Below, piece by piece: positions 1-64,000 of a stretch of 64,000 nt of DNA. Source of the DNA: Paenibacillus puerhi (GTDB lineage Bacteria > Bacillota > Bacilli > Paenibacillales > NBRC-103111); contig NZ_WUWM01000004.1 in the NCBI RefSeq assembly GCF_009846885.1, forward strand, positions 1 to 64,000. The letters are read 5' to 3'. The position numbers and the translations under genes are program-made. Positions within the stretch are counted from its first letter, which is position 1. Each line of letters opens with the position of its first letter. The notes beneath the pieces were generated by a model. The model made no database searches. It saw only the letters and a list, made by a program, of their open reading frames with translations, and was not told the DNA's origin.

Positions 1-403
<403 letters not shown>

Positions 404-633
404 TAGTCTTTTCGGTCCGAAGGCCGAAATGACTACAAGGTTCGTTCGACTTGCTCAAAAGTTACTGCTAGCGAGAATTTTCATTCTCTATTTAACACTC
501 ACTCGTTGTTCAGTTTTCAAAGGGCAATTTCCCGACAAAGGACCTGCTTTGCACTGGTCACTTTTGTCGTTTGTTGTCGCTTTTGTTTAGCGGCGACTTT
601 TTAAATATAGCACATTCACATTCTTTAATGCAA
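404..633 (-). promoter_or_regulatory. rRNA operon promoter and leader
   Basis: On the minus strand TTGCAT (628-633) and TATATT (604-609) are 18 nt apart, a plausible sigma-A promoter with a start near 597. The transcribed leader down to 404 includes CTTTGAAAACTGAAC, a sequence typical of Firmicute rRNA leaders and probably part of antitermination and processing signals. A small GGCCTTCGGACC hairpin lies just upstream of the mature 16S end. A second promoter could sit further upstream. Confidence 0.65.
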
Positions 634-677
634 GTCTTTTTTTTAAAAAAATAGAATAACCTGACGGTAAGACATTT

Positions 678-947
678 TCATCCAACAACCCACAGCTTCA
701 AAGCCGTGAGGGTCGCCAAGCCGGGAACTCCCAACAAGCTGACAATTCCTACTGTCACAGCATTAAGCGGAAGCTCCAACCGGGTATAAGGACTTAACAG
801 ATTAATAACATACAACATAACGGCTGAAAATACAACCTGCAGCATTAGCATGCCGAGCCACTGCAGCGCCGCTTTATTACGCAGGATCATGATGCCCAGC
901 AAGCCGCCCGAGACTGTCAGAACTCCCCACAGCACATAGGATTTCAT
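678..947 (-). CDS. bofA: Pro-sigma-K processing inhibitor BofA
   Basis: This 89-residue, very hydrophobic protein has about three membrane segments and ends with a Gly/Leu/Thr-rich helix (VPGLATLTALKLWVVG), the typical C-terminus of BofA. In Bacillus, BofA sits in the outer forespore membrane and, with SpoIVFA, holds the SpoIVFB protease inactive until the forespore signal, delaying pro-sigma-K cleavage. Its start overlaps the yaaL stop by 4 bp, so the two are translationally coupled. The order recR-yaaL-bofA-16S matches B. subtilis and supports the name. It implies a spore-former. Confidence 0.9.
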   Translation of the reverse strand: MKSYVLWGVLTVSGGLLGIMILRNKAALQWLGMLMLQVVFSAVMLYVINLLSPYTRLELPLNAVTVGIVSLLGVPGLATLTALKLWVVG

Positions 948-1228
948 CCCTGCTCCTCCTCTGAGGCGCGGCTCGCGCTCACTTCAGACAAGGATATTTG
1001 ACCGTCCTTCGCCAGCTTGATCAGCATCTCGAACCGTTTTTCGGCCGCCTCTAACGCATAGACTGCGTAGTCGATCTGATCTTTATCCAGCGCATATTCA
1101 AACCGTCTCTGAGCCACCTCCCATTCCATATGAGCTCTGGCTATTTCCCGAACAAGCTTTACCCGCTCATCAAACCCTTTCTCCTCTTGCTTGTCCATCT
1201 TGCGAGATTTCCACCATTTCCAGTTCAT
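944..1228 (-). CDS. yaaL: YaaL-like DUF2508 protein
   Basis: A 94-residue, charged, mostly helical protein with no membrane segment. It matches the DUF2508/YaaL family in size, composition and position between recR and bofA. The heptad-like central part (from HMEWEVAQRRFEYAL onward) suggests a small helical bundle. The function is unknown. It overlaps bofA by 4 bp and lies about 260 bp downstream of recR, separated from it by a terminator-like hairpin, so it may have its own promoter with bofA. Confidence 0.8.
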   Translation of the reverse strand: MNWKWWKSRKMDKQEEKGFDERVKLVREIARAHMEWEVAQRRFEYALDKDQIDYAVYALEAAEKRFEMLIKLAKDGQISLSEVSASRASEEEQG

Positions 1229-1371
1229 CCGCCCATGCCCCCTCTACAGGATTAAACCTATAGTACATACATATCGAATCGGGCTGTCGGTTAGAACTAA
1301 AAAACCGGTCCTCCTATCAAAGCCCCAACCGGGTCGCTTTGGATAAGCGGCTCTAAACAAATCGCTATAGA

Positions 1372-1461
1372 CAAAAAGAGGAACTTCCGTAAGCTGTCAG
1401 CCACAACCGCCTCCCCTAACAGGCGGGGTCGCCGATCGCCGATAACGTACGAAGTTCCTCT
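1372..1461 (-). terminator. Terminator-like hairpin after recR
   Basis: On the minus strand AGAGGAACTTC (1451-1461) pairs perfectly with GAAGTTCCTCT (1378-1388), followed by TTTTTG. The long loop holds a further hairpin (CCGCCT/AGGCGG). It is a Rho-independent terminator candidate at the end of dnaX-yaaK-recR. The unusual loop length lowers confidence. Confidence 0.55.
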
Positions 1462-1491
1462 ATCTGCAAGAAAGTATGACAATATGCCTAT

Positions 1492-2088
1492 CTACAACTC
1501 CCTGCGTCCCTCAAGCGCTTTAGTCAACGTCACTTCGTCTGCATACTCCAAGTCGCCGCCAACGGGCAGACCATGCGCTATACGAGTTACCTTGAGCCCA
1601 AAGGGACGAACAAGGCGAGACAAGTACATCGCGGTCGCTTCGCCCTCGATGTTGGGGTTTGTCGCCAGTATCAGCTCCTGCACCCGTTCATCGCTAAGCC
1701 GTTTCAGCAGATCGGCAATCCGGATTTCGTCCGGGCCGATCCCCTCCATCGGCGAGATGGCTCCATGCAGCACATGATAATAGCCGTTAAATTCCTTTGT
1801 ACGCTCCATAGCAACAAGATCCTTGGGCTCCTGGACGACGCAGATCGTGGTTGCATCCCTTGACTTATCCTGACAGATTCGGCACGGGTCCGTATCAGTA
1901 ATATTACAGCATACGGAGCAATACTGCAGATTGCGCTTGACGTTGACGAGCGCCTTGGCGAAATCGATAACGTCATCTTCCTTCATGCGCAGAACATGGA
2001 AGGCCAACCTTCCCGCCGTCTTAGGTCCTATACCTGGCAGGCGGGAGAAGGAATCAATCAATCTGGCTAGAGGTTCCGGATAAAACAA
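1492..2088 (-). CDS. recR: Recombination mediator RecR
   Basis: A 198-residue protein of normal RecR length. It has an N-terminal helix-hairpin-helix (about 11-35, [15 protein letters not shown]), a four-cysteine zinc finger (C57, C60, C69, C72) and a Toprim domain (about 80-175). RecR works with RecO and RecF to load RecA on SSB-coated single-stranded DNA at gaps. It lies downstream of dnaX and yaaK in the usual Firmicute operon, 85 bp from yaaK. Confidence 0.97.
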
Positions 2089-2173
2089 AGGCGTTGCTCC
2101 TCACACATTGAAGTTCAGTCTGCAGCCGCCCCGCGTCCCGGGCACTCGTGCCGGCCGGCCGCGGCTGCCCGAA

Positions 2174-2485
2174 TTAGAACAAGCCCGGGATATTCATACC
2201 GCCGGTCAATTTGGACATTTCCTTACCTGCTATCTCCTCGGCTTTGGTCATTGCATCGTTAATCGCCGTCAGGACAAGGTCTTGCAGCATTTCCACATCG
2301 TCCGGATCGACAGCTTCCGGCTTGATGGTCACGTTGGTCACTTTTTTCTGTCCATTTACCGTCACGCTGACTACACCGCCGCCAGCTGTACCTTCAATAG
2401 ATTTAGTAGCCAAATCTTCCTGGGCTTTGAGCATTTGCTCCTGCATCTTTTTAACCTGCTTCATCATTTGGTTCATGTTATTCAT
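2174..2485 (-). CDS. yaaK: YbaB/EbfC nucleoid-associated protein
   Basis: This 103-residue protein begins with a Met/Gln/Lys-rich helix ([20 protein letters not shown]) and has the conserved core [18 protein letters not shown], both diagnostic of the YbaB/EbfC family. These dimers have tweezer-shaped DNA-binding tips and bind DNA with little sequence preference. It lies between dnaX and recR in a conserved operon, suggesting a link to replication or repair that is not well defined. Confidence 0.95.
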
Positions 2486-2536
2486 ATGACTTTCGCTCCT
2501 TCGTCTTCTTAGAATGGGTATAGATGGCGGCGCAGC

Positions 2537-4318
2537 TTAATCTTCCTTGATCTTCACCAGCTCTTCGCCAAAGAGCTGTATGGCTTCATTGATCCATTCT
2601 TCCTTCGGGCTGCCTCCCGGCTCCATCTCTGGGACCAGCTCAAGCTCCTCCTTAGGCGCTTCCTGCAGCTGCTTGCTGTCGGCGGCGGCTTGCCAATCCT
2701 TCATCATGACCGTAATCAAACGATAAGGATGACCCAGAACCTCTTGCATCGCCTGTTCAATCAACTGCTTGTTCGCAGGCCTCTCGCTTGTCTCCCGATG
2801 CATGGCGCTTTTGAAGGCGACCAGCAGATTGGACTCGGCCTTGGCCACAGGCTCACCGTCCACCAGCCAGGCATGGACGGTAATCTTAAGATCCTTCACC
2901 CGTCCGAGCACTTGGCTCCATTTCTGGGCAGCCTCCCGGAATTCTGGCGTTTCGCGCCCTGCCAGGTAAGCATCGGCCTTCTCCAGCGTTTTCCTGGCTG
3001 AGGCTGCGGTCTGCGCGGACGAGGCCCTGGATGAGCCGGATGCCGCGCTCCCGGGTGCGGACGCGCCAGCTATTCCGCCCTGCTTCGCCAAGGCCGCGAG
3101 TTGCCCTTCCAGCCGCTCGATCCGCCCCAGCAGCTGCGCAACCAAGGCATCCGGGCGCTCGCCCGCGGCTGCAGGCACGGCAGACCCGCTTGCCGCAGCG
3201 CCCGCTCCTGCCGATCCGCTCCGCCCCGGCGCTCCTCCGCCGCTGCACAGCTTCATCACCGCTACCTCCAGCAGCGTCTGCGGCTGGACCGAGTATTTCA
3301 TCTCCGTCTGGTAGTAGTTAAGCGTGTCGATCATCGAGATCAAGGCTTCGGAGGTGAATCTCTCGGCTACAGCCTGAAACCGGCGCACATCGAGTATGCG
3401 TTCGGTCAGCGCCTCCGAATTCGGCACCATGCGGACCATAAGCAGGTCGCGGAAGTAATAAATCAGATTCTCCATGCATTTATCTGCGCTCTTGCCCTCC
3501 TGCATAAAGGAGTCGATCAGAGTCAGGGCCGCGCCGATATCTTGATCATGGATTACCTGTGCCAGCTTCTCGAACTGATCGGAGGCCATGCCGCCGGTAA
3601 TGGAAAGAACGTCCTCATACGTAATCCGCTCGCCAGAAAAAGCAATGATCTGATCGAGCAAACTAAGCGCGTCCCTCATGCCGCCGTCGGACAGCCTCGC
3701 GATAAACGCTACCGCTTCCTCCTCGATCGCAATGCCTTCCTCGCCACACACGCGGCGCAGGCGCTCTACCTGCTCCTCCAGCGCCACACGCCGGAAGTCA
3801 AAGCGTTGACAGCGCGAAATAATCGTTGCCGGAAGGCGGTGAGGCTCGGTCGTCGCCAAAATAAACATCACGTGCGCAGGCGGTTCTTCAAGCGTTTTCA
3901 GCAGCGCGTTGAACGCCTCTGTGGTCAGCATGTGAACCTCGTCAATGATGTATACCTTCTGACGGACCTCCGTAGGCGCATATTTGACTTTGTCGCGAAT
4001 ATCGCGAATTTCCTCGACACCCCGGTTGGACGCGGCGTCAATCTCCACGACATCCATCACCGAGCCGTCGGTAATGCGGCGGCAAGCCTCGCAGCGGTTA
4101 CAGGGCTCCGGGGCGGGACCATTCTGGCAATTGACAGCTTTGGCAAGAATCTTCGCCGCGCTTGTCTTACCGGTCCCCCGCGGACCGTTGAACAAATAGG
4201 CGTGACTGAACCGCCCTTCCCGCAGCGAATTTTGCAGGGTCTGGACAATATGCTTCTGACCGACCATATCCTGAAAGGACTGCGGCCTCCACGTACGATA
4301 TAAAGCGATATGTGCCAT
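2537..4318 (-). CDS. dnaX: DNA polymerase III subunits gamma/tau
   Basis: 593 residues. The N-terminal AAA+ clamp-loader module has Walker A GPRGTGKT (45-52), a zinc-binding cysteine set (C64, C73, C76, C79), Walker B IIDEVHM (about 125-130) and the sensor motif ISRCQRFDF. An Ala/Gly/Ser-rich linker (about 365-440) leads to the C-terminal tau-type region that contacts the polymerase and helicase. It drives clamp loading at the fork. Here it is preceded by a histidine kinase gene rather than directly by the SRP RNA. No slippery frameshift site was looked for in detail. Confidence 0.97.
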   Translation of the reverse strand: MAHIALYRTWRPQSFQDMVGQKHIVQTLQNSLREGRFSHAYLFNGPRGTGKTSAAKILAKAVNCQNGPAPEPCNRCEACRRITDGSVMDVVEIDAASNRGVEEIRDIRDKVKYAPTEVRQKVYIIDEVHMLTTEAFNALLKTLEEPPAHVMFILATTEPHRLPATIISRCQRFDFRRVALEEQVERLRRVCGEEGIAIEEEAVAFIARLSDGGMRDALSLLDQIIAFSGERITYEDVLSITGGMASDQFEKLAQVIHDQDIGAALTLIDSFMQEGKSADKCMENLIYYFRDLLMVRMVPNSEALTERILDVRRFQAVAERFTSEALISMIDTLNYYQTEMKYSVQPQTLLEVAVMKLCSGGGAPGRSGSAGAGAAASGSAVPAAAGERPDALVAQLLGRIERLEGQLAALAKQGGIAGASAPGSAASGSSRASSAQTAASARKTLEKADAYLAGRETPEFREAAQKWSQVLGRVKDLKITVHAWLVDGEPVAKAESNLLVAFKSAMHRETSERPANKQLIEQAMQEVLGHPYRLITVMMKDWQAAADSKQLQEAPKEELELVPEMEPGGSPKEEWINEAIQLFGEELVKIKED

Positions 4319-4401
4319 GTTGCCCTCTCCAATAACGATTTATCTTACTCATTATACTACACCTGAAAAGAGGTTTGAAGCGAGCTTTCAGGGGGCGTCT
4401 C

Positions 4402-5463
4402 TCAAGGGAACGGAATGCTGATCGTGAAGGTGGTCCCGTAGCCTTTGGACGATACCCGGATAATGCCTCCGATGTCATGTATAATACGCTGGCACACGGA
4501 AAGGCCAAGCCCCGTACCTTCGGGCTTAGTCGTAAAAAACGGATCAAAAATTTTATCGATCACATACATCGGAATCCCGGGTCCTGTATCGTGGATCTCG
4601 ATATGGACCTTGCGCTCCGCTACATCCAGCTTTTCCGTTATACTCAAATAGCCCCCTTCGCCCATCGCTTCAATTCCATTCTTGCATATATTCAAAAATA
4701 CCTGCTTAAGGTATTCCCGATCCGCAATAACCTGCGGCATGTCAAACACTGCCTCGTATTGTACCGTCACTTTATGCAGGATGGCTTCATTATTAATAAT
4801 GGGAAGCAGCTCCCTCAGAACCATCGATACGTCCACAGGCTCGTAAGTCGTGTTCTTCGGCTTGCTGAGCAGCAGGAATTCACTGACCAGCTCGTTGATC
4901 CGGTTGATCTCCTTCAGCATCACCTCCGTGTAACTGCTCTCCCGAGTCATTCCCTGTTCTTCAAAGGTTTTGCGGAACATTTGCAAAAAACCTTTGATCG
5001 ACGTAAGAGGATTCCGAATTTCATGGGCCGTCCCCGCCGCGATCTGACCGATCATCGCAAGCCGGTCGCTGCGCTGTACCTGCTCCTCCAATGATCGAAG
5101 GTTCGTGACATCCTTAAAAAGGATGCATGCGCCCGCCACCTTCCCCTGTTCGTCTCTCAGCACGGACGAATCGACCAGCAGCTCGTAGCGCACCTGCTCC
5201 TTGGTCCAGGACAAAGCCTGGTTGCGGACAACCAGACCATCCAACACACGTGGATCGAAGATTCGGTGATCGTCAGGCAGATCCTTAAACAAGCGATCCA
5301 TCGGCTGATGCAGCACTTCCTCCCGGTTAAAGCCGAGAATTTGGCAGGCCATGTCGCTAATGTCCACAAGCTCTAGACTCGGGTTCACCAGAATGACGCC
5401 CAAATTCACGTCCTTCAAGAACATATCGGCGAAGCGTTGAAGCAAACTGAGCTCTCTCTGCAT
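4402..5463 (-). CDS. PAS-domain sensor histidine kinase (soluble)
   Basis: 353 residues with no membrane segment. A PAS domain (about 15-120) is followed by a HisKA domain with phospho-acceptor H147 in TAHEIRNPLTSIKGF, then a HATPase_c domain with N, G1 (DTGPGIP), F (FFTTKPEGTG) and G2 (GTGLGLS) boxes. The architecture resembles NtrB or the sporulation kinases. No response regulator is adjacent, so it is an orphan kinase; feeding Spo0F, encoded about 6.5 kb away, is possible but only an inference. It sits between the SRP RNA and dnaX, an unusual place. Confidence 0.9.
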   Translation of the reverse strand: MQRELSLLQRFADMFLKDVNLGVILVNPSLELVDISDMACQILGFNREEVLHQPMDRLFKDLPDDHRIFDPRVLDGLVVRNQALSWTKEQVRYELLVDSSVLRDEQGKVAGACILFKDVTNLRSLEEQVQRSDRLAMIGQIAAGTAHEIRNPLTSIKGFLQMFRKTFEEQGMTRESSYTEVMLKEINRINELVSEFLLLSKPKNTTYEPVDVSMVLRELLPIINNEAILHKVTVQYEAVFDMPQVIADREYLKQVFLNICKNGIEAMGEGGYLSITEKLDVAERKVHIEIHDTGPGIPMYVIDKIFDPFFTTKPEGTGLGLSVCQRIIHDIGGIIRVSSKGYGTTFTISIPFP

Positions 5464-5575
5464 CTACAGCCACCCCCCTCTGTTTATGTAACCGACCGTA
5501 TAGGTTGTCTCCCGTAGCACGGGTTAACTTTAGTATACAATTCTCCCCTATTCTCCATTTTCCTCCAATTCTATG

Positions 5576-5617
5576 CAAAAAACACCGAAAGTCGCCAACA
5601 TGACGAAATTCGGTGTT
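5576..5617 (-). terminator. Terminator of SRP RNA
   Basis: On the minus strand AACACCGAA (5609-5617) pairs with TTCGGTGTT (5581-5589), followed by a run of six T. It lies just beyond the SRP RNA 3' end and fits a Rho-independent terminator. Confidence 0.75.
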
Positions 5618-5640
5618 CCAACATTACATTATCAAAATAA

Positions 5641-5915
5641 ATAAACCGTGCACCAACCTCGATAGAACGATCCAGGTGGAATTTTTATCACCAGCTCAAG
5701 TTAGGCCACCCTTCGGCACATGAAACATCACGCTTATGGCTGCTTCCTTCCGGACCTGACCAGATTCACGAGCATCCATTGCGAAGGACCCGACTCTCAA
5801 CACCAGCTTTAAAACCCAACCCCTACATCGCAATACCTCATGAAGGCGTTCAACCCCGCTACAGCGGATTGCGGGTTACAGGGCACCGCTACCTCCCCGT
5901 CTAGCACGGCAAAGA
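5641..5915 (-). ncRNA. ffs: Signal recognition particle RNA, large Bacillus type (scRNA)
   Basis: The minus strand contains the invariant SRP helix-8 tip GGTCAGGTCCGGAAGGAAGC, preceded by an Alu domain (5' TTTGCCGTGCTAGACGGGG, with GGTAGCGGTGCCCTGTA) and closed by GTGCACGG at the 3' end. The length of about 275 nt matches the Bacillus scRNA with its Alu domain, not the short 4.5S form. It scaffolds Ffh and FtsY for co-translational membrane targeting. End positions are estimated from B. subtilis homology and from the promoter and terminator; error is a few nt. Confidence 0.95.
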
Positions 5916-5917
5916 TA

Positions 5918-5946
5918 AGTATAGTCGAATCAAGGACAAATATCAA
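5918..5946 (-). promoter_or_regulatory. Sigma-A promoter of SRP RNA
   Basis: On the minus strand TTGATA (-35, 5941-5946) and TATACT (-10, 5918-5923) are exactly 17 nt apart, ending a few bases before the SRP RNA 5' end. This is a strong housekeeping promoter for a stable RNA. Confidence 0.85.
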
Positions 5947-6005
5947 CCTCAGGGGATTAATTAGCAAAATTGAGCCCTTCCCGCTTCCATTTGGGATACG
6001 ATGCG

Positions 6006-6398
6006 TTATGGCGAGGAAATCGTCACCGTAGTCTCGTATCGGGGGGCTTCAACCGCCATCACTCGGGCTACCTCGTCCTGCAGTACTCTTCGCCGGGCAT
6101 CCGCCATGCTTGCCGGCGCGCGGAGATGAATATCGGCTCTCGCCCCATTCAACCGGATCGTCTCGACCTTTACATTCGGGTAATGTCGGCTGATCGCGGT
6201 ACGCATCACATTCACATCCGCCTCGTAGGTACGGTAAGTATTGCCGAGGGGGTTATTCGGGTTCGTATCGCTGATTTCCAGAGGACTACCAGTGGAGTTT
6301 AGCTTCGTTTTTCCTTGCTGAGCCGACTGACAGGCGCTAAGCACCGGAAGCATAAACAGAAGAAGACCCAGCCAGCCTACAAGCAATCTAGGCAGCAT
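6006..6398 (-). CDS. Small putative lipoprotein, function unknown
   Basis: 130 residues from the ATG at 6398, chosen because AGGAGGTG lies just upstream. A hydrophobic signal (LLVGWLGLLLFMLPVLSAC) ends in a lipobox with lipidation at C23. The mature domain (LGNTYRTYEADVNVMRTAI and a C-terminal alpha/beta segment) is not one I can name; sporulation lipoproteins of similar size exist but similarity is not clear. It lies between rpmE and the SRP RNA. Its Shine-Dalgarno could be masked by an upstream complementary segment (see 6401-6457). Confidence 0.75.
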   Translation of the reverse strand: MLPRLLVGWLGLLLFMLPVLSACQSAQQGKTKLNSTGSPLEISDTNPNNPLGNTYRTYEADVNVMRTAISRHYPNVKVETIRLNGARADIHLRAPASMADARRRVLQDEVARVMAVEAPRYETTVTISSP

Positions 6399-6400
6399 AT

Positions 6401-6457
6401 AAAAAACACCTCCTGCGCATCTTAAGATTTGTAATCTTAGGATAACCGCGGAAGGTG
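6401..6457 (-). promoter_or_regulatory. Nested hairpin covering the lipoprotein ribosome-binding site
   Basis: On the minus strand CACCTTCC (6450-6457) can pair, with one bulge, with GGAGGTG (6407-6413), the Shine-Dalgarno of the lipoprotein gene. Inside is a perfect 7-bp TAAGATT/AATCTTA hairpin (6423-6439), and six T follow the outer stem. It could end rpmE transcripts, sequester the ribosome-binding site, or both. Confidence 0.4.
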
Positions 6458-6487
6458 CGTTTATGCTTGGTAGCAAATGGCAATCGA

Positions 6488-6685
6488 TTAGATGCCGTAT
6501 TTCTTTTTGAATTTGTCGACGCGACCGCCGGCATCCACAAACTTCTGCTTGCCTGTAAAGAAAGGATGGCAGGCGGAGCAAATCTCAACGCGGAGATTTT
6601 GTTTAAGGGATCCCGTTTCAAACGTGTTACCGCATGCGCAAGTAACGGTAGTTTGATGATATGTCGGATGAATCGCTGCTTTCAT
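6488..6685 (-). CDS. rpmE: 50S ribosomal protein L31 (zinc-binding form)
   Basis: 65 residues from the ATG at 6685, chosen because the family starts MKAAIHP and GAGGTGA precedes it. CACG and CSACHPF supply the cysteines of the zinc-binding (C+) L31 form. It is a component of the large subunit at the central protuberance. Its place downstream of rho is conserved in Bacilli. In B. subtilis the C+ form is replaced by a zinc-free paralogue in zinc limitation; none is seen in this window. Confidence 0.97.
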
Positions 6686-6763
6686 AGACCTTTCACCTCT
6701 TTTGCCCTGAAACACCATGTGAATCAGAGTTGTCATGATACAAATGGCATTATAGCACGCTGC

Positions 6764-8041
6764 CTATCCATGCTGCAAGTATTTCTTCCGCTTATCGGCA
6801 AGCTCATCCGGAATATGCGAATAGGAGCCAAGAACCACTCCCGGGAGCTCTTCGCGGAAAATATCCAGCATTTGCTTCATCCCATAACGTTCGCCCTTGG
6901 CTGGAGGGATGAGCTGCAGGTAGCTTTCCGGATCAATATTAAGATTCCGCAGCTGGATCAGCTTCAGATCGGTCCGGCGCACGAAATCGATCATCGCCTC
7001 CATCTCTTCCTCGCGGTCGGTAACGCCCGGGAAGATCAGGTAGTTAATCGAGGTGACGACGCCTTGGTCGGCGGCATAGCGCAGCGACTTCTCGACATGC
7101 TTCAGCGTATACCCGCGCGGCTTGTAATACGCGTTATAATGATCGTCCAGCGCACTGATCGTACTGACACGCATCAGGTCAAGCCCGGCGTCTACGATTC
7201 CGCGGATATGATCGGTTAGCCCCGCGTTGGTATTGATATTGATATAGCCGATATCCGTCTTGCTGCGCACCTCGCGCATAGCTTCGATGATGATCTTCGC
7301 CTGGGTGGAAGGCTCGCCTTCACAGCCTTGCCCAAAGCTGATAATGCTCTGAGGCGTTTTCAAATGCTCCAGCATCACCTGCACGACTTCCTGGACGGTC
7401 GGCTTGAAGTTCATCCGCGTCTGAGGCGCAGGAAACCCGCTATCATCCGGCTGCTCAGAGATGCAGCCGTAGCAGCCTGCGTTACAGGAGAACGACACAG
7501 GAACCGCACCTTCCCAGCGATTCAGGAAGGTATTGGATGCGGTAAGACATTCATAACCAAGCGCGCAGTTCGACAGGTGCTGATACAGCCGGTTCTCCGG
7601 ATACTGCGCCAGCAGGCCCTGCACCTTGACTTCCAGCTCGTCAGGGTCGCAGTTGCGCGGATTCCAGCGTTCGGGGTCATCGCTGGCTTCGGCCGCCACG
7701 TAAAAACCGCCGTCTTTCCAGACGACAGCCGTATAGCCGAACAAGGGCAGAACCTTCGTCTTGTCTGCCTTGGCATAGCCAGGCAGCAGCAGCCGGGTAA
7801 AGCCCTGAGGCAGCAGGGCGCCCACCGCGTTCACCTCGCCCGGCACGATCTCCATAGCGCCGGTCTCAGCGTTCAGCCCGATGGGACGCGTATCCGGCAA
7901 GCTCACCAGCGTCGCCCCTTCCGGGAGCGGGATGAGCTCCTCATCCAGCAGCTCCGTTACGAGCTCTCCACTACGGCCGAGCGCTATATAATCCGGGTGG
8001 TCATACACATGACCGTCCGGTCCCGCATATACGAGATTCAT
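6764..8041 (-). CDS. Radical SAM protein of unknown function
   Basis: 425 residues. A non-radical-SAM N-terminal part of about 180 residues is followed by the cluster motif C186-NAG-C190-YG-C193 (CX3CX2C). Radical SAM barrel features follow, including SFGQGCEGEP and ININTNAGL. The family uses a 4Fe-4S cluster and S-adenosylmethionine to make a 5'-deoxyadenosyl radical; the substrate is unknown. It starts 13 bp downstream of rho, so it is probably co-transcribed with rho and may share a post-transcriptional role, though that is inference. No SPASM-type cysteine set is obvious at the C-terminus. Confidence 0.88.
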   Translation of the reverse strand: MNLVYAGPDGHVYDHPDYIALGRSGELVTELLDEELIPLPEGATLVSLPDTRPIGLNAETGAMEIVPGEVNAVGALLPQGFTRLLLPGYAKADKTKVLPLFGYTAVVWKDGGFYVAAEASDDPERWNPRNCDPDELEVKVQGLLAQYPENRLYQHLSNCALGYECLTASNTFLNRWEGAVPVSFSCNAGCYGCISEQPDDSGFPAPQTRMNFKPTVQEVVQVMLEHLKTPQSIISFGQGCEGEPSTQAKIIIEAMREVRSKTDIGYININTNAGLTDHIRGIVDAGLDLMRVSTISALDDHYNAYYKPRGYTLKHVEKSLRYAADQGVVTSINYLIFPGVTDREEEMEAMIDFVRRTDLKLIQLRNLNIDPESYLQLIPPAKGERYGMKQMLDIFREELPGVVLGSYSHIPDELADKRKKYLQHG

Positions 8042-8054
8042 CCTGATGTCCCTC

Positions 8055-9362
8055 CTAGGAAACGGAGTGCTTCACGCGTTTGGCTGCGCCTCCGCTGCCA
8101 CTGGAGCTCGAACCGCTGCTGCCCGTCTCCAATGTATCCAGAAATTCTTGATTTGTTTTGGTGTCGGCAAACTTTTTCAAGAACGACTCCGTATACTCAT
8201 GCGAATCGTTCATGTTTTTGCGGATCGCCCACACCTTGTCCAGTTCTTCCTTGCTGAGCAGCATCTCTTCGCGTCTCGTTCCCGAACGGCGAATATCGAT
8301 AGCCGGGAATACGCGGCGTTCCGCCAGCTTGCGGTCCAGATGCAGCTCCAGGTTGCCCGTTCCTTTGAATTCCTCATAAATGACATCGTCCATACGCGAC
8401 CCTGTCTCGATCAGAGCTGTCGCCAGTATCGTCAAGCTGCCGCCTTCCTCGATATTGCGGGCAGCCCCGAAGAACCGCTTGGGACGATGGAATGCACCCG
8501 GATCGATCCCCCCGGACAACGTGCGGCCTGTCGGAGGCACGACAAGGTTGTAGGCGCGAGCCAGGCGGGTGATGCTGTCGAGCAGAATCACGACATCCTT
8601 CTTATGCTCGACCATCCGCGTCGCTCTCTCAAGCACCAGCTCCGCCACTTTGATGTGATTCTCAGGCAATTCGTCGAAGGTCGAGGCGATAACCTCGCCT
8701 TTCACGGAACGCTGCATATCGGTCACTTCTTCCGGACGCTCGTCGATCAAGAGTACGAATAATTCCACCTCAGGATGATTGGTCGAAATACTGTTGGCAA
8801 TTTCCTTGAGAAGCAAAGTCTTGCCCGCTTTGGGCGGAGCCACGATCAGCCCGCGCTGGCCGAAACCGACAGGAGCCAGTAAATCCATCAATCGGGTGGA
8901 TACTTTGGTAGGGGTCGTTTCCAAAACTAGTTTTTTCTGCGGATAAAGAGGAGTCAGCGCTGGAAAGTGGAGACGTTCTGCAGCGGTCTCCGGATTCTCC
9001 CCATTGACGGCATCCACGTGAAGGAGTCCGAAATACCGTTCGTTCTCCTTGGGAGGCCGGCATTTCCCCGATACGAGGTCGCCCGAGCGGAGGTCGAACC
9101 TCCGAATCTGCGAGGCGGAAATATAGATGTCCTCGGCGCTCGGCAAATAGTTGATCGGACGCAGGAAGCCAAAGCCCTCCTGCAGGACATCGAGCACGCC
9201 CTGCATGAACATGAGCCCGCCCTTCTCGGCTTGCGCCCTGAGAATAGCAAAGATGAGTTCTTTCTTTTTCATTTGACCGTAATACGGAATCTGATGTGTC
9301 TTGGCGAGCTTGTAGAGCTCTGTAAGCTTCAGCGCCTCTAACTGAGCGAGCTGCATATCCAT
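8055..9362 (-). CDS. rho: Transcription termination factor Rho
   Basis: 435 residues. An N-terminal helical Rho-N domain (about 5-45) is followed by the RNA-binding cold-shock-like domain (about 50-125) and the RecA-like ATPase with Walker [10 protein letters not shown] (175-183), [13 protein letters not shown] and the Q/R-loop region [15 protein letters not shown]. Rho is a hexameric ATP-dependent helicase that terminates untranslated transcripts. It ends in an unusual Ser/Gly-rich tail ([11 protein letters not shown]) followed by a basic segment. The gene order fba-murA-rho-rpmE is conserved. Confidence 0.97.
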
Positions 9363-9452
9363 CTTGTACCTACCACCAAACTATTAAAATTTCTATTCTT
9401 CCGAAATATACTCTAGCCATGCCCCAAACCTTGCTGTTCTATACTCCGGGGC

Positions 9453-10706
9453 TCAGTCTTCCTGCCGCCATACGTCGGCGCCCAAATTAACCAGATTGGC
9501 AACCAGGTGATCATAGCCTCTGTCGATATATTCGACCCCGGTGATCTCGGTGGTGCCCCCTGCGACGGTCAGACCGGCGATAACCAGCGATGCGCCCGCT
9601 CTCAGATCGGTCGCCTTCACCCTAGCCGCAGACAGCGGTCCGCCCTCGATAATCGCCGAACGGCCTTCCACTTTAATCTTGGCGCCCATGCGCACAAGCT
9701 CTGGAATATGCTTAAACCGATTGGAGTATACGTAATCACTAAGAATACTGACGCCGCGCGTCTGCGTGAGCAGACTGCTCATCGGCGATTGCAGATCCGT
9801 CGCAAAGCCCGGGTACACAAGCGCCTTCACGTCCACGCTCTCGTATTCCGGTTGACCCACGACACGGATCGATTCATCCATCTCATATATATGAACGCCC
9901 ATCTCCTGGAGCTTCGCCGTCAGCGCCTCCAGATGTTTAGGGATAACGTTGTCAACAATGACATCTCCACGTGTGGCCGCAGCTGCGATCATATAGGTGC
10001 CCGCCTGAATACGGTCGGGGATGATCGAATGCCGGCAGCCCTGAAGACCATCTACGCCCTGAATCCGGATAGTTTCCGTCCCGGCGCCCTTGATTTTGGC
10101 GCCCATGGCGTTCAAAAGCGTTGCTACATCTATGATTTCAGGCTCTTTTGCCGCATTTTCAATAATGGTGACGCCTTTGGCTCTTGAAGCCGCCAGCATA
10201 ATATTAATCGTTGCCCCTACACTTGCCACGTCCAAATAAATCTTGGCGCCGCGCAATTGCTTCGCCCGGATATGTAGCGCTCCGTTCTCGTTCGAAACCT
10301 CGGCGCCTAGCGCCTCAAAGCCTTTGATATGCTGATCGATGGGTCTCGGCTCAAAATTACAGCCGCCCGGAAGCCCGATCACCGCCTCGCCGAATCGGCC
10401 AAGCAGAGCTCCCATCAAATAATAAGAAGCACGCAGTTTCTTTACATTGCCATTAGGCATCGGCTTGGAAACAAGCCGGCTAGGATCGATCACCATCTGG
10501 TCGTTATCCCATCGGACCGTTGCACCGAGTTCTTCAAGCAGCTCGGTATAAATCGCCACATCGCTGAGCGTTGGAAGATTGTCCAGCGTCACAGTCGATT
10601 CCGATAATATGGCAGCCGGTATAAGCGCGATAGCGCTATTTTTCGCACCGCTGATTTGAACGGTTCCCCGCAGCGGACGGCCGCCGGCGATCATCAATTT
10701 CTCCAT
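9453..10706 (-). CDS. murA: UDP-N-acetylglucosamine 1-carboxyvinyltransferase
   Basis: 417 residues. Substrate lysine K22 is in ISGAKNSA, and catalytic Cys116 is in [13 protein letters not shown], so fosfomycin-sensitive chemistry is expected. MurA transfers enolpyruvate from PEP to UDP-GlcNAc, the first committed step of peptidoglycan synthesis. Firmicutes usually have two copies; the position between fba and rho corresponds to B. subtilis murAB (murZ). It starts about 190 bp downstream of fba, past a weak terminator. Confidence 0.96.
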
Positions 10707-10732
10707 TCGATGTCGTTCCTCCTACTTCACCA

Positions 10733-10775
10733 CTTAAAAAAAAGCAAGCAAGGGCTTTCAGATAAAAAAGCCTTC
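10733..10775 (-). terminator. Weak terminator between fba and murA
   Basis: On the minus strand AAGGCTTT can pair with AAAGCCCTT (with a bulge), followed by GCTTGC and eight T. The stem is short, so this is a partial terminator at best. Confidence 0.35.
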
Positions 10776-10894
10776 CATGCAAACAAAACAATTCGTTTCC
10801 GACCTGGATTATGAGGGCGTATGCCAAAAGACAGGCGTAAATAAAAAAGAAAGGAGGGAAACGCATCCTGGCGGTGCATTCCCCTGTAACAAAA

Positions 10895-11749
10895 TTAGGC
10901 TTGGTTGGAGCTGCCGAACAGTTTGATCTTGGATGCTACTACTTCAACCATGGCTTTGCGAGCAGGAGTGAGGTATTTGCGAGGATCGTACACTTTGGCA
11001 TCTTTGTTCAGTACGTCGCGGATGGCTTCGGTACACGCCACCTGATTCTCCGTATTCACATTGATTTTGCCTACGCCGGCTGCGATCGCTTGCTGGATCA
11101 TCTCGTCCGGTACGCCGGAGCCGCCGTGCAGAACTACAGGAACAGGAATCTTCGAAGCTACCTGTTCAATGATGTCGAAGCGGATGTTCGGTTCGCCGGC
11201 ATACATACCGTGAGCTGTACCTACGGCGATCGCCAAGCAATCGACGCCTGTTTCTTCGTAGAAACGAATCGCTTCTTCCGGCTTAGCCAGGTTAGCGTCG
11301 GACTCGTCCACGCTGATATCATCCTCAACACCGCCGATTGTGCCAAGCTCGCCTTCGACGGAAACGCCCATCGCATGCGCCGCTTTCACAACTTCTTTGG
11401 TCAGACGGATGTTTTCCTCGAAGGAATAATGGGAACCGTCGAACATAACCGAGCTGAAGCCTGCGCGGATACATTTCATCGCGACTTCGAAGCTGCTTCC
11501 GTGGTCAAGATGAAGGGCGATCGGCAGCCCGGATTTTTTTGCCGCAGCTTCCGCGATGGCAACCGTAAACTCGATCCCCATGTATTTCAGAGCACCCTCG
11601 GATACGCCGAAGATAAACGGAGAGTTCAGCTCCTGAGCAGCCTCGGTGATCGCTTGCGCGAACTCCAGGTTGTTCATGTTAAATTGGCCAACGGCATATT
11701 TGCCTGCTTTGGCTTTTGGTAAGAATTCGTTCATAGAAACTAATGGCAT
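10895..11749 (-). CDS. fba: Class II fructose-1,6-bisphosphate aldolase
   Basis: 284 residues. Zinc-binding HLDHGSSFE, the conserved GTAHGMY and VLHGGSGVPDE, and NVNTENQVA phosphate-binding segments define a class II, metal-dependent aldolase of the FbaA/GatY group. It cleaves fructose-1,6-bisphosphate to dihydroxyacetone phosphate and glyceraldehyde-3-phosphate in glycolysis and runs in reverse in gluconeogenesis. It lies downstream of spo0F, as in Bacillus. It has its own good promoter at 11823-11851. Confidence 0.96.
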   Translation of the reverse strand: MPLVSMNEFLPKAKAGKYAVGQFNMNNLEFAQAITEAAQELNSPFIFGVSEGALKYMGIEFTVAIAEAAAKKSGLPIALHLDHGSSFEVAMKCIRAGFSSVMFDGSHYSFEENIRLTKEVVKAAHAMGVSVEGELGTIGGVEDDISVDESDANLAKPEEAIRFYEETGVDCLAIAVGTAHGMYAGEPNIRFDIIEQVASKIPVPVVLHGGSGVPDEMIQQAIAAGVGKINVNTENQVACTEAIRDVLNKDAKVYDPRKYLTPARKAMVEVVASKIKLFGSSNQA

Positions 11750-11822
11750 GGTAGTTCTCTCCTCCTTGTGTATTGTGACCGTGCCGGGGGACGTTTGGCC
11801 CGCCCTCCTGTCATACTGCGCT

Positions 11823-11851
11823 ATTATATCATAGATAAGGACAAACGTTAA
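11823..11851 (-). promoter_or_regulatory. Probable fba promoter
   Basis: On the minus strand a perfect TATAAT (-10, 11823-11828) is preceded 17 nt upstream by TTAACG (-35, 11846-11851), about 75 bp before the fba start. Confidence 0.65.
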
Positions 11852-11898
11852 ACAGGAAATGGCACAAAGAAAGCACGCGTCTGCTTCTATGATCTCAG

Positions 11899-11922
11899 AA
11901 AAAAAGGACCCTGTTAGGATCC
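11899..11922 (-). terminator. Possible spo0F terminator
   Basis: On the minus strand GGATCC-TAACA-GGGTCC, with one G-T pair, is followed by seven T. It overlaps the spo0F stop codon. Confidence 0.45.
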
Positions 11923-12306
11923 CAGCGCATACGAGCTATTATTCGGAGAACGCAGCTGCTGATTGACAGCCTGCCGTAATTCGTCGATATCGAAAGGCTT
12001 GGTGAAGTGCATGATAGCGCCCAGATCGGTCGCTTCCTTGATCATATCCAGTTCGCCGTAGGCCGTCATCATGATGACTTTAATCGAGGCGTCGATGCTC
12101 TTGATATGCTTCAGAATATCAAGTCCGTCCATACCGGGAATTTTCATGTCAAGCAGGACGAGGTCAGGTGACGAACTTCTGACAATTTCGAGCGCAAGCT
12201 TTCCGTTGGAGGCTTGATACGTTTCGTAACCTTCGCTGCTGAACACTTCCATCAACAGGATGCGGATGCCGTTCTGGTCATCAACGATGAGGAGCTTCTT
12301 TTTCAC
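11914..12306 (-). CDS. spo0F: Sporulation phosphorelay receiver Spo0F
   Basis: 130 residues from a GTG at 12306 preceded by GGAGGG. It is a stand-alone receiver with acidic pair D9/D10, phospho-acceptor D53 ([13 protein letters not shown]), T83-type MMTAYGE and the lysine in HFTKPFD. Spo0F takes phosphate from sporulation kinases and passes it through Spo0B to Spo0A. The position between pyrG and fba matches Bacillus. A C-terminal extension (about [11 protein letters not shown]) is slightly longer than in B. subtilis. A sigma-H-like promoter lies about 65-100 bp upstream. Confidence 0.95.
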
Positions 12307-12374
12307 TGGGTATACCCTCCCAATTCCGTTTCCTGGGTTCGTAAATCCGTACCCGATTTTGACGCTATTGATTT

Positions 12375-12412
12375 GTATTCGCTGCGGAGCAGACGTTTCC
12401 TGCCGCAGCGAA
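12375..12412 (-). promoter_or_regulatory. Sigma-H-type promoter and overlapping inverted repeat upstream of spo0F
   Basis: On the minus strand GCAGGAAAC (12395-12403) and AGCGAATAC (12375-12383), separated by 11 nt, fit the sigma-H consensus RnAGGAwww-N11-12-RnnGAATww. Superimposed is a perfect 10-bp inverted repeat, TTCGCTGCGG (12378-12387) with CCGCAGCGAA (12403-12412), which could end pyrG transcripts or act as an operator. The B. subtilis spo0F gene also has a sigma-H promoter. Confidence 0.7.
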
Positions 12413-12519
12413 CAAAAAAGTTGAAAACTTTTACAAATCAAGAAGAGTTTGCGGAATGATCAACGAACAATAGTTCGCGTCCCATACGCTCTAAACAGAA
12501 GGGAGGGCAGCCTAAGCGT

Positions 12520-14136
<1,617 letters not shown>

Positions 14137-14261
14137 CTAGTTTATCATCCGTTGCTGAATGCCGTACCGGTCGCGCTTGACCGGCTGCCTATACCCCTGT
14201 AAGTGAAGCTTAGCTTTGAACATGAATTTCGATACCTTTCGGGGAGTCCCCGATAAAAAAG

Positions 14262-14290
14262 AAAAAGCGCCCCGCATCGGCGGGGCACTT
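14262..14290 (-). terminator. rpoE terminator
   Basis: A perfect GCCCCGC/GCGGGGC stem with a 4-nt loop (14269-14286) is followed on the minus strand by GCTTTTTCTTTTTT. It is a strong Rho-independent terminator between rpoE and pyrG. Confidence 0.85.
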
Positions 14291-14390
14291 TTCCATAAAA
14301 AGACCTATTCGGTCTAAGCGTCCATCTAAAGCCCAGAAAATAGTTTACTCTGAACGATGAACCCTGTCAAGGAGAACCCGGAGATATGGA

Positions 14391-14981
14391 TTATTTGCCA
14401 TCCTTGTCGTCATCGTCGTCTTCTTCGTCATCGGCTACATCGTCGGCATCTTCGTCTTCGCCTTCTTCGCCGTCCAGCACTTCCCCGTCGATCTCTTCCT
14501 CTTCCTCAATTTCCTCATCCTCGAAGAATTCGGTCTCTTCTTCCTCGACCTCTTCCTCGGACTCGAAGTCGTCGCGAGGCGCATCGAAGGAATCGTAGTC
14601 TTCTTCCTCGACGAACGTATCCTCTTCCTCCGCGAAAATATCCTCGTCGTCCAGATCGTCGTCCTCGTCGTTGATGATCCGCGGACGTTTGCCGCTTCCA
14701 ACGGTATCCTCGGATTTCTCGATCGGATACCAGCGCTTCAGCCCCCACAGGTTGGTGCCGACGCAGGCGAAGCGTCCGTCAATGTTGATCTCCGTATATA
14801 GTTGAGCAATGACCTGCATCACTTCGTCATCGGACAATCCCTTGATCTTGGCGATCTCCGCCATTAAATCCCGGTAGTAAAAAGGCGTGTTGACCGCCTT
14901 CAAGAGTTCGAACGCCAGATCGACCATCGGCATTTCCTTGGCTTTCTCCGCGCTTACTTTGAGCTGGTACTGAGCACTCAT
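14391..14981 (-). CDS. rpoE: RNA polymerase delta subunit
   Basis: 196 residues from the ATG at 14981 (MSAQYQLKVSAEKAKEMPMV). The N-terminal HARE-HTH fold (about 1-90, to GLKRWYPIEK) is followed by an about 100-residue Asp/Glu tail, the hallmark of delta. The acidic tail mimics nucleic acid and speeds polymerase recycling and promoter selectivity in Gram-positives. The tail here is longer than in B. subtilis. The gene directly precedes pyrG in the usual order. Its coding sequence has a striking repetitive GAGGAA/GACGAC pattern because of the acidic tract. Confidence 0.95.
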   Translation of the reverse strand: MSAQYQLKVSAEKAKEMPMVDLAFELLKAVNTPFYYRDLMAEIAKIKGLSDDEVMQVIAQLYTEINIDGRFACVGTNLWGLKRWYPIEKSEDTVGSGKRPRIINDEDDDLDDEDIFAEEEDTFVEEEDYDSFDAPRDDFESEEEVEEEETEFFEDEEIEEEEEIDGEVLDGEEGEDEDADDVADDEEDDDDDKDGK

Positions 14982-15427
14982 GTCCTGGCACATCCCTTCC
15001 GACATTATCGACGTGGTACTGATTCCGGCGCGGCAACCGCCTTCTACTACAATATCCACTAGTACCAATAAGTAAACCTTATTTTATGTAAAAATGCAAC
15101 TGCTTCCTCTTAAAGATTCGGGCTTGTTCTCTCTCTAAACGAAACGAAGGATCTCGCCCGGACATACGCCGAATTCGGCGTCCATCCCGCAGCGGGATCC
15201 CTCGTCCCGACTGTACCCGCACCATGCGCATGCATCGGTTTGCCTGCACCCGCATGCTGCCCCTTCCTATAAGCGGAGAAGAGATGCCCCTCCCTACTTA
15301 TCGTATGTATCAGGCGCCGCTTTGACACGGCCATACACCTATTTATTTGGAATAGGGCGATCTGCTCATACGCGGGAATACCCTCCCACATACCATACAG
15401 CAAGGATACGGTAGAGGGGGATCGACA
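14982..15427. other. Divergent intergenic region between rpoE and the S8 protease
   Basis: About 450 bp without a convincing gene. A weak minus-strand promoter (TTGCAT, 17 nt, TTTACT; around 15070-15100) could serve rpoE. Two adjacent palindromes stand out: a 16-bp perfect ACGCCGAATTCGGCGT (15166-15181) and ATCCCGCAGCGGGAT (15184-15198). They may be operator sites or the base of a hairpin. The protease Shine-Dalgarno GAGGGGG is at the right end. Confidence 0.4.
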
Positions 15428-16615
15428 TTGAATCCATCGGCATTCGGCAAGTGGCTTCATCACGCGATGGACAAAGGAGCGGATGGCGGCGGCCCGCGCC
15501 ACATCGTCCGCTTCCGCTCCCAAGGCGATTATGCGGCTTTCATGCGGTATATGAGCAGCCTTTCTCCATCGCATCCCCATCTGCAGCAGATCCGGCCGCT
15601 CAGGCTGATCCGCGCCATCTCCTGCCCGCTGAGATCGATCGAGCCGCTCGCGTCGATCCCTTTCGTACGGTCCATAGAAGCCGATGCCCGCGTCCTGCTG
15701 AAGGGAAGCGGCCCCAACCTCGGACCGGCAGGGCATCATGGCAGCCGTTCGACTCCGCCCTCCAAAATTCCTTGGGGCGTACGCCATATCCGGGCGCCCC
15801 AGATATGGCCCAAATCCAAGGGGGAGCGCATCCGTATCGGCGTCGTGGATACGGGAGCCGATTATACCCATCCCGATCTGCGCCACTGCCTCTCGCGGGG
15901 CATCAATCTGCTCAACCGCCATCTGTACCCGTTCGACGACAACGGCCACGGCACCCATATCGCCGGCACGATCGCCGCCCACACCAAGCAGCGGGGGATT
16001 ATCGGCGTCGCCCCCCATGCGCTCATCCACCCCGTAAAAGCCTTCGATCATCAAGGGGGCGCCTACGTGTCCGACATCATTAAAGCGATCGACTGGTGCG
16101 TGCTCAGCGGGATGGATATCATCAATATGAGCTTTGGCATGAAATCGCACAGCAAGGCGCTCGAGGCCGCCGTGCTCAGCGCTTACCGGGCAGGCATCGT
16201 CGTGGTCGCCTCCTCAGGCAACGAGGGCCAGCGGGCAGAGATCGATTATCCCGCCCGCTTCCCCCAGTCGATCGCCGTAGGAGCCACGACGCGTAAAGGG
16301 CGCGTCGCCCCGTTCAGCAACGACGGCCGGCAGATCGATATTTATGCGCCCGGCGAGAAGATTTATTCCACCTGGCTCGGAGGCAAGTATCAAGAGCTGA
16401 GCGGAACCTCCATGGCTACATCGCATGTAACAGGGGTTATCGCCCTCATGCTGTCGCTCAGGCCCGGCTTGCGGCCGGGGCGTATCAAGTCGCTGCTCCG
16501 CAAACATGCCCGCTATATCGCAAGTCCCGGCAAGCAAAGCTTCATCAAGGAATTGCATGCGGCAAGAACGATCAATCACCTGAGCCAGAGGGTCGGCAAG
16601 CCGACAGATGCCTAG
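15428..16615 (+). CDS. Subtilisin-like S8 serine protease
   Basis: 395 residues from a TTG preceded by GAGGGGG. The catalytic triad is complete: D141 (GVVDTGADYTHPDL), H174 (DNGHGTHIAGT) and S328 (LSGTSMATSHVTG), with oxyanion N265 (SGNEGQ). The first about 110 residues look like an inhibitor I9-type propeptide (HIVRFRSQGDYAAFMRYM). There is no clear signal peptide, which is unusual for an extracellular subtilase, so an intracellular or mother-cell role is possible. The last two codons overlap the convergent DUF1934 gene by 4 bp. Confidence 0.93.
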   Translation: MNPSAFGKWLHHAMDKGADGGGPRHIVRFRSQGDYAAFMRYMSSLSPSHPHLQQIRPLRLIRAISCPLRSIEPLASIPFVRSIEADARVLLKGSGPNLGPAGHHGSRSTPPSKIPWGVRHIRAPQIWPKSKGERIRIGVVDTGADYTHPDLRHCLSRGINLLNRHLYPFDDNGHGTHIAGTIAAHTKQRGIIGVAPHALIHPVKAFDHQGGAYVSDIIKAIDWCVLSGMDIINMSFGMKSHSKALEAAVLSAYRAGIVVVASSGNEGQRAEIDYPARFPQSIAVGATTRKGRVAPFSNDGRQIDIYAPGEKIYSTWLGGKYQELSGTSMATSHVTGVIALMLSLRPGLRPGRIKSLLRKHARYIASPGKQSFIKELHAARTINHLSQRVGKPTDA

Positions 16616-17073
16616 CCCTCTTCCCCCGCTGAAATTTCGAGCTTGACCTCCACCTGCCCGGCCGCTTCCCCCATAAGCGTAAGGTCATAGCGCCAGGTTG
16701 CTTCCAGCGGAGTCATCCTTCCGTCCGCAGGCTTCCTCAGCTCGACGCCATGCGTCACCGTCTCAAGCTCCATCCGGCCGTGCGCCGTTTCGATATATCC
16801 GATATGCCTGCCGCCGGCTGCGAAGGTTTGCTCGAATCGCACATCTCCGCGCCGGAGGATGCGAACCTCATCCGGCAGCAGGCGTACCGTCGTCGTCGTC
16901 CTGCCCATCTGAGCCTCCTCCGGCTCCTCATAGCGTACATAGAATCCGCCCGCCTTCGGAAACAAAACGCCCCGCATCTCCATAGCGATCCGCTCGCCGC
17001 TCGTTACGCTAAGCAGCCGAACCCGCACGTCAGTCTTGCCTGACCCGGTCTCCGATTGAGATGAACCGTTCAT
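16612..17073 (-). CDS. ywiB: DUF1934 family protein (YwiB-like)
   Basis: 153 residues from the ATG at 17073, preferred over 17100 because AGAGGGA lies just upstream. It has a beta-barrel-like pattern of alternating strands (YIETAHGRMELETVTHG, ATWRYDLTLMGEAAGQVEV) typical of the calycin-like DUF1934 fold. The function is unknown. In B. subtilis ywiB is next to argS in the ywi/ywh region, and neighbours here (speE, PBP, ywhD) are from the same region. It is convergent with the S8 protease. Confidence 0.75.
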   Translation of the reverse strand: MNGSSQSETGSGKTDVRVRLLSVTSGERIAMEMRGVLFPKAGGFYVRYEEPEEAQMGRTTTTVRLLPDEVRILRRGDVRFEQTFAAGGRHIGYIETAHGRMELETVTHGVELRKPADGRMTPLEATWRYDLTLMGEAAGQVEVKLEISAGEEG

Positions 17074-17273
17074 CGCTTGTCCCTCTTTCCCAGAAATCAT
17101 TCATCTTACTTACAGTGTAGCTCCGCTCCCCGGCACGCGCAAATCTCAGAAACTCCGATAGGAACATCCGGTAATTCCGTCACTTTTCTTCCGTTAAAAG
17201 GGAAACCTATCGGGTGCCTCCTTCGTCTAAGTAACATACAGCACTGACAATGAAAGCGGAGGACCCTTCATTC

Positions 17274-18155
17274 ATGACTACTCAAGCTCCTGAACATACG
17301 AAAAAAACTTCAAGACGCTCTTTTCTGATGAAAGCGGCGCTCGCGCTGTTCGGCATAGCCAGCTTGCCCCCTGCGGCGTTCGCCTATGCCCGTTATGCAG
17401 AGCCTATCTGGCTGGACATCGAGCGCGTCACCTTGACGACGAAGCGCCTGCCCGCTTCCTTGGATGGACTGAAGGTCGTTCAGTTCAGCGATACGCATCT
17501 TGGCTTTAACTATGACGCCGAGGATCTGGCCCGGCTGGCCGAAACGATCAACCGGCTGAACCCGGATGTCATTTGCTTCACCGGCGATCTGGTGGATTAT
17601 GCGGTCGGGTCGGAGGGCCCTGCCTATGCGGAGGCGCTAGGGATCATGCAGGCGAAGCTGGGCAAGTTCGCCGTGCTCGGCAACCACGATTACTTCAAGG
17701 GCGGCGATACGGCGGTAGCGCGTACGCTTGCCGCAGGCGACTTCAAGGTTCTGCGCAACCAAGCCGTGCAGCTTGAGCAGAACGGAGGCCGTCTCTGGAT
17801 CGCCGGAGTCGAGGACATGTGGCACGGAAAGCCGGATATCGCCAAATGTCTGAACGCGGTCAACCCCGACGAGTATGTCCTTCTGCTCTCACATAGCCCC
17901 GACTACGCCGACACGGTCGTCGATTATCCGGTCGATCTGCAGCTATCCGGGCACACCCACGGCGGTCAGGTGCGGATTCCGTTCTATGGTCACGTCGTCG
18001 TCCCCAAGTTCGGTCAAAAATACATTATCGGCCATTACAAGATCGGCAGCCGCAACTTTCAATTGTACGTCAACCGGGGCATCGGCGTCTCCCAGCATCC
18101 GGTCCGCTTCAACTGCCGGCCCGAGCTGACCGTCTTCACCTTGAAGCGGGGTTAA
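17274..18155 (+). CDS. YkuE-like Tat-exported metallophosphoesterase
   Basis: 293 residues from the ATG at 17274 (GGAGGA 10 nt upstream; the upstream ATG at 17250 has no ribosome-binding site). The N-terminus holds a twin-arginine motif (SRRSFLMKAA) and hydrophobic core, a Tat signal. Calcineurin-like phosphoesterase motifs follow: FSDTHLGF, FTGDLVD, LGNHDYF, LLSHSPD and SGHTHGGQVRIP, giving a dinuclear metal site. B. subtilis YkuE is a Tat substrate anchored to the wall. The substrate is unknown; UDP-2,3-diacylglucosamine hydrolase-like enzymes are relatives. Confidence 0.9.
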   Translation: MTTQAPEHTKKTSRRSFLMKAALALFGIASLPPAAFAYARYAEPIWLDIERVTLTTKRLPASLDGLKVVQFSDTHLGFNYDAEDLARLAETINRLNPDVICFTGDLVDYAVGSEGPAYAEALGIMQAKLGKFAVLGNHDYFKGGDTAVARTLAAGDFKVLRNQAVQLEQNGGRLWIAGVEDMWHGKPDIAKCLNAVNPDEYVLLLSHSPDYADTVVDYPVDLQLSGHTHGGQVRIPFYGHVVVPKFGQKYIIGHYKIGSRNFQLYVNRGIGVSQHPVRFNCRPELTVFTLKRG

Positions 18156-18185
18156 TTAAGCCGCAGGCGAAATCTTGGGAAGCGC

Positions 18186-18271
18186 ACCGGCTTTTTGCCG
18201 CCCTGCAGACCGGACAGGCCAAAGGCGGCAAAAAGCCGGTTGTTCCTCCCCCAGTGGGCGGAACAGCCGGC
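18186..18271. terminator. Two interlocked terminators between YkuE-like gene and speE
   Basis: ACCGGCTTTTTGCCGCC (18186-18202) pairs perfectly over 17 bp with 18224-18240. The right arm overlaps a second inverted repeat (AGCCGGTTGTTCC, 18234-18246, with GGAACAGCCGGCT, 18259-18271). Read on the minus strand, the second hairpin ends in TTTTTG and should stop speE; the first may stop the convergent gene. The two folds are mutually exclusive. Confidence 0.75.
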
Positions 18272-18294
18272 TTCCTTCATCACGATGCCCGTCT

Positions 18295-19122
18295 TTATTT
18301 CGTCAGGTCTTCCACAAACTTAGGGAGCACGAACGCCGCCTTATGCAGGCGAGGCGTATAGTATTTCGTATCGATCTCAGGAATCTTCGTCTCGTCGACG
18401 GCCAGAGGATCATACTTTTTACTGCCCAGGGTAAAGGTCCAAAGACCGCTCGGATACGTAGGGATGTTGGCGACATACACGCGCACGATCGGGAAAATTT
18501 CCTTCACATCGCGGTTAACCGTCTGGATCAAGTCCGCTTTAAACCAAGGGTTGTCCGTCTGGGCCACGAAAATACCGTCTTCCTTGAGCGCATCGTAGAT
18601 GCCTTTGTAGAAGCCTTGGGTGAACAAGTTAACGGCAGGGCCGACCGGCTCGGTCGAATCCACCATAATGACGTCATACGTGTTCTTATGGTCATGAATA
18701 TGCATATAACCGTCGTTCACGATAACCTCGACGCGCGGGTTGTCCAGCTCGCCGGCGATGGTGGGCAAATATTTTTTCGAATACTCGATAACCTTGCCGT
18801 CGATATCGACCAGAACCGCCTTCTCCACCTCGGGATGCTTCAGCACCTCGCGGACTACGCCTCCGTCGCCTCCGCCCACAATCAGCACCTGCTTAGGGTT
18901 CGGGTGGGTGTACAAAGCCGGGTGAGCCACCATCTCGTGGTAGACAAACTCGTCCTTCACCGTCGTCATGACCATACCGTCCAGCACCAGCATCGTACCC
19001 CATTCGACCGTTTCGATCATCGCGAGGTCCTGAAAATCCGTCTGTTCCTTCACATGCGTTTCTGTAATCTTCGCCGTGATGCCGAAGTTCTCCGTCTGTT
19101 TCTCTGTATACCATAATTCCAT
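18295..19122 (-). CDS. speE: Spermidine synthase
   Basis: 275 residues from the ATG at 19122 (AAAGGTGG upstream). It has the spermidine synthase start [15 protein letters not shown], the decarboxylated-SAM site [14 protein letters not shown], and the catalytic [10 protein letters not shown]. It transfers aminopropyl from decarboxylated S-adenosylmethionine to putrescine. It is divergent from a class A PBP gene, the same neighbour as in B. subtilis (speE next to pbpG), but the usual partner speB is not present. Confidence 0.96.
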
Positions 19123-19338
19123 ATGTGTTCTGCCACCTTTCCTTGAGTGCCAACCGCTGCCTGACATGTCAAGTTGTATTATAGTAGATATCCCCGAAAA
19201 TGCAAATACGAACGCACCCTCAAAGGGGCGAATTCAAAAAAAATTAACACAATTCGGCCCGGCCCGTGAATACGCCCTTCTATGTTTTTCCATACTGGAT
19301 AATAAAACTCATTCCGTATATCGACAGGGGGGAGCCGT

Positions 19339-21402
19339 ATGGCTGCATCGTCGCACAAGCCCGACCAGGGCCAGCTCGGGGGCAATGGCCAAAGGGGCCG
19401 GTTCCGGGCGTTTTTGTCCTACTCCTTTACCTTTATCATTCTGGGGGCCGCCTGCGGCATCCTCGCCCTGCTCTTCATGCGCTCGCAGGCGCTGCCCGTC
19501 TCCAAGATGGCTGCCGCTTCCGAGCTGTACGACGTGCACGGCCATCCCATAGAAGCTTACGGCGGCGGCAAAAGCACCCAGACCGTGCCGCTGAAGGAGA
19601 TGTCCCCAAGCCTTGTAGAAGCGACGCTGGCCATCGAGGACCGCAGCTTTTACAACCATTACGGCTTTGACCCTAAAGGCATCGCCCGCGCCGCCTGGGT
19701 TAACTTGCAGCATATGTCCAAGGTCCAGGGCGCGGGTACGATTACCCAGCAGCTGGCCCGCAACCTGTATTTAAGTCATGAGCGCACCTGGTCGCGCAAG
19801 CTGAAAGAGACGTACTTCGCCGTCCAGATGGAGCTGCAGATGAGCAAGGATCAAATACTCGAGCAATATTTGAACCAAATCTATTACGGTCATTCCACCT
19901 ATGGCATTCAGGCCGCCTCCCAGCTGTTCTTCGGCAAAAATGCAAGCGAGCTGACCTTGGCGGAGAGCGCGCTGCTGGCCGGCGTGCCGAAGGGACCGCG
20001 ATACTACTCCCCTTACTACGATATGAGCAGTGCCCTGGAGCGCCAGAAGACGGTGCTCGGCACGATGGTCGAGGCTGGATACATTACGCAGAGGGAAGCC
20101 GATCAGGCCGCCAGACAGAAGCTGAATATCCTTCCCTTGGAAGCCAAAAAAACCGCGGTTACCGCTCCCTACTTCCGGGATTACATCCGCAGTCAGGCTA
20201 CCGAGCTGCTCGGCATTGAGGAAAGCGAGTACGAGGAGATGGGGCTGAGAATCTACACGACACTTGATCTGAACGCGCAGAGAATCGCGGAGGAGACGAT
20301 CAAGAAGGAGCTTGCCGCCTATCCCGAGCTGCAGACGGCGCTTATCTCCATAGACCCCCGCAATGGCTATGTCAAAGCGATGGTCGGCGGGCGCAGCTAT
20401 GCGGATAATCAATACAATCGCGTCTTCGCAAGCACCCGTCAGCCCGGCTCCTCCTTCAAGCCGATCGTTTACTTGACCGCGCTGAGGGAGAAGCAGTATA
20501 CCCCCGTCACCCGCTTCATCAGCGAGCCGACGACCTTCAACTACGACAAGGACAGGAAGACGTACACGCCTAACAACTACGACGGCAAATACTTCGGCCC
20601 GATCGATCTGCGAACGGCGATCTCCAAGTCCGATAATGTGTATGCCGTCCATACGATTCTCGAGACGGGTCCCGAGCGGGTAATCGCCACGGCCCGCAGC
20701 ATGGGCATTACGAGCCCCATGGAGCCGCTGCCCTCCCTGGCGCTTGGCACGTTCCCGGTCAGCCCGTTCGAGATGGCCTCGGCCTTCACCATCTTCGCCA
20801 ACCAGGGGATGCGGGCGGAGCCGACGGCCATCCTGCGGATCGAAGACCGCCGGGGCCGCCTCCTGTACGAAGCCGCCCCGGCCAATACCCCGGTCATCGA
20901 GCCGACCTACGCCTACGTGATGACCCATCTGATGGAGAGCGTCTTCGATCAGGGGGGGACGGGCAGCCGCGTATCGGTCGTGCTGAAGCGGCCGGTTGCC
21001 GGCAAAACGGGTACGACCGATACGGATGCCTGGATGGTCGGCTATACGCCCGAGCTGACTACCGCCGTATGGGTCGGCTACGACAAGGGCCGCAACATCG
21101 GCACGATCGAGTCCCATCTCGCCGCCCCCATCTTCGCGGAATATACCGAGAAGGCCCTGGAGGCGGTCCCGCCGAAAATGTTCGCGATCCCCGAGGGGGT
21201 CACGCATCTGTATATTGACCCCGCCACCGGCAAGCTGGCCAACGACAGCTGCCCCAAGTCGCGGATGGAAGCATTCGTGCAAGGGACGGAGCCGACGGAA
21301 TATTGCACCTCGGAGCCTGTCCGGGAAGCACCGCCGCAGCCGGATCAAGGTAAACCGGGCGGGTCGTGGTGGAATGACCTCAAGCGCTGGTGGTCGAGCT
21401 GA
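19339..21402 (+). CDS. pbpG: Class A penicillin-binding protein (PbpG/PBP1A-like)
   Basis: 687 residues. A short cytoplasmic tail and one membrane anchor (about 28-47) precede a GT51 glycosyltransferase (catalytic E100 in AIEDRSFYNHYGFD; GAGTITQQLARNLYL) and a transpeptidase with S371-S-F-K374, SKSDN and K556-TGT. The C-terminus is short, with no PASTA domains. It polymerises and cross-links peptidoglycan; B. subtilis PbpG acts in spore germ-cell wall synthesis. The location between speE and ywhD is that of B. subtilis pbpG, which supports the name. GGGGGG precedes the ATG. Confidence 0.93.
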   Translation: MAASSHKPDQGQLGGNGQRGRFRAFLSYSFTFIILGAACGILALLFMRSQALPVSKMAAASELYDVHGHPIEAYGGGKSTQTVPLKEMSPSLVEATLAIEDRSFYNHYGFDPKGIARAAWVNLQHMSKVQGAGTITQQLARNLYLSHERTWSRKLKETYFAVQMELQMSKDQILEQYLNQIYYGHSTYGIQAASQLFFGKNASELTLAESALLAGVPKGPRYYSPYYDMSSALERQKTVLGTMVEAGYITQREADQAARQKLNILPLEAKKTAVTAPYFRDYIRSQATELLGIEESEYEEMGLRIYTTLDLNAQRIAEETIKKELAAYPELQTALISIDPRNGYVKAMVGGRSYADNQYNRVFASTRQPGSSFKPIVYLTALREKQYTPVTRFISEPTTFNYDKDRKTYTPNNYDGKYFGPIDLRTAISKSDNVYAVHTILETGPERVIATARSMGITSPMEPLPSLALGTFPVSPFEMASAFTIFANQGMRAEPTAILRIEDRRGRLLYEAAPANTPVIEPTYAYVMTHLMESVFDQGGTGSRVSVVLKRPVAGKTGTTDTDAWMVGYTPELTTAVWVGYDKGRNIGTIESHLAAPIFAEYTEKALEAVPPKMFAIPEGVTHLYIDPATGKLANDSCPKSRMEAFVQGTEPTEYCTSEPVREAPPQPDQGKPGGSWWNDLKRWWSS

Positions 21403-21455
21403 GACTTGACCCGTTGCGTGCCGGGACCTGTGTTCGCACGGGTTCGCAGAAACAC

Positions 21456-21488
21456 AAAGAGGCAGACCCGGGGGTCTGCCTCTTTGCT
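21456..21488. terminator. Bidirectional terminator between PBP gene and ywhD
   Basis: AAAGAGGCAGACCC (21456-21469) and its perfect complement (21472-21485) form a 14-bp stem with a 2-nt loop and AAA/TTT at both ends. It lies between convergent genes. Confidence 0.85.
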
Positions 21489-21570
21489 GTCCTAGTATAT
21501 GATGCATATACTAGGCATTAGTATACATCGTTACGTGAGAGGGCACAAGACCGTCACATAATGGACAAAA

Positions 21571-22104
21571 TTAAGCCAAAGCTTCCTTCAGCGTGTCGCT
21601 GGAGCGTTCCCACATCTCGCTGTCATTGTCGATCAGGAACGTTTTGAGCAGCTCTTTTTCCTTGGCTCCCAGATTATCGAGCATAATACGCCGCTTCAGC
21701 GCGTAGTCCATGCGGTTCACGTGATCGGCAAGAATTTTCCAGCCTCTGCGCGCCTCCGGATCCACCGTCATCTCGCAAGAGGTCACTCCTGCATAATACT
21801 TGCCGTCCTCGCGGAAATCCACCGCTACCCACACGATCCAGCAGGTCCGGCCATTTGGCACCTCATCCTTGTTCAGCACAAACTTGATGCCCTTCTCCAC
21901 CTTGCTCTTCGCATGCAAAGCCCCCGCGTCCAAATAAGCCTCGTCCCCGTCAATAATAACGCTCGACAGCTGACTCAAGTCGATCGAGCCCTGTCCGAAG
22001 CCGCGGTGTTTCGTTTCCTTGCCGCTTATGATATTCAGGGACGGCAGCTTTTTCTTTTCCCCCGCCTCTGCGGCGGGCTTGCCGTTCTGATCGTTTGCTT
22101 CCAT
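21571..22104 (-). CDS. ywhD: YwhD family protein
   Basis: 177 residues from the ATG at 22104 (AAGGAG upstream). A charged N-terminus is followed by LNIISGKETKHRGFGQGSIDLSQ-type sequence (only the first part needed for recognition), GVTSCEMTVD and a basic, helical C-terminus. It fits the YwhD family of Firmicutes in size and sequence character. The function is unknown. In B. subtilis ywhD is next to pbpG, as here. The longer reading frame extending upstream to 22671 is rejected because it overlaps the M1 gene. Confidence 0.85.
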   Translation of the reverse strand: MEANDQNGKPAAEAGEKKKLPSLNIISGKETKHRGFGQGSIDLSQLSSVIIDGDEAYLDAGALHAKSKVEKGIKFVLNKDEVPNGRTCWIVWVAVDFREDGKYYAGVTSCEMTVDPEARRGWKILADHVNRMDYALKRRIMLDNLGAKEKELLKTFLIDNDSEMWERSSDTLKEALA

Positions 22105-22261
22105 AATTCCAGCACTCCTTCCATAGGTACGCTTAAGGATTACGATATCCCGTCCTGCCCCTATTATCCATGAAACCGGCGGGCTTGACAATTTTTTGTT
22201 CTTGGAACCGTCCCTGTCCACATATACATGCTTTAGATGCTTGTCAACGGGGTGAATATGG

Positions 22262-24463
22262 ATGGAAAAACGACTCGGCAAACGACTGGCCATATGGGGA
22301 TGCTTAACCGTCCTCGCCTGCAGCACCGCCCTGATTCCGGGCCTCCTCAGCACCGATATACGGACAGGCGCCGCGGATAACGACTGGCGTCTGCCCTTCA
22401 CGGCCTTCTCGGCCGCAAGCGGGCTCTCCATGCCCGCTAGCCCTCTGATCCACAAGCCGATCCGGGCAGAAGGAGGCCATGCGGTCGTGACCGCTCCTTC
22501 CTGGCCGGCAGCGCGCGGATCGGCGGACGGTTCTTCGACCGGCCTCTTCCTGCCGCGGGGCGATGCGCTGCCGGCAGGCGCCAGAGCGAACGAGCCGGCG
22601 GCGCCCCCTCCAGCTCCTCCGAGCCTGCCGGCCAAGCCCATCGAGAAGCCTGCGCCGCGGCCGCTCTCCAACCGGATCGTGGAATACCATCTTCATGCGG
22701 AATACGATGCGCAGGGCAAGCGGATTCAAGGCACCTCCTCTCTCACCTGGAAGAACCCGGGCAGTGTCCCGGTCCAAGAGCTGTACTTTCATCTTTATCC
22801 CAATGCGTTTGAATCGAAGAAAACAACCTTCATGCAGGAATCCGGCGGCAGGCTGCGAAGCGACGCCAGTACCGAGAACAACTACGGCAGCATGAAGCTG
22901 ACATCCATACAGCTGCTGGACGGGCAAGAGTCCGAGCTGGTGGAGCGCCTGGAGTTCGTCCAACCGGACGACGGGAACGTGAACGATCGCACGCTGGCCA
23001 AACTACCACTGCCCCGAACTGTCGCGCCGGGCGAAGAGATTACCTTGCAGATGGCCTATAGCGTGCAGCTGCCGCAAGTATTTGCACGGATGGGGTATGC
23101 CGGAAATTTCGTCATGGCCGGCCAGTGGTACCCGAAGATCGCCGTGTATGAGCCCAAGGGGACCCGGGGTATCGAGGCCGAAGGGTGGAACCTCCATCAG
23201 TATCACGGAAATTCCGAGTTTTATGCCGACTTCGGCATCTTCGATGTCAGGCTGAAGGTCCCCTCCTCCTATACCGTAGCGGCGACAGGCTTCCCGACCA
23301 AGCCGGTAGCCGACGACGGGAAGACGAAGACTTACACGTTCTACGCGGATGACGTTCACGACTTTGCTTGGGCAGCTTCGCCGGACTTCATTTACGTCGA
23401 GGAGCCTTACGCGACCAAGCATGTGCCGGGCGTACGAATCAAGCTATACCTCGACCCGAAGCATGAGCATCTGAAGCAGCGTTATATGACCGCCGCCAAA
23501 AAAGCGATCGCCCGTTACTCCGAGTGGTACGGCAGCTATCCCTACTCCACCCTCTCTATCGTCGTGCCTCCGGCAAACGGCAACGGAGCGGGCGGGATGG
23601 AATATCCGACCCTCGTCACCTCATGGGCCGCAAGCGAAGAAAACCCGAGCCTCGAGCTCGAACGCGTAATCGTGCATGAAATCGGCCACCAGTTTTTCTA
23701 CGGCATGGTCGCCAGCAATGAATTCGAGGAAGCCTGGCTCGACGAGGGCTTTACTTCCTATGCCGAAGACCGGCTGATGGAGAAGGAATACGGCGTGCGG
23801 TCCAATCGCCTGCTGGAAGCAAGCTATATGACGAACCCCGCTTCCCTGAAGCGGCATGCCTGGCAGTACGGCGGACATGGCGCTTACGCCGAGAACGTAT
23901 ATACGCGCGCCAAGCTGGTCCTGAAGGCGATTGAGGTGCAGGTCGGCAGCGATATGATGAACCAGCTCATGCGCACCTACTTCCAGCGCTGGAAGTTCAA
24001 GCATCCCGGAACGGGCGATTTTCAGAAGACCGTGGAGGATGTGACGGGTGCGAGCTGGAAAGATTTTTTTGACCAATACATCTATGGCGGGATGATGACG
24101 GACTTTGAAGTCGCCGGCATCCGGGTCAAAGCGCTTGAGGAGAACGGGCAGCTTGTCTACGAGAACAGCGTCAGATTGCGCAGGCTTGGAGGCACTATGC
24201 AGTCCGTACCGGTACGCTTTCGCTTCAGCGACGGTACCCAGATCGACAAGACGTGGAACGGGACCGAAAGCGAGGTCATTTATACCCTGAAGCATACTTC
24301 CCCGCTGGACTGGGCCGTTATCGACCCTCAGTACGCTCTGGTGCTGGAGAACAAACGAATCAACAGCTTCATGAAAACGAATGTGGACAACAAGCTGTCC
24401 GTCCGCTTGAATCTCGGTGTCGTCAACATTCTGGAGACCCTATTCGGCTGGGTCGTGTGGTGA
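22262..24463 (+). CDS. M1-family zinc metallopeptidase, membrane-anchored
   Basis: 733 residues. An N-terminal signal/anchor (about 10-30) and a Pro/Ala-rich linker (about 105-135) precede an aminopeptidase N-like beta domain and a gluzincin catalytic domain: H472-EIG-H476 with E495 (WLDEGF), the HExxH-18-E pattern. Upstream GGMEYPTLV resembles the GAMEN exopeptidase motif. It probably acts outside the cell on peptides. A membrane protein gene follows 12 bp later, so the two form an operon. GGGGTG precedes the start. Confidence 0.9.
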   Translation: MEKRLGKRLAIWGCLTVLACSTALIPGLLSTDIRTGAADNDWRLPFTAFSAASGLSMPASPLIHKPIRAEGGHAVVTAPSWPAARGSADGSSTGLFLPRGDALPAGARANEPAAPPPAPPSLPAKPIEKPAPRPLSNRIVEYHLHAEYDAQGKRIQGTSSLTWKNPGSVPVQELYFHLYPNAFESKKTTFMQESGGRLRSDASTENNYGSMKLTSIQLLDGQESELVERLEFVQPDDGNVNDRTLAKLPLPRTVAPGEEITLQMAYSVQLPQVFARMGYAGNFVMAGQWYPKIAVYEPKGTRGIEAEGWNLHQYHGNSEFYADFGIFDVRLKVPSSYTVAATGFPTKPVADDGKTKTYTFYADDVHDFAWAASPDFIYVEEPYATKHVPGVRIKLYLDPKHEHLKQRYMTAAKKAIARYSEWYGSYPYSTLSIVVPPANGNGAGGMEYPTLVTSWAASEENPSLELERVIVHEIGHQFFYGMVASNEFEEAWLDEGFTSYAEDRLMEKEYGVRSNRLLEASYMTNPASLKRHAWQYGGHGAYAENVYTRAKLVLKAIEVQVGSDMMNQLMRTYFQRWKFKHPGTGDFQKTVEDVTGASWKDFFDQYIYGGMMTDFEVAGIRVKALEENGQLVYENSVRLRRLGGTMQSVPVRFRFSDGTQIDKTWNGTESEVIYTLKHTSPLDWAVIDPQYALVLENKRINSFMKTNVDNKLSVRLNLGVVNILETLFGWVVW

Positions 24464-24475
24464 GGTGATCTTTGC

Positions 24476-25285
24476 ATGTGGAATCGAATCAAATCCGGCT
24501 GGAGCATTGCCTGCGGGCAGCCCTTCGCCGTGTTCACCCTCTTCGCCTACCATCTGATCTGGGGCGTGGTCCTGTATAAGCTCGTGCAATCCGTCGTGCT
24601 TCCTCTGCTCCACCGGTATCCAAGCGAGCTGTCGCGCGAAGCCGTTCAGTTGTTCTGGATCGAGGGGCAGTTCCAGCTGATGAAGACCGACGTGCTGGAT
24701 CCTCTGCTCCGGTGGGCGCTTGCCCTGCTCGTGCTGCGGATTCTGCTTCACCCGCTGCTCAGTGCCGGCGTCTACTACTCCCTACGCCACACCAGTCTGA
24801 ATGCCGGCTATAGGTTTGTAGACGGCATGCGCAAGCTTTCCTTGCCTTTCCTCGGTTATTACGTGCTTCAGCTCGCGCTTATGCTGACTCCGCTCATCCG
24901 GTTGGCACCGTATCTCTGGGAGCATGTCTCCAAGCAGGCCTCTTACCCGGAACTGGCTAAAGCTCTCCTGCCTGCGGCAGCTGCTTATTTGCTCTACCTG
25001 TTTCTCCTGCAGCTGTTCTTCATGCACGTGCAGATCGGCCGGACGTGTGGAAGGTCTCTGTTATTCACCATTCTGTTCGTAGCGCGTCACCTGCCCGCCA
25101 TCCTGATCGCCGCTCTCGTCGTGCTTGCCATTACCCTAGCTGCAGCAGCAGCCGTCATGTCCTCTGCGCTCATCTGGGCCGGCTTCCTCGCCCTGATCGG
25201 CTTGCAGGCCTACCGGCTGGCTCAGATGTTCTTCCGGGTATGGGCTATTGGTACGCAATATGCCATATGGACGGAGAAGGCTTAG
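24476..25285 (+). CDS. Integral membrane protein, unknown function
   Basis: 269 residues with about five to six hydrophobic helices (near 18-40, 80-98, 123-145, 163-182, 195-235) and a short polar tail. No family is recognised. Alternating long periplasm-facing loops and an Ala/Leu-rich TM (ILIAALVVLAITLAAAAAV) are seen. It follows the M1-like peptidase by 12 bp and is probably co-translated, which suggests a partner or accessory role. A bidirectional terminator follows at 25311. Confidence 0.7.
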   Translation: MWNRIKSGWSIACGQPFAVFTLFAYHLIWGVVLYKLVQSVVLPLLHRYPSELSREAVQLFWIEGQFQLMKTDVLDPLLRWALALLVLRILLHPLLSAGVYYSLRHTSLNAGYRFVDGMRKLSLPFLGYYVLQLALMLTPLIRLAPYLWEHVSKQASYPELAKALLPAAAAYLLYLFLLQLFFMHVQIGRTCGRSLLFTILFVARHLPAILIAALVVLAITLAAAAAVMSSALIWAGFLALIGLQAYRLAQMFFRVWAIGTQYAIWTEKA

Positions 25286-25310
25286 CTTAGCTACCATGCC
25301 TGCATGTAAT

Positions 25311-25357
25311 CAAAAGCTGCCCGGATGGAGTCACTCTCCACCTCTGGGCAGCTTTTG
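25311..25357. terminator. Bidirectional terminator
   Basis: CAAAAGCTGCCC (25311-25322) and GGGCAGCTTTTG (25346-25357) form a 12-bp perfect stem. On either strand the stem ends in four T followed by G. It separates convergent genes. Confidence 0.8.
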
Positions 25358-25370
25358 TCATGATTTAATG

Positions 25371-26051
25371 TTACTCCTTCTCCAATACAAGCCTCAGCTG
25401 CACCTGAAGCTCATTCTGCGTATCCAGCGTAACCGTATGAGGGTTTTTCATGCCGAAGTCGGCAAACGTCACCGTCGTGCTTCCCTGCAGCTTGATCTGA
25501 CCCTGCTCATAGACCGCCTCGCTCTTGAAGACGACATCCTTCGGCTTGTCCTTCACCGTCAAGGTTCCGGCAAGCTCAAGCGGCACCTTCACGCCTTCCT
25601 TCCATTCCTTCGGCAGGTCGCCGAACGACTTCACGCTGAACGTAGCCTCGGGGAACTGAGCGACGTCCAGATATTGGGCGCCCTTCACGTGATTATCGCG
25701 CTGTCCGTTCCCCGAATCCAGCGTGCTCAGCGCAAGCTTCCCTTCCGCCGAGGATTTATCCGGCGAAGCGGTATCGAGCTGCCACGACCCTTGAGCCGGG
25801 GCGACGACGAAGTTTACCGTCTCCTTCGACGTCGTCACGGAGAAGTATACCTCGGAGTTGGGAAGCACCTTCCAGCTGCCGTTAAGGCTGCTCGCCTCGA
25901 CAGACTGCCCGGATGCCGCCGCCCCTGCCGAGGCAGGGATGACGTCCTTGATCTCTACATGGTTCCCGGCATAGTAATCGTACGCCCAGTAGCCGCCGGC
26001 AAGCAGCACGAACAGAACACCGGCGGTGATAGCCAATTTATTTGTTTTCAT
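25371..26051 (-). CDS. YceI-like lipid-binding protein, membrane-anchored
   Basis: 226 residues. A membrane anchor or uncleaved signal (about 7-26) precedes a spacer and a YceI-type lipocalin-like domain (about 55-226): KVLPNSEVYFSVTTSK, LSTLDSGNGQRDNHVKG, FPEATFSVKSFGDLP and GTLTVKDKPKDVVF. YceI proteins bind long-chain isoprenoids or amphiphiles at the cell surface. It lies next to an M56 peptidase and a BlaI-family repressor, and a 19-bp copy of the blaI operator lies 25 bp upstream of the start, so it is likely a member of that regulon. GAGGAGGAG precedes the ATG. Confidence 0.88.
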   Translation of the reverse strand: MKTNKLAITAGVLFVLLAGGYWAYDYYAGNHVEIKDVIPASAGAAASGQSVEASSLNGSWKVLPNSEVYFSVTTSKETVNFVVAPAQGSWQLDTASPDKSSAEGKLALSTLDSGNGQRDNHVKGAQYLDVAQFPEATFSVKSFGDLPKEWKEGVKVPLELAGTLTVKDKPKDVVFKSEAVYEQGQIKLQGSTTVTFADFGMKNPHTVTLDTQNELQVQLRLVLEKE

Positions 26052-26075
26052 AAGACAAAACTCCTCCTCATGATT

Positions 26076-26094
26076 ACACTACACGACGTAGTGT
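26076..26094 (-). promoter_or_regulatory. BlaI-type operator upstream of the YceI-like gene
   Basis: ACACTAC-N5-GTAGTGT (26076-26094) has the same arms, spacing and 19-bp length as the operator at the blaI-like promoter (27492-27510). It lies between the YceI start and a long AT-rich stretch. A clear -10/-35 pair is not obvious here, so the promoter position is uncertain. Confidence 0.75.
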
Positions 26095-26110
26095 TGTTGG
26101 GTAAAAAAAA

Positions 26111-26211
26111 TTAAAAGTCCGGTGAATAACAAGCGAAGAGACCCGGGAATCCGGCGATTTGCAAAGACCGGCGAACATGGCCCGCTCGGATTTTATTCAC
26201 CTGACTTTTAA
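26111..26211. repeat. Imperfect 19-bp inverted repeat (101 bp overall)
   Basis: TTAAAAGTCCGGTGAATAA (26111-26129) and TTATTCACCTGACTTTTAA (26193-26211) are inverted complements with one mismatch, about 63 bp apart. The right arm covers the stop codon of the M56 gene. It could be a large terminator stem for the M56 transcript or a small non-autonomous element; only one copy is seen in this window. Confidence 0.6.
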
Positions 26212-27056
26212 AGCAGCGAAAGGAAAAATACGGTCGACAGAGCCAGCATGACCGGCAGCGATATCACCGCCAGCTTAAGCGGCACGCGCGGCGATACGGT
26301 GGAATCGGGATCGATAATATGATGAATCCGGTAATGAATCGATACATCGGCGAATGACACATAAGCGAAGTCAACAGCGGGCGCCGCAGGCTTCTTGAGC
26401 AGCTTCAGCAGCGCGCTTCCCAGACTTTCCGGGCTGCCCATAACGGTCATCGCCTCATGATCGGCAAGTATCTCTCTGGCAATCTTATAGTGGTGGCTGC
26501 ACCAGGCGAGAATGGGAATATACCACATCACCGTACTGACCAGCTGCAGCGTAAAGGTTTTGAGCGGATCGCGATGACGGCGGTGATGCCGCTCATGATA
26601 GTACACGGCTTCGAGCTCCCCCGTATCCAGCAGATCGAGCAGGCCGGAGGACAGTACGATTCTCGGCCGGAGCAGCCCTAGCGTCAAGGCAAAGGGTTGC
26701 TTGGCCGAAACGACGATGAGACTCTCCTTATCGTCGGAAAACTTCGCATGCAGCAGGGCAGTCAGCGGCTGGTGCACGCGCCCCTGCAGCTTGCGCCATG
26801 CTTGCCGGGCGGCATACATCTGCTTGCCGACCAGCCAGAGGCTGACGATAAACGTATAGATTACCAAGGCGTTCAACACAGGGGTGACCGAGTCGAAGCC
26901 CATCGCTCGGAGCAAGTGGCTGCATAAGTCGAAAATATTGAAGCCAAGCGCCCAACCGAGCGTTTCATGGGCCACATAAAGCCCCATCTGTACCCAGACA
27001 AGCAGCGCAATCATCAGCGGAGTCGCAAAAAGAAGTTTGGACCGATTTTTCCACAT
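26208..27056 (-). CDS. M56 family metallopeptidase (BlaR1-type protease without sensor domain)
   Basis: 282 residues. Four hydrophobic segments (about 8-28, 48-70, 178-198 and the C-terminus 258-280) flank a cytoplasmic loop with the zinc motif HERHH (HExxH) after LDTGELEAVYYHE. BlaR1/MecR1 proteins use this domain to trigger cleavage of the repressor; they carry a C-terminal penicillin-binding sensor of about 250 residues that is absent here. The signal is therefore not expected to be a beta-lactam. It starts 3 bp downstream of the repressor gene and is co-transcribed with it. Confidence 0.9.
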   Translation of the reverse strand: MWKNRSKLLFATPLMIALLVWVQMGLYVAHETLGWALGFNIFDLCSHLLRAMGFDSVTPVLNALVIYTFIVSLWLVGKQMYAARQAWRKLQGRVHQPLTALLHAKFSDDKESLIVVSAKQPFALTLGLLRPRIVLSSGLLDLLDTGELEAVYYHERHHRRHRDPLKTFTLQLVSTVMWYIPILAWCSHHYKIAREILADHEAMTVMGSPESLGSALLKLLKKPAAPAVDFAYVSFADVSIHYRIHHIIDPDSTVSPRVPLKLAVISLPVMLALSTVFFLSLL

Positions 27057-27059
27057 GGT

Positions 27060-27476
27060 CTAGTTTTCCTTTTTCAACGCTTTAATTTTTTGTTCCAGCT
27101 TCTCGATCATCTCCGGGTCGGCTTCTTCCAGCGCATCGAGCATATGACTGACGACTAGCGGACCGAAGTCTTCCAGCAGCTCATGGGTAATCTCCTTCGA
27201 CTGCATCTCCAGAAAGTTCTCCTTCGTATCGAATGGCTCGTATACGGAGGATCTCCCCTCCAATCTTTTACTCAGCAGCCCCTTGGCCACCAGCCGGTTC
27301 ATCACAGTCATGACCGTGTTGAAGTTCAGCGGCTCCTCCTGGGACTCCAGCTTTTGCTGCACCTCCTTAATGGACAGCCCCGGCTGTGCCCACAAGATAT
27401 CGAGCACCTTCGCCTCGAGCGGTCCGAAAAAGCGCTTGAGACCTTTCTCGTAAAACTTGAAGTTTTGAATTTTCAT
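27060..27476 (-). CDS. BlaI/MecI/CopY-family transcriptional repressor
   Basis: 138 residues from the ATG at 27476, preferred because GAGGTG lies 9 nt upstream. Winged-helix features of BlaI are clear: FGPLEAKVLDILWAQPGLSIKEV, LNFNTVMTVMNRLVAKGLL and RLEGRSSVYEPF, followed by a C-terminal dimerisation helix with Lys/Glu content. Its promoter carries a 19-bp palindrome, indicating autorepression. It is followed 3 bp later by the M56 peptidase. Confidence 0.93.
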   Translation of the reverse strand: MKIQNFKFYEKGLKRFFGPLEAKVLDILWAQPGLSIKEVQQKLESQEEPLNFNTVMTVMNRLVAKGLLSKRLEGRSSVYEPFDTKENFLEMQSKEITHELLEDFGPLVVSHMLDALEEADPEMIEKLEQKIKALKKEN

Positions 27477-27491
27477 GGGTTCTAGCACCTC

Positions 27492-27529
27492 ACACTACAA
27501 ATTGTAGTGTCGTATGCGGCGAAAGTCAA
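27492..27529 (-). promoter_or_regulatory. blaI-like promoter with overlapping operator
   Basis: On the minus strand TTGACT (-35, 27524-27529) and TACAAT (-10, 27501-27506) are 17 nt apart. The 19-bp near-perfect palindrome ACACTACAAATTGTAGTGT (27492-27510) covers the -10 box, fitting BlaI-type boxes (TACA/TGTA core). The repressor should block its own transcription by occupying it. Confidence 0.85.
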
Positions 27530-27794
27530 CTTTTCATGGTCGGGCAGCTTTCGCCTTCTTCCGCAGTCCGCCCTCGCTTTCGATTCTTTCAGACAAAGTA
27601 CCGGTTACCGCGCGGTTTCCGCGATCGTTCTGACGGCGTCTGCCGAGTTCTCGGCACCAGCGGAAAGGCGCGATTTATCATTACCCGCTTGGGTTTCACT
27701 TTAAACGCTTAAAATGTGACAATTTTGTGACATAAGCAGGAGTTGGTCGCTTTTGCTCGAATACAAGTAGTGCAAGAAAACAAAATGAATATAT
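27511..27794. other. Intergenic region before the riboswitch
   Basis: About 280 bp with no gene. A direct repeat of TGTGACA lies near 27715-27735 in a short AT-rich stretch. A promoter for the riboswitch transcript must lie in or close to this segment, but no -35/-10 pair is clear. Confidence 0.4.
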
Positions 27795-27905
27795 TGCCGA
27801 ATTTCTGTAGTAGAAAACGGGGGAACCATTTTTGGGTGAATTGGTCTCGCATTAGAGTGATCATAGGGTACCTTCAACCGAACCCTTCAGCTAACCTCGT
27901 AGGCA
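27795..27905 (+). promoter_or_regulatory. Cyclic di-AMP riboswitch (ydaO/yuaA leader type)
   Basis: The sequence carries the ydaO hallmark CCGAACCCTTCAGCTAACCT (with CGTAGGC following) and the earlier ACGGGGGAACC and GGGTGAAT segments, in the order of the B. subtilis ydaO leader. The ends TGCC (27795-27798) and GGCA (27902-27905) can pair as P1. In this class c-di-AMP usually turns expression off, and cell-wall hydrolases are the commonest targets, matching the NlpC/P60 gene that follows. Boundaries are estimated. Confidence 0.85.
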
Positions 27906-27923
27906 CCGGAAGGGGAAACTTCT

Positions 27924-28397
27924 TTGAAAAAGCTGGTCGGTTTTGTTTGCTCCACCGTTTTATTCTTTAGTATTTCGCTTGGAAGCGCTTCTGCTGAAAC
28001 CCCATTAAGCGCAGCGGTTAACGAAGGCTTGGGAGCCCCTTACAAATGGTCGGGGACGACGCTCAAAGGCTTTGACTGCTCCGGCTATACCGCTTGGGTA
28101 TTCAACAAGCTCGGTCTGGATCTCCCTCACTCCTCCAAGAGCCAAGCTCAGGAAGGGACGAAGGTAGAGAAAAGCGAGCTGCGTGCCGGCGATCTCGTAT
28201 TTTTTAATACCGACGGCAAAGGAATTTCCCATGTTGGCGTGTATGTAGGCGATGGCAAATTTTATCACTCCGCCACCGATGAAGGCGTAGTGATTACCAA
28301 ATTGTCCGACAACTACTATGCTAAGCGTTATGTTACGGCACGCCGCGTTCTGTCCGAGGATCAATTCAATCAAGTGATGACCGACACTCAGAAGTAA
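27924..28397 (+). CDS. Secreted NlpC/P60 cell-wall peptidase
   Basis: 157 residues from a TTG preceded by AAGGGG. A signal peptide ends at SASA (about 24). The C40 catalytic residues are present: C52 in FDCSGYTAW, H103 in ISHVGVYVGD and H115 in FYHSATDEG. There are no SH3 or LysM binding domains. It should cleave the D-gamma-Glu-diaminopimelate bond of peptidoglycan stem peptides. Expression is probably controlled by the c-di-AMP riboswitch directly upstream, linking wall turnover to osmotic and turgor state. A terminator follows at 28427. Confidence 0.93.
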   Translation: MKKLVGFVCSTVLFFSISLGSASAETPLSAAVNEGLGAPYKWSGTTLKGFDCSGYTAWVFNKLGLDLPHSSKSQAQEGTKVEKSELRAGDLVFFNTDGKGISHVGVYVGDGKFYHSATDEGVVITKLSDNYYAKRYVTARRVLSEDQFNQVMTDTQK

Positions 28398-28426
28398 GCT
28401 GCTGTTCATTTCAGGATAGGTAAGTG

Positions 28427-28497
28427 AAAAAGCCCTGGCCGGCTCCGCAGGTCCCGTTCGTACAGAACGCTCCTATGGTCCGCTGCCAGGGCTTTTT
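28427..28497 (+). terminator. Terminator after NlpC/P60 gene
   Basis: AAAAAGCCCTGGC (28427-28439) and GCCAGGGCTTTTT (28485-28497) form a 13-bp perfect stem with a long loop that itself can fold, ending in five T. Confidence 0.8.
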
Positions 28498-28557
28498 CTC
28501 TCAGGAAGCATGCTTCATCTTATAACGATAGCGCGTTACGGAGAGGGGACGGCACCC

Positions 28558-28710
28558 GTGATTTTATTTATTCACCGCAAAGACCTCCGCATCTACGACC
28601 TGGCCGTCCCTATGAAGGAAGCCTTTCCCCCGCCGGCCGATATCGCTCATCGGATCCATCAGAGCGTTGCCTTCGTGGCGGTGTTGGAATGCGAAGACTG
28701 CCTTAGGTGA
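28558..28710 (+). pseudogene. Possible N-terminal remnant of a deoxyribodipyrimidine photolyase
   Basis: From a GTG at 28558 (after GGAGAGGGG) the frame reads VILFIHRKDLRIYDLA, close to the N-terminus of the photolyase/cryptochrome family (hydrophobic strand, R/K-D-L-R, Asp). The similarity ends after about 20 residues; the remaining 30 residues (PPPADIAHRIHQSVAF and on) are unlike photolyase and the frame stops at 28710. A full photolyase has about 450-480 residues, so at most a fragment remains. An annotation as a small hypothetical protein is the alternative. Confidence 0.45.
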
Positions 28711-28721
28711 AGGAGAAATTT

Positions 28722-29843
28722 ATGTATAGGTTTTATGTCAGTATGTTGCTCCTTTTCATAGTCACAGGCTGTTATAACTCCAGTAGTAAACCCACACCGA
28801 GAGAAAACACCTACATTATTAATAATCTATTGGAAATAACGATGGTTGATAAAGAAAACGGTTGGGCTCAAAACAACAATAAATTGTTAAAAACAACCGA
28901 TGGTGGTTTCTCATGGTCCACAGCATCTCCGGAGAATACCGAGGTTCTTCCCGGACAGTTTTTTATTTTAGATACAGATAACGCCTGGTTTGTTCAGGAA
29001 AATGAAGGAGCAAACGAATTAAACATATACAGAACAACTAATGGGGGAGCGATATGGTCATCGAATGGTAATATTGAAACAAACAGTAGAATACAACCGA
29101 CCCTATCCTTTATGGATAGTAAAAAAGGGTACCTTATGACAACTGGCCTAAGATCGTCTCACTCTTCTAGGATCGAGTTCTATTCCACGGAAGACGGAGG
29201 AGATACATGGATAAAAATGAAGGGTAATATTGACGAATTTGGAATTAAAACGGTTATCGCACCTATTGATCATCAATTATTTATCAGTTCATATTTTAAT
29301 ACATCGGACTTCCCCTTTTTATATGTTAAAAACAATAGTGATTCTGAGTGGAGGAAACATGAAATTAGATTACCTGCTGTCGACGTTAACCAACCAAGCC
29401 ATTACTTTCTAGATAGCCCTATCAACCTGAGCAACTCAAAATATCTTCTGTTTCTAACAAGAGAAATTGAAAGGAAGAAGTCTTCTTTTTTTCTAACAAG
29501 CTCAGATCGAGGCGGAACATGGAATCTAAAGAAATCGTTTATAAACAATGTTGAAGAAAGCATTATTTACGATATTGTTGACTCTGAACATATATGGGTA
29601 TCGAATGGCAAGGAGTTATGGTTTTCAGATAACTTATTTGAATCCTTTCAAACTAAATTGTCCTTAGAAGCTGTGAAAAGAATTGTAAACTACGATAGGG
29701 AAAATGTTCACTTCCGAAAAATAGATTTCGTCTCAAAAGACGTTGGATGGATAGTCGTTCAAACAGGGAATGACTTCCGATTAATTAAAACAGAAGACTC
29801 GGGTACGGAATGGAAAGAAATCAAACCTACGCTAATACATTAA
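28722..29843 (+). CDS. Asp-box (BNR/sialidase-like repeat) lipoprotein
   Basis: 373 residues from the ATG at 28722 (AAGGAG 6 nt upstream; a GTG at 28707 is also in frame). A lipobox VTGC lipidates C17. At least five Asp-box-like motifs follow (TTDGGFSWS, TTNGGAIWS, STEDGGDTW, SSDRGGTWN, TEDSGTEW), typical of beta-propellers related to HCF136/Ycf48 and sialidases. Function is unknown; it may bind proteins or glycans on the outside. The coding sequence is clearly AT-rich compared with both neighbours, pointing to recent acquisition. Confidence 0.82.
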   Translation: MYRFYVSMLLLFIVTGCYNSSSKPTPRENTYIINNLLEITMVDKENGWAQNNNKLLKTTDGGFSWSTASPENTEVLPGQFFILDTDNAWFVQENEGANELNIYRTTNGGAIWSSNGNIETNSRIQPTLSFMDSKKGYLMTTGLRSSHSSRIEFYSTEDGGDTWIKMKGNIDEFGIKTVIAPIDHQLFISSYFNTSDFPFLYVKNNSDSEWRKHEIRLPAVDVNQPSHYFLDSPINLSNSKYLLFLTREIERKKSSFFLTSSDRGGTWNLKKSFINNVEESIIYDIVDSEHIWVSNGKELWFSDNLFESFQTKLSLEAVKRIVNYDRENVHFRKIDFVSKDVGWIVVQTGNDFRLIKTEDSGTEWKEIKPTLIH

Positions 29844-29856
29844 GACCCTCAGGTAC

Positions 29857-29888
29857 AGCCCCCTAAAGGGGAGTTTTCGAATTTTTTC
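29857..29888 (+). terminator. Terminator after Asp-box lipoprotein
   Basis: A CCCCTAAAGGGG-type hairpin (29860-29871) followed by GTTTTCGAATTTTTT. The stem is short but GC-rich. Confidence 0.55.
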
Positions 29889-29928
29889 ATTTGTACCAAC
29901 CCGTGCCTGGAACAGTCCCCCCCACAGA

Positions 29929-31476
29929 TCAGATGACGGAAACGTCTCGCAAAGCCTCATGGTAGACGGTAAACATGTTTTTCCCCGTACGCTTGGACTG
30001 ATACAACGCCAGGTCGGCGCATTTGTAAAGTCCCTCGTAGTCCAGCCCATGATCGGGCGCAAACGCTATACCGACCGACGCCGTCGTATTGAAGGCCTGG
30101 ACAATGTCCACCCCTTGGATTTCTATAGGGTGTCTCAGCTCTTGGATAATCCGCTGCGCCACGGAGACAGCAGCCTGCTCGCCGGACATCTGGTTAAGGA
30201 TGACGGCGAACTCGTCTCCCCCGAGGCGCGCTTTCACATCGGCTGAATTAGGCACGACCGAGCGTATTCTGCGCCCCACCTCCCGGAGTACATGATCCCC
30301 CGCGTCATGACCGAACGTATCGTTCACTTTCTTGAAATGATCGAGATCGATCAGCAGCAGCGCGGTCTTCATCCCTTTTCTCTGACTTTTTTCGATGCTG
30401 GAGATCAGTGAATTTTCGAATACGGCACGGTTGGACAGCCCGGTCAGCAGATCGTGGGATGCCAGATACATCGGCCGTGCGACGAGTCGGGTAATGAAAT
30501 AGGAGGTGACGAGAGCGACGACGATGGCGGCCAGGAATTGAAGCAGAAACACCTGCTTGTTTTGCCTCAGATTGTTTCGCAGCTCTACCTCGTTGTATAT
30601 AATTTCAATGATCTTCTGGTCGGTAAATCTGGCCGTATCGCCACCCAGCTCGACATAATACGGGACGTAGCGGTAAGTGACCGGCAGCCCGTCCAGCTCG
30701 CGCGACACCTCATAAGCCCGGTTATCGGTTTGGGCTTTTTGGAAGAAGAGCCGATTCTCCTCTGCGATCCGCAGCGTTTTGCCGTCCTCGCCCATCTTGC
30801 CGATCGATTTCCCCGAAGTATTGAACACTGTGATACTATTAATATTGTTATATTTCTTAACCAATTCCTCGCCGACCTCAAGAAAGTTAAAGCTCGTAAA
30901 AATGGGATGCGCCTCCATATAGAGCCCCAGCTCGATCAAATATTTATGATCCGGCGTAGGCATGTAGCTGTATTTTCGAATTTTCCCGGAGTTGGTCTCC
31001 TGATCGAATCCATCCGAAACAAACTGGTCTCCATTCAATCTATCACGCAGCAATTGGGCAAACTGATCGAGGGTGCCGTCTTCCTTGCGGAAGCTCAAGC
31101 CGATGTCCGGGGCGAAGCTGCTATACAGAATCGTCTGATTCGCATCCAGGATGTAAATGTCCATACCTTCGAATTGCCGCTTTAGCGCCTGGTAGTCCCA
31201 CGAGCTCACGTCCGGATTTTCCGCATACTTGCTCAATAGCTGATTCGAATAGTTGCGCATCTTTTCCTCAAGACCCTGGCCAAGCATTTGAAAGGCTTTA
31301 TCTGCATTCGTGACTGCCGTGACGATGATATCCTCTACGAGGTATAATTCCCGGGTATAACTGGCCGTCAGATGCTCCTTCCAGCGGTGTTGGTTGACCA
31401 GAGATACGGCGAGCGTCAGCAAGACGCTGAAAATCCCCATGATGATCATTAGCTTCCTTCTAAAGCCTGTTTGCAT
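29929..31476 (-). CDS. Membrane diguanylate cyclase (GGDEF)
   Basis: 515 residues from the ATG at 31476 (GGGGGGA upstream). TM1 (about 8-26) and TM2 (near residue 300) enclose an extracytoplasmic Cache-like sensor (DIYILDANQTILYSSFAPDIG). The C-terminal GGDEF domain has an intact active site (ARLGGDEFAVI) and DHFKKVNDTFGHDAGD. The RxxD inhibitory site five residues before GGDEF is absent (NSAD). It makes c-di-GMP in response to an unknown external signal. No EAL domain is present. Confidence 0.92.
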   Translation of the reverse strand: MQTGFRRKLMIIMGIFSVLLTLAVSLVNQHRWKEHLTASYTRELYLVEDIIVTAVTNADKAFQMLGQGLEEKMRNYSNQLLSKYAENPDVSSWDYQALKRQFEGMDIYILDANQTILYSSFAPDIGLSFRKEDGTLDQFAQLLRDRLNGDQFVSDGFDQETNSGKIRKYSYMPTPDHKYLIELGLYMEAHPIFTSFNFLEVGEELVKKYNNINSITVFNTSGKSIGKMGEDGKTLRIAEENRLFFQKAQTDNRAYEVSRELDGLPVTYRYVPYYVELGGDTARFTDQKIIEIIYNEVELRNNLRQNKQVFLLQFLAAIVVALVTSYFITRLVARPMYLASHDLLTGLSNRAVFENSLISSIEKSQRKGMKTALLLIDLDHFKKVNDTFGHDAGDHVLREVGRRIRSVVPNSADVKARLGGDEFAVILNQMSGEQAAVSVAQRIIQELRHPIEIQGVDIVQAFNTTASVGIAFAPDHGLDYEGLYKCADLALYQSKRTGKNMFTVYHEALRDVSVI

Positions 31477-31605
31477 GAGATCCCCCCTAAGATGCCGACT
31501 CTTTATCGCTACTAGGACTTTTAACCTACTGTAACCTATTCCATATAGATCGGTAGATTCAGTATTTTTATTTAGAGTTGTAGTCAGGTAATAGGAGGTG
31601 GCCAT

Positions 31606-31655
31606 AAAAAAAAGAAGTCACCTACCTAGTGTCTCAAGACATTAGGAATCGACCT
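31606..31655 (-). terminator. Terminator of the CheY-like gene
   Basis: On the minus strand CCTAATGTCT-TG-AGACACTAGG (one G-T pair) with outer pairs is followed by GTGACTTC and eight T. It lies just after the receiver gene. Confidence 0.7.
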
Positions 31656-31660
31656 CTCTT

Positions 31661-32020
31661 CTATCCAAGCAAACGCTGGAGCGTACTGTGCATGCGTTCC
31701 TTCTGCACCGGCTTCACCAGGAAATCCTTGGCGCCCAGCTTGATCGCCTCGATAACCATGCCTTGCTGCCCCATGGCCGAGCACATCAGCACCTTGGCGC
31801 TGCTGTCCTGCATCATGATATTGCGCAGCGCCTCGACCCCGTCCATCTCCGGCATCGTAATATCCAGCGTCACCAAATCGGGTTTGAGCAGCGCGTATTT
31901 CTGTAGAGCCTCCAGCCCGTTCGCAGCCTCGCCTACCACCTCATGGCCCAAGTCCTTCATCATACTGCCAATAATAGCGCGCATGAATGCGGCATCGTCC
32001 ACGATAAGTACTCTAGCCAT
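31661..32020 (-). CDS. CheY-like stand-alone response regulator
   Basis: 119 residues, a receiver domain only. Acidic residues D8/D9, phospho-acceptor in LVTLDITMPEMDGVEAL, and the lysine of FLVKPVQKERM are present. The sequence character (ARVLIVDDAAFMR) is CheY-like, but no chemotaxis gene is near, so the partner is unknown. It may act with the adjacent diguanylate cyclase. A Rho-independent terminator follows. Confidence 0.9.
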   Translation of the reverse strand: MARVLIVDDAAFMRAIIGSMMKDLGHEVVGEAANGLEALQKYALLKPDLVTLDITMPEMDGVEALRNIMMQDSSAKVLMCSAMGQQGMVIEAIKLGAKDFLVKPVQKERMHSTLQRLLG

Positions 32021-32318
32021 CTACAATGCTCCTTACCCTACTCTATATTAGGCCTATGCGTCATGCTGCAATCGGTCTTCCCTGGCATCGCAAACCTTCA
32101 GAACTATGGTATACTTAAGATTATACAGCATACCTGGAAATTTCAGTTTCAAATCAAGATCAATTATAGGTTAAAGATGCTTAATACTAGCGCCTCGAAC
32201 AAAAAAAGGCTCGACTTTCCGACATTACCACGGTGCGATACGGTTTGAGTTCCGTCTTCCGACTCCGATTCAGGGTCTCGAAATCGGCCTGCAAGGCAAA
32301 GGAAAGGAGTCATCCGAA
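32021..32318. other. Divergent intergenic region
   Basis: About 300 bp between the CheY-like gene (minus) and the OmpR-like gene (plus), AT-rich near 32100-32210. It must hold both promoters. No inverted repeat or known regulatory element was recognised. Confidence 0.35.
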
Positions 32319-33035
32319 GTGAACCACCGGAAAATCCTCCTCGTCGAGGAGGAGGCCGAAGATCGCCAGCTGCTGATCGCCCACCTGACCCACAACGGCT
32401 TTGAGGTGCACGCAGCCGCAAATCCCACCGAAGCGCTCGAGCGTTTCGCCCTGATAGAGCCCGATCTTGTCTTGTTGAATATTGCCCCTCCGCTCGCAGA
32501 CGTCCTGGGGGTATGCACGCAGATTCGAAGCTATTCGAACGTGCCTATTGTCATCTTGAGCGGACAATCAAGCTCTGCTGATATTATTCAGAGTTTAGAG
32601 CTCGGGGCAGACGACTTTATTGCCAAGCCGTTCGATGTGGAGGTGCTTGTTGCTCGAATACAGGCTAATCTGCGGCGCTCGGCCATTTTCCGAAGAGATC
32701 GGCCCTCTGCTGCGCAAACACCCTTGAAGGAAGAGATCATCCGCTTCAAGGGCCTCGAAATCGACCCTGCACGCTTCCAGGTGCTGCTTAACGGTACGCC
32801 CGTCTCCCTCGTCACCAAGGAGTTCCAGCTTCTCGTCCACCTGGCCAGGCATCCGGGCTCCGTCTTTACGCTGGAAGAGCTGTACGCCGCCGTCTGGGGT
32901 ATGCAGAGCTACGGCAATACGCGAACGGTCATCGTTCACCTCAGCAATCTCCGCAAGAAGCTGGAGCCGCATCCGACCCGGCCGTCCTACATTCATAACA
33001 TCCGCGGCGTTGGCTACAAGTTCGATCCGAAATAA
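32319..33035 (+). CDS. OmpR-family response regulator with degenerate receiver (Asn at phospho-site)
   Basis: 238 residues from a GTG (AAAGGAG upstream). A receiver (about 1-120) and an OmpR/PhoB winged-helix DNA-binding domain (about 143-235, FTLEELYAAVWG, TRTVIVHLSNLRKKLE) are intact. The phospho-acceptor position is Asn54 (LVLLNIAPP) where the neighbouring paralogue has Asp54, and the acidic pocket is EEE rather than ED. It should not be phosphorylated in the normal way, so it may act as a constitutive or ligand-gated partner. It precedes a canonical paralogue by about 60 bp. Confidence 0.9.
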   Translation: MNHRKILLVEEEAEDRQLLIAHLTHNGFEVHAAANPTEALERFALIEPDLVLLNIAPPLADVLGVCTQIRSYSNVPIVILSGQSSSADIIQSLELGADDFIAKPFDVEVLVARIQANLRRSAIFRRDRPSAAQTPLKEEIIRFKGLEIDPARFQVLLNGTPVSLVTKEFQLLVHLARHPGSVFTLEELYAAVWGMQSYGNTRTVIVHLSNLRKKLEPHPTRPSYIHNIRGVGYKFDPK

Positions 33036-33096
33036 GTCTGTGCCTGCACTTATCCATCGGCCGGGTTTATGTTATTTTCCCCTAAGGAGACCGATC

Positions 33097-33810
33097 ATGG
33101 CGAAGGAAAAAATATTGATTGTCGAAGATACGGAAGACATACGCGATCTGCTGAAGCTGTATCTGGAGCCTCAAGGCTTCACCGTTATCGAGGCGGAAAA
33201 CGGGATCGACGGGCTGGATCGCTTCGAGCGCGAGTCGCCCGATCTTGCGCTGCTGGATATTGTACTGCCTGATATGGATGGCTATGAGCTGTGCCGGCGT
33301 ATTCGCAGCGTCTCGAAGATGCCGATTGTGTTCATCAGCTGCAATACCTCCTCCGAGGATATCATCCGAGGGCTGGAGCTTGGGGGAGACGATTATATCG
33401 AGAAGCCGTTCGACCCGGCCGTCGTCGTCGCCAGAGTCCAAGCCAATCTGCGGCGTGTTCCGCTTGCCCAAAGCCGGACCGAAGCCCGAATGAAGACGGC
33501 TTCCCCTTCCGAAGTGATCCATATCGGGGGTTTAGAGATCGATCCGCCTCATCTTCGCGTAAAAACCGGATCAAGCGAATCGGCGCTTACCGTAAAGGAG
33601 ATGCAGCTGCTTGTCTATCTGGCCACCCACCCGAACCAGGTGTTCGCACCGGAGCAGCTGTACAAGGAGGTGTGGGGAAGCGACAGCGGGGGAGATACGC
33701 GAACGATCTTCGTTCACATCAGCAGCATTCGCAAAAAAATAGAACCGGACCCCACCCATCCCGTGTATTTGAGGAATATCCGGGGCTCCGGCTATATGTT
33801 CAAGAATTGA
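33097..33810 (+). CDS. OmpR-family response regulator (canonical)
   Basis: 237 residues from the ATG at 33097 (AAGGAG upstream), not the upstream start at 33010. The receiver has E10/D11, phospho-acceptor D54 (LALLDIVLPDMDGYEL) and YIEKPFD; the winged helix is clear (FAPEQLYKEVWGSD, TRTIFVHISSIRKKIE). It is closely related in layout and linker to the upstream gene, so the two arose by tandem duplication. A soluble histidine kinase is encoded convergently just beyond, a plausible partner. Confidence 0.93.
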   Translation: MAKEKILIVEDTEDIRDLLKLYLEPQGFTVIEAENGIDGLDRFERESPDLALLDIVLPDMDGYELCRRIRSVSKMPIVFISCNTSSEDIIRGLELGGDDYIEKPFDPAVVVARVQANLRRVPLAQSRTEARMKTASPSEVIHIGGLEIDPPHLRVKTGSSESALTVKEMQLLVYLATHPNQVFAPEQLYKEVWGSDSGGDTRTIFVHISSIRKKIEPDPTHPVYLRNIRGSGYMFKN

Positions 33811-33902
33811 CGGAGCTCGGAGAGGCTCCATCTCAGCAAGTCCCGGGAAGCGGGCAGCTCGCCGTCCCGATCGCCGCGTCATCCTGCAGCAACCGCTGCG
33901 CT

Positions 33903-34958
33903 TCAAACATCGGAGTCATCATGCAGCCCTCCTACGATCAACGAGCGGGGTTCCCCGTTGCGTCTGTTGATCAGTTCGGCGGGGATCAGGAAGAAGAAGG
34001 TCGTCCCTTCTCCAGCCTTGCTCGTAACGCCGATCTCTCCCCCGTGCTTCTGGATAATCTCCTTCGTTATAGCGAGGCCGAGGCCCGTACCTTGAATCCC
34101 GTTGGCCTTGGCCTGCTTGCTTCGGAAAAACCTGTCGAACACACGGGATACGTCATCGTCTTCTATGCCAAGGCCCGTATCGGATATCTTAACGAACCAA
34201 TGCCCGAGGCGGGCGCCCTCGTACTTCGGCTGGAATTCGCTCCTCAGCCGGATCGCTCCGCCCGCCTCGGTATACTTCAAAGCATTCTGGATCAAATTCT
34301 CGAATACCTGATTCAGTCTCACCCGGTCCGCCCATATGATCAATACTTCGCCTTCCGTCCTGACCCGATCCTGGGCAGCCTCCATCAGAAGCTCAATGCC
34401 GGCCCTCTCGCATTCCGGGGCGTACTTCTCTTCCACGGAGGCGATAAACCTATCAATATCGATCTGCTGATGATCAAAGTGGTTGCGGTTCGCTTGGTAC
34501 GTGGACAGCACGAACAGATCCTTGATCAAATGATTGACGGTGAGCACCCGGTCGTAGATCAGCTTCAAGTACTTTTCTTCAGGCTGAATGACTCCATCCA
34601 GCAGAGCCTTCACATAGCCTTGCACCGTTACCATAGGCGTGCCGAGTTCGTGGGAAATATCGGCAACCAGCTGCTTGCGCAGGTTTTCCAGATGCCGGAG
34701 ATGATCATGGGCAGACTGAATTTCGTCCTCCTGCTCCTTTAAGGTCTTGCCTTGTAGGTCGTTCATACGGGACAACTGGATCGTCGTCTTGAGCAGCCTT
34801 TCATATTGAGCGGCAAGCTCCTGATGCAGCGGGTATAAGTCTTCCAGGGACAACGACCGGTCCGCCGCCGTCCTTTTAGCCGCTTCGGCGAGCCGCAGCT
34901 CATCCGCAAACAACCGCCTGTAATTCGAATCCCGTTCCTTGTGAGCCAACACATTCAC
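33903..34958 (-). CDS. Cytoplasmic sensor histidine kinase
   Basis: 351 residues from a GTG. There is no membrane segment. The N-terminal about 95 residues are helical and charged with a coiled-coil look, then HisKA with H103 (ADISHELGTPMVTVQGYV) and a HATPase_c domain (NLIQNALKYTE, ISDTGLGI, GTGLGLAI). It is convergent with the OmpR-like pair, with about 90 bp between the ends, and probably phosphorylates the second regulator. The signal is unknown. Confidence 0.9.
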   Translation of the reverse strand: MNVLAHKERDSNYRRLFADELRLAEAAKRTAADRSLSLEDLYPLHQELAAQYERLLKTTIQLSRMNDLQGKTLKEQEDEIQSAHDHLRHLENLRKQLVADISHELGTPMVTVQGYVKALLDGVIQPEEKYLKLIYDRVLTVNHLIKDLFVLSTYQANRNHFDHQQIDIDRFIASVEEKYAPECERAGIELLMEAAQDRVRTEGEVLIIWADRVRLNQVFENLIQNALKYTEAGGAIRLRSEFQPKYEGARLGHWFVKISDTGLGIEDDDVSRVFDRFFRSKQAKANGIQGTGLGLAITKEIIQKHGGEIGVTSKAGEGTTFFFLIPAELINRRNGEPRSLIVGGLHDDSDV

Positions 34959-35127
34959 CCCGACTCTCGTTTCTGCCGACGTTAGTCTATTTTACCAAGC
35001 TCTCTCTTGAAAGAAAGCGTTTTTTTCCGACATCGGACAGATGACATGTACTTGATCCTCCCGACAAAAAATCGGGTGATATCCGGAAGGCATGGACATG
35101 CTCCGGACTCAACCGATGAACGAAGCA

Positions 35128-35745
35128 TCACGCCGTCCTGCCCCCGGACTCCACCGTATGCGCGGCTTTCCGCCAGATGAAAAAGAGCAGCAGATCGACT
35201 ACGAGCATAGCCGCAACGAGCAGCAGCAGGGGAAGCTCCCACGAATCGCGGAGGTTCAGACGGAACGGCAGCGCGAGCAGCATGAGCCACTGAACCCCTA
35301 GATAGAGAACCCTCCTCTGTGCCACCGAGGCAGCCTGATCCGCCAGCGCCCGATCCCTGAGCTGACGCTCAAGCGACGTCAAGGAGGCGTCTACCATGAA
35401 CAGTCTTAGCAGCATGCCGACGCCGCCAACGATCAGCCCGCCCAGCGACGGAGGGACATTCCCGTCCAACGAGGAAGGACCCGTGAACAGCTCTCCGAGC
35501 GCCAGCAGACCGAGTATGACTGCGAGCGTCCCTGCCAGGCCGTAACCGCGCGAGGTCTTCCGGGAGCGCTGCTCATGGGCGGCATCTCCCCTACCCTCCC
35601 GCTCTTCATCAAGCTTCAGTCCATGCAGGCTGAAAGCGATCATCAGATAGCCGACAACATCCGGCAGCACATCGAAGGACCCGATCCGAACATCGAGGGC
35701 TACCAGCAGCAGCCCCCAGGAAATCATGCGGAAGCTACCCGCCAT
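35128..35745 (-). CDS. Small multi-pass membrane protein, unknown function
   Basis: 205 residues from the ATG at 35745 (GGGGAGGA upstream). About four hydrophobic segments are seen (near 5-35, 65-85, 95-115, 155-190). No family is recognised. Its start overlaps the end of the preceding gene by 11 bp, so the two are translationally coupled. The longer frame to 35934 overlaps the neighbour extensively and is rejected. Confidence 0.7.
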   Translation of the reverse strand: MAGSFRMISWGLLLVALDVRIGSFDVLPDVVGYLMIAFSLHGLKLDEEREGRGDAAHEQRSRKTSRGYGLAGTLAVILGLLALGELFTGPSSLDGNVPPSLGGLIVGGVGMLLRLFMVDASLTSLERQLRDRALADQAASVAQRRVLYLGVQWLMLLALPFRLNLRDSWELPLLLLVAAMLVVDLLLFFIWRKAAHTVESGGRTA

Positions 35746-36580
35746 CTGACATTCCTCCCCCTCTGCGCTCAAGCAAATCAGCGATTCCCCTGCGGTCGGG
35801 CTCAGGATACCGCCGAATCTGGCTGCTCCACGACCAAGTCCGCTCCGGATCGGCCGCCGGCTGCAGCTCCAGACGCAGTTCCCCCTGGATCGCCTCCATC
35901 CGGCTTCCGGTACGGGCCGGCCCTGCCGGATCAATGCGCTGTTCTACACTTAAGGCTTCATCCTGCTTGAGGTCGAAGGGAACCTGCTGATCCTCATACA
36001 TCGTCTTATGCACCGAGACGTGCAGGCGATCCCCTAGCAGCGTCTTCAAATTATGCGAAGCGGAGCTCACGCGCAGATTTTCACGGGCTTGCATGACGTT
36101 CTCCACCTCTGCGTCCGAGCTGCTTCTGCTCATCGTCATCGTCAGCAGGGGATCTCCCGCTTCTCCCGCCGGGGGAAGCAGCGCAATCCGTCCGACCGGG
36201 GCCGTGAGACTGCCTCCTTCGGAGAACTGCATGGTCAGTTCCGTAAAGGCTTGATAGGATTCGGCAGGCAGCGGTTGCTCATACTGACCCAGCTGTACGG
36301 TAGCCTGATGAATGCGGTAGGGTCCGTAATCTCCGTAAGTAGACACGCCTTGTACCGGCCACATTACGTCCTCGGACGGTTGAACGAGGAACAGCTTCTG
36401 CGGAAAGTCCCGGTGGGTCACATAAAAAAGCTCGATAGAGTCCCCGGCGAACGGTGTAAATTCATAAAAATGCTCCAGAAACACAGGCTCTTCCAGCTTA
36501 TGCCGCTCATAATACACGTAGTTGCCCGCCCAGACGGCGATCGTCAACAGCGTCAGCAGCCATCGCGCATACTTCTTCAT
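35735..36580 (-). CDS. Hypothetical protein with one N-terminal membrane anchor
   Basis: 281 residues: a short TM (about 5-23), then a soluble, beta-strand-rich extracytoplasmic region (LEHFYEFTPFAGDSIELFYV, VGRIALLPPAGEAG). No family is recognised. It is the first gene of a two-gene operon with the downstream membrane protein, so the pair probably forms one envelope complex. Confidence 0.7.
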   Translation of the reverse strand: MKKYARWLLTLLTIAVWAGNYVYYERHKLEEPVFLEHFYEFTPFAGDSIELFYVTHRDFPQKLFLVQPSEDVMWPVQGVSTYGDYGPYRIHQATVQLGQYEQPLPAESYQAFTELTMQFSEGGSLTAPVGRIALLPPAGEAGDPLLTMTMSRSSSDAEVENVMQARENLRVSSASHNLKTLLGDRLHVSVHKTMYEDQQVPFDLKQDEALSVEQRIDPAGPARTGSRMEAIQGELRLELQPAADPERTWSWSSQIRRYPEPDRRGIADLLERRGGGMSDGG

Positions 36581-36659
36581 GGCTCACCTGCTCTCCCTTT
36601 ATTTCCGCAGCTTTCCTATCCTTACTAACGGTGGAGAAGGAGATAGGTTTCACTGCCGG

Positions 36660-38255
36660 CTAGATCTCCTTCTCGCGCACATAGAGGCTCAGATGCTCCA
36701 GCATCCGTGACAGATCCCTGTCCTTCAGCCCTCCCATACAGGCCATTTGTACCCAGTTGCGTGCAAGGAGATATTCGCTCTCATACTGCAGCTCAAAGCC
36801 TTGATCGCCCATATACTCGCCGAGCCTTCTGGAGGCTAGCCGCTCCGGCAGGACAAGCGTCAGCATATAAGGCGTTTGATGTTCACGCGAGGCGAGCACC
36901 TGCAACCCCAACGCCTCCACAGCGTCACGCATCCGGTCTAACCGGGCGGACTGGACGCCAAACGGATCGCCATGCTCGTATACGGATAGCGCTGCTTGAA
37001 GCGCCGCCAGCAGGTTGGACGATTGCGAGAAGGGCACGCCCTCCGCATGATGATACAGCGATGCATCCACATAGGGAGGTATGCCCGGAGTAGCCGCTGC
37101 GTCAGCCAAGGGCGTGTCCTGCATACCGCGCAGGATGAAGCTGAGCCCCGTATACGAGCCGAGCGCTTTGCCGCTGACGCCGCTTGCCCAGCGTACGCCT
37201 GACAGGTCGAGGGGTACCGCACCCAGGCTGCTGACGCAATCCGCCGCCAGGGAGAGCCCATGCCTGCGGGCTATCGCTTTGAGGCGTTCCAGATCGTTGA
37301 GAACTCCTGTCGAGGTTTCCCCGTGGACGAACCACAGCCAGGCGTAGGCGCCCTTCTCTACCGCAGCTTCCACTTGCCCGTAGTCGTAGGGCTCCCCGTA
37401 AGCAGCCGTAAGCGAATCGTGCTCAAGCTCCCAGCGCTGCGCATGACGCAGCAGCCTTTGGCCGAATTCCCCGTTGGCCAGTATAAGTCCGCGTCCTCCG
37501 GTCCGGCGCAGCTCCCCCGCGATCGCGTCGTTGGCAAGAGTGCCGCTGCCCAGCAGGATGTCGACGGAGCCCGCGCCGGTTAACGCCGCCAGCTTCCTGC
37601 GCACCGTCTCATGCAGCCGGAGGAATGCCTGCGAACGATGGGGAATCGGGCGCCGCAGCAGCGCGCGCGTGACTTCCGGAATAATCTCCACAGGTCCGGC
37701 CATAAAGCTGACCGCCTTCTGGATCAGTCCATAAGCCCGGGAAGACTCGTAAGAGGACGGAGTCATGTACATCGGCTGGTACCGCGCCTGTTCGCTGCCT
37801 ACCAAACCGCCGAACGGAATAAAGCCGAGATGCTCGTATAGTCTAAGCTCCCGGGTTGTCCCCGAGATGACGGCCATCTCGTAATCCCGCGACTCCATAT
37901 AACGGTCTAGATAGCGAATCAGCCCGTACAGGAGGCGGCTGCCCCGGTAGGCCTTATCCACGGCCAGCAGCCGGATTTCCACCATCCGCTCCGGGCGGAA
38001 AGGCAGCAGCCCCTCGAAGCCGTCTATCTTCTCTTCGAGCGAGAACGGCCGGCGGTCGCGGACGGCCAGCATACCTGCCACCCGTTCCCCGTCGACGGCA
38101 AGGATGTACGTATTCTCGGCATGAAACCGATCCACAAGCAGGCGGGCTTCATTCGGCTCATGCTGCGGAATTTCCTCCACGAACGTCTCGTAGTTCAATC
38201 GAAAAATTTGTTCCATATCCCGCTGCGTCTCGGCAGTCCTGTATCTGATAGCCAT
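36660..38255 (-). CDS. GNAT acyltransferase-class V aminotransferase fusion
   Basis: 531 residues. An N-terminal GNAT domain (about 1-165; MEQIFRLNYETFVEEIP resembles acyl-homoserine-lactone and N-acyl amino acid synthases; MVEIRLLAVDKAYRGS) is fused to a PLP-dependent class V aminotransferase (about 185-530) with GPVEIIPEVTRALL, HGETSTGV, D339 (AADCVSSLG) and PLP lysine K363 (ASGVSGKALGS). The architecture suggests amine formation followed by N-acylation. It starts 6 bp after the PlsY-like gene, so the two form an operon (AAGGAG upstream of the start). The substrate is unknown; lipid or lipoamino acid products are plausible. Confidence 0.85.
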   Translation of the reverse strand: MAIRYRTAETQRDMEQIFRLNYETFVEEIPQHEPNEARLLVDRFHAENTYILAVDGERVAGMLAVRDRRPFSLEEKIDGFEGLLPFRPERMVEIRLLAVDKAYRGSRLLYGLIRYLDRYMESRDYEMAVISGTTRELRLYEHLGFIPFGGLVGSEQARYQPMYMTPSSYESSRAYGLIQKAVSFMAGPVEIIPEVTRALLRRPIPHRSQAFLRLHETVRRKLAALTGAGSVDILLGSGTLANDAIAGELRRTGGRGLILANGEFGQRLLRHAQRWELEHDSLTAAYGEPYDYGQVEAAVEKGAYAWLWFVHGETSTGVLNDLERLKAIARRHGLSLAADCVSSLGAVPLDLSGVRWASGVSGKALGSYTGLSFILRGMQDTPLADAAATPGIPPYVDASLYHHAEGVPFSQSSNLLAALQAALSVYEHGDPFGVQSARLDRMRDAVEALGLQVLASREHQTPYMLTLVLPERLASRRLGEYMGDQGFELQYESEYLLARNWVQMACMGGLKDRDLSRMLEHLSLYVREKEI

Positions 38256-38261
38256 AGCCGC

Positions 38262-38849
38262 TCAACTCCTTCGCTGCATCCAGAACGCTTTGATATTGAC
38301 CCGATGGGCATAAAAAATCGCCGCAGCCACCCCGCTTGCCAGAGCGACAACTGCCGGTCCCTGACCCTGATACGTATACAGCACCAACACGGGGAATAGC
38401 CCCACCCCGCACAAGCCTGCCGGCGTCCAGGAGCGGAACGCCAGAAGAAGGATGGCGGCGATCGCTATCATCGCGAGCCATATGGCTCCATCGAACAGCA
38501 GCGCTCCCCCGCAAAATACGGACATCCCCTTCCCCCCGCGAAACGAAAGAAACGCAGGAAACAGATGCCCCAGCACGACGGCCAGGAAGGCCGCGAGCGT
38601 AAAGGCGGGGCCGGCATCCATCGTCTTGGCGCAGCCCACGACCAGCGCCCCTTTGGCTGCATCGCCGATGAAGGTCCAGAAGAAGGCCGAGCGGCCGTAG
38701 ATTCTTCCCGCGTTCCTTGCGCCCGGATTCCCGCTGCCGACTGTCCGCAGATCGCGTCCGTCCTTCAGCATCGCGATCCAGTACCCCGCCAGCAGTCCGC
38801 CCAGCCCGTAGCTGAGCAGCATAAACGCTCCGGCAGCCCATATCGTCAT
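38262..38849 (-). CDS. PlsY-like glycerol-3-phosphate acyltransferase
   Basis: 195 residues with five to six membrane helices and the PlsY motifs: GSGNPGARNAGR (phosphate-binding loop), then VVLGHLFPAFLSFRGGKGMS (GHxxP...GGKG). PlsY transfers acyl from acyl-phosphate to glycerol-3-phosphate. The housekeeping plsY is usually elsewhere (with parE or alone), so this divergent copy in an operon with a GNAT-aminotransferase may be a specialised paralogue acting on another acceptor. AGGAGAGG precedes the ATG. Confidence 0.88.
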   Translation of the reverse strand: MTIWAAGAFMLLSYGLGGLLAGYWIAMLKDGRDLRTVGSGNPGARNAGRIYGRSAFFWTFIGDAAKGALVVGCAKTMDAGPAFTLAAFLAVVLGHLFPAFLSFRGGKGMSVFCGGALLFDGAIWLAMIAIAAILLLAFRSWTPAGLCGVGLFPVLVLYTYQGQGPAVVALASGVAAAIFYAHRVNIKAFWMQRRS

Positions 38850-38963
38850 CCTCTACCTCTCCTTCCGGCAGCGGCCGTTCCTATCGTCCGGCTGCGGCAT
38901 ATCGTCGCTCCCCTATTTTTCCCACTGTTGCTCCAGTATAAAAACAATCTCCGGAAGAAGGGA

Positions 38964-38983
38964 GTACTATCTTTATATAGTAC
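38964..38983. promoter_or_regulatory. Putative operator palindrome upstream of the PlsY-like operon
   Basis: GTACTAT-N6-ATAGTAC (38964-38983) is a perfect 7+7 palindrome with a 6-bp spacer in an AT-rich patch between the divergent PlsY-like and DUF1540 genes. Several MarR/GntR-type sites look like this. No regulator is identified. Confidence 0.4.
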
Positions 38984-39089
38984 CCGTTCCCCGGGCGTCT
39001 TCCCCAACCTCGGGTTTCTTCCCTGACTCGGTTTATAATAGGGTTTATATCGAAGCCCTAGAGGGTAAATACACCATGAGGTGATGAAC

Positions 39090-39308
39090 ATGGAAAACCC
39101 AATGGTAAAATGCAGCATTGCCAACTGCGAATACTGGGAGCAGGGCAATAACTGCAACGCGGAAGTAATTATGATCGAAGTGAACGCGCATGCGAACAAG
39201 CCCGAGCCCCAAGCCGAGCACGGACAATCCTATGATACCCGGCATCGGGATTCCGCAAGCAACGTCACCGATACCTGTTGTCATACCTTTTCCGAGCGAG
39301 CTCATTGA
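39090..39308 (+). CDS. DUF1540 protein
   Basis: 72 residues from the ATG at 39090 (GAGGTG upstream). The Cys arrangement VKCSIANCEYW-QGNNC and DTCCHTFSE matches DUF1540, a small metal-binding-like family common in Clostridia and Bacilli, of unknown function. It is divergent from the PlsY-like operon. A terminator hairpin lies just beyond the stop. Confidence 0.8.
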   Translation: MENPMVKCSIANCEYWEQGNNCNAEVIMIEVNAHANKPEPQAEHGQSYDTRHRDSASNVTDTCCHTFSERAH

Positions 39309-39331
39309 CGCCACTCCCATATCTCTGTGTA

Positions 39332-39370
39332 AAAAAAGCGAAACCTGGCCGACGACGGGCCAGGTTTCTT
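39332..39370. terminator. Bidirectional terminator between DUF1540 and Pro-rich genes
   Basis: GAAACCTGGCC (39340-39350) pairs perfectly with GGCCAGGTTTC (39358-39368). The minus-strand product ends in a run of T (AGCGCTTTTTTT-type); the plus-strand side has only CTTAG. Confidence 0.7.
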
Positions 39371-39461
39371 AGTGCGGCTTTGCAGCAAGCCAAGCCATGC
39401 GGATGTAGTCGACCGCCTAGTAAGGCTCCCTATGTTTAATCGTTTGTGCACAATTGGGCAA

Positions 39462-39508
39462 ATAAGGCCTATCCCGAGCAGCTTGCACAAGCCGGGGATA
39501 GACCTTAT
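39462..39508 (-). terminator. Hairpin after the Pro-rich protein gene
   Basis: ATAAGGCCTATCCC (39462-39475) and GGGATAGACCTTAT (39495-39508) pair over 14 bp with one mismatch. On the minus strand the stem is followed by TTGCCC, so the T-tract is weak. Confidence 0.5.
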
Positions 39509-39573
39509 ACGGTAAGCTGGAGCCGCCTAATTGCAGAACAGCTTGGGCGTCAGGTGCCGCTCTGCCGTTCGCC

Positions 39574-39780
39574 TCAAGGCGTCTGGGGAGGGAGCTCCTG
39601 CGGCAGCTCAGGCTGAATCTCAGGGATGACATCCGGCTGGATCTCCGGAAGGGGAGACGGCTGAATCTCGGGACCCGGCTGCTCCGGCTTAATCTCCGGC
39701 GGGGATGGAGGAATGACATCCGGCTCCGGACGCGGCGGAAGCTCTTCCGGAGGTTTGGGTTGATTCAAGGAATCGGACAT
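39574..39780 (-). CDS. Proline-rich repeat peptide
   Basis: 68 residues from the ATG at 39780 (AAAGGAG upstream). Almost the whole protein is a Pro/Glu/Ile/Gln low-complexity tract made of degenerate units such as PEIQP, PDVIP and PPEIK, beginning SDSLNQPKPPEELPP. It has no signal peptide or Cys. It is a real candidate because of its strong ribosome-binding site and terminator, but function is unknown; a wall-spanning or spore-coat-type linker is one guess. Confidence 0.65.
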   Translation of the reverse strand: MSDSLNQPKPPEELPPRPEPDVIPPSPPEIKPEQPGPEIQPSPLPEIQPDVIPEIQPELPQELPPQTP

Positions 39781-39859
39781 AGAGATCGGCACTCCTTTCG
39801 TTTATAGAAAGGAATTACCCCATTTGTTCGCAGATGAATAGCGCTAACGGCCTGGAGCG

Positions 39860-40282
39860 TCAGGTAGACCGGCTGCTCCGCATCCCGGCCAGGATCTTCA
39901 GCCCGCCACCGTCATTCTCCGCGAGCTTCTTATACTCGGGAGACTCCACTCCATATAAAGCGATTTTGCCCTCCTTGTCGAAGTGAATGCCCCAGCCATA
40001 TTTCTTCGGCAGCATGGAAGCGCGCAAGCAGGCATGAGATCGTTGGAAAAACTCGTTCCAAAGCTGCTCGCCTCGCGCCTCCAGCTCTTCCGGCGGGATG
40101 CCCTTGTGACGGATATGCACCTCGAAGAGCAGCTCCTCCTGCGTATACGCATAAGGGCTGCCCGCGAGCAGCTCATACTCAATCCCATGCTTCGAAGGCC
40201 CGTTTTTCTTTTCTTGCGGTACCAGGCCTACAGTAGCTTTACTATCCGGGGATACGGTTATGAAAGTATCGTAGTAGTTCAT
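39860..40282 (-). CDS. DUF6157-like protein
   Basis: 140 residues from the ATG at 40282 (AAGGAGA upstream). It starts MNYYDTFITVSPDSKATVGLVP, a pattern of the DUF6157 family, and has KYGWGIHFDKEGKIALYG near the C-terminus. It is soluble, of unknown function. The assignment rests on N-terminal resemblance. Confidence 0.75.
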   Translation of the reverse strand: MNYYDTFITVSPDSKATVGLVPQEKKNGPSKHGIEYELLAGSPYAYTQEELLFEVHIRHKGIPPEELEARGEQLWNEFFQRSHACLRASMLPKKYGWGIHFDKEGKIALYGVESPEYKKLAENDGGGLKILAGMRSSRST

Positions 40283-40461
40283 GCGCCAGTCTCCTTTTTC
40301 CCTTATTATATACGTCAGCATGGCGGCTAAACACGCTGACGGGCTTACGCCTTTGACGGGAGGCTGCGTACCCTCGGGCCAGCCCGGGTTGCCCGTACTT
40401 CGGTCTCAGCCGCCGGATCCCGCTTATCCCGACTTATAGCCACATCCACTGCCACAGCCGT

Positions 40462-41589
40462 TTAAGGCTTGCGGTAACGCTGCATAAGCGTCTGCATGGC
40501 GGGAGTAACCTCCGGTCCCAGTTCCTCACTTACCTGCTGCTGAAGACGATCGATCAATTTTAATACGGCGCCTCCGTTGCCCGCCGCATCCAGATGAAGC
40601 AGCAGACGGTAGTAGTGCATATTCGCGTAAGGCTCAAGCTCGATCAGCTTGCGGAGCAGAGCCTCGCGCCGTGGTCCCTGGGCATGGTTGAGCGCCCGCT
40701 CCAGCGCCTGGACATAGGCTGCACGCAGCTCGTCGCGCCGCCCCTCCGCCCACCGATAATATTCGGTCTCGAAGTAATCCCCCCGGTACAGGGCGAGCAG
40801 CTCCTCGACTTCGGCCTCCTCCGCATCGCGCAGCTTGGACTCCAGCCGCTTGACGTCGCTGGCGATGCTCTCGACACGGAGCATGTACCGCTCATCGGTA
40901 AACACGACCATCTCGTGACAGCCAACCGCCTTCAGCATATGGCGCAGATGATACATGGTCGTATGGAACAAGGCCTGTGCCCGATCTGCGGACAGCTCCG
41001 GCCACAGCGCATCCAGAATATGATGGCGATAGACCGGCATGCCGTCATGATGCCACAAATAGGCGAACAGCTCCTTCGTCTTCCTCGTCCGCCAGCTGAG
41101 CAGCTCCCCCTTGGCCGTGTAAAGCTCCAAGCTTCCCAGAGCATTCAGCTTCAGCGGCGGCTCGCAGCCCGGCGACTCGGCCCCATCGGGCTTGGGGTCC
41201 GTTTCCGGGGCAGGGACAGCCCTGGCCATCCGGGAGGGCCGGTACCGGCTGATGAAGGTCGCCAGCCGATCCTTCGACACAGGCTTCATCAGATAGCCCC
41301 GGGCGTACAAGTCAAAGGCGTGAAGGGCATATTCTTTGTAAGCCGTCACGAAGACGATATCGGCTTCGCTGCAGCGCTGCTGCAGCTGCTCGGCGGCGGC
41401 CAGACCATGAAGGCCCGGCATCTCGATATCAAGGAAGATCAAGTCGGGCTGGAGCCTCGCCACCTGCTCCAGCGCCTCATCCGCACGCAGAAACCTTCCT
41501 AATACAGTCACCCCGCCGATCTCCTCCAGCAGGATCTCAAGCACATCCAGCGCAATTTCTTCGTCGTCAATCAAGATCGCTTTGATCAT
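40462..41589 (-). CDS. Response regulator with winged-helix and BTAD output domains
   Basis: 375 residues from the ATG at 41589 (GGAGGG upstream). The receiver has D9/D10 and phospho-acceptor D54 (LIFLDIEMPG). After a linker comes a winged helix (about 130-210; RTRKTKELFAYLWHHDG) and a BTAD helical domain (about 245-375) as in SARP/AfsR-type activators. It overlaps the end of the upstream hybrid kinase gene by 23 bp, so it is its cognate partner by translation coupling. Confidence 0.9.
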   Translation of the reverse strand: MIKAILIDDEEIALDVLEILLEEIGGVTVLGRFLRADEALEQVARLQPDLIFLDIEMPGLHGLAAAEQLQQRCSEADIVFVTAYKEYALHAFDLYARGYLMKPVSKDRLATFISRYRPSRMARAVPAPETDPKPDGAESPGCEPPLKLNALGSLELYTAKGELLSWRTRKTKELFAYLWHHDGMPVYRHHILDALWPELSADRAQALFHTTMYHLRHMLKAVGCHEMVVFTDERYMLRVESIASDVKRLESKLRDAEEAEVEELLALYRGDYFETEYYRWAEGRRDELRAAYVQALERALNHAQGPRREALLRKLIELEPYANMHYYRLLLHLDAAGNGGAVLKLIDRLQQQVSEELGPEVTPAMQTLMQRYRKP

Positions 41590-44500
41590 AAAGGCCCTCC
41601 GGCAATTTAAACTGGAACCGGGCCCCCTCACCAGGGCGGCTCCGTATATGTAGCTTCTGCGCATAGAGCATCTGCAGCCGGCGGTTGACATTCCCGATGC
41701 CGATGCCTGTACGCTGCTGGCTGGTCAGTTGTGTCAGCGTCTCTTCATCCATCCCCACGCCATCATCCTCTACTACAAGGTTCACCGCTCCGCCCCTGTC
41801 ACGAAACACCCGAATCTCCACCGTACCGCCGCTCGGCTTCGGACCGATGCCATGACGCACCGCGTTTTCGACCAGCGGCTGGAGCGTCAGCGGCGGTATC
41901 TTGAAGTTCAAGTCGGTTTCCAGCCGATAGCGGACCTCCAGTCGGCTTCCGAAGCGAAGCTGCTCAATAGCCAGATACGCCCTAACCAGCTCCAGCTCCT
42001 TTTCGAAGGGAACCAGATTCCCTTGGAACACAAAAGTAAACTTGGCCCGCAAGTATGTAGCCAGATGATCGATGGTCTCCCTAAGCTTGTCGACATCTTT
42101 GTAGCTGAGCCCCACCAGGGCATTCATGCTGTTATAAAGAAAGTGGGGCGTAATCTGGGCCTGCAAAAAATCCATCTCCCGGCGGACCGCTTGTTCCGAC
42201 GACCTCTTCACGGCCACGAGGGAACGGACCCGGGCCTTGAGCTCCGCCAGCTCAAAGGGCTTCTGCAAAATATCGTTGGCCCCGGCCTGGAAGGAGGCCA
42301 GGATATCGCCGTGCTGACCGGAAGCGGTCAGCATTAACACCGGCAGCTCCGCCAGATTGTGCAGCTTGCGGATTTCGCGGCATACGTCAAGGCCCGAGAT
42401 ACCAGGCATCATCAGATCGAGCAGCACAAGATCGGGCGGCGGCGACTGGGCCAGATACTCCAGGGCCTCGCCTCCGCTTTGGACCGCCTTGTACGCGTAG
42501 TTCATGGACAGTACCGCATCGGCGCCAATTTTCAGATTGGAACGCTCATCATCCACGATAAGCACCGTGACTCCATCCGATGCCGCTGCGACCAGCGATT
42601 CCGGGAAGTCTTCCGTCTCTTCCTCCGAGCTCCGCCAAGAAACCGGCGAATCCCTCTCCCCAGGCTCGGCAATCGGAAGGAAAAAAGTAAAGGCTGACCC
42701 TTGCCCTTGCTGGGATACAACCTCCAATCGTCCCCCTTGAAGCTCCACCAGTTGCTTGGTGATGCTGAGCCCAAGCCCAATGCCCGAGCGGTCGCCTACG
42801 TCGGCCGAGGAAGTTTCGAAGGGATCGAACACCCGGGCCAGCTGCTCGGGGGCCATCCCGATCCCCGTATCCGCTACCGTAATGGCCAGTTCGTCGCCAT
42901 GCTTCCGCGCATAAATCCGAACAGAGCCCCGGTCTGTAAATTTCATCCCATTTTCCAGCAAATTGTATACAATCTGGCGAAGCCGGTTCTCATCCGCCAA
43001 TACGAGCGGCAGCTCCGGAGAAAGCTCGTCCAGAAGAGCGACCTGCTTGTTGCGGGGAGCTATGGACAGCATGTCGAACACCAGGCGAACCGTCATCCCA
43101 AGGTCTACAGGCGTCTGGTGAATGCGAAGCCGGCCTGCCCTGATCTGCGACATGTCCAGAATATCGTGGATAAGACCGGCCAGCCGCCGTCCGACCAAAT
43201 TCATCAGCCGGATATTTTCCCGATGCTGCGGGCTAAGCGCCGCTTCCCGGTCGTCAAGCAATGTCTGCGACAAATTAATAATCCCATGCAGCGGCGTCCG
43301 CAGCTCGTGAGAGGTTTTGGCCAGAAACTCATCCTTGTGCCGGTCATGAGCGATCAGCTGCAAGGAAAGCTGTTCATTGCGCACGAAGGCCCGCTGCAGC
43401 CGGTTGGAGGAAAGGAAGGCCAGCGAAAAGACCAATAACAACGGGGTCACAATCATGAAGTAAGGATGGTCCATCCCCAGCTCATACCGGTATTGGGCGG
43501 ATATCCAGGTCAGGATCATAAAAAATACGTTTAATGCCATAAAAACCGGCAAATATAAGCCTCTGTTGCGAAGCCGAAAGAGAACGACGAAAATATCAAT
43601 AAACGTTGCGGCCTGCAAGAGAATATTGAACGGCTGCGTATAACCGAGATAATCATTGGGGCCGAACAGGATGACTAGGCAGTAAGCATAGGCGATCCAG
43701 CGCATGGTCCGGAAAAAGGGACGATCCAGCTCGTCCAGATACCGGTAAATGTACAGGCTGAAAAACAGAAAGGACAGCAAGGCCGTGATGAACAGTATTT
43801 TCTGCAGCCATACGAACGGCAGCTCCGGAAAAAGCGCGGCCGCCAATATTTCATTATCGATACTGAAGAAAACACCCGCAGCCAAACAAAACAGACTCAG
43901 GAACATCAGATGCCGTTCCTTGCTCCATTGTCTGAACATACCCGCGAAGTAAAGTCCGAATACTACCATCGTCGTCAGCAGCACCATATCGGTCAGTCGC
44001 GCCTTGTCTCGGTGCCTGGCCATATCCGTCAGGGGTCCGAACTCGGGAGCCTGGATTAGCCCTCCCTTGAAAAACCGCAGACTTGCAACTTGAATGACGA
44101 TTTCTACCGGACCCGCCTCCACCTTCTCCGACCCGAAGAAAGGGAAATTGCTAGGGATGAACTCCTCCGGAAGCAGGGAAGGCTTCCCGTTGCCGCCAAG
44201 CTCGGTTCCGTTTATAAACCACCGGCTGGACAGCCTCGTTTTCTTAGCCCGAACGCTGTAAATACCCGGTTGCTCCACCTGAACCACGAGCCGATAAGTG
44301 CCTGCGCCATAGCCCGCTTTCCCGTCGGCCGAAACTTCATCCTTCCAGCTGCCCGGCACGTTAATTAGTTTTCCGGTCGCGGGCAGAACAGGATTGCTGC
44401 GGAAGTCGGCAGGGGTAAGCAGCTGGTTCGGGTAAAATTCCCATTGCCCGCGGAGAGGCAGCACGCCGTTCTTCTGGTAGTCCCAGTCACGGGCATCCAG

Positions 44501-44620
44501 GATGCCTCCGGCAGCATAATTCATTTTTAAAGAGGGATGAAGCCACTGAAAAATCAGCACGCTGGTCGATGTGACAAACAATAGGATCATCGCAATCAAT
44601 ATGGGGAAAGGCTTCGTCAT
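41567..44620 (-). CDS. Hybrid sensor kinase: 7TM-DISM, HisKA, REC and LytS-like kinase modules
   Basis: 1017 residues. A TM (about 5-25) and extracellular jelly-roll domain (about 40-190) lead into seven hydrophobic segments (about 210-405), then HisKA with H438 (KTSHELRTPLHG) and HATPase. A receiver follows with D735 (LVLLDLMMPG) and K787. The last part carries a second, LytS/YesM-type kinase core with H826 (ITPHFLYNSMNAL) and its own HATPase (about 915-1010). Two kinase modules in one chain around a receiver are unusual. It is co-translated with the BTAD regulator. Confidence 0.92.
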   Translation of the reverse strand: MTKPFPILIAMILLFVTSTSVLIFQWLHPSLKMNYAAGGILDARDWDYQKNGVLPLRGQWEFYPNQLLTPADFRSNPVLPATGKLINVPGSWKDEVSADGKAGYGAGTYRLVVQVEQPGIYSVRAKKTRLSSRWFINGTELGGNGKPSLLPEEFIPSNFPFFGSEKVEAGPVEIVIQVASLRFFKGGLIQAPEFGPLTDMARHRDKARLTDMVLLTTMVVFGLYFAGMFRQWSKERHLMFLSLFCLAAGVFFSIDNEILAAALFPELPFVWLQKILFITALLSFLFFSLYIYRYLDELDRPFFRTMRWIAYAYCLVILFGPNDYLGYTQPFNILLQAATFIDIFVVLFRLRNRGLYLPVFMALNVFFMILTWISAQYRYELGMDHPYFMIVTPLLLVFSLAFLSSNRLQRAFVRNEQLSLQLIAHDRHKDEFLAKTSHELRTPLHGIINLSQTLLDDREAALSPQHRENIRLMNLVGRRLAGLIHDILDMSQIRAGRLRIHQTPVDLGMTVRLVFDMLSIAPRNKQVALLDELSPELPLVLADENRLRQIVYNLLENGMKFTDRGSVRIYARKHGDELAITVADTGIGMAPEQLARVFDPFETSSADVGDRSGIGLGLSITKQLVELQGGRLEVVSQQGQGSAFTFFLPIAEPGERDSPVSWRSSEEETEDFPESLVAAASDGVTVLIVDDERSNLKIGADAVLSMNYAYKAVQSGGEALEYLAQSPPPDLVLLDLMMPGISGLDVCREIRKLHNLAELPVLMLTASGQHGDILASFQAGANDILQKPFELAELKARVRSLVAVKRSSEQAVRREMDFLQAQITPHFLYNSMNALVGLSYKDVDKLRETIDHLATYLRAKFTFVFQGNLVPFEKELELVRAYLAIEQLRFGSRLEVRYRLETDLNFKIPPLTLQPLVENAVRHGIGPKPSGGTVEIRVFRDRGGAVNLVVEDDGVGMDEETLTQLTSQQRTGIGIGNVNRRLQMLYAQKLHIRSRPGEGARFQFKLPEGLYDQSDLD

Positions 44621-44802
44621 ACCCTCATCCTTCGATACTCATGTTCATATATGTAAGAAAATACACATTGTCTCTCTTATTGTAACAGGTTCCGTGGAAA
44701 CGCTCACTCCCCATGGCCTCTTTTTTTCGTCGAAATTTGTAGACGTATGTCCTTATTTGATAGAATAGAGGGGAAGGGTTACAGATCGGGAGGGCGTCTA
44801 CT

Positions 44803-45582
44803 TTGGATTACATTATTTTGGATATCGAATTTAACGGGCGGAAATTCGCCAGCGAGCTGCCGATGGAGGTCATCGAGATCGGAGCGGTCCGGCTGTCTCC
44901 GTCCCTGGAGACCATCGATGAGTTCACGGCGTTGATCAAGCCGGTTTATTTCGCCAAGCTGAACAGCTTTATCAAGAAAAAAACAGGCATTCCCCAGGAG
45001 GATATCGATCAGGCTGCCGGCTTCGTCCCGGTAATTACCGACTTCGTCGCTTGGCTCGACCGCAGCGAATCGTATCTGCTGTTTACCTGGGGCGGCGAGG
45101 ATATGAAGCGGATCGTACAGGATACGCGCATGCATAAGCTGGATGACGCTTATTGGATGGGCGCTCCTTATTTCGACCTGCTGAAGGGATATACGCGCTA
45201 TAAAAACGTGACAAACGACGTGAGCGTGGAAGCGGCTCTGCTCGACCTGAACATTGCAGCCGAGGGCTCCGCTCACCGCGCTCTGGACGACGCCCGCATG
45301 ACGGCGGAGGTATTCCGCCGGATCTTTCCATCGCTGGATTTGGAGCGGGCCCAGTACTATAAGGATTCCTTCTCCAATGCCAAGGAGCGCAGGTTGGTGA
45401 AAAATGCGATCCGGGCTATGGCCGCGCAGAAGGTCGCGCCGGACTGGGATAAGGTGGTCGAGCATTACTTGACCGGCAAGGTGCCGTTGACCGATGCGAG
45501 GAAGGTGGCCGAGCTGCAGGCCTATTTTGCAGCTGAGCTGCTGACGAAGCCGAAGCCGGCTGCACCGAAGAAAGCGGAATAA
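44803..45582 (+). CDS. DEDDh 3'-5' exonuclease
   Basis: 259 residues from a TTG (GGGAGGG upstream). The DEDDh signature starts with D7 and E9 (ILDIEFNGRKF), continues with the TWGGEDMKRI and HRALDDARMTAEV motifs. It resembles the exonuclease III-epsilon/KapD-type family, acting on DNA or RNA 3' ends. A C-terminal extension of about 75 residues is present. It is the first of three genes in a row with exoA, so this could be a repair-related operon. Confidence 0.88.
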   Translation: MDYIILDIEFNGRKFASELPMEVIEIGAVRLSPSLETIDEFTALIKPVYFAKLNSFIKKKTGIPQEDIDQAAGFVPVITDFVAWLDRSESYLLFTWGGEDMKRIVQDTRMHKLDDAYWMGAPYFDLLKGYTRYKNVTNDVSVEAALLDLNIAAEGSAHRALDDARMTAEVFRRIFPSLDLERAQYYKDSFSNAKERRLVKNAIRAMAAQKVAPDWDKVVEHYLTGKVPLTDARKVAELQAYFAAELLTKPKPAAPKKAE

Positions 45583-45612
45583 GTTCCGAACCCGATAGGA
45601 GGTATCGCTAAG

Positions 45613-45813
45613 ATGATCATCGTCTTTCTGCTTCTCGCCGGCTTCGGACTGCTGATGCTGCTCCGTCCTCAGGCGCTATGGGCTCTGACCGAAAGCTGGA
45701 AGTCCGCGGATGCCACGGAGCCATCCGATCTCTACCTATGGTCCACCCGCTTCGGCGGCATCATCTGTCTGCTGGCAGGACTGGGGGGAGCAGGCGCTCT
45801 TCTATATGCATGA
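45613..45813 (+). CDS. DUF6199 small membrane protein
   Basis: 66 residues with an N-terminal TM (about 2-18) and a C-terminal TM (about 46-65), enclosing the conserved ALTESWKSADATEPSDLYL loop. It matches DUF6199, a small family of unknown function. AGGAGG precedes the start; it lies between the DEDDh exonuclease and exoA. Confidence 0.78.
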   Translation: MIIVFLLLAGFGLLMLLRPQALWALTESWKSADATEPSDLYLWSTRFGGIICLLAGLGGAGALLYA

Positions 45814-45850
45814 AACCTATAAGAACGGCCTGACCAAGAGGAGATAACCG

Positions 45851-46621
45851 ATGATCAAGCTAGTGTCATGGAACGTGAATGGACTACGGGCGTGTGTAAA
45901 CAAAGGCTTTGCCGCGTATTTCGAAGAAATGGACGCCGACATCTTCTGCATCCAGGAAACCAAGCTGCAGGAAGGACAGATCGCGCTAGAGCAGAGCGAG
46001 GCCTACAGCCAGTACTGGAATTATGCGGAGAAGAAAGGATATTCGGGGACTGCCGTCTTCACCAAGCTCAAGCCGCTGTCCGTGCGGTACGGGCTGGAGG
46101 AGGACGCCGAGCCCGAGGGCAGAGTGATCACTCTGGAATTCGAATCGTTCTACCTTGTGAATGTGTATACGCCCAATGCCCGCCGCGATCTGTCCAGGCT
46201 GGATTACCGGCTGGAGTGGGAGGACCGGTTCCGCAGCTATCTGCTGGAGCTCGACAGCCGCAAGCCCGTCATCGTCTGCGGCGATCTGAATGTCGCCCAT
46301 CAAGAGATCGACCTCAAGAACCCGAAGTCCAACCGCAATAACTCGGGCTTTACGCTTGAGGAGCGAGGCAAGATGACCGAGCTGCTGGACGCCGGATTCG
46401 TCGATACGTTCCGGCACTTCTATCCCGACCGGGAAGAGGTGTACACCTGGTGGTCGTATATGCCGAAGGTTAGGGAAAGGAACGTAGGATGGCGGATCGA
46501 CTATTTCCTTGCCTCCTCCCGGCTTCGCGACACGCTCCAAGATGCGCAGATCGATTGCCACGTCACCGGAAGCGACCATTGTCCGGTTGTGCTGCTGCTC
46601 AAGGGTTTGCCCGCAGCCTAA
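45851..46621 (+). CDS. exoA: Exodeoxyribonuclease III (AP endonuclease)
   Basis: 256 residues. The EEP-fold motifs are present: LVSWNVNGLRA, FCIQETKLQ, CGDLNVAHQEIDL, FVDTFRHFYP and the C-terminal GSDHCPVVL with catalytic His. ExoA cleaves at abasic sites and has 3'-exonuclease activity in base-excision repair. It starts about 40 bp after the DUF6199 gene. A stem-loop follows at 46664. Confidence 0.96.
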   Translation: MIKLVSWNVNGLRACVNKGFAAYFEEMDADIFCIQETKLQEGQIALEQSEAYSQYWNYAEKKGYSGTAVFTKLKPLSVRYGLEEDAEPEGRVITLEFESFYLVNVYTPNARRDLSRLDYRLEWEDRFRSYLLELDSRKPVIVCGDLNVAHQEIDLKNPKSNRNNSGFTLEERGKMTELLDAGFVDTFRHFYPDREEVYTWWSYMPKVRERNVGWRIDYFLASSRLRDTLQDAQIDCHVTGSDHCPVVLLLKGLPAA

Positions 46622-46663
46622 GAGCCTCGCCGCCGGCAAACCTATCTAGTCGAACGCAGGCAG

Positions 46664-46705
46664 GAACAGGCCCGAACCTTCGGATGAAGAGGTTCGGGCC
46701 TGTTC
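46664..46705. terminator. Hairpin between exoA and the HAAS-domain gene
   Basis: GAACAGGCCCGAACC (46664-46678) pairs perfectly over 15 bp with GGTTCGGGCCTGTTC (46691-46705). No clear T-tract follows on either side, so it may act as a protective 3' stem as well as a terminator. Confidence 0.6.
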
Positions 46706-46754
46706 GGCAACCGAGCTCCGCCCCGACCTAGTGTATGGGGAGCGGAGTCATACT

Positions 46755-47720
46755 TTATTTCGTTTTGAAAGTGTTGTAAACACTGCCGCATACCCCGAAC
46801 AAGATACCGGTGATCGGAAATATGATCCAATTGATGTGCCATTGCTGATAAACCAATCCGCTGATGAGGAAGATACACACGGCCAGCGGCCAAACAATAG
46901 CGCCTATCGCTCCCATCACGCGATTCTCTTCCTTCTTCTCTTTGGAGAACTCGCCGGTTTTCAGCAGTATACTGTAGCTCTCCTTGACGCTTCCATAATA
47001 GACGAACAGGAAGACCGCGCAGGCGATGACTGCAAGCATCACCACGACCCCGTACGAAGATGCATAGCCTCCGAAGACCGAAGCTACGAAGATTGCGACC
47101 GGAGAAAGCACGCATAGACATACCCCTGTGACGAGCGATAGCGTATAGGTCGCGTTGAAGGCCGATTGCCTATGCCGAATAATCGCCTGCAAATAGTCGG
47201 GCAGCGCAAAGCCTTCCTTGATAAAGCTGTACTTCTCCAACTCCCTGCCGCTATAAATAAACAAGCCAATGGCCGGGGCAACGAGGAGGAGCATTCCGAT
47301 CAGACCGGACATCACGACACCATTTTCCGAATAACGGAGATTCAGGACATTCTCCTTCGCAAGCGTCGTAAGCAGAATGAGCAAGGCTACTCCTGCAAGG
47401 CATAAAGCAACGCCGATGCCGACAAGCAGGCCCGATCTTGATTTGGCAGCGATGAAGCTATCCGTCTCTTCTTCCGTCAGCAGCGGAAGCATCTCTTCCG
47501 TAGAGCTCGACCCGATCCCCAGCTCGCTGACTAATTCGTCAATGTTGCCAAACTCTGAGATCACGATGCCGATCGCTTCGTTTTCCGACTTGCCCTCGCT
47601 CTTCAACTCGTGATACTTCTCTTCCATGCCGGCCAGCAGATCCTGCTTCAGCTTAAGCACCTGTCCTGTTCTGGGCAAAGCTCCGAACATATTGTCCAAG
47701 TAACTAATGATCGTATCCAT
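46755..47720 (-). CDS. HAAS-domain (DUF1700-like) membrane protein
   Basis: 321 residues. The N-terminal HAAS-type domain (about 1-70, with LLAGMEEKYHELKSEGKSEN) precedes six hydrophobic segments. The family is commonly paired with PadR regulators, as here: it starts 4 bp after the PadR gene. Function is unknown; an anti-sigma-like or permease-associated role is suggested for relatives. Confidence 0.82.
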   Translation of the reverse strand: MDTIISYLDNMFGALPRTGQVLKLKQDLLAGMEEKYHELKSEGKSENEAIGIVISEFGNIDELVSELGIGSSSTEEMLPLLTEEETDSFIAAKSRSGLLVGIGVALCLAGVALLILLTTLAKENVLNLRYSENGVVMSGLIGMLLLVAPAIGLFIYSGRELEKYSFIKEGFALPDYLQAIIRHRQSAFNATYTLSLVTGVCLCVLSPVAIFVASVFGGYASSYGVVVMLAVIACAVFLFVYYGSVKESYSILLKTGEFSKEKKEENRVMGAIGAIVWPLAVCIFLISGLVYQQWHINWIIFPITGILFGVCGSVYNTFKTK

Positions 47721-47724
47721 AGTC

Positions 47725-48051
47725 TCACAGCTCCTTTACGAATTTGTTGACGACCTCTTGCGTTACTTGCCATTCCTCGCATTTCTCCCGATAATAGGCC
47801 AGCCCCTCCGGAGTAATCCGATAGTAGGTGCGTCTCTTCCCAAAGGTCTCATCCTTGAAGAACGAATAAATATAGCCATTCTTCTCAAGCCGGGTGAAGG
47901 CGGAGTAGAGGGTGGTTTCTTTCATAATGTACTTCTCCTCCGACAGCTTCCTGATATTTTTGGAGATTTCATAGCCGTATGATTCTCCATCCAGAAGCAT
48001 ATAGAGGATCATCGTATCATTGTAGCCCCGTATCACATCACTGCTGATCAA
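47725..48051 (-). CDS. PadR-family transcriptional regulator
   Basis: 108 residues from a TTG (GGAGGG upstream). The winged-helix motifs are clear: MILYMLLDGESYGYEISKNI, KETTLYSAFTRLEKNGYI and GKRRTYYRITPEGLAYY. It has the PadR-s2-type short form. It probably represses itself and the HAAS-domain gene through the repeat at 48079-48136. Confidence 0.92.
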   Translation of the reverse strand: MISSDVIRGYNDTMILYMLLDGESYGYEISKNIRKLSEEKYIMKETTLYSAFTRLEKNGYIYSFFKDETFGKRRTYYRITPEGLAYYREKCEEWQVTQEVVNKFVKEL

Positions 48052-48078
48052 TGGACGCCCTCCTTTACTTCATCTGTC

Positions 48079-48136
48079 GTACTTTATCTGTCGTAGTAAA
48101 TGCATTGTAGCATAATTACTCCGACAGATAAAGTAC
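48079..48136 (-). promoter_or_regulatory. PadR promoter and operator
   Basis: On the minus strand TTTATC (-35, 48127-48132) and TACAAT (-10, 48104-48109) are 17 nt apart. Two perfect 15-bp inverted copies of GTACTTTATCTGTCG (48079-48093 and 48122-48136) bracket the promoter. One covers the -35 and the other lies just downstream of the transcription start. ATCTGTCGTA also repeats directly at 48072 and 48087. This fits autorepression. Confidence 0.8.
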
Positions 48137-48163
48137 TTTGCTCAAAAAAGGCGAATCGATACA

Positions 48164-48211
48164 AACAAAAACGGCAGCCAGGCGGACCTTCCGGTCACAG
48201 CGCGGCTGCCG
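48164..48211 (-). terminator. Terminator of the aldo/keto reductase gene
   Basis: On the minus strand CGGCAGCC (48204-48211) and GGCTGCCG (48172-48179) form a stem with further inner pairs, followed by TTTTTG. Confidence 0.75.
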
Positions 48212-48303
48212 CTCTTCTGCCGTTGCGTCACAAGGACCGGCAGATTTTGGCTTTATATGAGCCTAGTCTATTCGCATTGCGGTGATTCTGGGTTCTTCAA
48301 CCT

Positions 48304-49293
48304 TCAATAACGTATGCCCACGGCGTGCGCCGCCTTATCGATTTCCACAAGCTCCTCAGCGGTCAGCCGCTGGTCTGCATACTTCACGCCGTCCTCGATA
48401 TGCCCAGGCTTCGATGCTCCTAGGATCGCCGAGGTGATAGCTGGATGGCTCAGCACCCAGGCCAGCGCGTATTGGCCGAGCGTCCAGCCGCGTCGCTCGG
48501 CAAGCGGGCGGATAGCTTCCACGAACGCATAGGAAGCGGGATTCGCTTCCAGCAGCGTCTCCAGCCGTTTCTCGCCGGCCGCCAGCCTGGAGTCTTGAGG
48601 AGGGGCCTCCCCCTGACGGTATTTCCCTGTGAGGATGCCCCGGCCAAGCGGGCTGTACGCGATGATCCCTACCTGCTCCGACTCGGCGAACGGGATAAGC
48701 TCCTGCTCGATGGAGCGTGCGATCAGGCTGTATTCCGGCTGCACGCTTTCGAAGCGCTGCAAGCCGTGAAGCGCGCTGATGCCGTGAGCCTTGGCAAGCT
48801 GCCAGGCCGCATAATTCGAGCAGCCGATATAGCGGATTTTTCCCTGCTTTACCAGATCGTCAAGCGCGCGAAGCGTCTCCTCCAGAGGGGTACCCGGATC
48901 AAACCGGTGTACCTGATACAGATCGATATGATCGGTCTGAAGTCGTCGCAAGCTGTTTTCCAGCGCACGGTACAGGTGGTACCTGCTCTGACCCGCATCA
49001 TTCACCCCCGGTCCGACCCGAGCGTGAAACTTCGTAGCGAGAACGATGTCGTTCCGCCTTCCCTTCAGCACTCTGCCGAGAATGGCTTCGGATTCGCCCG
49101 TTTGCGCCAGGTTCCCGTTATCCATACCGCTGCCGTACACATCAGCCGTATCGATGAGGTTAATGCCGGCCTCCAGCGCAAGGTCAACCAGCTTGGCGGA
49201 AGACGATTCGTCGATCCAGCGCCCGAAAGCCATCGTGCCCAGACTAATCTGAGACACCTTTAGCCCCGTCCTTCCCAGCCTTCTATACTGCAT
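48304..49293 (-). CDS. Aldo/keto reductase
   Basis: 329 residues from the ATG at 49293 (GAGGT upstream), not from 49326. The AKR fold is clear with DTADVYG (Asp and Tyr), TKFH (Lys) and YQVHRFD (His) as catalytic tetrad, and the C-terminal ILGASKPGHIEDGV cofactor segment. It belongs to the YhdN/Tas-type group, NADPH-dependent and of broad specificity. It lies between the PadR and ABC transporter operons; it is not obviously part of either. Confidence 0.92.
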   Translation of the reverse strand: MQYRRLGRTGLKVSQISLGTMAFGRWIDESSSAKLVDLALEAGINLIDTADVYGSGMDNGNLAQTGESEAILGRVLKGRRNDIVLATKFHARVGPGVNDAGQSRYHLYRALENSLRRLQTDHIDLYQVHRFDPGTPLEETLRALDDLVKQGKIRYIGCSNYAAWQLAKAHGISALHGLQRFESVQPEYSLIARSIEQELIPFAESEQVGIIAYSPLGRGILTGKYRQGEAPPQDSRLAAGEKRLETLLEANPASYAFVEAIRPLAERRGWTLGQYALAWVLSHPAITSAILGASKPGHIEDGVKYADQRLTAEELVEIDKAAHAVGIRY

Positions 49294-49333
49294 GTCTTCG
49301 TACCTCGCTTCCCCGAATGATTTCATCGCCGGT

Positions 49334-49381
49334 CAAAAAGAAACCGGAAGACGCATAGCATCTATGCTGCGTCTCCCGGTT
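49334..49381 (-). terminator. Terminator of the ABC transporter operon
   Basis: On the minus strand AACCGG-AGACGCAGCATAG and its near-complement CTATGCGTCT-CCGGTT form a long stem with one mismatch, ending in TCTTTTTG. It lies about 120 bp downstream of the solute-binding protein gene. Confidence 0.8.
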
Positions 49382-49497
49382 GTCCATCCGTTGACGTAAA
49401 GTCAATAAATTCCTCTTATTCCTAGCAGTTAAATGGATATTATCATTCTTTTAATAACCAAGCAACAGCACCCTGTGGGACACGCCGCTCACTTATG

Positions 49498-51033
49498 CTA
49501 TTTTTTCGATTTCAAGTAAGACTCCTTGTACTCCGCTATGATCTTGTCTCCACCCGTCTTCTTCCACTTATTCACTTCCTCCTGATACCCGGCTTCGTCA
49601 ATCTTGTTCATGATGAACTTGGTCTGCGCATCCATGATCAGCTGATCCAGCTCTTGCCCGCGCTCGGAGAAGGTGGCGGACTTCAGAGTCAAGGCCGGGT
49701 TGGACACGATGTACTTGATGCCGTCGGACTCCATCTTCGTCCCTTTCTCGCCGATCGGCACATCCTTCAGCGATTTCACATTATAGCCTTCCAGCACCGT
49801 CAGGTTATCCCGGTAAGGCTTGACTTCGCGTTGGAAAATATTGAAGCCGTCACCCACGAATTCCGTGCGTCCGTCGGACGTATTGGCAAAGTGCGTGCCC
49901 TCGATGCCACGCAGGAGCAGAGTGGACATCTCAGGGTCCATCAGCTTGTCGAGGAAGCCAATGACCCGCTTCAGCTCAGCCTCCGTCTTGACGGAAGACT
50001 TCGGAATAACGAAGAAGCCGTTATTGCCGTTCTCCGATGCGATCCGTATACCCTGAGGCCCCTCGAAGCTGGCCACGTCGACGACTGCCGACGGGTTCGT
50101 CTTGCTCAGCCGGTCCTGCTGGCTCTTGCCGTTCGTCGCTACGCCGAAGCGCATCCCGACGCGGTTCGTATCAAACCACTTCTCCGCCTCTGTTGCATCC
50201 AGTACCGCGAAGTCCTGATTCAGCAGATTTTCCGCATACAGGCGTCTGAACATTTTGAGTACATCCATGAACTCCGGTGTGACGAACTCCGGCGTAAAGT
50301 TGCCATCCTTGTCCACACCCCACTTGTTGACGCCGCCGTTCATGACTCCGAACCGGGTCAGGATCGAAGCTGTCCCTTGGTTGTAGGTCTTGTGCAGGAT
50401 CATTCCGTACGTATCGTTTTTGCCGTTGCCGTCCGGATCATTCAAAGTGAGCGCTTTCAACACGTTGTACCATTCATCAAGCGTTTTCGGGTAAGCCAGC
50501 TGAAGCTTATCCATCCAGTCCTTGCGGAAAACGTTCGCTCCGCGTCCCATGTTGCGGTACAGCGGCAAACCGTATATTTTCCCTTCGACCGCAATATTCT
50601 CGTAGAACTGCTGATTTTGCGCGCTCAGGTTCTTAAATTCCTTCAGATACGGGCCGATCTCCCAGAACAGCTGCGACTCGATCGCATTCACAACCGTAGG
50701 CCCTTGCGTCACCCGCAGCAGCTTCGGCATTTCATTGGAGGCAAGCATGACGTTGATCTTGTCATTGTAAGCAGAGGAAGGGATCCATTGAATATCAAGC
50801 TTCGTATTGGTGTACTTTTCGATCGCCTGCTCCACGGCATTTCCCTTGGCCGGGATGTCGCCGACCTGCGAGATTGCGATGCTAAGCTGAAGCGGCCCCT
50901 GATTCTCCGGCTGTGCGGCTGGGGCACTCGTCCCGGCCGGAGCCTGCTCCGGCGCATTGCTGCACGCGGCCGCCGCCAGCATCGTTCCGACTAGTGCCGT
51001 GCTTACCCATGCCTTTGTCTTGTTCCGTTTCAT
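49498..51033 (-). CDS. Carbohydrate ABC transporter solute-binding lipoprotein
   Basis: 511 residues. The signal peptide ends in lipobox AAAC with lipidation at C24. A Pro/Ala linker leads to a cluster B/LplA-YtcQ-like binding protein (GRGANVFRKDWMDKLQLAYPKT, FRRLYAENLLNQDFAVLDATEAEKW-type segments, only partly quoted). It captures a sugar or oligosaccharide outside the cell for the two permeases encoded upstream. The ATPase is not encoded here, typical of LplABC-type systems that share MsmX. Confidence 0.93.
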   Translation of the reverse strand: MKRNKTKAWVSTALVGTMLAAAACSNAPEQAPAGTSAPAAQPENQGPLQLSIAISQVGDIPAKGNAVEQAIEKYTNTKLDIQWIPSSAYNDKINVMLASNEMPKLLRVTQGPTVVNAIESQLFWEIGPYLKEFKNLSAQNQQFYENIAVEGKIYGLPLYRNMGRGANVFRKDWMDKLQLAYPKTLDEWYNVLKALTLNDPDGNGKNDTYGMILHKTYNQGTASILTRFGVMNGGVNKWGVDKDGNFTPEFVTPEFMDVLKMFRRLYAENLLNQDFAVLDATEAEKWFDTNRVGMRFGVATNGKSQQDRLSKTNPSAVVDVASFEGPQGIRIASENGNNGFFVIPKSSVKTEAELKRVIGFLDKLMDPEMSTLLLRGIEGTHFANTSDGRTEFVGDGFNIFQREVKPYRDNLTVLEGYNVKSLKDVPIGEKGTKMESDGIKYIVSNPALTLKSATFSERGQELDQLIMDAQTKFIMNKIDEAGYQEEVNKWKKTGGDKIIAEYKESYLKSKK

Positions 51034-51072
51034 GAGAATATTCCCCCCGATATGATTATGGATTGAATCCTG

Positions 51073-51945
51073 CTACCCTTTTACCGAACCTAGCATGACG
51101 CCCTTGGCGAAATGCTTTTGCAAAAACGGATACACAGCCATGATCGGCAGCGTGGCGAAAACGATAACGGCCATTTTGATCGTCAGCGGTTGAATATTCA
51201 TCTCCTCAATATTCGTATCGCCGACCCGGCTGCTCGCATTGATAACGATTTCCCGCAGCAGCACCTGTACGGGCCACTTGTCACTGTTATTGATGTACAT
51301 CACCGCGCTGAAAAATTTGTTCCAGTGATCCACCGCATAGAAAAGACCAAAAGTGGCAATGGCGGGCAAAGACAGCGGGATGATGATTCTCGCCAGAATG
51401 GAAAGGTCGTTGCAGCCGTCGATTTTGGCCGAATCCTCGATGCCTTCGGGCATCTGCTGGAAAAAATTCTTCAAGATAATCAGGTTGAAGGCGCTGATCG
51501 CCACCGGCACCATCAGGGACCAGAGCGTATCGATCATATTGAGTGACCTGACTACATAATAAGTCGGAATCAATCCGCCGTTGAACAGCATCGTGAACAG
51601 TACGGCCAGCAGCATCAGCCGTCGTCCCTTCAGATGCGGACGGGAGAGCGGGTATGCCAGCAGCGAGGTGAACACCAGATTGATCAAGGTTCCCAGCACC
51701 GTGATGTAGATGGAGACGCCCAAGCTGCGGAGCAGAGTGTCGGTCGAGAAAATATATTGGTACGCAGCCAGAGAAATTTCCTTAGGATACAGAATAAAGC
51801 CGCCTTGAGCCACGATATGCGGTGCCGTGAAAGAAACGGCGAGCACATAGACGAACGGCAGGATACAAAGCAGCCCGATCAGACCGAGCAGCCCATAGTT
51901 GACGAGGTCAAAAAGACGGTTTCCCAAGGTTTGGTCCTGCTTCAT
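51073..51945 (-). CDS. Carbohydrate ABC transporter permease (YtcP/LplC type)
   Basis: 290 residues with six membrane segments. The permease EAA loop is clear (EGIEDSAKIDGCNDLSILAR), followed by PLSLPAIATFGLF. It forms the inner-membrane channel with the LplB-type permease. It lies 39 bp upstream of the solute-binding protein gene in the same operon. Confidence 0.93.
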   Translation of the reverse strand: MKQDQTLGNRLFDLVNYGLLGLIGLLCILPFVYVLAVSFTAPHIVAQGGFILYPKEISLAAYQYIFSTDTLLRSLGVSIYITVLGTLINLVFTSLLAYPLSRPHLKGRRLMLLAVLFTMLFNGGLIPTYYVVRSLNMIDTLWSLMVPVAISAFNLIILKNFFQQMPEGIEDSAKIDGCNDLSILARIIIPLSLPAIATFGLFYAVDHWNKFFSAVMYINNSDKWPVQVLLREIVINASSRVGDTNIEEMNIQPLTIKMAVIVFATLPIMAVYPFLQKHFAKGVMLGSVKG

Positions 51946-51973
51946 GGATGATGCTCCTTCCTGCCCCGGAGGG

Positions 51974-52933
51974 CTAGTATACGCCTTCTTCGCCGAAGCG
52001 CTTGGCCATCCAGTTGGCCCCCAGCACCAGGATCAGTCCGACGACGGACTTGAACAGACCGACCGCCGCGCTATAGCTGAACTGCCCCTGCGTCAGCCCT
52101 TTGACATACACGTACGTATCGAATACCTCCCCGACCTCGCGGTTCGTCGGCGTGAGCATCAGGAAGATCTGCTCGAAGCCGGAGTCCAGGAAGTTGCCAA
52201 GCCGAAGGATTAATAAGATGACGATCGTACCGCGAATCGCAGGCAAAGTAATATGCCACAGCTGCCTCCAGCGCCCCGCTCCATCCATCCGGGCTGCCTC
52301 ATAGAGCTGCAGGTCAACCCCCGCCAGCGCCGCCAGGAAGATGATCGTACCCCAGCCGACTTCCTTCCAGATGGACTGCCCGACGATCATCGTGCGGAAC
52401 CAGTCCGGCTCCAGCAGGAACGGGATTTTTACCCCGAACGTCGCATACAGCAGTTCATTGATGGCTCCGCCCTCTGTCGTGAACAGGATGTAAAAAATTC
52501 CGACGACGACGACCCAGGACACGAAGTGAGGAATATAGACCAGCGTCTGGACGAATCGCTTGAAGCGTTCCCGTCTCACCTCATTCAACATCAGTGCCAA
52601 TATAATCGGCAGAGGGAAGAAAAAGATCAGATTATAGACGGCCAACAGCAGCGTATTGCGGAACAGCATCCAGAACTGATCCTCTCCGAAGAAACGTTCG
52701 AAATGCTTGAGTCCTACCCAAGGACTGTTCAGGTAGCCAAGATGCGGCTTGAAATCCTGGAAGGCCATGATCAGACCGTACATCGGAACGTACTTAAATA
52801 CCAGGAAGTACAACAACCCCGGTACCGCCATCAGATAAAGCCAGCGGTCCTTCATCAGATCTTTGAGCCAGGGAAGCCTGTACGACAGTCTCTGTTGCCG
52901 GGCCGGCACCTCATCATGGACTTGCGAATTCAA
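51974..52933 (-). CDS. Carbohydrate ABC transporter permease (LplB/YteP type)
   Basis: 319 residues with six membrane segments. The EAA loop reads LYEAARMDGAGRWRQLWHI, followed by TLPAIRGTIVILL. The N-terminus has a cytoplasmic stretch (HDEVPARQQRLSYRLPWLK). First gene of the operon, 28 bp from the second permease. Confidence 0.93.
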   Translation of the reverse strand: MNSQVHDEVPARQQRLSYRLPWLKDLMKDRWLYLMAVPGLLYFLVFKYVPMYGLIMAFQDFKPHLGYLNSPWVGLKHFERFFGEDQFWMLFRNTLLLAVYNLIFFFPLPIILALMLNEVRRERFKRFVQTLVYIPHFVSWVVVVGIFYILFTTEGGAINELLYATFGVKIPFLLEPDWFRTMIVGQSIWKEVGWGTIIFLAALAGVDLQLYEAARMDGAGRWRQLWHITLPAIRGTIVILLILRLGNFLDSGFEQIFLMLTPTNREVGEVFDTYVYVKGLTQGQFSYSAAVGLFKSVVGLILVLGANWMAKRFGEEGVY

Positions 52934-53193
52934 TACGTCCGCCTCCTTTCTCTGCTTTGTCAGTCTTGCTCCCCCTCATTATCCATCGCGTGCCGATAAC
53001 ATGCTATACACCGGAGCCAACCTGTTTATCCTGCGCCCCCCGCTCTTATTCCTGCGCCTTTGCAGCGCGCCGGTTATGAACCGCAGCCAACCTGAAGCTA
53101 CCCCCAGACAACTTAGCTTAGCTTCAAAAAAAGCCTCCTACAGAAAGAGAGCAGCGGCTCTCAGCCTGAAGAAGGCGGCAGTTCCAACTTACT
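52934..53193. other. Intergenic region upstream of the ABC operon
   Basis: About 260 bp between the AraC gene and the operon. The terminator at 53125 ends the regulator transcript. The remaining part should hold the operon promoter, but no clear one was recognised. Confidence 0.4.
53125..53178 (-). terminator. Terminator of the AraC regulator gene
   Basis: On the minus strand a nested hairpin (GAGAGC/GCTCTC with outer GCCTTCT/AGGAGGC pairs) is followed by seven T. Confidence 0.7.
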
Positions 53194-55530
53194 TTACGGA
53201 TTATGCTGATGAAGCTCGCGATACTGTCCGGGGGTCATCCCGACGACCTTGCGAAAAATTCGGATAAAGGCCGTCGTATTGGAGTAGTTCAGCTTCTCCG
53301 AAATATCCGATATCTTCAAATTCGTCGTCTGCAGCCACTCCTTGGCCAAAGACATCCGGTAATCGGCCAAGTATTCACTGAAGGTCATGCCGGTTTCCTT
53401 CTTAAATACGCGCCCCAGGTAAACCGGGTGGAAATTAAGCTCGGCCGCTATCCCCTCCAGCGTGACCTCTTGATCGTAGCGCTGCCGGATCACCCCGATG
53501 ATCGTCTGCGCCAGCCCGACATACCGGGATTCGGCCTGCCTGCTCAGGTACAGGCTGATCGGGCCGATCAGACTGCGCTTGAGCCAATCCGCGATGTCAT
53601 CGAGCGTGTTCAGCTGCATCAAGCGGGAGTAAGCCGCCTGGTCGCCGAGCACCGCTCGCACGCTCCCGCCCTGCTCCTGTACGATCTGGTACATGCGCGA
53701 GACCAATTGGAGCATAAGCACGTTAGAATCGTTCGGACTTCTTTGGCTTTCCTTCAATGCGGTCATATACTGATCAAGCCATTGTTCCGCCTTCTCCGCG
53801 TCCCCGAGCTTCAGCGATTGGAGCAGCTGATCCTCGGTCCACTTGATCTGCGCATAGGCTGCGGCCGCTACTTGCCCGGTCCCTGCCTGCACATCCTCCA
53901 CATGCAGGATCATGCCGCTGCCCAGGTAAATCCGAGCTTTGAGCGCTTCCAGACTTTCGTGATAAGCATGTACGGCCGACGATACATCCGCGAAGGAACG
54001 GCTGATGCCTAGGCTGACGGTCACCTGCAAAAACTCCTGCACCTTGGCTTTGATCAGCTCGGCTATGCTGTACATATACGTTTTAAGCTCCGCCTCGTCC
54101 TCGATCTGGCTTGCGATCAGCGTGACCTGGGATTGATGGAGCAGGACGGGACTGAACCGCTGATGGGCGGGGATCAGTTCGCCGGCCATGTTATGGATCG
54201 CGAAGAGCAGCAGCTCCCGGTCATGCTCGCGGTAGCGGGTATCCTGCAGCGTGTCGATCTGCAGCGTCAGCACGACTAGCCGCTTCCAGCCTTCGGGGAA
54301 CCCGTACATGCGGCTCCGGTAGGCGAAGTCATGCTCCGGCAGCTGGCCGGCAAACAGCTTCAGCATCATAAATTCCTGCAGCTGCGTAAATTGATCCTGC
54401 ATCTGCTGCCTCAGCTGCTGCCCGTCGCTGAAAAGAACGTGAAATCGCCGTTCAAGCGAGGTGAATTCGTCCCGCCCCCCCGGGTCCCCAGTGGATACAG
54501 CCTTCGTCATATCCGCCAAGCGCCGGATCGGCGAATACATCCGGCGGCTGGCGCCCCAGGCAAGCAAGCCGACGACGGCAAGAACGACGCTGCAGGCTAC
54601 AAGCGTACCGATGGCGATCTTCCCGGTCTGCCGGGTAATCTCCCGCAGCGAGACGGCCGATACATAGATCCAGCCGTTATAGGGCGACTGCCGGTAAGAG
54701 AACAGCATATCCTGGCCGTCAGCTCTGCCATGCAGCGTGCCTACGGTATCGCCCGTTTCGCGGACTTGTTCCACGATCCTCTGATTCATCTTCAGGTACG
54801 GAGCAGCTTCTTCGTCGCTGGAAGCCAGGAAGTCCACTCCTTCGCGGTCCAGCACGTAGACATGGCCGGGCTGCTCATTCACATTGTCCAGCAAAATATC
54901 GCGCAGCTTGGGCTTGTTCAGCTCTAGCAAGAGAAAGCCCTTCGGCTGCTCCGTAAAGGGAAGGATCGGCAGCTTCAATACGAGACGAACGACATCACGG
55001 CGGTCCCCTTGCTGTTCGAACGCCGCGGAGTCGGCTGCATAGCCGGTGTCCCAAAACAAATTACTCGGATGCTTGGCATAGGAGGACAGCTTATCCTGCA
55101 CTTCGGCAGGAAGCTCGCTCCGCTTGCCCAGGGAAGTGAAATTCAGCGCCCAATCGTAAGGCTGATTGATCAAGTAGCCTTCGTCGATTCCTGATAGCGC
55201 TTGCATACTGTAAAGCCCGGAGTACAAATCTCGCACCTGCACATGCTCGGCCACGTTAAGCGGACCGTTCAAGGCCGAGGTGACGAGCGGCGATACGGCG
55301 AATTGAATAGCCCCCTGCTCGGTTGTCTTCTTAATCTGCTCCAGATGCAGCTGCGTCTGCACCAGAAACTGCATCGTGCTGTCCTTCGTCTTCTGCTCCA
55401 CATCTCCGGCCGCGATATAGTAAGAGTAACCGCCCAAAGCCAGCACCGGAATCGCTCCGATCAACAAACTGAAGGCCAGCAGCAGCTTCATATACCGGGG
55501 CATATAGCTTGTTTTCAATCGTGTAGGCAT
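53194..55530 (-). CDS. Membrane-anchored AraC-family transcriptional regulator
   Basis: 778 residues from the ATG at 55530 (AGGAG upstream). TM1 (about 15-33) and TM2 (near 305-325) enclose an about 270-residue extracytoplasmic dCache-like sensor. A HAMP-like juxtamembrane helix and a long linker lead to a C-terminal double HTH (about 680-775: VTLEGIAAELNFHPVYLGRV; KISDISEKLNYSNTTAFIRI). This YesN/YtdP-like type regulates adjacent sugar transporters in Paenibacilli. It precedes the ABC operon on the same strand and probably senses its substrate directly. Confidence 0.9.
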   Translation of the reverse strand: MPTRLKTSYMPRYMKLLLAFSLLIGAIPVLALGGYSYYIAAGDVEQKTKDSTMQFLVQTQLHLEQIKKTTEQGAIQFAVSPLVTSALNGPLNVAEHVQVRDLYSGLYSMQALSGIDEGYLINQPYDWALNFTSLGKRSELPAEVQDKLSSYAKHPSNLFWDTGYAADSAAFEQQGDRRDVVRLVLKLPILPFTEQPKGFLLLELNKPKLRDILLDNVNEQPGHVYVLDREGVDFLASSDEEAAPYLKMNQRIVEQVRETGDTVGTLHGRADGQDMLFSYRQSPYNGWIYVSAVSLREITRQTGKIAIGTLVACSVVLAVVGLLAWGASRRMYSPIRRLADMTKAVSTGDPGGRDEFTSLERRFHVLFSDGQQLRQQMQDQFTQLQEFMMLKLFAGQLPEHDFAYRSRMYGFPEGWKRLVVLTLQIDTLQDTRYREHDRELLLFAIHNMAGELIPAHQRFSPVLLHQSQVTLIASQIEDEAELKTYMYSIAELIKAKVQEFLQVTVSLGISRSFADVSSAVHAYHESLEALKARIYLGSGMILHVEDVQAGTGQVAAAAYAQIKWTEDQLLQSLKLGDAEKAEQWLDQYMTALKESQRSPNDSNVLMLQLVSRMYQIVQEQGGSVRAVLGDQAAYSRLMQLNTLDDIADWLKRSLIGPISLYLSRQAESRYVGLAQTIIGVIRQRYDQEVTLEGIAAELNFHPVYLGRVFKKETGMTFSEYLADYRMSLAKEWLQTTNLKISDISEKLNYSNTTAFIRIFRKVVGMTPGQYRELHQHNP

Positions 55531-55809
55531 CTTATGCAAGCAACTCCTCGAGGAATGTATTTCTAGTATACATTGGGAAATCGCCCCAGGGAACCACTTC
55601 TCTCGAAACATGGCGTGAATGGCTGCATTTTTATGCGAAAATGGGGTGAATCGCCTCTTCCGGGTCGTGGCGCATGGCATGCCCATGTTTCGATTTTGTT
55701 CAAATTTGAGATCGCAAAATACATCCAACGCGGCTGTTAGCACTTTTTTTGAAAACCCTTATGCTATACTTTAAATGAATGAATCAGAGCGAGTTGAGGT
55801 GTATGGAGG
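55531..55809. other. Divergent intergenic region
   Basis: About 280 bp between the AraC regulator and cgoX. A plus-strand TATACT lies near 55765 in an AT-rich patch and could be the cgoX -10; no good -35 was found. GGAGG precedes the cgoX start. Confidence 0.4.
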
Positions 55810-57207
55810 ATGAAAACTGTTGCGGTGATCGGCGGCGGGATCACAGGAATGTCTACTGTATATTTTCTGAACAAAAGGCTGCAGTCCAGCAAACGCGATG
55901 TAAAAGTTATTCTTATTGAAGCTAATGATACACTGGGAGGCAAAATCAATACCCGTCACGATCATGATTTTATGATGGAGACAGGAGCTGACTCGATCGT
56001 CACCCGGAAGCAAAATGTCGCTCCACTTATCGAGGAATTGGGCTTGCAGGAGGAGGTTGTCTACAATGCAACGGGCAAATCCTTTATTTATATAGATGGC
56101 AAGCTGATGTCAATTCCAGAGGATACCGTGTTTGGCATTCCGCTAAGTCTGGAGTCATTAGCCAAAAGCGACCTGATCTCCGCAGAGGGCAAGGTCGAAG
56201 CCTTGAAGGATTTCTATACGAAAAATGAAAGCTTTACGAAAAATGACTCGGTCGGCGCTTTTCTGGAAAACTTCCTCGGCAAGGAGCTGGTCGAAAGGCA
56301 AATATCGCCTGTCCTATCCGGGGTGTATTCCGGTAAGCTGAGCGAGCTGACGATTGCTTCGACGCTGCCATATTTATTAGACTACAAGAATGAATACGGC
56401 AGCATCATACAAGGCTTGTCCGAGAATAAAAAGCTATTCCAGAGCAATGGCAGCAAGAAGTTCCTTTCCTTTACAAACGGCGTTTCGGCATTGATAGACA
56501 AAATGGAGGAGAAGCTGCCCAATGTAACGTTCCTGAAGGGCGTAAAGGCTGAACGGCTCGAAAAAACGAATGATCGATACCGCATCACTCTATCCACTCA
56601 GGAAGCGATAGATGTCGACCTGATCGTGCTCAGTACCCTGCACTCAGCTGCTCAAGCGATATTACAGGATGATGAGCTGGATAAGGACTTCAAGCAGTTG
56701 AAAAATAGCTCGCTAATCAGCGTATACCTAGGCTTTGATGTGCCGGACCACCTGCTGCCCGAGAACGGGACAGGCTTCATATCCGCAGATAACCGCGAGC
56801 TGAAGTGCGACGCCTGTACATGGACGAGCAGAAAATGGGAGCATACTTCCAAGCAGCGTAATTTGCTGGTGCGTCTCTTCTATAAAAGCTCGAATCCAAA
56901 CTACCCGGATCTGCTGAAGCTCAGCGAAGAGGGATTGCTCAAGGTCGCTTTGGACGATATTGCCTTTAGCCTTGGACTCTCTGCCACGCCCGTCACCTAC
57001 GATGTGACGAAATGGCATGAAACGATGCCCAACTATCATATTAAGCATCACGAGATCGTGCAGTCTCTGGAGCGTAAGCTTGAGCAAAGCTTCCCGGGCG
57101 TCATTCTCGCAGGCTGCTCGTACTATGGCGTCGGCATACCGGACTGTGTAGCGAATGGGGAGAAATCAGCCAACTGGGCATTTGAACAATTAACCGCGGC
57201 TGACTAA
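55810..57207 (+). CDS. cgoX: Coproporphyrinogen III oxidase (HemY/CgoX type)
   Basis: 465 residues. The Rossmann FAD-binding motif VAVIGGGITGMSTVYFL opens the protein, with LGGKINTRHDHDFMMETGAD and the C-terminal GCSYYGVGIPDCVANGEKSA segment that contacts FAD. In Firmicutes this oxidase converts coproporphyrinogen III to coproporphyrin III in the coproporphyrin-dependent heme pathway. It is separate from hemE/hemH, which are the usual partners. GTGTATGGAGG precedes the start. Confidence 0.93.
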   Translation: MKTVAVIGGGITGMSTVYFLNKRLQSSKRDVKVILIEANDTLGGKINTRHDHDFMMETGADSIVTRKQNVAPLIEELGLQEEVVYNATGKSFIYIDGKLMSIPEDTVFGIPLSLESLAKSDLISAEGKVEALKDFYTKNESFTKNDSVGAFLENFLGKELVERQISPVLSGVYSGKLSELTIASTLPYLLDYKNEYGSIIQGLSENKKLFQSNGSKKFLSFTNGVSALIDKMEEKLPNVTFLKGVKAERLEKTNDRYRITLSTQEAIDVDLIVLSTLHSAAQAILQDDELDKDFKQLKNSSLISVYLGFDVPDHLLPENGTGFISADNRELKCDACTWTSRKWEHTSKQRNLLVRLFYKSSNPNYPDLLKLSEEGLLKVALDDIAFSLGLSATPVTYDVTKWHETMPNYHIKHHEIVQSLERKLEQSFPGVILAGCSYYGVGIPDCVANGEKSANWAFEQLTAAD

Positions 57208-57367
57208 AGAGATCGATGGAAGAAGGGTTAGATTGTCTTCATATTCTCTCCGGCGGCTGGGCGATTGGCGGGGAGCGGTTTGGGCCGACTCGCGGGAAGG
57301 CTGTCCATCCTGCCGGAAAATCGGTTATAATAGGGAAGAGAACATTCTTTAGGAAAGCAGGTTCGAG

Positions 57368-58087
57368 ATGGGTCGTAAATGGAATAACATCAAAGAAAAG
57401 AAGGCATCCAAGGATGCCAATACAAGCCGAATCTATGCCAAGTTCGGGCTTGAGATTTATGTAGCTGCCCGCAAGGGCGAGCCGGACCCCGAGTCCAACC
57501 GCGCTTTGCGGGTCGTGCTGGAGCGGGCGAAGACGTACAACGTACCCAAGGCGATTATCGATCGCGCCATCGACAAGGCCAAGGGCAGCTCCGATGAGAT
57601 TTACGAGGAGCTGCGGTACGAGGGCTTCGGCCCGAACGGCTCGATGATCATCGTGGATGCGTTGACCAATAACGTGAACCGCACCGCTTCCGCCGTGCGC
57701 GCAGCCTTCAGCAAGAACAACGGCAATATGGGCGTCAACGGCTCGGTCGCCTACATGTTCGACGCTACGGCAGTCATCGGCGTTGCCGGCAAGTCGCTGG
57801 ATGAAGTGATGGAGATCCTGCTCGAAGCGGATGTCGATGTCCGGGACATCGAGGAAGAGGAAGACAATATTCTGGTTTATGCCGAGCCCGATCAGTTTCA
57901 TGCGGTGCAGGAGGCGCTCCGTCAGGCAGGCATCACGGAGTTTACCGTGGCCGAGCTGACCATGCTGGCCCAGAACTACGTCACCCTTCCCGAGGAAGCT
58001 CAAGCTCCCTTCGAGAAGATCATCGATACGCTGGAGGACCTTGAGGACGTTCAGCAGGTGTATCATAACGTGGAGTATGAGGACTAA
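57368..58087 (+). CDS. YebC/PmpR-family protein
   Basis: 239 residues. The N-terminus [20 protein letters not shown] and the conserved [38 protein letters not shown] define the family. Members bind DNA as regulators, and some help ribosomes through polyproline stretches. The MGRKWNNIK start is that of the YeeN-like subgroup. It lies downstream of cgoX and is followed by a striking palindrome. Confidence 0.95.
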
Positions 58088-58404
58088 GAGCAGCTTGCCT
58101 TAGCCATGCGGCGGTAAACCAGCCGCCTCGTCGCCCGATGAGGGCAAGCCATAACGAGAGAACCGCCAGGTCAGTCCCTGACCTGGCGGTTCTCTCGTTA
58201 TGCAGCCGTTCTCCAGCCGAATCATCCGCACGGATAAGCTATTGTCTATGACCCGAGGACTGAGCACCTCGTCACCAGCCCGGAGACACCGTGGTTGGTG
58301 AATGAGCGTCAGGAGCTGAATTGCTGATCGTCGCAATCGCACCTGCTCCAGTTCCTTCATCTCTTCAGGAGTTACAGCTGTTCTTACAATCGAATCGTCT
58401 CCTC
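58088..58404. other. Convergent intergenic region with a perfect palindrome and a doubtful small ORF
   Basis: About 315 bp. It holds the palindrome at 58150-58202 and, on the minus strand, an 86-codon frame (58100-58360) that starts with ATG 44 bp after the alcohol dehydrogenase stop. The frame runs through the palindrome and has no good ribosome-binding site, so it is probably not coding in its 3' half. An upstream AGGAGGAG would fit an ATT start, which is unlikely. Confidence 0.4.
58150..58202. terminator. 25-bp perfect palindrome after yebC
   Basis: Positions 58150-58174 and 58178-58202 are perfect complements with a 3-nt loop (TCC). The arm includes GAGAACCGCCAGGTCAG. A stem this long without a T-tract is unusual; it may be a bidirectional terminator, an RNA processing signal or a repeat-element palindrome. 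Confidence 0.6.
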
Positions 58405-59571
58405 CTATCCCATCAGTTGTCTATAAATACGGCGAATATCGTCCAGATCCAGAGGCTTCGGATTGTTGTCCAGCAGCCGCTTCACCTGTGAAGCCGCTGC
58501 CGTCAGCGGTTCGAGGTCGGCTTCCCCTACCCCGTAGTCACGCAGGTTCTGCGGAATGCGCAGCTCACGCGTCCACTCGGCGATGCGGGCGATTACCCCT
58601 TCCGCCGCCTGCGAGTCCGAGCCTTCCTCCGCTGAGGGCAGCTTCATCGCCGCAGCTACCTCGGCCAAGCGGCCTGTGATCGCATCCAGGTTGTATGCCA
58701 TCACATGAGTCAGCAGCATCGCGTTAGCCACGCCGTGAGCAATCTTGAACTTGCCTCCCAGCGGATAGGCCAGTGCATGGACGGCCGCCGTCCCGGAGCT
58801 GGACAACGCCATCCCGCCGTACATCGAGCCGACCAGCATCCGTTCTCTGGCCTGCAGCGAGCCGCCGTCGTGGTAAGCCTCCGATAAGCTGGAAGCGATC
58901 AGGCGGATCGACTCCAGGGCGAACATATCGCTGATCGGATTGGCCTTCTGCGAGATGTATGATTCCAGCGCGTGCGTGAAGGCGTCCATGCCCGTCGCCG
59001 CTGTAATCGCGGGCGGCAAGGTCAGCGTCAGCACCGGGTCCAGCAGCACAAGCTGCGGATACAGATACGGGCTGACCGCCGCTACCTTCAGCTCCTCCTC
59101 GGGGAGCGTAACGATAGCGTTGGGCGTAACCTCCGAGCCGGTGCCGGAGGTCGTCGGAATCATCACCGTAGGCAGCCCGGCACGGGCGATCAAGCCCGTC
59201 CCGAGCATCTCGCGGATGCTCATCGTATTCGTCTCCATCACAGCGAGCAGCTTGACCGCGTCCAGCACACTGCCTCCGCCTACCCCGATGATGAGATCAA
59301 AGGAGCCGCCCTGCACGACCTGTTGATGCATCCCCGTCAGCTGCTCCTCCGTCGGCTCCGGCTGAACATCCGCGTATATGCGGCAGGACAGGCCGCTTTG
59401 GACCAGCATGGCGGCGAGCGTATCGAGATAGCCCGAGCGCTGGATCGACGGCTGGGAGACGACAAGCACCGAGCGGAATGTCCCGAGCTCCCGGATATGA
59501 TCAACCGCCTGTTCGGCTACGTGAACCCCGGCGATTACGCGCCCCGCCGTGCGGAATTGATAGGCAGCCAT
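58405..59571 (-). CDS. Iron-containing alcohol dehydrogenase
   Basis: 388 residues. The family motifs are present: GVGGGSVLDAVKLLA (nucleotide), TTSGTGSEVTPNAIV, and the metal-binding ATGMDAFTHALESYIS and GKFKIAHGVANAMLL with His ligands. It is likely to oxidise or reduce an alcohol or aldehyde with NAD(P). It is the last gene of the four-carbon acid sugar operon, 134 bp after the PdxA2 gene. A small ORF lies in the gap. Confidence 0.9.
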   Translation of the reverse strand: MAAYQFRTAGRVIAGVHVAEQAVDHIRELGTFRSVLVVSQPSIQRSGYLDTLAAMLVQSGLSCRIYADVQPEPTEEQLTGMHQQVVQGGSFDLIIGVGGGSVLDAVKLLAVMETNTMSIREMLGTGLIARAGLPTVMIPTTSGTGSEVTPNAIVTLPEEELKVAAVSPYLYPQLVLLDPVLTLTLPPAITAATGMDAFTHALESYISQKANPISDMFALESIRLIASSLSEAYHDGGSLQARERMLVGSMYGGMALSSSGTAAVHALAYPLGGKFKIAHGVANAMLLTHVMAYNLDAITGRLAEVAAAMKLPSAEEGSDSQAAEGVIARIAEWTRELRIPQNLRDYGVGEADLEPLTAAASQVKRLLDNNPKPLDLDDIRRIYRQLMG

Positions 59572-59643
59572 ACTCCAACATTCCTCCAGTTCAGATGTCC
59601 GGGGCTGTGTCCGGCTCTGACCATTCTGTCGGGTGCTGCCTTG

Positions 59644-59709
59644 TCAGTGCAGCAGCCAGGCTGTCAAACGTCGCAGGTGTAAGGAAACAAGGGCTTTGTC
59701 CTTCTTCAT
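59644..59709 (-). CDS. Possible 21-codon leader peptide between PdxA2 and alcohol dehydrogenase genes
   Basis: An ATG (59709) overlaps the PdxA2 stop as ATGA, with GGAGGAA just upstream. It encodes MKKDKALVSLHLRRLTAWLLH and stops at 59644. It could be a short coupled peptide or the broken start of a gene. A neighbouring frame in the same interval also looks coding (CFLTPATFDSLAAALTRQ), so a frameshifted remnant is possible. Confidence 0.35.
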   Translation of the reverse strand: MKKDKALVSLHLRRLTAWLLH

Positions 59710-60713
59710 GACTGTTCCTCCGGCTTCGGAGCGAGCTCCGAAGCCACCCGGATGGCGTACAGCAGGCTGCTCTCATCCGCGAGATTCCGTCCGGCGATAT
59801 CGAAGGCGGTCCCATGATCCACCGACGTTCGGATGATACCGCCCTTCAGCCCTACGGTGATGTTCACGCCCGACTCGATGCCCAGCACCTTCACCGGGGC
59901 GTGCCCCTGATCGTGATAGCAGGCTACCACCATATCGAAATCCCCCCGTGCGGCGCGGTAAAATAACGTGTCCGCCGGATAAGGCCCCGTAACGGATATT
60001 CCCTCATCCGCCGCCCGCCGGATCCCCGGGGCCAGCTTCTCTTCTTCCTCCCCGTTGCCGAACAAGCCGTTCTCTCCGGCATGGGGATTAATCCCGCATA
60101 CCGCGATGCGCGGGGAGCTCATGCCAGCCCGGGTCAGCGTCTCGTGCGCCAAGCGTATCACCCGGTACGTGCGCTCGGGATCGATCATTCGGATAGCGTC
60201 CAGCAAGCCGACATGCGTCGTCAGATGAATAACCTTCAGCTTCGGCGTATGCAGCATCATGGAGTAGTCCTCGGTTCCCGTCAAAGCGGCCAAAATCTCC
60301 GTATGGCCCGGGTAAGGATGGCCTCCCTTATGCAGCGCTTCCTTGTTCAAGGGCGCCGTGCAGATGGCGTCAATCTCGCCGGATGCCGCAAGCTCTACCG
60401 CCCTTTCGATATAACGGAAGGCCGCATGACCCGACACCGCCTGAACCTGCCCGAAGGGCAGATCGTCCGGCAGCAGCTTCAGATCCAGCACCTCCAGGAC
60501 ATCCCTGCGGAATCCCGCTTCCTTCACGGAATCAAGCGCTTTCACTTCCAAAGTGCTGCCGACCACGCGTGCGGCCCTGCGTATAATGCCCGCATCCCCG
60601 ATAATCAAGGGTCGGCATCTCTCCCATACCTCGTCATGGCCAAGCGCCTTCACGATAATCTCCGGTCCGACGCCTGAGCCGTCCCCCATCGTTATGCCTA
60701 TGATCGGCTTCAA
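59706..60713 (-). CDS. pdxA2: 4-phosphoerythronate/threonate dehydrogenase (PdxA2 type)
   Basis: 335 residues. PdxA-family motifs are clear: ITMGDGSGVGPEIIVKAL, CTAPLNKEALHKGGHPYPGHTEILA, LTTHVGLLDA and YHDQGHAPVKVL, with metal-binding His. PdxA2 proteins oxidise and decarboxylate D-threonate 4-phosphate or D-erythronate 4-phosphate to dihydroxyacetone phosphate. The context, with a four-carbon acid sugar kinase overlapping by 4 bp, supports this rather than pyridoxine synthesis. Confidence 0.88.
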   Translation of the reverse strand: MKPIIGITMGDGSGVGPEIIVKALGHDEVWERCRPLIIGDAGIIRRAARVVGSTLEVKALDSVKEAGFRRDVLEVLDLKLLPDDLPFGQVQAVSGHAAFRYIERAVELAASGEIDAICTAPLNKEALHKGGHPYPGHTEILAALTGTEDYSMMLHTPKLKVIHLTTHVGLLDAIRMIDPERTYRVIRLAHETLTRAGMSSPRIAVCGINPHAGENGLFGNGEEEEKLAPGIRRAADEGISVTGPYPADTLFYRAARGDFDMVVACYHDQGHAPVKVLGIESGVNITVGLKGGIIRTSVDHGTAFDIAGRNLADESSLLYAIRVASELAPKPEEQS

Positions 60714-62029
60714 CTTCGCCCCTCCTCTCCTATCCGGTTAATCGCCTTCACCAGCGCCTCGTCCGAACCGAAGGCGCCCGCCTTCGTTACGGCATAGATT
60801 GCCGAGCCCGCTCCCGCCAATATGCCGAGCGGCACGCCGCTCTCCACCTCGTCCAGCAGCTCGAAGCGCGCTGCTCCCCACTGAAGGGATACTTGCCGGG
60901 CCGTATCCCCGCCGGTCAGGACAAGCCCTTGCACGCTACAGCGCTCCAGCAGCCGGGTCGCCGCCTCGCCCAGCGCCTCGGCGATGGCCTGGCTGACTTC
61001 TCGGGCGTCCAGACCGATGAGGCGTCCCGCTTCGTTCGCAGCCGCGATATCGGCCGCTTCTCCCGAGCTGTACAGCACGACATGATCTCCTGCGCTCAGC
61101 CGCGCTTCCGCTTCCCGGCAAGCCCGGTCCAGCTCCGCAGCCTTCGCTCCGCCGCCGCTTACCGCGACTGTCGCCTGAAGCTCGACACCGGCGGCCGCTT
61201 GCCGGGTCAGCACCGCTTCGAGCTGCCTGCGCGACGCCTGGCTGACGCTGCCTACGACGAGCAGCACCGGAGCCTTGTGCAGACCCGATCCCCCCGGCAC
61301 TCGCCTGCTGCGGGGAACCGCTTGCTTGGAACGGGCCAGACACTGAGCCATCCCGGCCGAGCCCGCCCAGGCTACGGAGTAGCCTGAGCCGGCAGCTGCT
61401 TCTGCGATAAGCTTCAGGTCATCCCCGGTTCTCGCATCGAAGACCAGATAACGAATCCCGCTGCTATAGCAGCGCTCCATCAGCTTCTGCAGATGCGAAG
61501 CCCCCCGGTCCAGATCCTGATGGCTGACTGAGCCGGCAGGCTGATCGGATTGGCTGGCGATCAGTTCCCGGATTCGCGATTCTGTCACGGGCGTCTTGGG
61601 ATCTCGACCGACCTCCGTCTCATGCACCGGCACCCCGTTCACATACAGCACCCCATCGATAACGGTACGCCCGTTATCCGGATATGCAGGCGCGATCAGC
61701 AGAAAGTCCGGCTGGGCTACCTCATAGACGGCATCCAGCTCAGCCCCGATATTGCCCCGAAGCGTGGAATCCAGCTTCTTGTACAAGGTTTTGCAGCCGA
61801 GCCTGACCGCCAGACGGGCGGCCTGTTCAACCTTCGCGTAGGCCTCCTCCGGCGAGGAAGCGCGGCTGTCCGTATCGATCACGATCGCATCGAGCCGTTC
61901 GCTCTCCGAGGAGGAGATGCCGCTTCCTTCCATCAGCACAGAGGTCTTCCAGCCATATCTGGCGAGTTGAACGCCGGTATCATTCGCACCGGTCAAATCA
62001 TCCGCTATAATGGCTAGTTCCAATTCCAA
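60710..62029 (-). CDS. Four-carbon acid sugar kinase (DtnK/DenK family)
   Basis: 439 residues. The N-terminal IIADDLTGANDTGVQLARYG and the C-terminal GLVLTGGDTARQVSLQWG segment are typical of the four-carbon acid sugar kinase family (formerly DUF1537). It phosphorylates D-threonate or D-erythronate on the 4-OH. It overlaps the PdxA2 gene by 4 bp and they act in sequence. Confidence 0.9.
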   Translation of the reverse strand: MELELAIIADDLTGANDTGVQLARYGWKTSVLMEGSGISSSESERLDAIVIDTDSRASSPEEAYAKVEQAARLAVRLGCKTLYKKLDSTLRGNIGAELDAVYEVAQPDFLLIAPAYPDNGRTVIDGVLYVNGVPVHETEVGRDPKTPVTESRIRELIASQSDQPAGSVSHQDLDRGASHLQKLMERCYSSGIRYLVFDARTGDDLKLIAEAAAGSGYSVAWAGSAGMAQCLARSKQAVPRSRRVPGGSGLHKAPVLLVVGSVSQASRRQLEAVLTRQAAAGVELQATVAVSGGGAKAAELDRACREAEARLSAGDHVVLYSSGEAADIAAANEAGRLIGLDAREVSQAIAEALGEAATRLLERCSVQGLVLTGGDTARQVSLQWGAARFELLDEVESGVPLGILAGAGSAIYAVTKAGAFGSDEALVKAINRIGEEGRS

Positions 62030-62151
62030 CTCCCACCTTGGCTCTTATGTTAGAGATCATCTGCCCTAACCGTAATACACCAAGTATAAATTTGCAACAC
62101 AAATTTCAAGTTATTGATAAATAGCTTAATATTGCAACATATATATTCACG
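62030..62151 (-). promoter_or_regulatory. Promoter region of the kinase operon with regulator motifs
   Basis: TTGCAACA occurs at 62092-62099 and 62132-62139, 40 bp apart. ATACACCAAGTAT (62075-62087) differs by one base from ATACACAAAGTAT upstream of the regulator gene. On the minus strand TATACT near the first copy can serve as a -10. The motifs are likely binding sites of the adjacent PrpR-like regulator. No TGGCAC-N5-TTGC sigma-54 promoter was found. Confidence 0.6.
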
Positions 62152-63954
62152 CTATAGGTCATTTTGTTTGAGCTTCCGCCACAAGGTAGCCCGGTTGATG
62201 CCCAGACGCTTCGCCGCCTTGGACTGATTCATCTGCTCTTCCTCCAGCACGGCCATAATCACATCTCGTTCGATGTCCTTGAGCGTCTGGTTCAGATTCA
62301 CGTGACCGGTCCCGGGCTGCTTTTCCCCGTATTCGCTCCCCCTGCCCGCCCGTCCTTCCAATCCGAGCTGAGCAAGCGCCTTTCCATCGATATAATCCCC
62401 TTCTGCCTGGGTGACGAAAGCTTCGACCGTCTCCGCCAGCTCCAGCAGATTCCGCGGCCACGAGTACCCCTTCAGCGCTTCGTGCACCTCCGGCTGCATG
62501 CCGACGATCTGCCGGCCTGTCGCCTCATTGGCCTTCGTGATCAGCATGCGGATCAGCCCCTCCAGCTCCTCCCTCCGCTCGCGAAGGGGCTGCAGCCGAA
62601 TGACGCGTTCCCCGAACAGCTCATACAGGACAGGCTCCAGACGGCCCTCCTCCGCCAGCAGCGACGGCTCCTGTTCGAATGCCAGTACGCAAGCGGCGGA
62701 CGTCTCGCCGAGCATGGCGGCTATCGTCCTCTGATGTGCAGCCTCCAGTCCAGCAAGCCCGCTTAGGAGCAGCGTCGTGCTCTCATCCGCCAACAGCGCC
62801 ATCTGCCGCAACCGCTTGAGCGACTGCTCTCCGGGCTTCTGGAGACGAAGCTCCAGCAGCAGTCCGGTCCGTCCATCGGCCTGACAAGCCGCCTCCGTCC
62901 ACAGCCGCTTGCCGGTGCCGGGCTCGCCGCATAGCGCAAGCCGCTCCCGCGCGCCAAGAACGTTCGCCGGCTGCGCGTCTCCGAAGGCCGCATGCGCAGG
63001 AAGCCACGGGGACGGGAACATCCCGGATACCGCCGTCATTCGCACGCTGGCCTCCTCGCGCCTCCCTCCGCGGACTCCCGTCCGCAGGAAATACAGGTCT
63101 TGGCCGCCCTCCGCAGCAAGCGGTCCCGCATACAGGGCCCGGGGCGGCGATACGTCCCGGATCGGCATAGCTTCATCGAAGATAATCCCTTGGCTCAGGC
63201 ATTTGGCCACCTCAGTCATCCACGGGTGCCGGGAAGTCCAGGCGTCCGGGTCAAGGTCCTGCCCCTCCAATCCATAGAGCCTGCGGAAGGAAGCATTGGC
63301 ATAGTGGAGACGCGCCTGCCCGTCTAGGACGGCGAAGCCTTCCTCGACCGTATCCAGCAGCTCCTCGTACATCGCGCAAGTCCGGCGGAAGCGCTGCGCA
63401 ATCGCACGGACCTGCCGCGCTTGGGCGAACGCATCCAGCAGCGACTCCCGGCCCGAGGTGATCAGCATGCCCTCCAGCCCATGCTCCCGGGCCTTGCGAA
63501 GGGTGACCGCATCGCCCACCACGATGCCGGTTCCGGCCGCTTGGGCTTCGGCGAGCGCACGGTCCACCTCGGATTCATCCGATATGACGGTATAGTGGAT
63601 ATCGATGCTCAAAATGCCGGATACAGCCATGAAGCCCTCGATAACGGAGCGGAAGCCGATCATCTCCACCCGTACTCCGCAGTCCTTGAGCAGCGTAAGG
63701 ATGCGGATAATATCGTAGCCGGATATCGGAATCTCGACGACGGGGACCTGTGTATGGCGGCGCAGCAGACGAGCCGTTCCCCCGCGGCTGATAATCACGT
63801 CATAGCCCCCGGATTCGATCTTCCCGAGCATAGGCAGCACCTCCGACAGGTCCGCCTGCACCATCGTCACCTGGAAGTCGTGAAGCTCCGGCTTCAGATG
63901 GCTCGTCAGCTCCAGCAAGCCTTTGTAAGGCGCAATCAGAAGTGCCTGGATCAT
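62152..63954 (-). CDS. PrpR-N/PAS/AAA/Fis regulator with degenerate AAA domain
   Basis: 600 residues. A PrpR_N domain (about 1-185) and a PAS domain (about 195-290) precede an AAA-like domain with Walker A G343-EPGTGK349. Its Walker B is replaced (TTLLLSGLAGL, no Asp-Glu) and the GAFTGA sigma-54 contact loop is absent. A Fis-type HTH ends the protein (NQSKAAKRLGINRATLWRKL). Such proteins normally activate sigma-54 promoters; this one probably regulates sigma-A promoters instead. It heads the acid-sugar operon and lies about 120 bp before the kinase gene. Confidence 0.88.
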   Translation of the reverse strand: MIQALLIAPYKGLLELTSHLKPELHDFQVTMVQADLSEVLPMLGKIESGGYDVIISRGGTARLLRRHTQVPVVEIPISGYDIIRILTLLKDCGVRVEMIGFRSVIEGFMAVSGILSIDIHYTVISDESEVDRALAEAQAAGTGIVVGDAVTLRKAREHGLEGMLITSGRESLLDAFAQARQVRAIAQRFRRTCAMYEELLDTVEEGFAVLDGQARLHYANASFRRLYGLEGQDLDPDAWTSRHPWMTEVAKCLSQGIIFDEAMPIRDVSPPRALYAGPLAAEGGQDLYFLRTGVRGGRREEASVRMTAVSGMFPSPWLPAHAAFGDAQPANVLGARERLALCGEPGTGKRLWTEAACQADGRTGLLLELRLQKPGEQSLKRLRQMALLADESTTLLLSGLAGLEAAHQRTIAAMLGETSAACVLAFEQEPSLLAEEGRLEPVLYELFGERVIRLQPLRERREELEGLIRMLITKANEATGRQIVGMQPEVHEALKGYSWPRNLLELAETVEAFVTQAEGDYIDGKALAQLGLEGRAGRGSEYGEKQPGTGHVNLNQTLKDIERDVIMAVLEEEQMNQSKAAKRLGINRATLWRKLKQNDL

Positions 63955-63971
63955 AAGTCAACAACCCCTCG

Positions 63972-63994
63972 TTGCAATTTGATACACAAAGTAT
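63972..63994 (-). promoter_or_regulatory. Operator-like motifs upstream of the PrpR-like gene
   Basis: TTGCAA (in CGTTGCAATTTG) and ATACACAAAGTAT (63982-63994) lie within 40 bp of the start and match elements in the kinase promoter region, in inverted order. On the minus strand TATACT overlaps the motif and could be a -10. This suggests autoregulation. Confidence 0.55.
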
Positions 63995-64000
63995 ATCGAA

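Follow-up and report, generated by a model that had tools for sequence, protein, structure and literature searches.

What a bacterium makes with a PlsY-like acyltransferase encoded directly before a GNAT-aminotransferase fusion is the question raised by a locus of Paenibacillus puerhi. We analysed the window, a stretch of 64,000 nt (NZ_WUWM01000004.1, positions 1 to 64,000), and compared its two genes with relatives in other genomes and with described systems.

Organization of the locus

The first gene of the pair (38262..38849, minus strand) encodes a PlsY-like membrane acyltransferase of 195 aa that belongs to a dedicated paralog clade and matches PF02660 with 114.9 bits (cut-off 24.1). After 6 bp it is followed by the fusion gene (36660..38255, minus strand), which encodes a protein of 531 aa, probably of the N-acylserinol-synthase type. 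Residues 1-182 (37710..38255, minus strand) form a GNAT domain of the PF13444/FeeM type, identified by its match to PF13444, and residues 183-531 (36660..37709, minus strand) form a class V (fold type I) PLP aminotransferase domain, identified by fold match. The initial annotation had described a 531-residue GNAT/PLP aminotransferase fusion 6 bp after a gene with PlsY motifs, and this was confirmed. A scan for promoters and terminators gave signals not above those of shuffled sequences. Elsewhere in the window, at 40462-44620, a 1017-aa ORF and a 409-aa ORF resembled, by eye, a hybrid sensor kinase and a response regulator.

Distribution and conservation of the gene pair

The PlsY paralog and the fusion are a real and conserved two-gene system. 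Scanning genome contigs with the single window protein found no relative, and a scan with a family alignment found at least 548, the best 80 of which were analysed. According to database labels, these best 80 of at least 548 relatives came from Bacillota, Verrucomicrobia, Planctomycetota, Chloroflexia and Acidobacteria, and further from Deltaproteobacteria/Desulfobacterota, Dadabacteria, Sumerlaeota and others. Conservation of the GNAT stretch in this set is partly a product of selection, because the two search patterns of the family scan lie in the GNAT half. The search motif was absent from 9 loci (the motif-keyed run comprised 72 sequences), and residue counts were taken from the full 80.

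A PlsY ORF was located immediately upstream of the fusion and on the same strand in 64 of these best 80 loci. Of the 64 paired loci, 61 have a distance of -17 to +41 bp between the two genes, and the other three have 84, 227 and 273 bp. By database label, paired loci occurred in four phyla, with examples in Bacillota, Verrucomicrobia (L081, L099, L110 and L116), Chloroflexia (L100) and Planctomycetota (L104). Coincidental proximity or general synteny was rejected as an explanation, since the outer neighbours varied among loci and the next commonest adjacent gene family was found in only 11 of the 80. In the Paenibacillaceae set, the full fusion was found in 7 of 104 genomes, including that of the window, and PlsY was directly upstream in all six others; five of the 80 loci (L040, L043, L053, L059 and L077) are on the same contigs as genomes of this set. 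At the level of the class, 49 of 398 sampled genomes matched the fusion at E <= 1e-80, and a second set of loci with 1.5-kb flanks, which overlaps the first in at least three contigs (judged by length, L063, L042 and L111 recur in it as L181, L182 and L183), had PlsY in 17 of 29 loci and none within 1.5 kb in 12. A placement of the two genes apart in relatives had been named beforehand as evidence against a joint pathway; the majority of loci (64/80 and 17/29) keep them together, and a minority have no adjacent PlsY. The pair is also carried by a Cytobacillus plasmid. One full-length match was found among 4 plasmid records, and none among 2 phage records.

Pairwise distances of PlsY and of the fusion were correlated (r 0.92 over 64 sequences, in part reflecting shared species history), and 0 of 1000 permutations reached a value as high. 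Among the alignments used, A3 omits L117, which has unknown residues, A4 omits L041, which has a PlsY fragment of 123 aa, and A5 comprises the window and 64 of the 80 loci.

An adjacent PlsY was absent in 16 of the 80 loci. No PlsY was detected by the family profile in nine of these 16 genomes, in two others (G904 and G913) a linked-type PlsY is located away from the fusion (L210, and L211 with one in-frame stop in the match), and the PlsYs found in the remaining five have Thr41, as canonical PlsYs do. With 16 of 80 loci unpaired and nine fusion genomes without a detectable PlsY, the pairing is strong and not universal.

Several loci showed features of their own. In a same-genus relative, decayed remnants of both PlsY and the fusion were observed (L038, G023:C38, about 9272-9897). 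Dadabacteria/Desulfobacterota loci without PlsY (L087, L096, L102, L105, L108, L117 and L118) have recurring neighbours of their own (clusters 50 and 38). The label or the contig of L045, labelled Arthrobacter beigongshangensis, may be wrong, since its neighbour families (clusters 5, 11 and 17) are common to Sporosarcina loci. Of 116 loci searched, 7, in several genera, have an LTA-synthase-like gene as the next gene after the fusion; one is annotated as LTA synthase family (L209:6596-8449), the others were found by tblastn (L103, L114, L187, L188, L189 and L190), and an adjacent PlsY is absent in three of them (L114, L187 and L188). This downstream gene suggests a link to envelope glycerophosphate lipids or polymers.

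Domains and conserved residues of the fusion

The window fusion matched PF13444 (Acetyltransf_5) with 31.7 bits against a cut-off of 22.4. Among the window and 64 of the best-80 loci, PF13444 was matched by 65 of 65 family members and FeeM by 61 of 65 at E <= 1e-3. A GNAT profile gave only weak matches to PDB sequences (best E 8.6e-4). For the aminotransferase domain, fold matches were PntC-AEPT and PhnW, both among the closest, and AGT, in a fold-match list that spans almost only residues 157-531 of the fusion. D339 and K363 were invariant in all of the best 80 of at least 548 relatives, and Lys363 (codon 37167..37169, minus strand) is by homology the putative PLP Schiff-base lysine. The same 80 relatives all have Gln at position 503 (codon 36747..36749, minus strand), where related class V aminotransferases have Arg, as seen in each of the four listed alignments that extend this far (7e7g, 2dr1, 9os7 and 6pd1). 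In AGT and PhnW, this Arg near the C-terminus contacts the substrate at its carboxylate or phosphonate group. Its replacement by Gln503 would suit a neutral CH2OH in place of COO-, as in dihydroxyacetone phosphate or serinol. A plain serine-glyoxylate aminotransferase, considered as a point against the initial annotation, is thus not what the domain looks like, with Gln503 in 80 of 80 relatives against Arg in the four structures.

The closest folds also raise the reading that the PhnW-like domain handles 2-aminoethylphosphonate, which the GNAT would N-acylate towards an aminoalkylphosphonate lipid. PhnW-AepZ (TIGR03301) was indeed the best NCBIfam match, with 134.9 bits, and the fusion shares the class V fold and the catalytic Asp and Lys with PhnW, AepZ and PntC-AEPT. 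However, this score is far below the equivalog cut-off of 360.8, two other AEP transaminase equivalog models were missed as well (89 of 296 and 82.1 of 400.8 bits), and the Arg of these enzymes, aligned in 7e7g and 6pd1, is replaced by Gln503. The fusion also differs from PntC in the partner of the aminotransferase, a GNAT here and a cytidylyltransferase in PntC. With the PhnW cut-offs missed and PEP mutase above its cut-off in none of 12 fusion genomes, we rejected the phosphonate reading as extremely improbable; the genome of the window gave no PEP mutase match at all, and matches below the cut-off came only from G017 (129.5 bits) and G655 (23.3 bits).

Relation of the fusion to N-acyl serinol synthases

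A family with the same GNAT type has been described from the human microbiome, the hm-NAS N-acyl synthases of PF13444 (PMC9762135). In the portions of the literature consulted, E. coli yielded N-palmitoyl serinol with hm-NAS genes taken from Desulfitobacterium hafniense DP7 and from Bacillus sp. 2_A_57_CT2 (PMC9605164), and the product is reported in its unphosphorylated form (PMC9605164, PMC11271093). The Bacillus cluster is listed in MIBiG as the N-acyl serinol cluster BGC0001683, and its similarity to sponge phosphonate clusters is given as low, 0.16 (PMC12795557), which a PhnW-like domain could cause. Two reviews, as far as consulted, name Gemella as an N-acyl serinol source (PMC10666787, PMC11271093).

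The fusion was the sole PF13444 protein in eight of nine fusion genomes examined, including that of the window; the ninth, G655, has a second one. Two of these eight (G508 and G468) are from outside the class and belong to one Desulfitobacterium-like genus, a name that we infer; dehalogenase genes are present in G508, and none was found in G468. The hm-NAS enzymes assayed by Cohen et al. in 2017 (Nature) reportedly carry an aminotransferase domain. G468 has an intact PlsY-fusion pair. In G508 the fusion is intact, and the PlsY next to it is broken into two ORFs (L223:6540-7121).

The PF13444 domain, the serinol-yielding hm-NAS genes, the position of the fusion as sole PF13444 protein and its occurrence in the Desulfitobacterium-like genus and in Cytobacillus together make it likely that the window fusion is an hm-NAS. 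We regard it with good confidence as one of the N-acyl-serinol type. It is like the N-acyl serinol synthases in its PF13444 domain, and the fusion is present in the Desulfitobacterium-like genus and in Cytobacillus spongiae. A PlsY partner is unmentioned in the parts of the hm-NAS literature consulted.

These results bear on the initial annotation, which read the locus as an operon of a PlsY relative and a GNAT of the acyl-synthase type joined to a PLP aminotransferase, and proposed that the fusion makes an amine and acylates it. Both points are supported. An N-acyl amino acid as the product now appears less likely than serinol (phosphate), given the hm-NAS evidence and Gln503. As to the remark that no described pathway has this pair, the activity of the fusion itself has probably been described, as N-acyl serinol synthase, whereas no description of the PlsY half was found in the literature surveyed.

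The amine is most likely serinol (phosphate) and not an amino acid. An aminotransferase that supplies an amino acid for an N-acyl amino acid, or for an aminolipid resembling ornithine or glycine lipids, would also explain a GNAT of the PF13444/FeeM type, and a GNAT working with an O-acyltransferase is the known plan of aminolipid synthesis. In OlsB/OlsA and GlsB/GlsA, according to the part of the source consulted, a PF13444 N-acyltransferase works with an O-acyltransferase of the LPLAT/PlsC-like type, not PlsY (PMC11631085). The window locus resembles these systems in pairing the two activities, but its O-acyltransferase is of the PlsY type (PF02660) and its N-acyltransferase carries its own aminotransferase. 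The replacement of Arg by an invariant Gln503 speaks against a substrate of the amino-acid type, and the hm-NAS evidence points to serinol (PMC9605164, as consulted). We consider such an aminolipid pathway improbable.

A separate clade of PlsY with changed residues

The window PlsY has the motifs GSGN..A...R, GH.FP, GGKG and HR.N, but it scored below the equivalog cut-offs of canonical PlsY (TIGR00023, 91.7 of 137.2 bits; NF001254, 126.4 of 199 bits). A canonical PlsY is located elsewhere in the genome, on contig C78, so the window gene was rejected as the housekeeping copy. In a PlsY tree of 80 linked copies and 42 others, 30 of these from Paenibacillaceae, one split with a support of 0.98 held all 80 linked copies together with L210 and L211, the unlinked copies from fusion genomes without an adjacent PlsY, and none of the 40 other sequences. 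Further second-copy PlsYs of Paenibacillaceae were also outside the linked clade (0 of 20 inside). L121 was dropped from the tree as too short, and L183 and L111, from the same contig, are counted twice in the tree and in the residue counts below.

Residue roles were taken from the structure of aaPlsY (PDB 5xj5), as described in the part of its report consulted, in which Thr41 contacts the carbonyl of the acyl-phosphate and Ser142 contacts the 2-OH of G3P (PMC5700162). The linked PlsYs keep the clamp for the G3P phosphate (aaPlsY numbering), with S35 in 79, R45 in 76 and K104 in 73 of 80 copies; N180 is found in 53, with Asp there in 15, and His92 and H177 in all 80. At the Thr41 column, in contrast, 71 of 80 linked PlsYs carry Arg, where 39 of the 42 others carry Thr; five linked copies (L103, L110, L122, L189 and L209) keep Thr. 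At the Ser142 column, 72 of 80 linked PlsYs have Gly and 38 of the 42 others Ser, in an alignment that depends on gap placement. The window copy itself shares with aaPlsY the PF02660 family and the equivalents of Ser35, Arg45, His92, Lys104, His177 and Asn180, but by alignment has Arg at Thr41 (Arg45 in window numbering; codon 38715..38717, minus strand), Gly aligned to Ser142 and Ala at Arg183.

For PlsYs at large, the same source, in the part consulted, gives 52.6% conservation of Ser142 and Arg at position 41 in 3.0%, and it reports that T41A left 4.75% of the activity of aaPlsY (PMC5700162). A reduced or altered activity of the linked PlsYs is thus possible. With the clamp kept and Ser142 and Thr41 changed, a phosphate-bearing analogue of G3P that is altered near C2 would fit as the substrate.

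A candidate pathway to a serinol phospholipid

We propose that the aminotransferase domain would convert a three-carbon ketone, most likely dihydroxyacetone phosphate, into serinol phosphate (2-amino-1,3-propanediol phosphate), which the fused GNAT would N-acylate from acyl-ACP or acyl-CoA to N-acyl serinol (phosphate). The dedicated PlsY would then use acyl-phosphate to O-acylate the free hydroxyl of N-acyl-serinol-phosphate, and the resulting N,O-diacyl serinol phosphate could enter membrane-lipid synthesis as an amide analogue of phosphatidic acid. The proposal for the first two steps is based on the product in the literature and on residue logic, with a phosphorylated substrate that we infer; that for O-acylation is based on the conserved pairing and the residue changes. 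Points against the pathway are the unphosphorylated product reported from E. coli, the naming of Gemella as the source in two reviews, the modest conservation of Ser142 in PlsYs at large, the linked copies that keep Thr41 and a possibly reduced PlsY activity; the nine fusion genomes without a detectable PlsY show that the last step is not universal. For the whole two-gene lipid pathway of serinol phosphate, N-acylation and O-acylation by PlsY, we hold the chances to be evenly balanced.

The fusion could instead yield free N-acyl serinol that acts as a signal or is secreted, with PlsY providing extra lysophosphatidic acid or supporting acyl flux and no new phospholipid being made. This would agree with N-palmitoyl serinol as the E. 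coli product (PMC9605164 and PMC11271093, as consulted), with the G3P clamp kept in the linked PlsY and with the lineages that have the fusion and no PlsY. However, a high-scoring canonical PlsY is also present in all 7 Paenibacillaceae fusion genomes, so plain lysophosphatidic acid needs no second enzyme, and the linked PlsYs form a clade of their own, in which the contacts to the donor and the 2-OH are changed and the spacing to the fusion is very tight. We find this alternative unlikely, though the most serious of those considered.

Another order of steps would lead to the same end product, with PlsY acting first on dihydroxyacetone phosphate to give 1-acyl-DHAP, which the aminotransferase would aminate and the GNAT N-acylate. 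PlsY is the first gene of the pair, and DHAP and G3P differ only at C2, near the changed Ser142. Yet hm-NAS genes gave N-palmitoyl serinol in E. coli (PMC9605164, as consulted), and an acylated ketone is not needed if the fusion is an hm-NAS; a PlsY-first order thus seems improbable to us.

The dedicated PlsY partner, with the diacyl serinol phosphate that it implies, is the new part of this system and was not found described in the literature surveyed. The PlsY/fusion pair was likewise not found there, nor was a link between PlsY and serinol, the sole co-mention being the word 'serinolysis'.

Implications

According to the parts of the reports consulted, N-palmitoyl serinol of bacterial origin is an activator of GPR119, and blood glucose was lower in germ-free mice after colonisation with E. 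coli that produce it (PMC11271093; also PMC12594153). The specialised copy of PlsY that adjoins the fusion suggests that the serinol lipid may in fact serve to build an unusual phospholipid of the membrane. Tentatively, and on balance with more doubt than confidence, we suggest that bacteria of at least four phyla may build a phospholipid backbone on serinol phosphate, with an amide where phosphatidic acid has its sn-2 ester, and that the GPR119-active N-acyl serinols of gut bacteria may be the dephosphorylated precursor or breakdown product of this membrane lipid. If this is true, the amide-linked analogue of phosphatidic acid would be a new class of membrane lipid, and it would no longer hold that every PlsY is a G3P enzyme.
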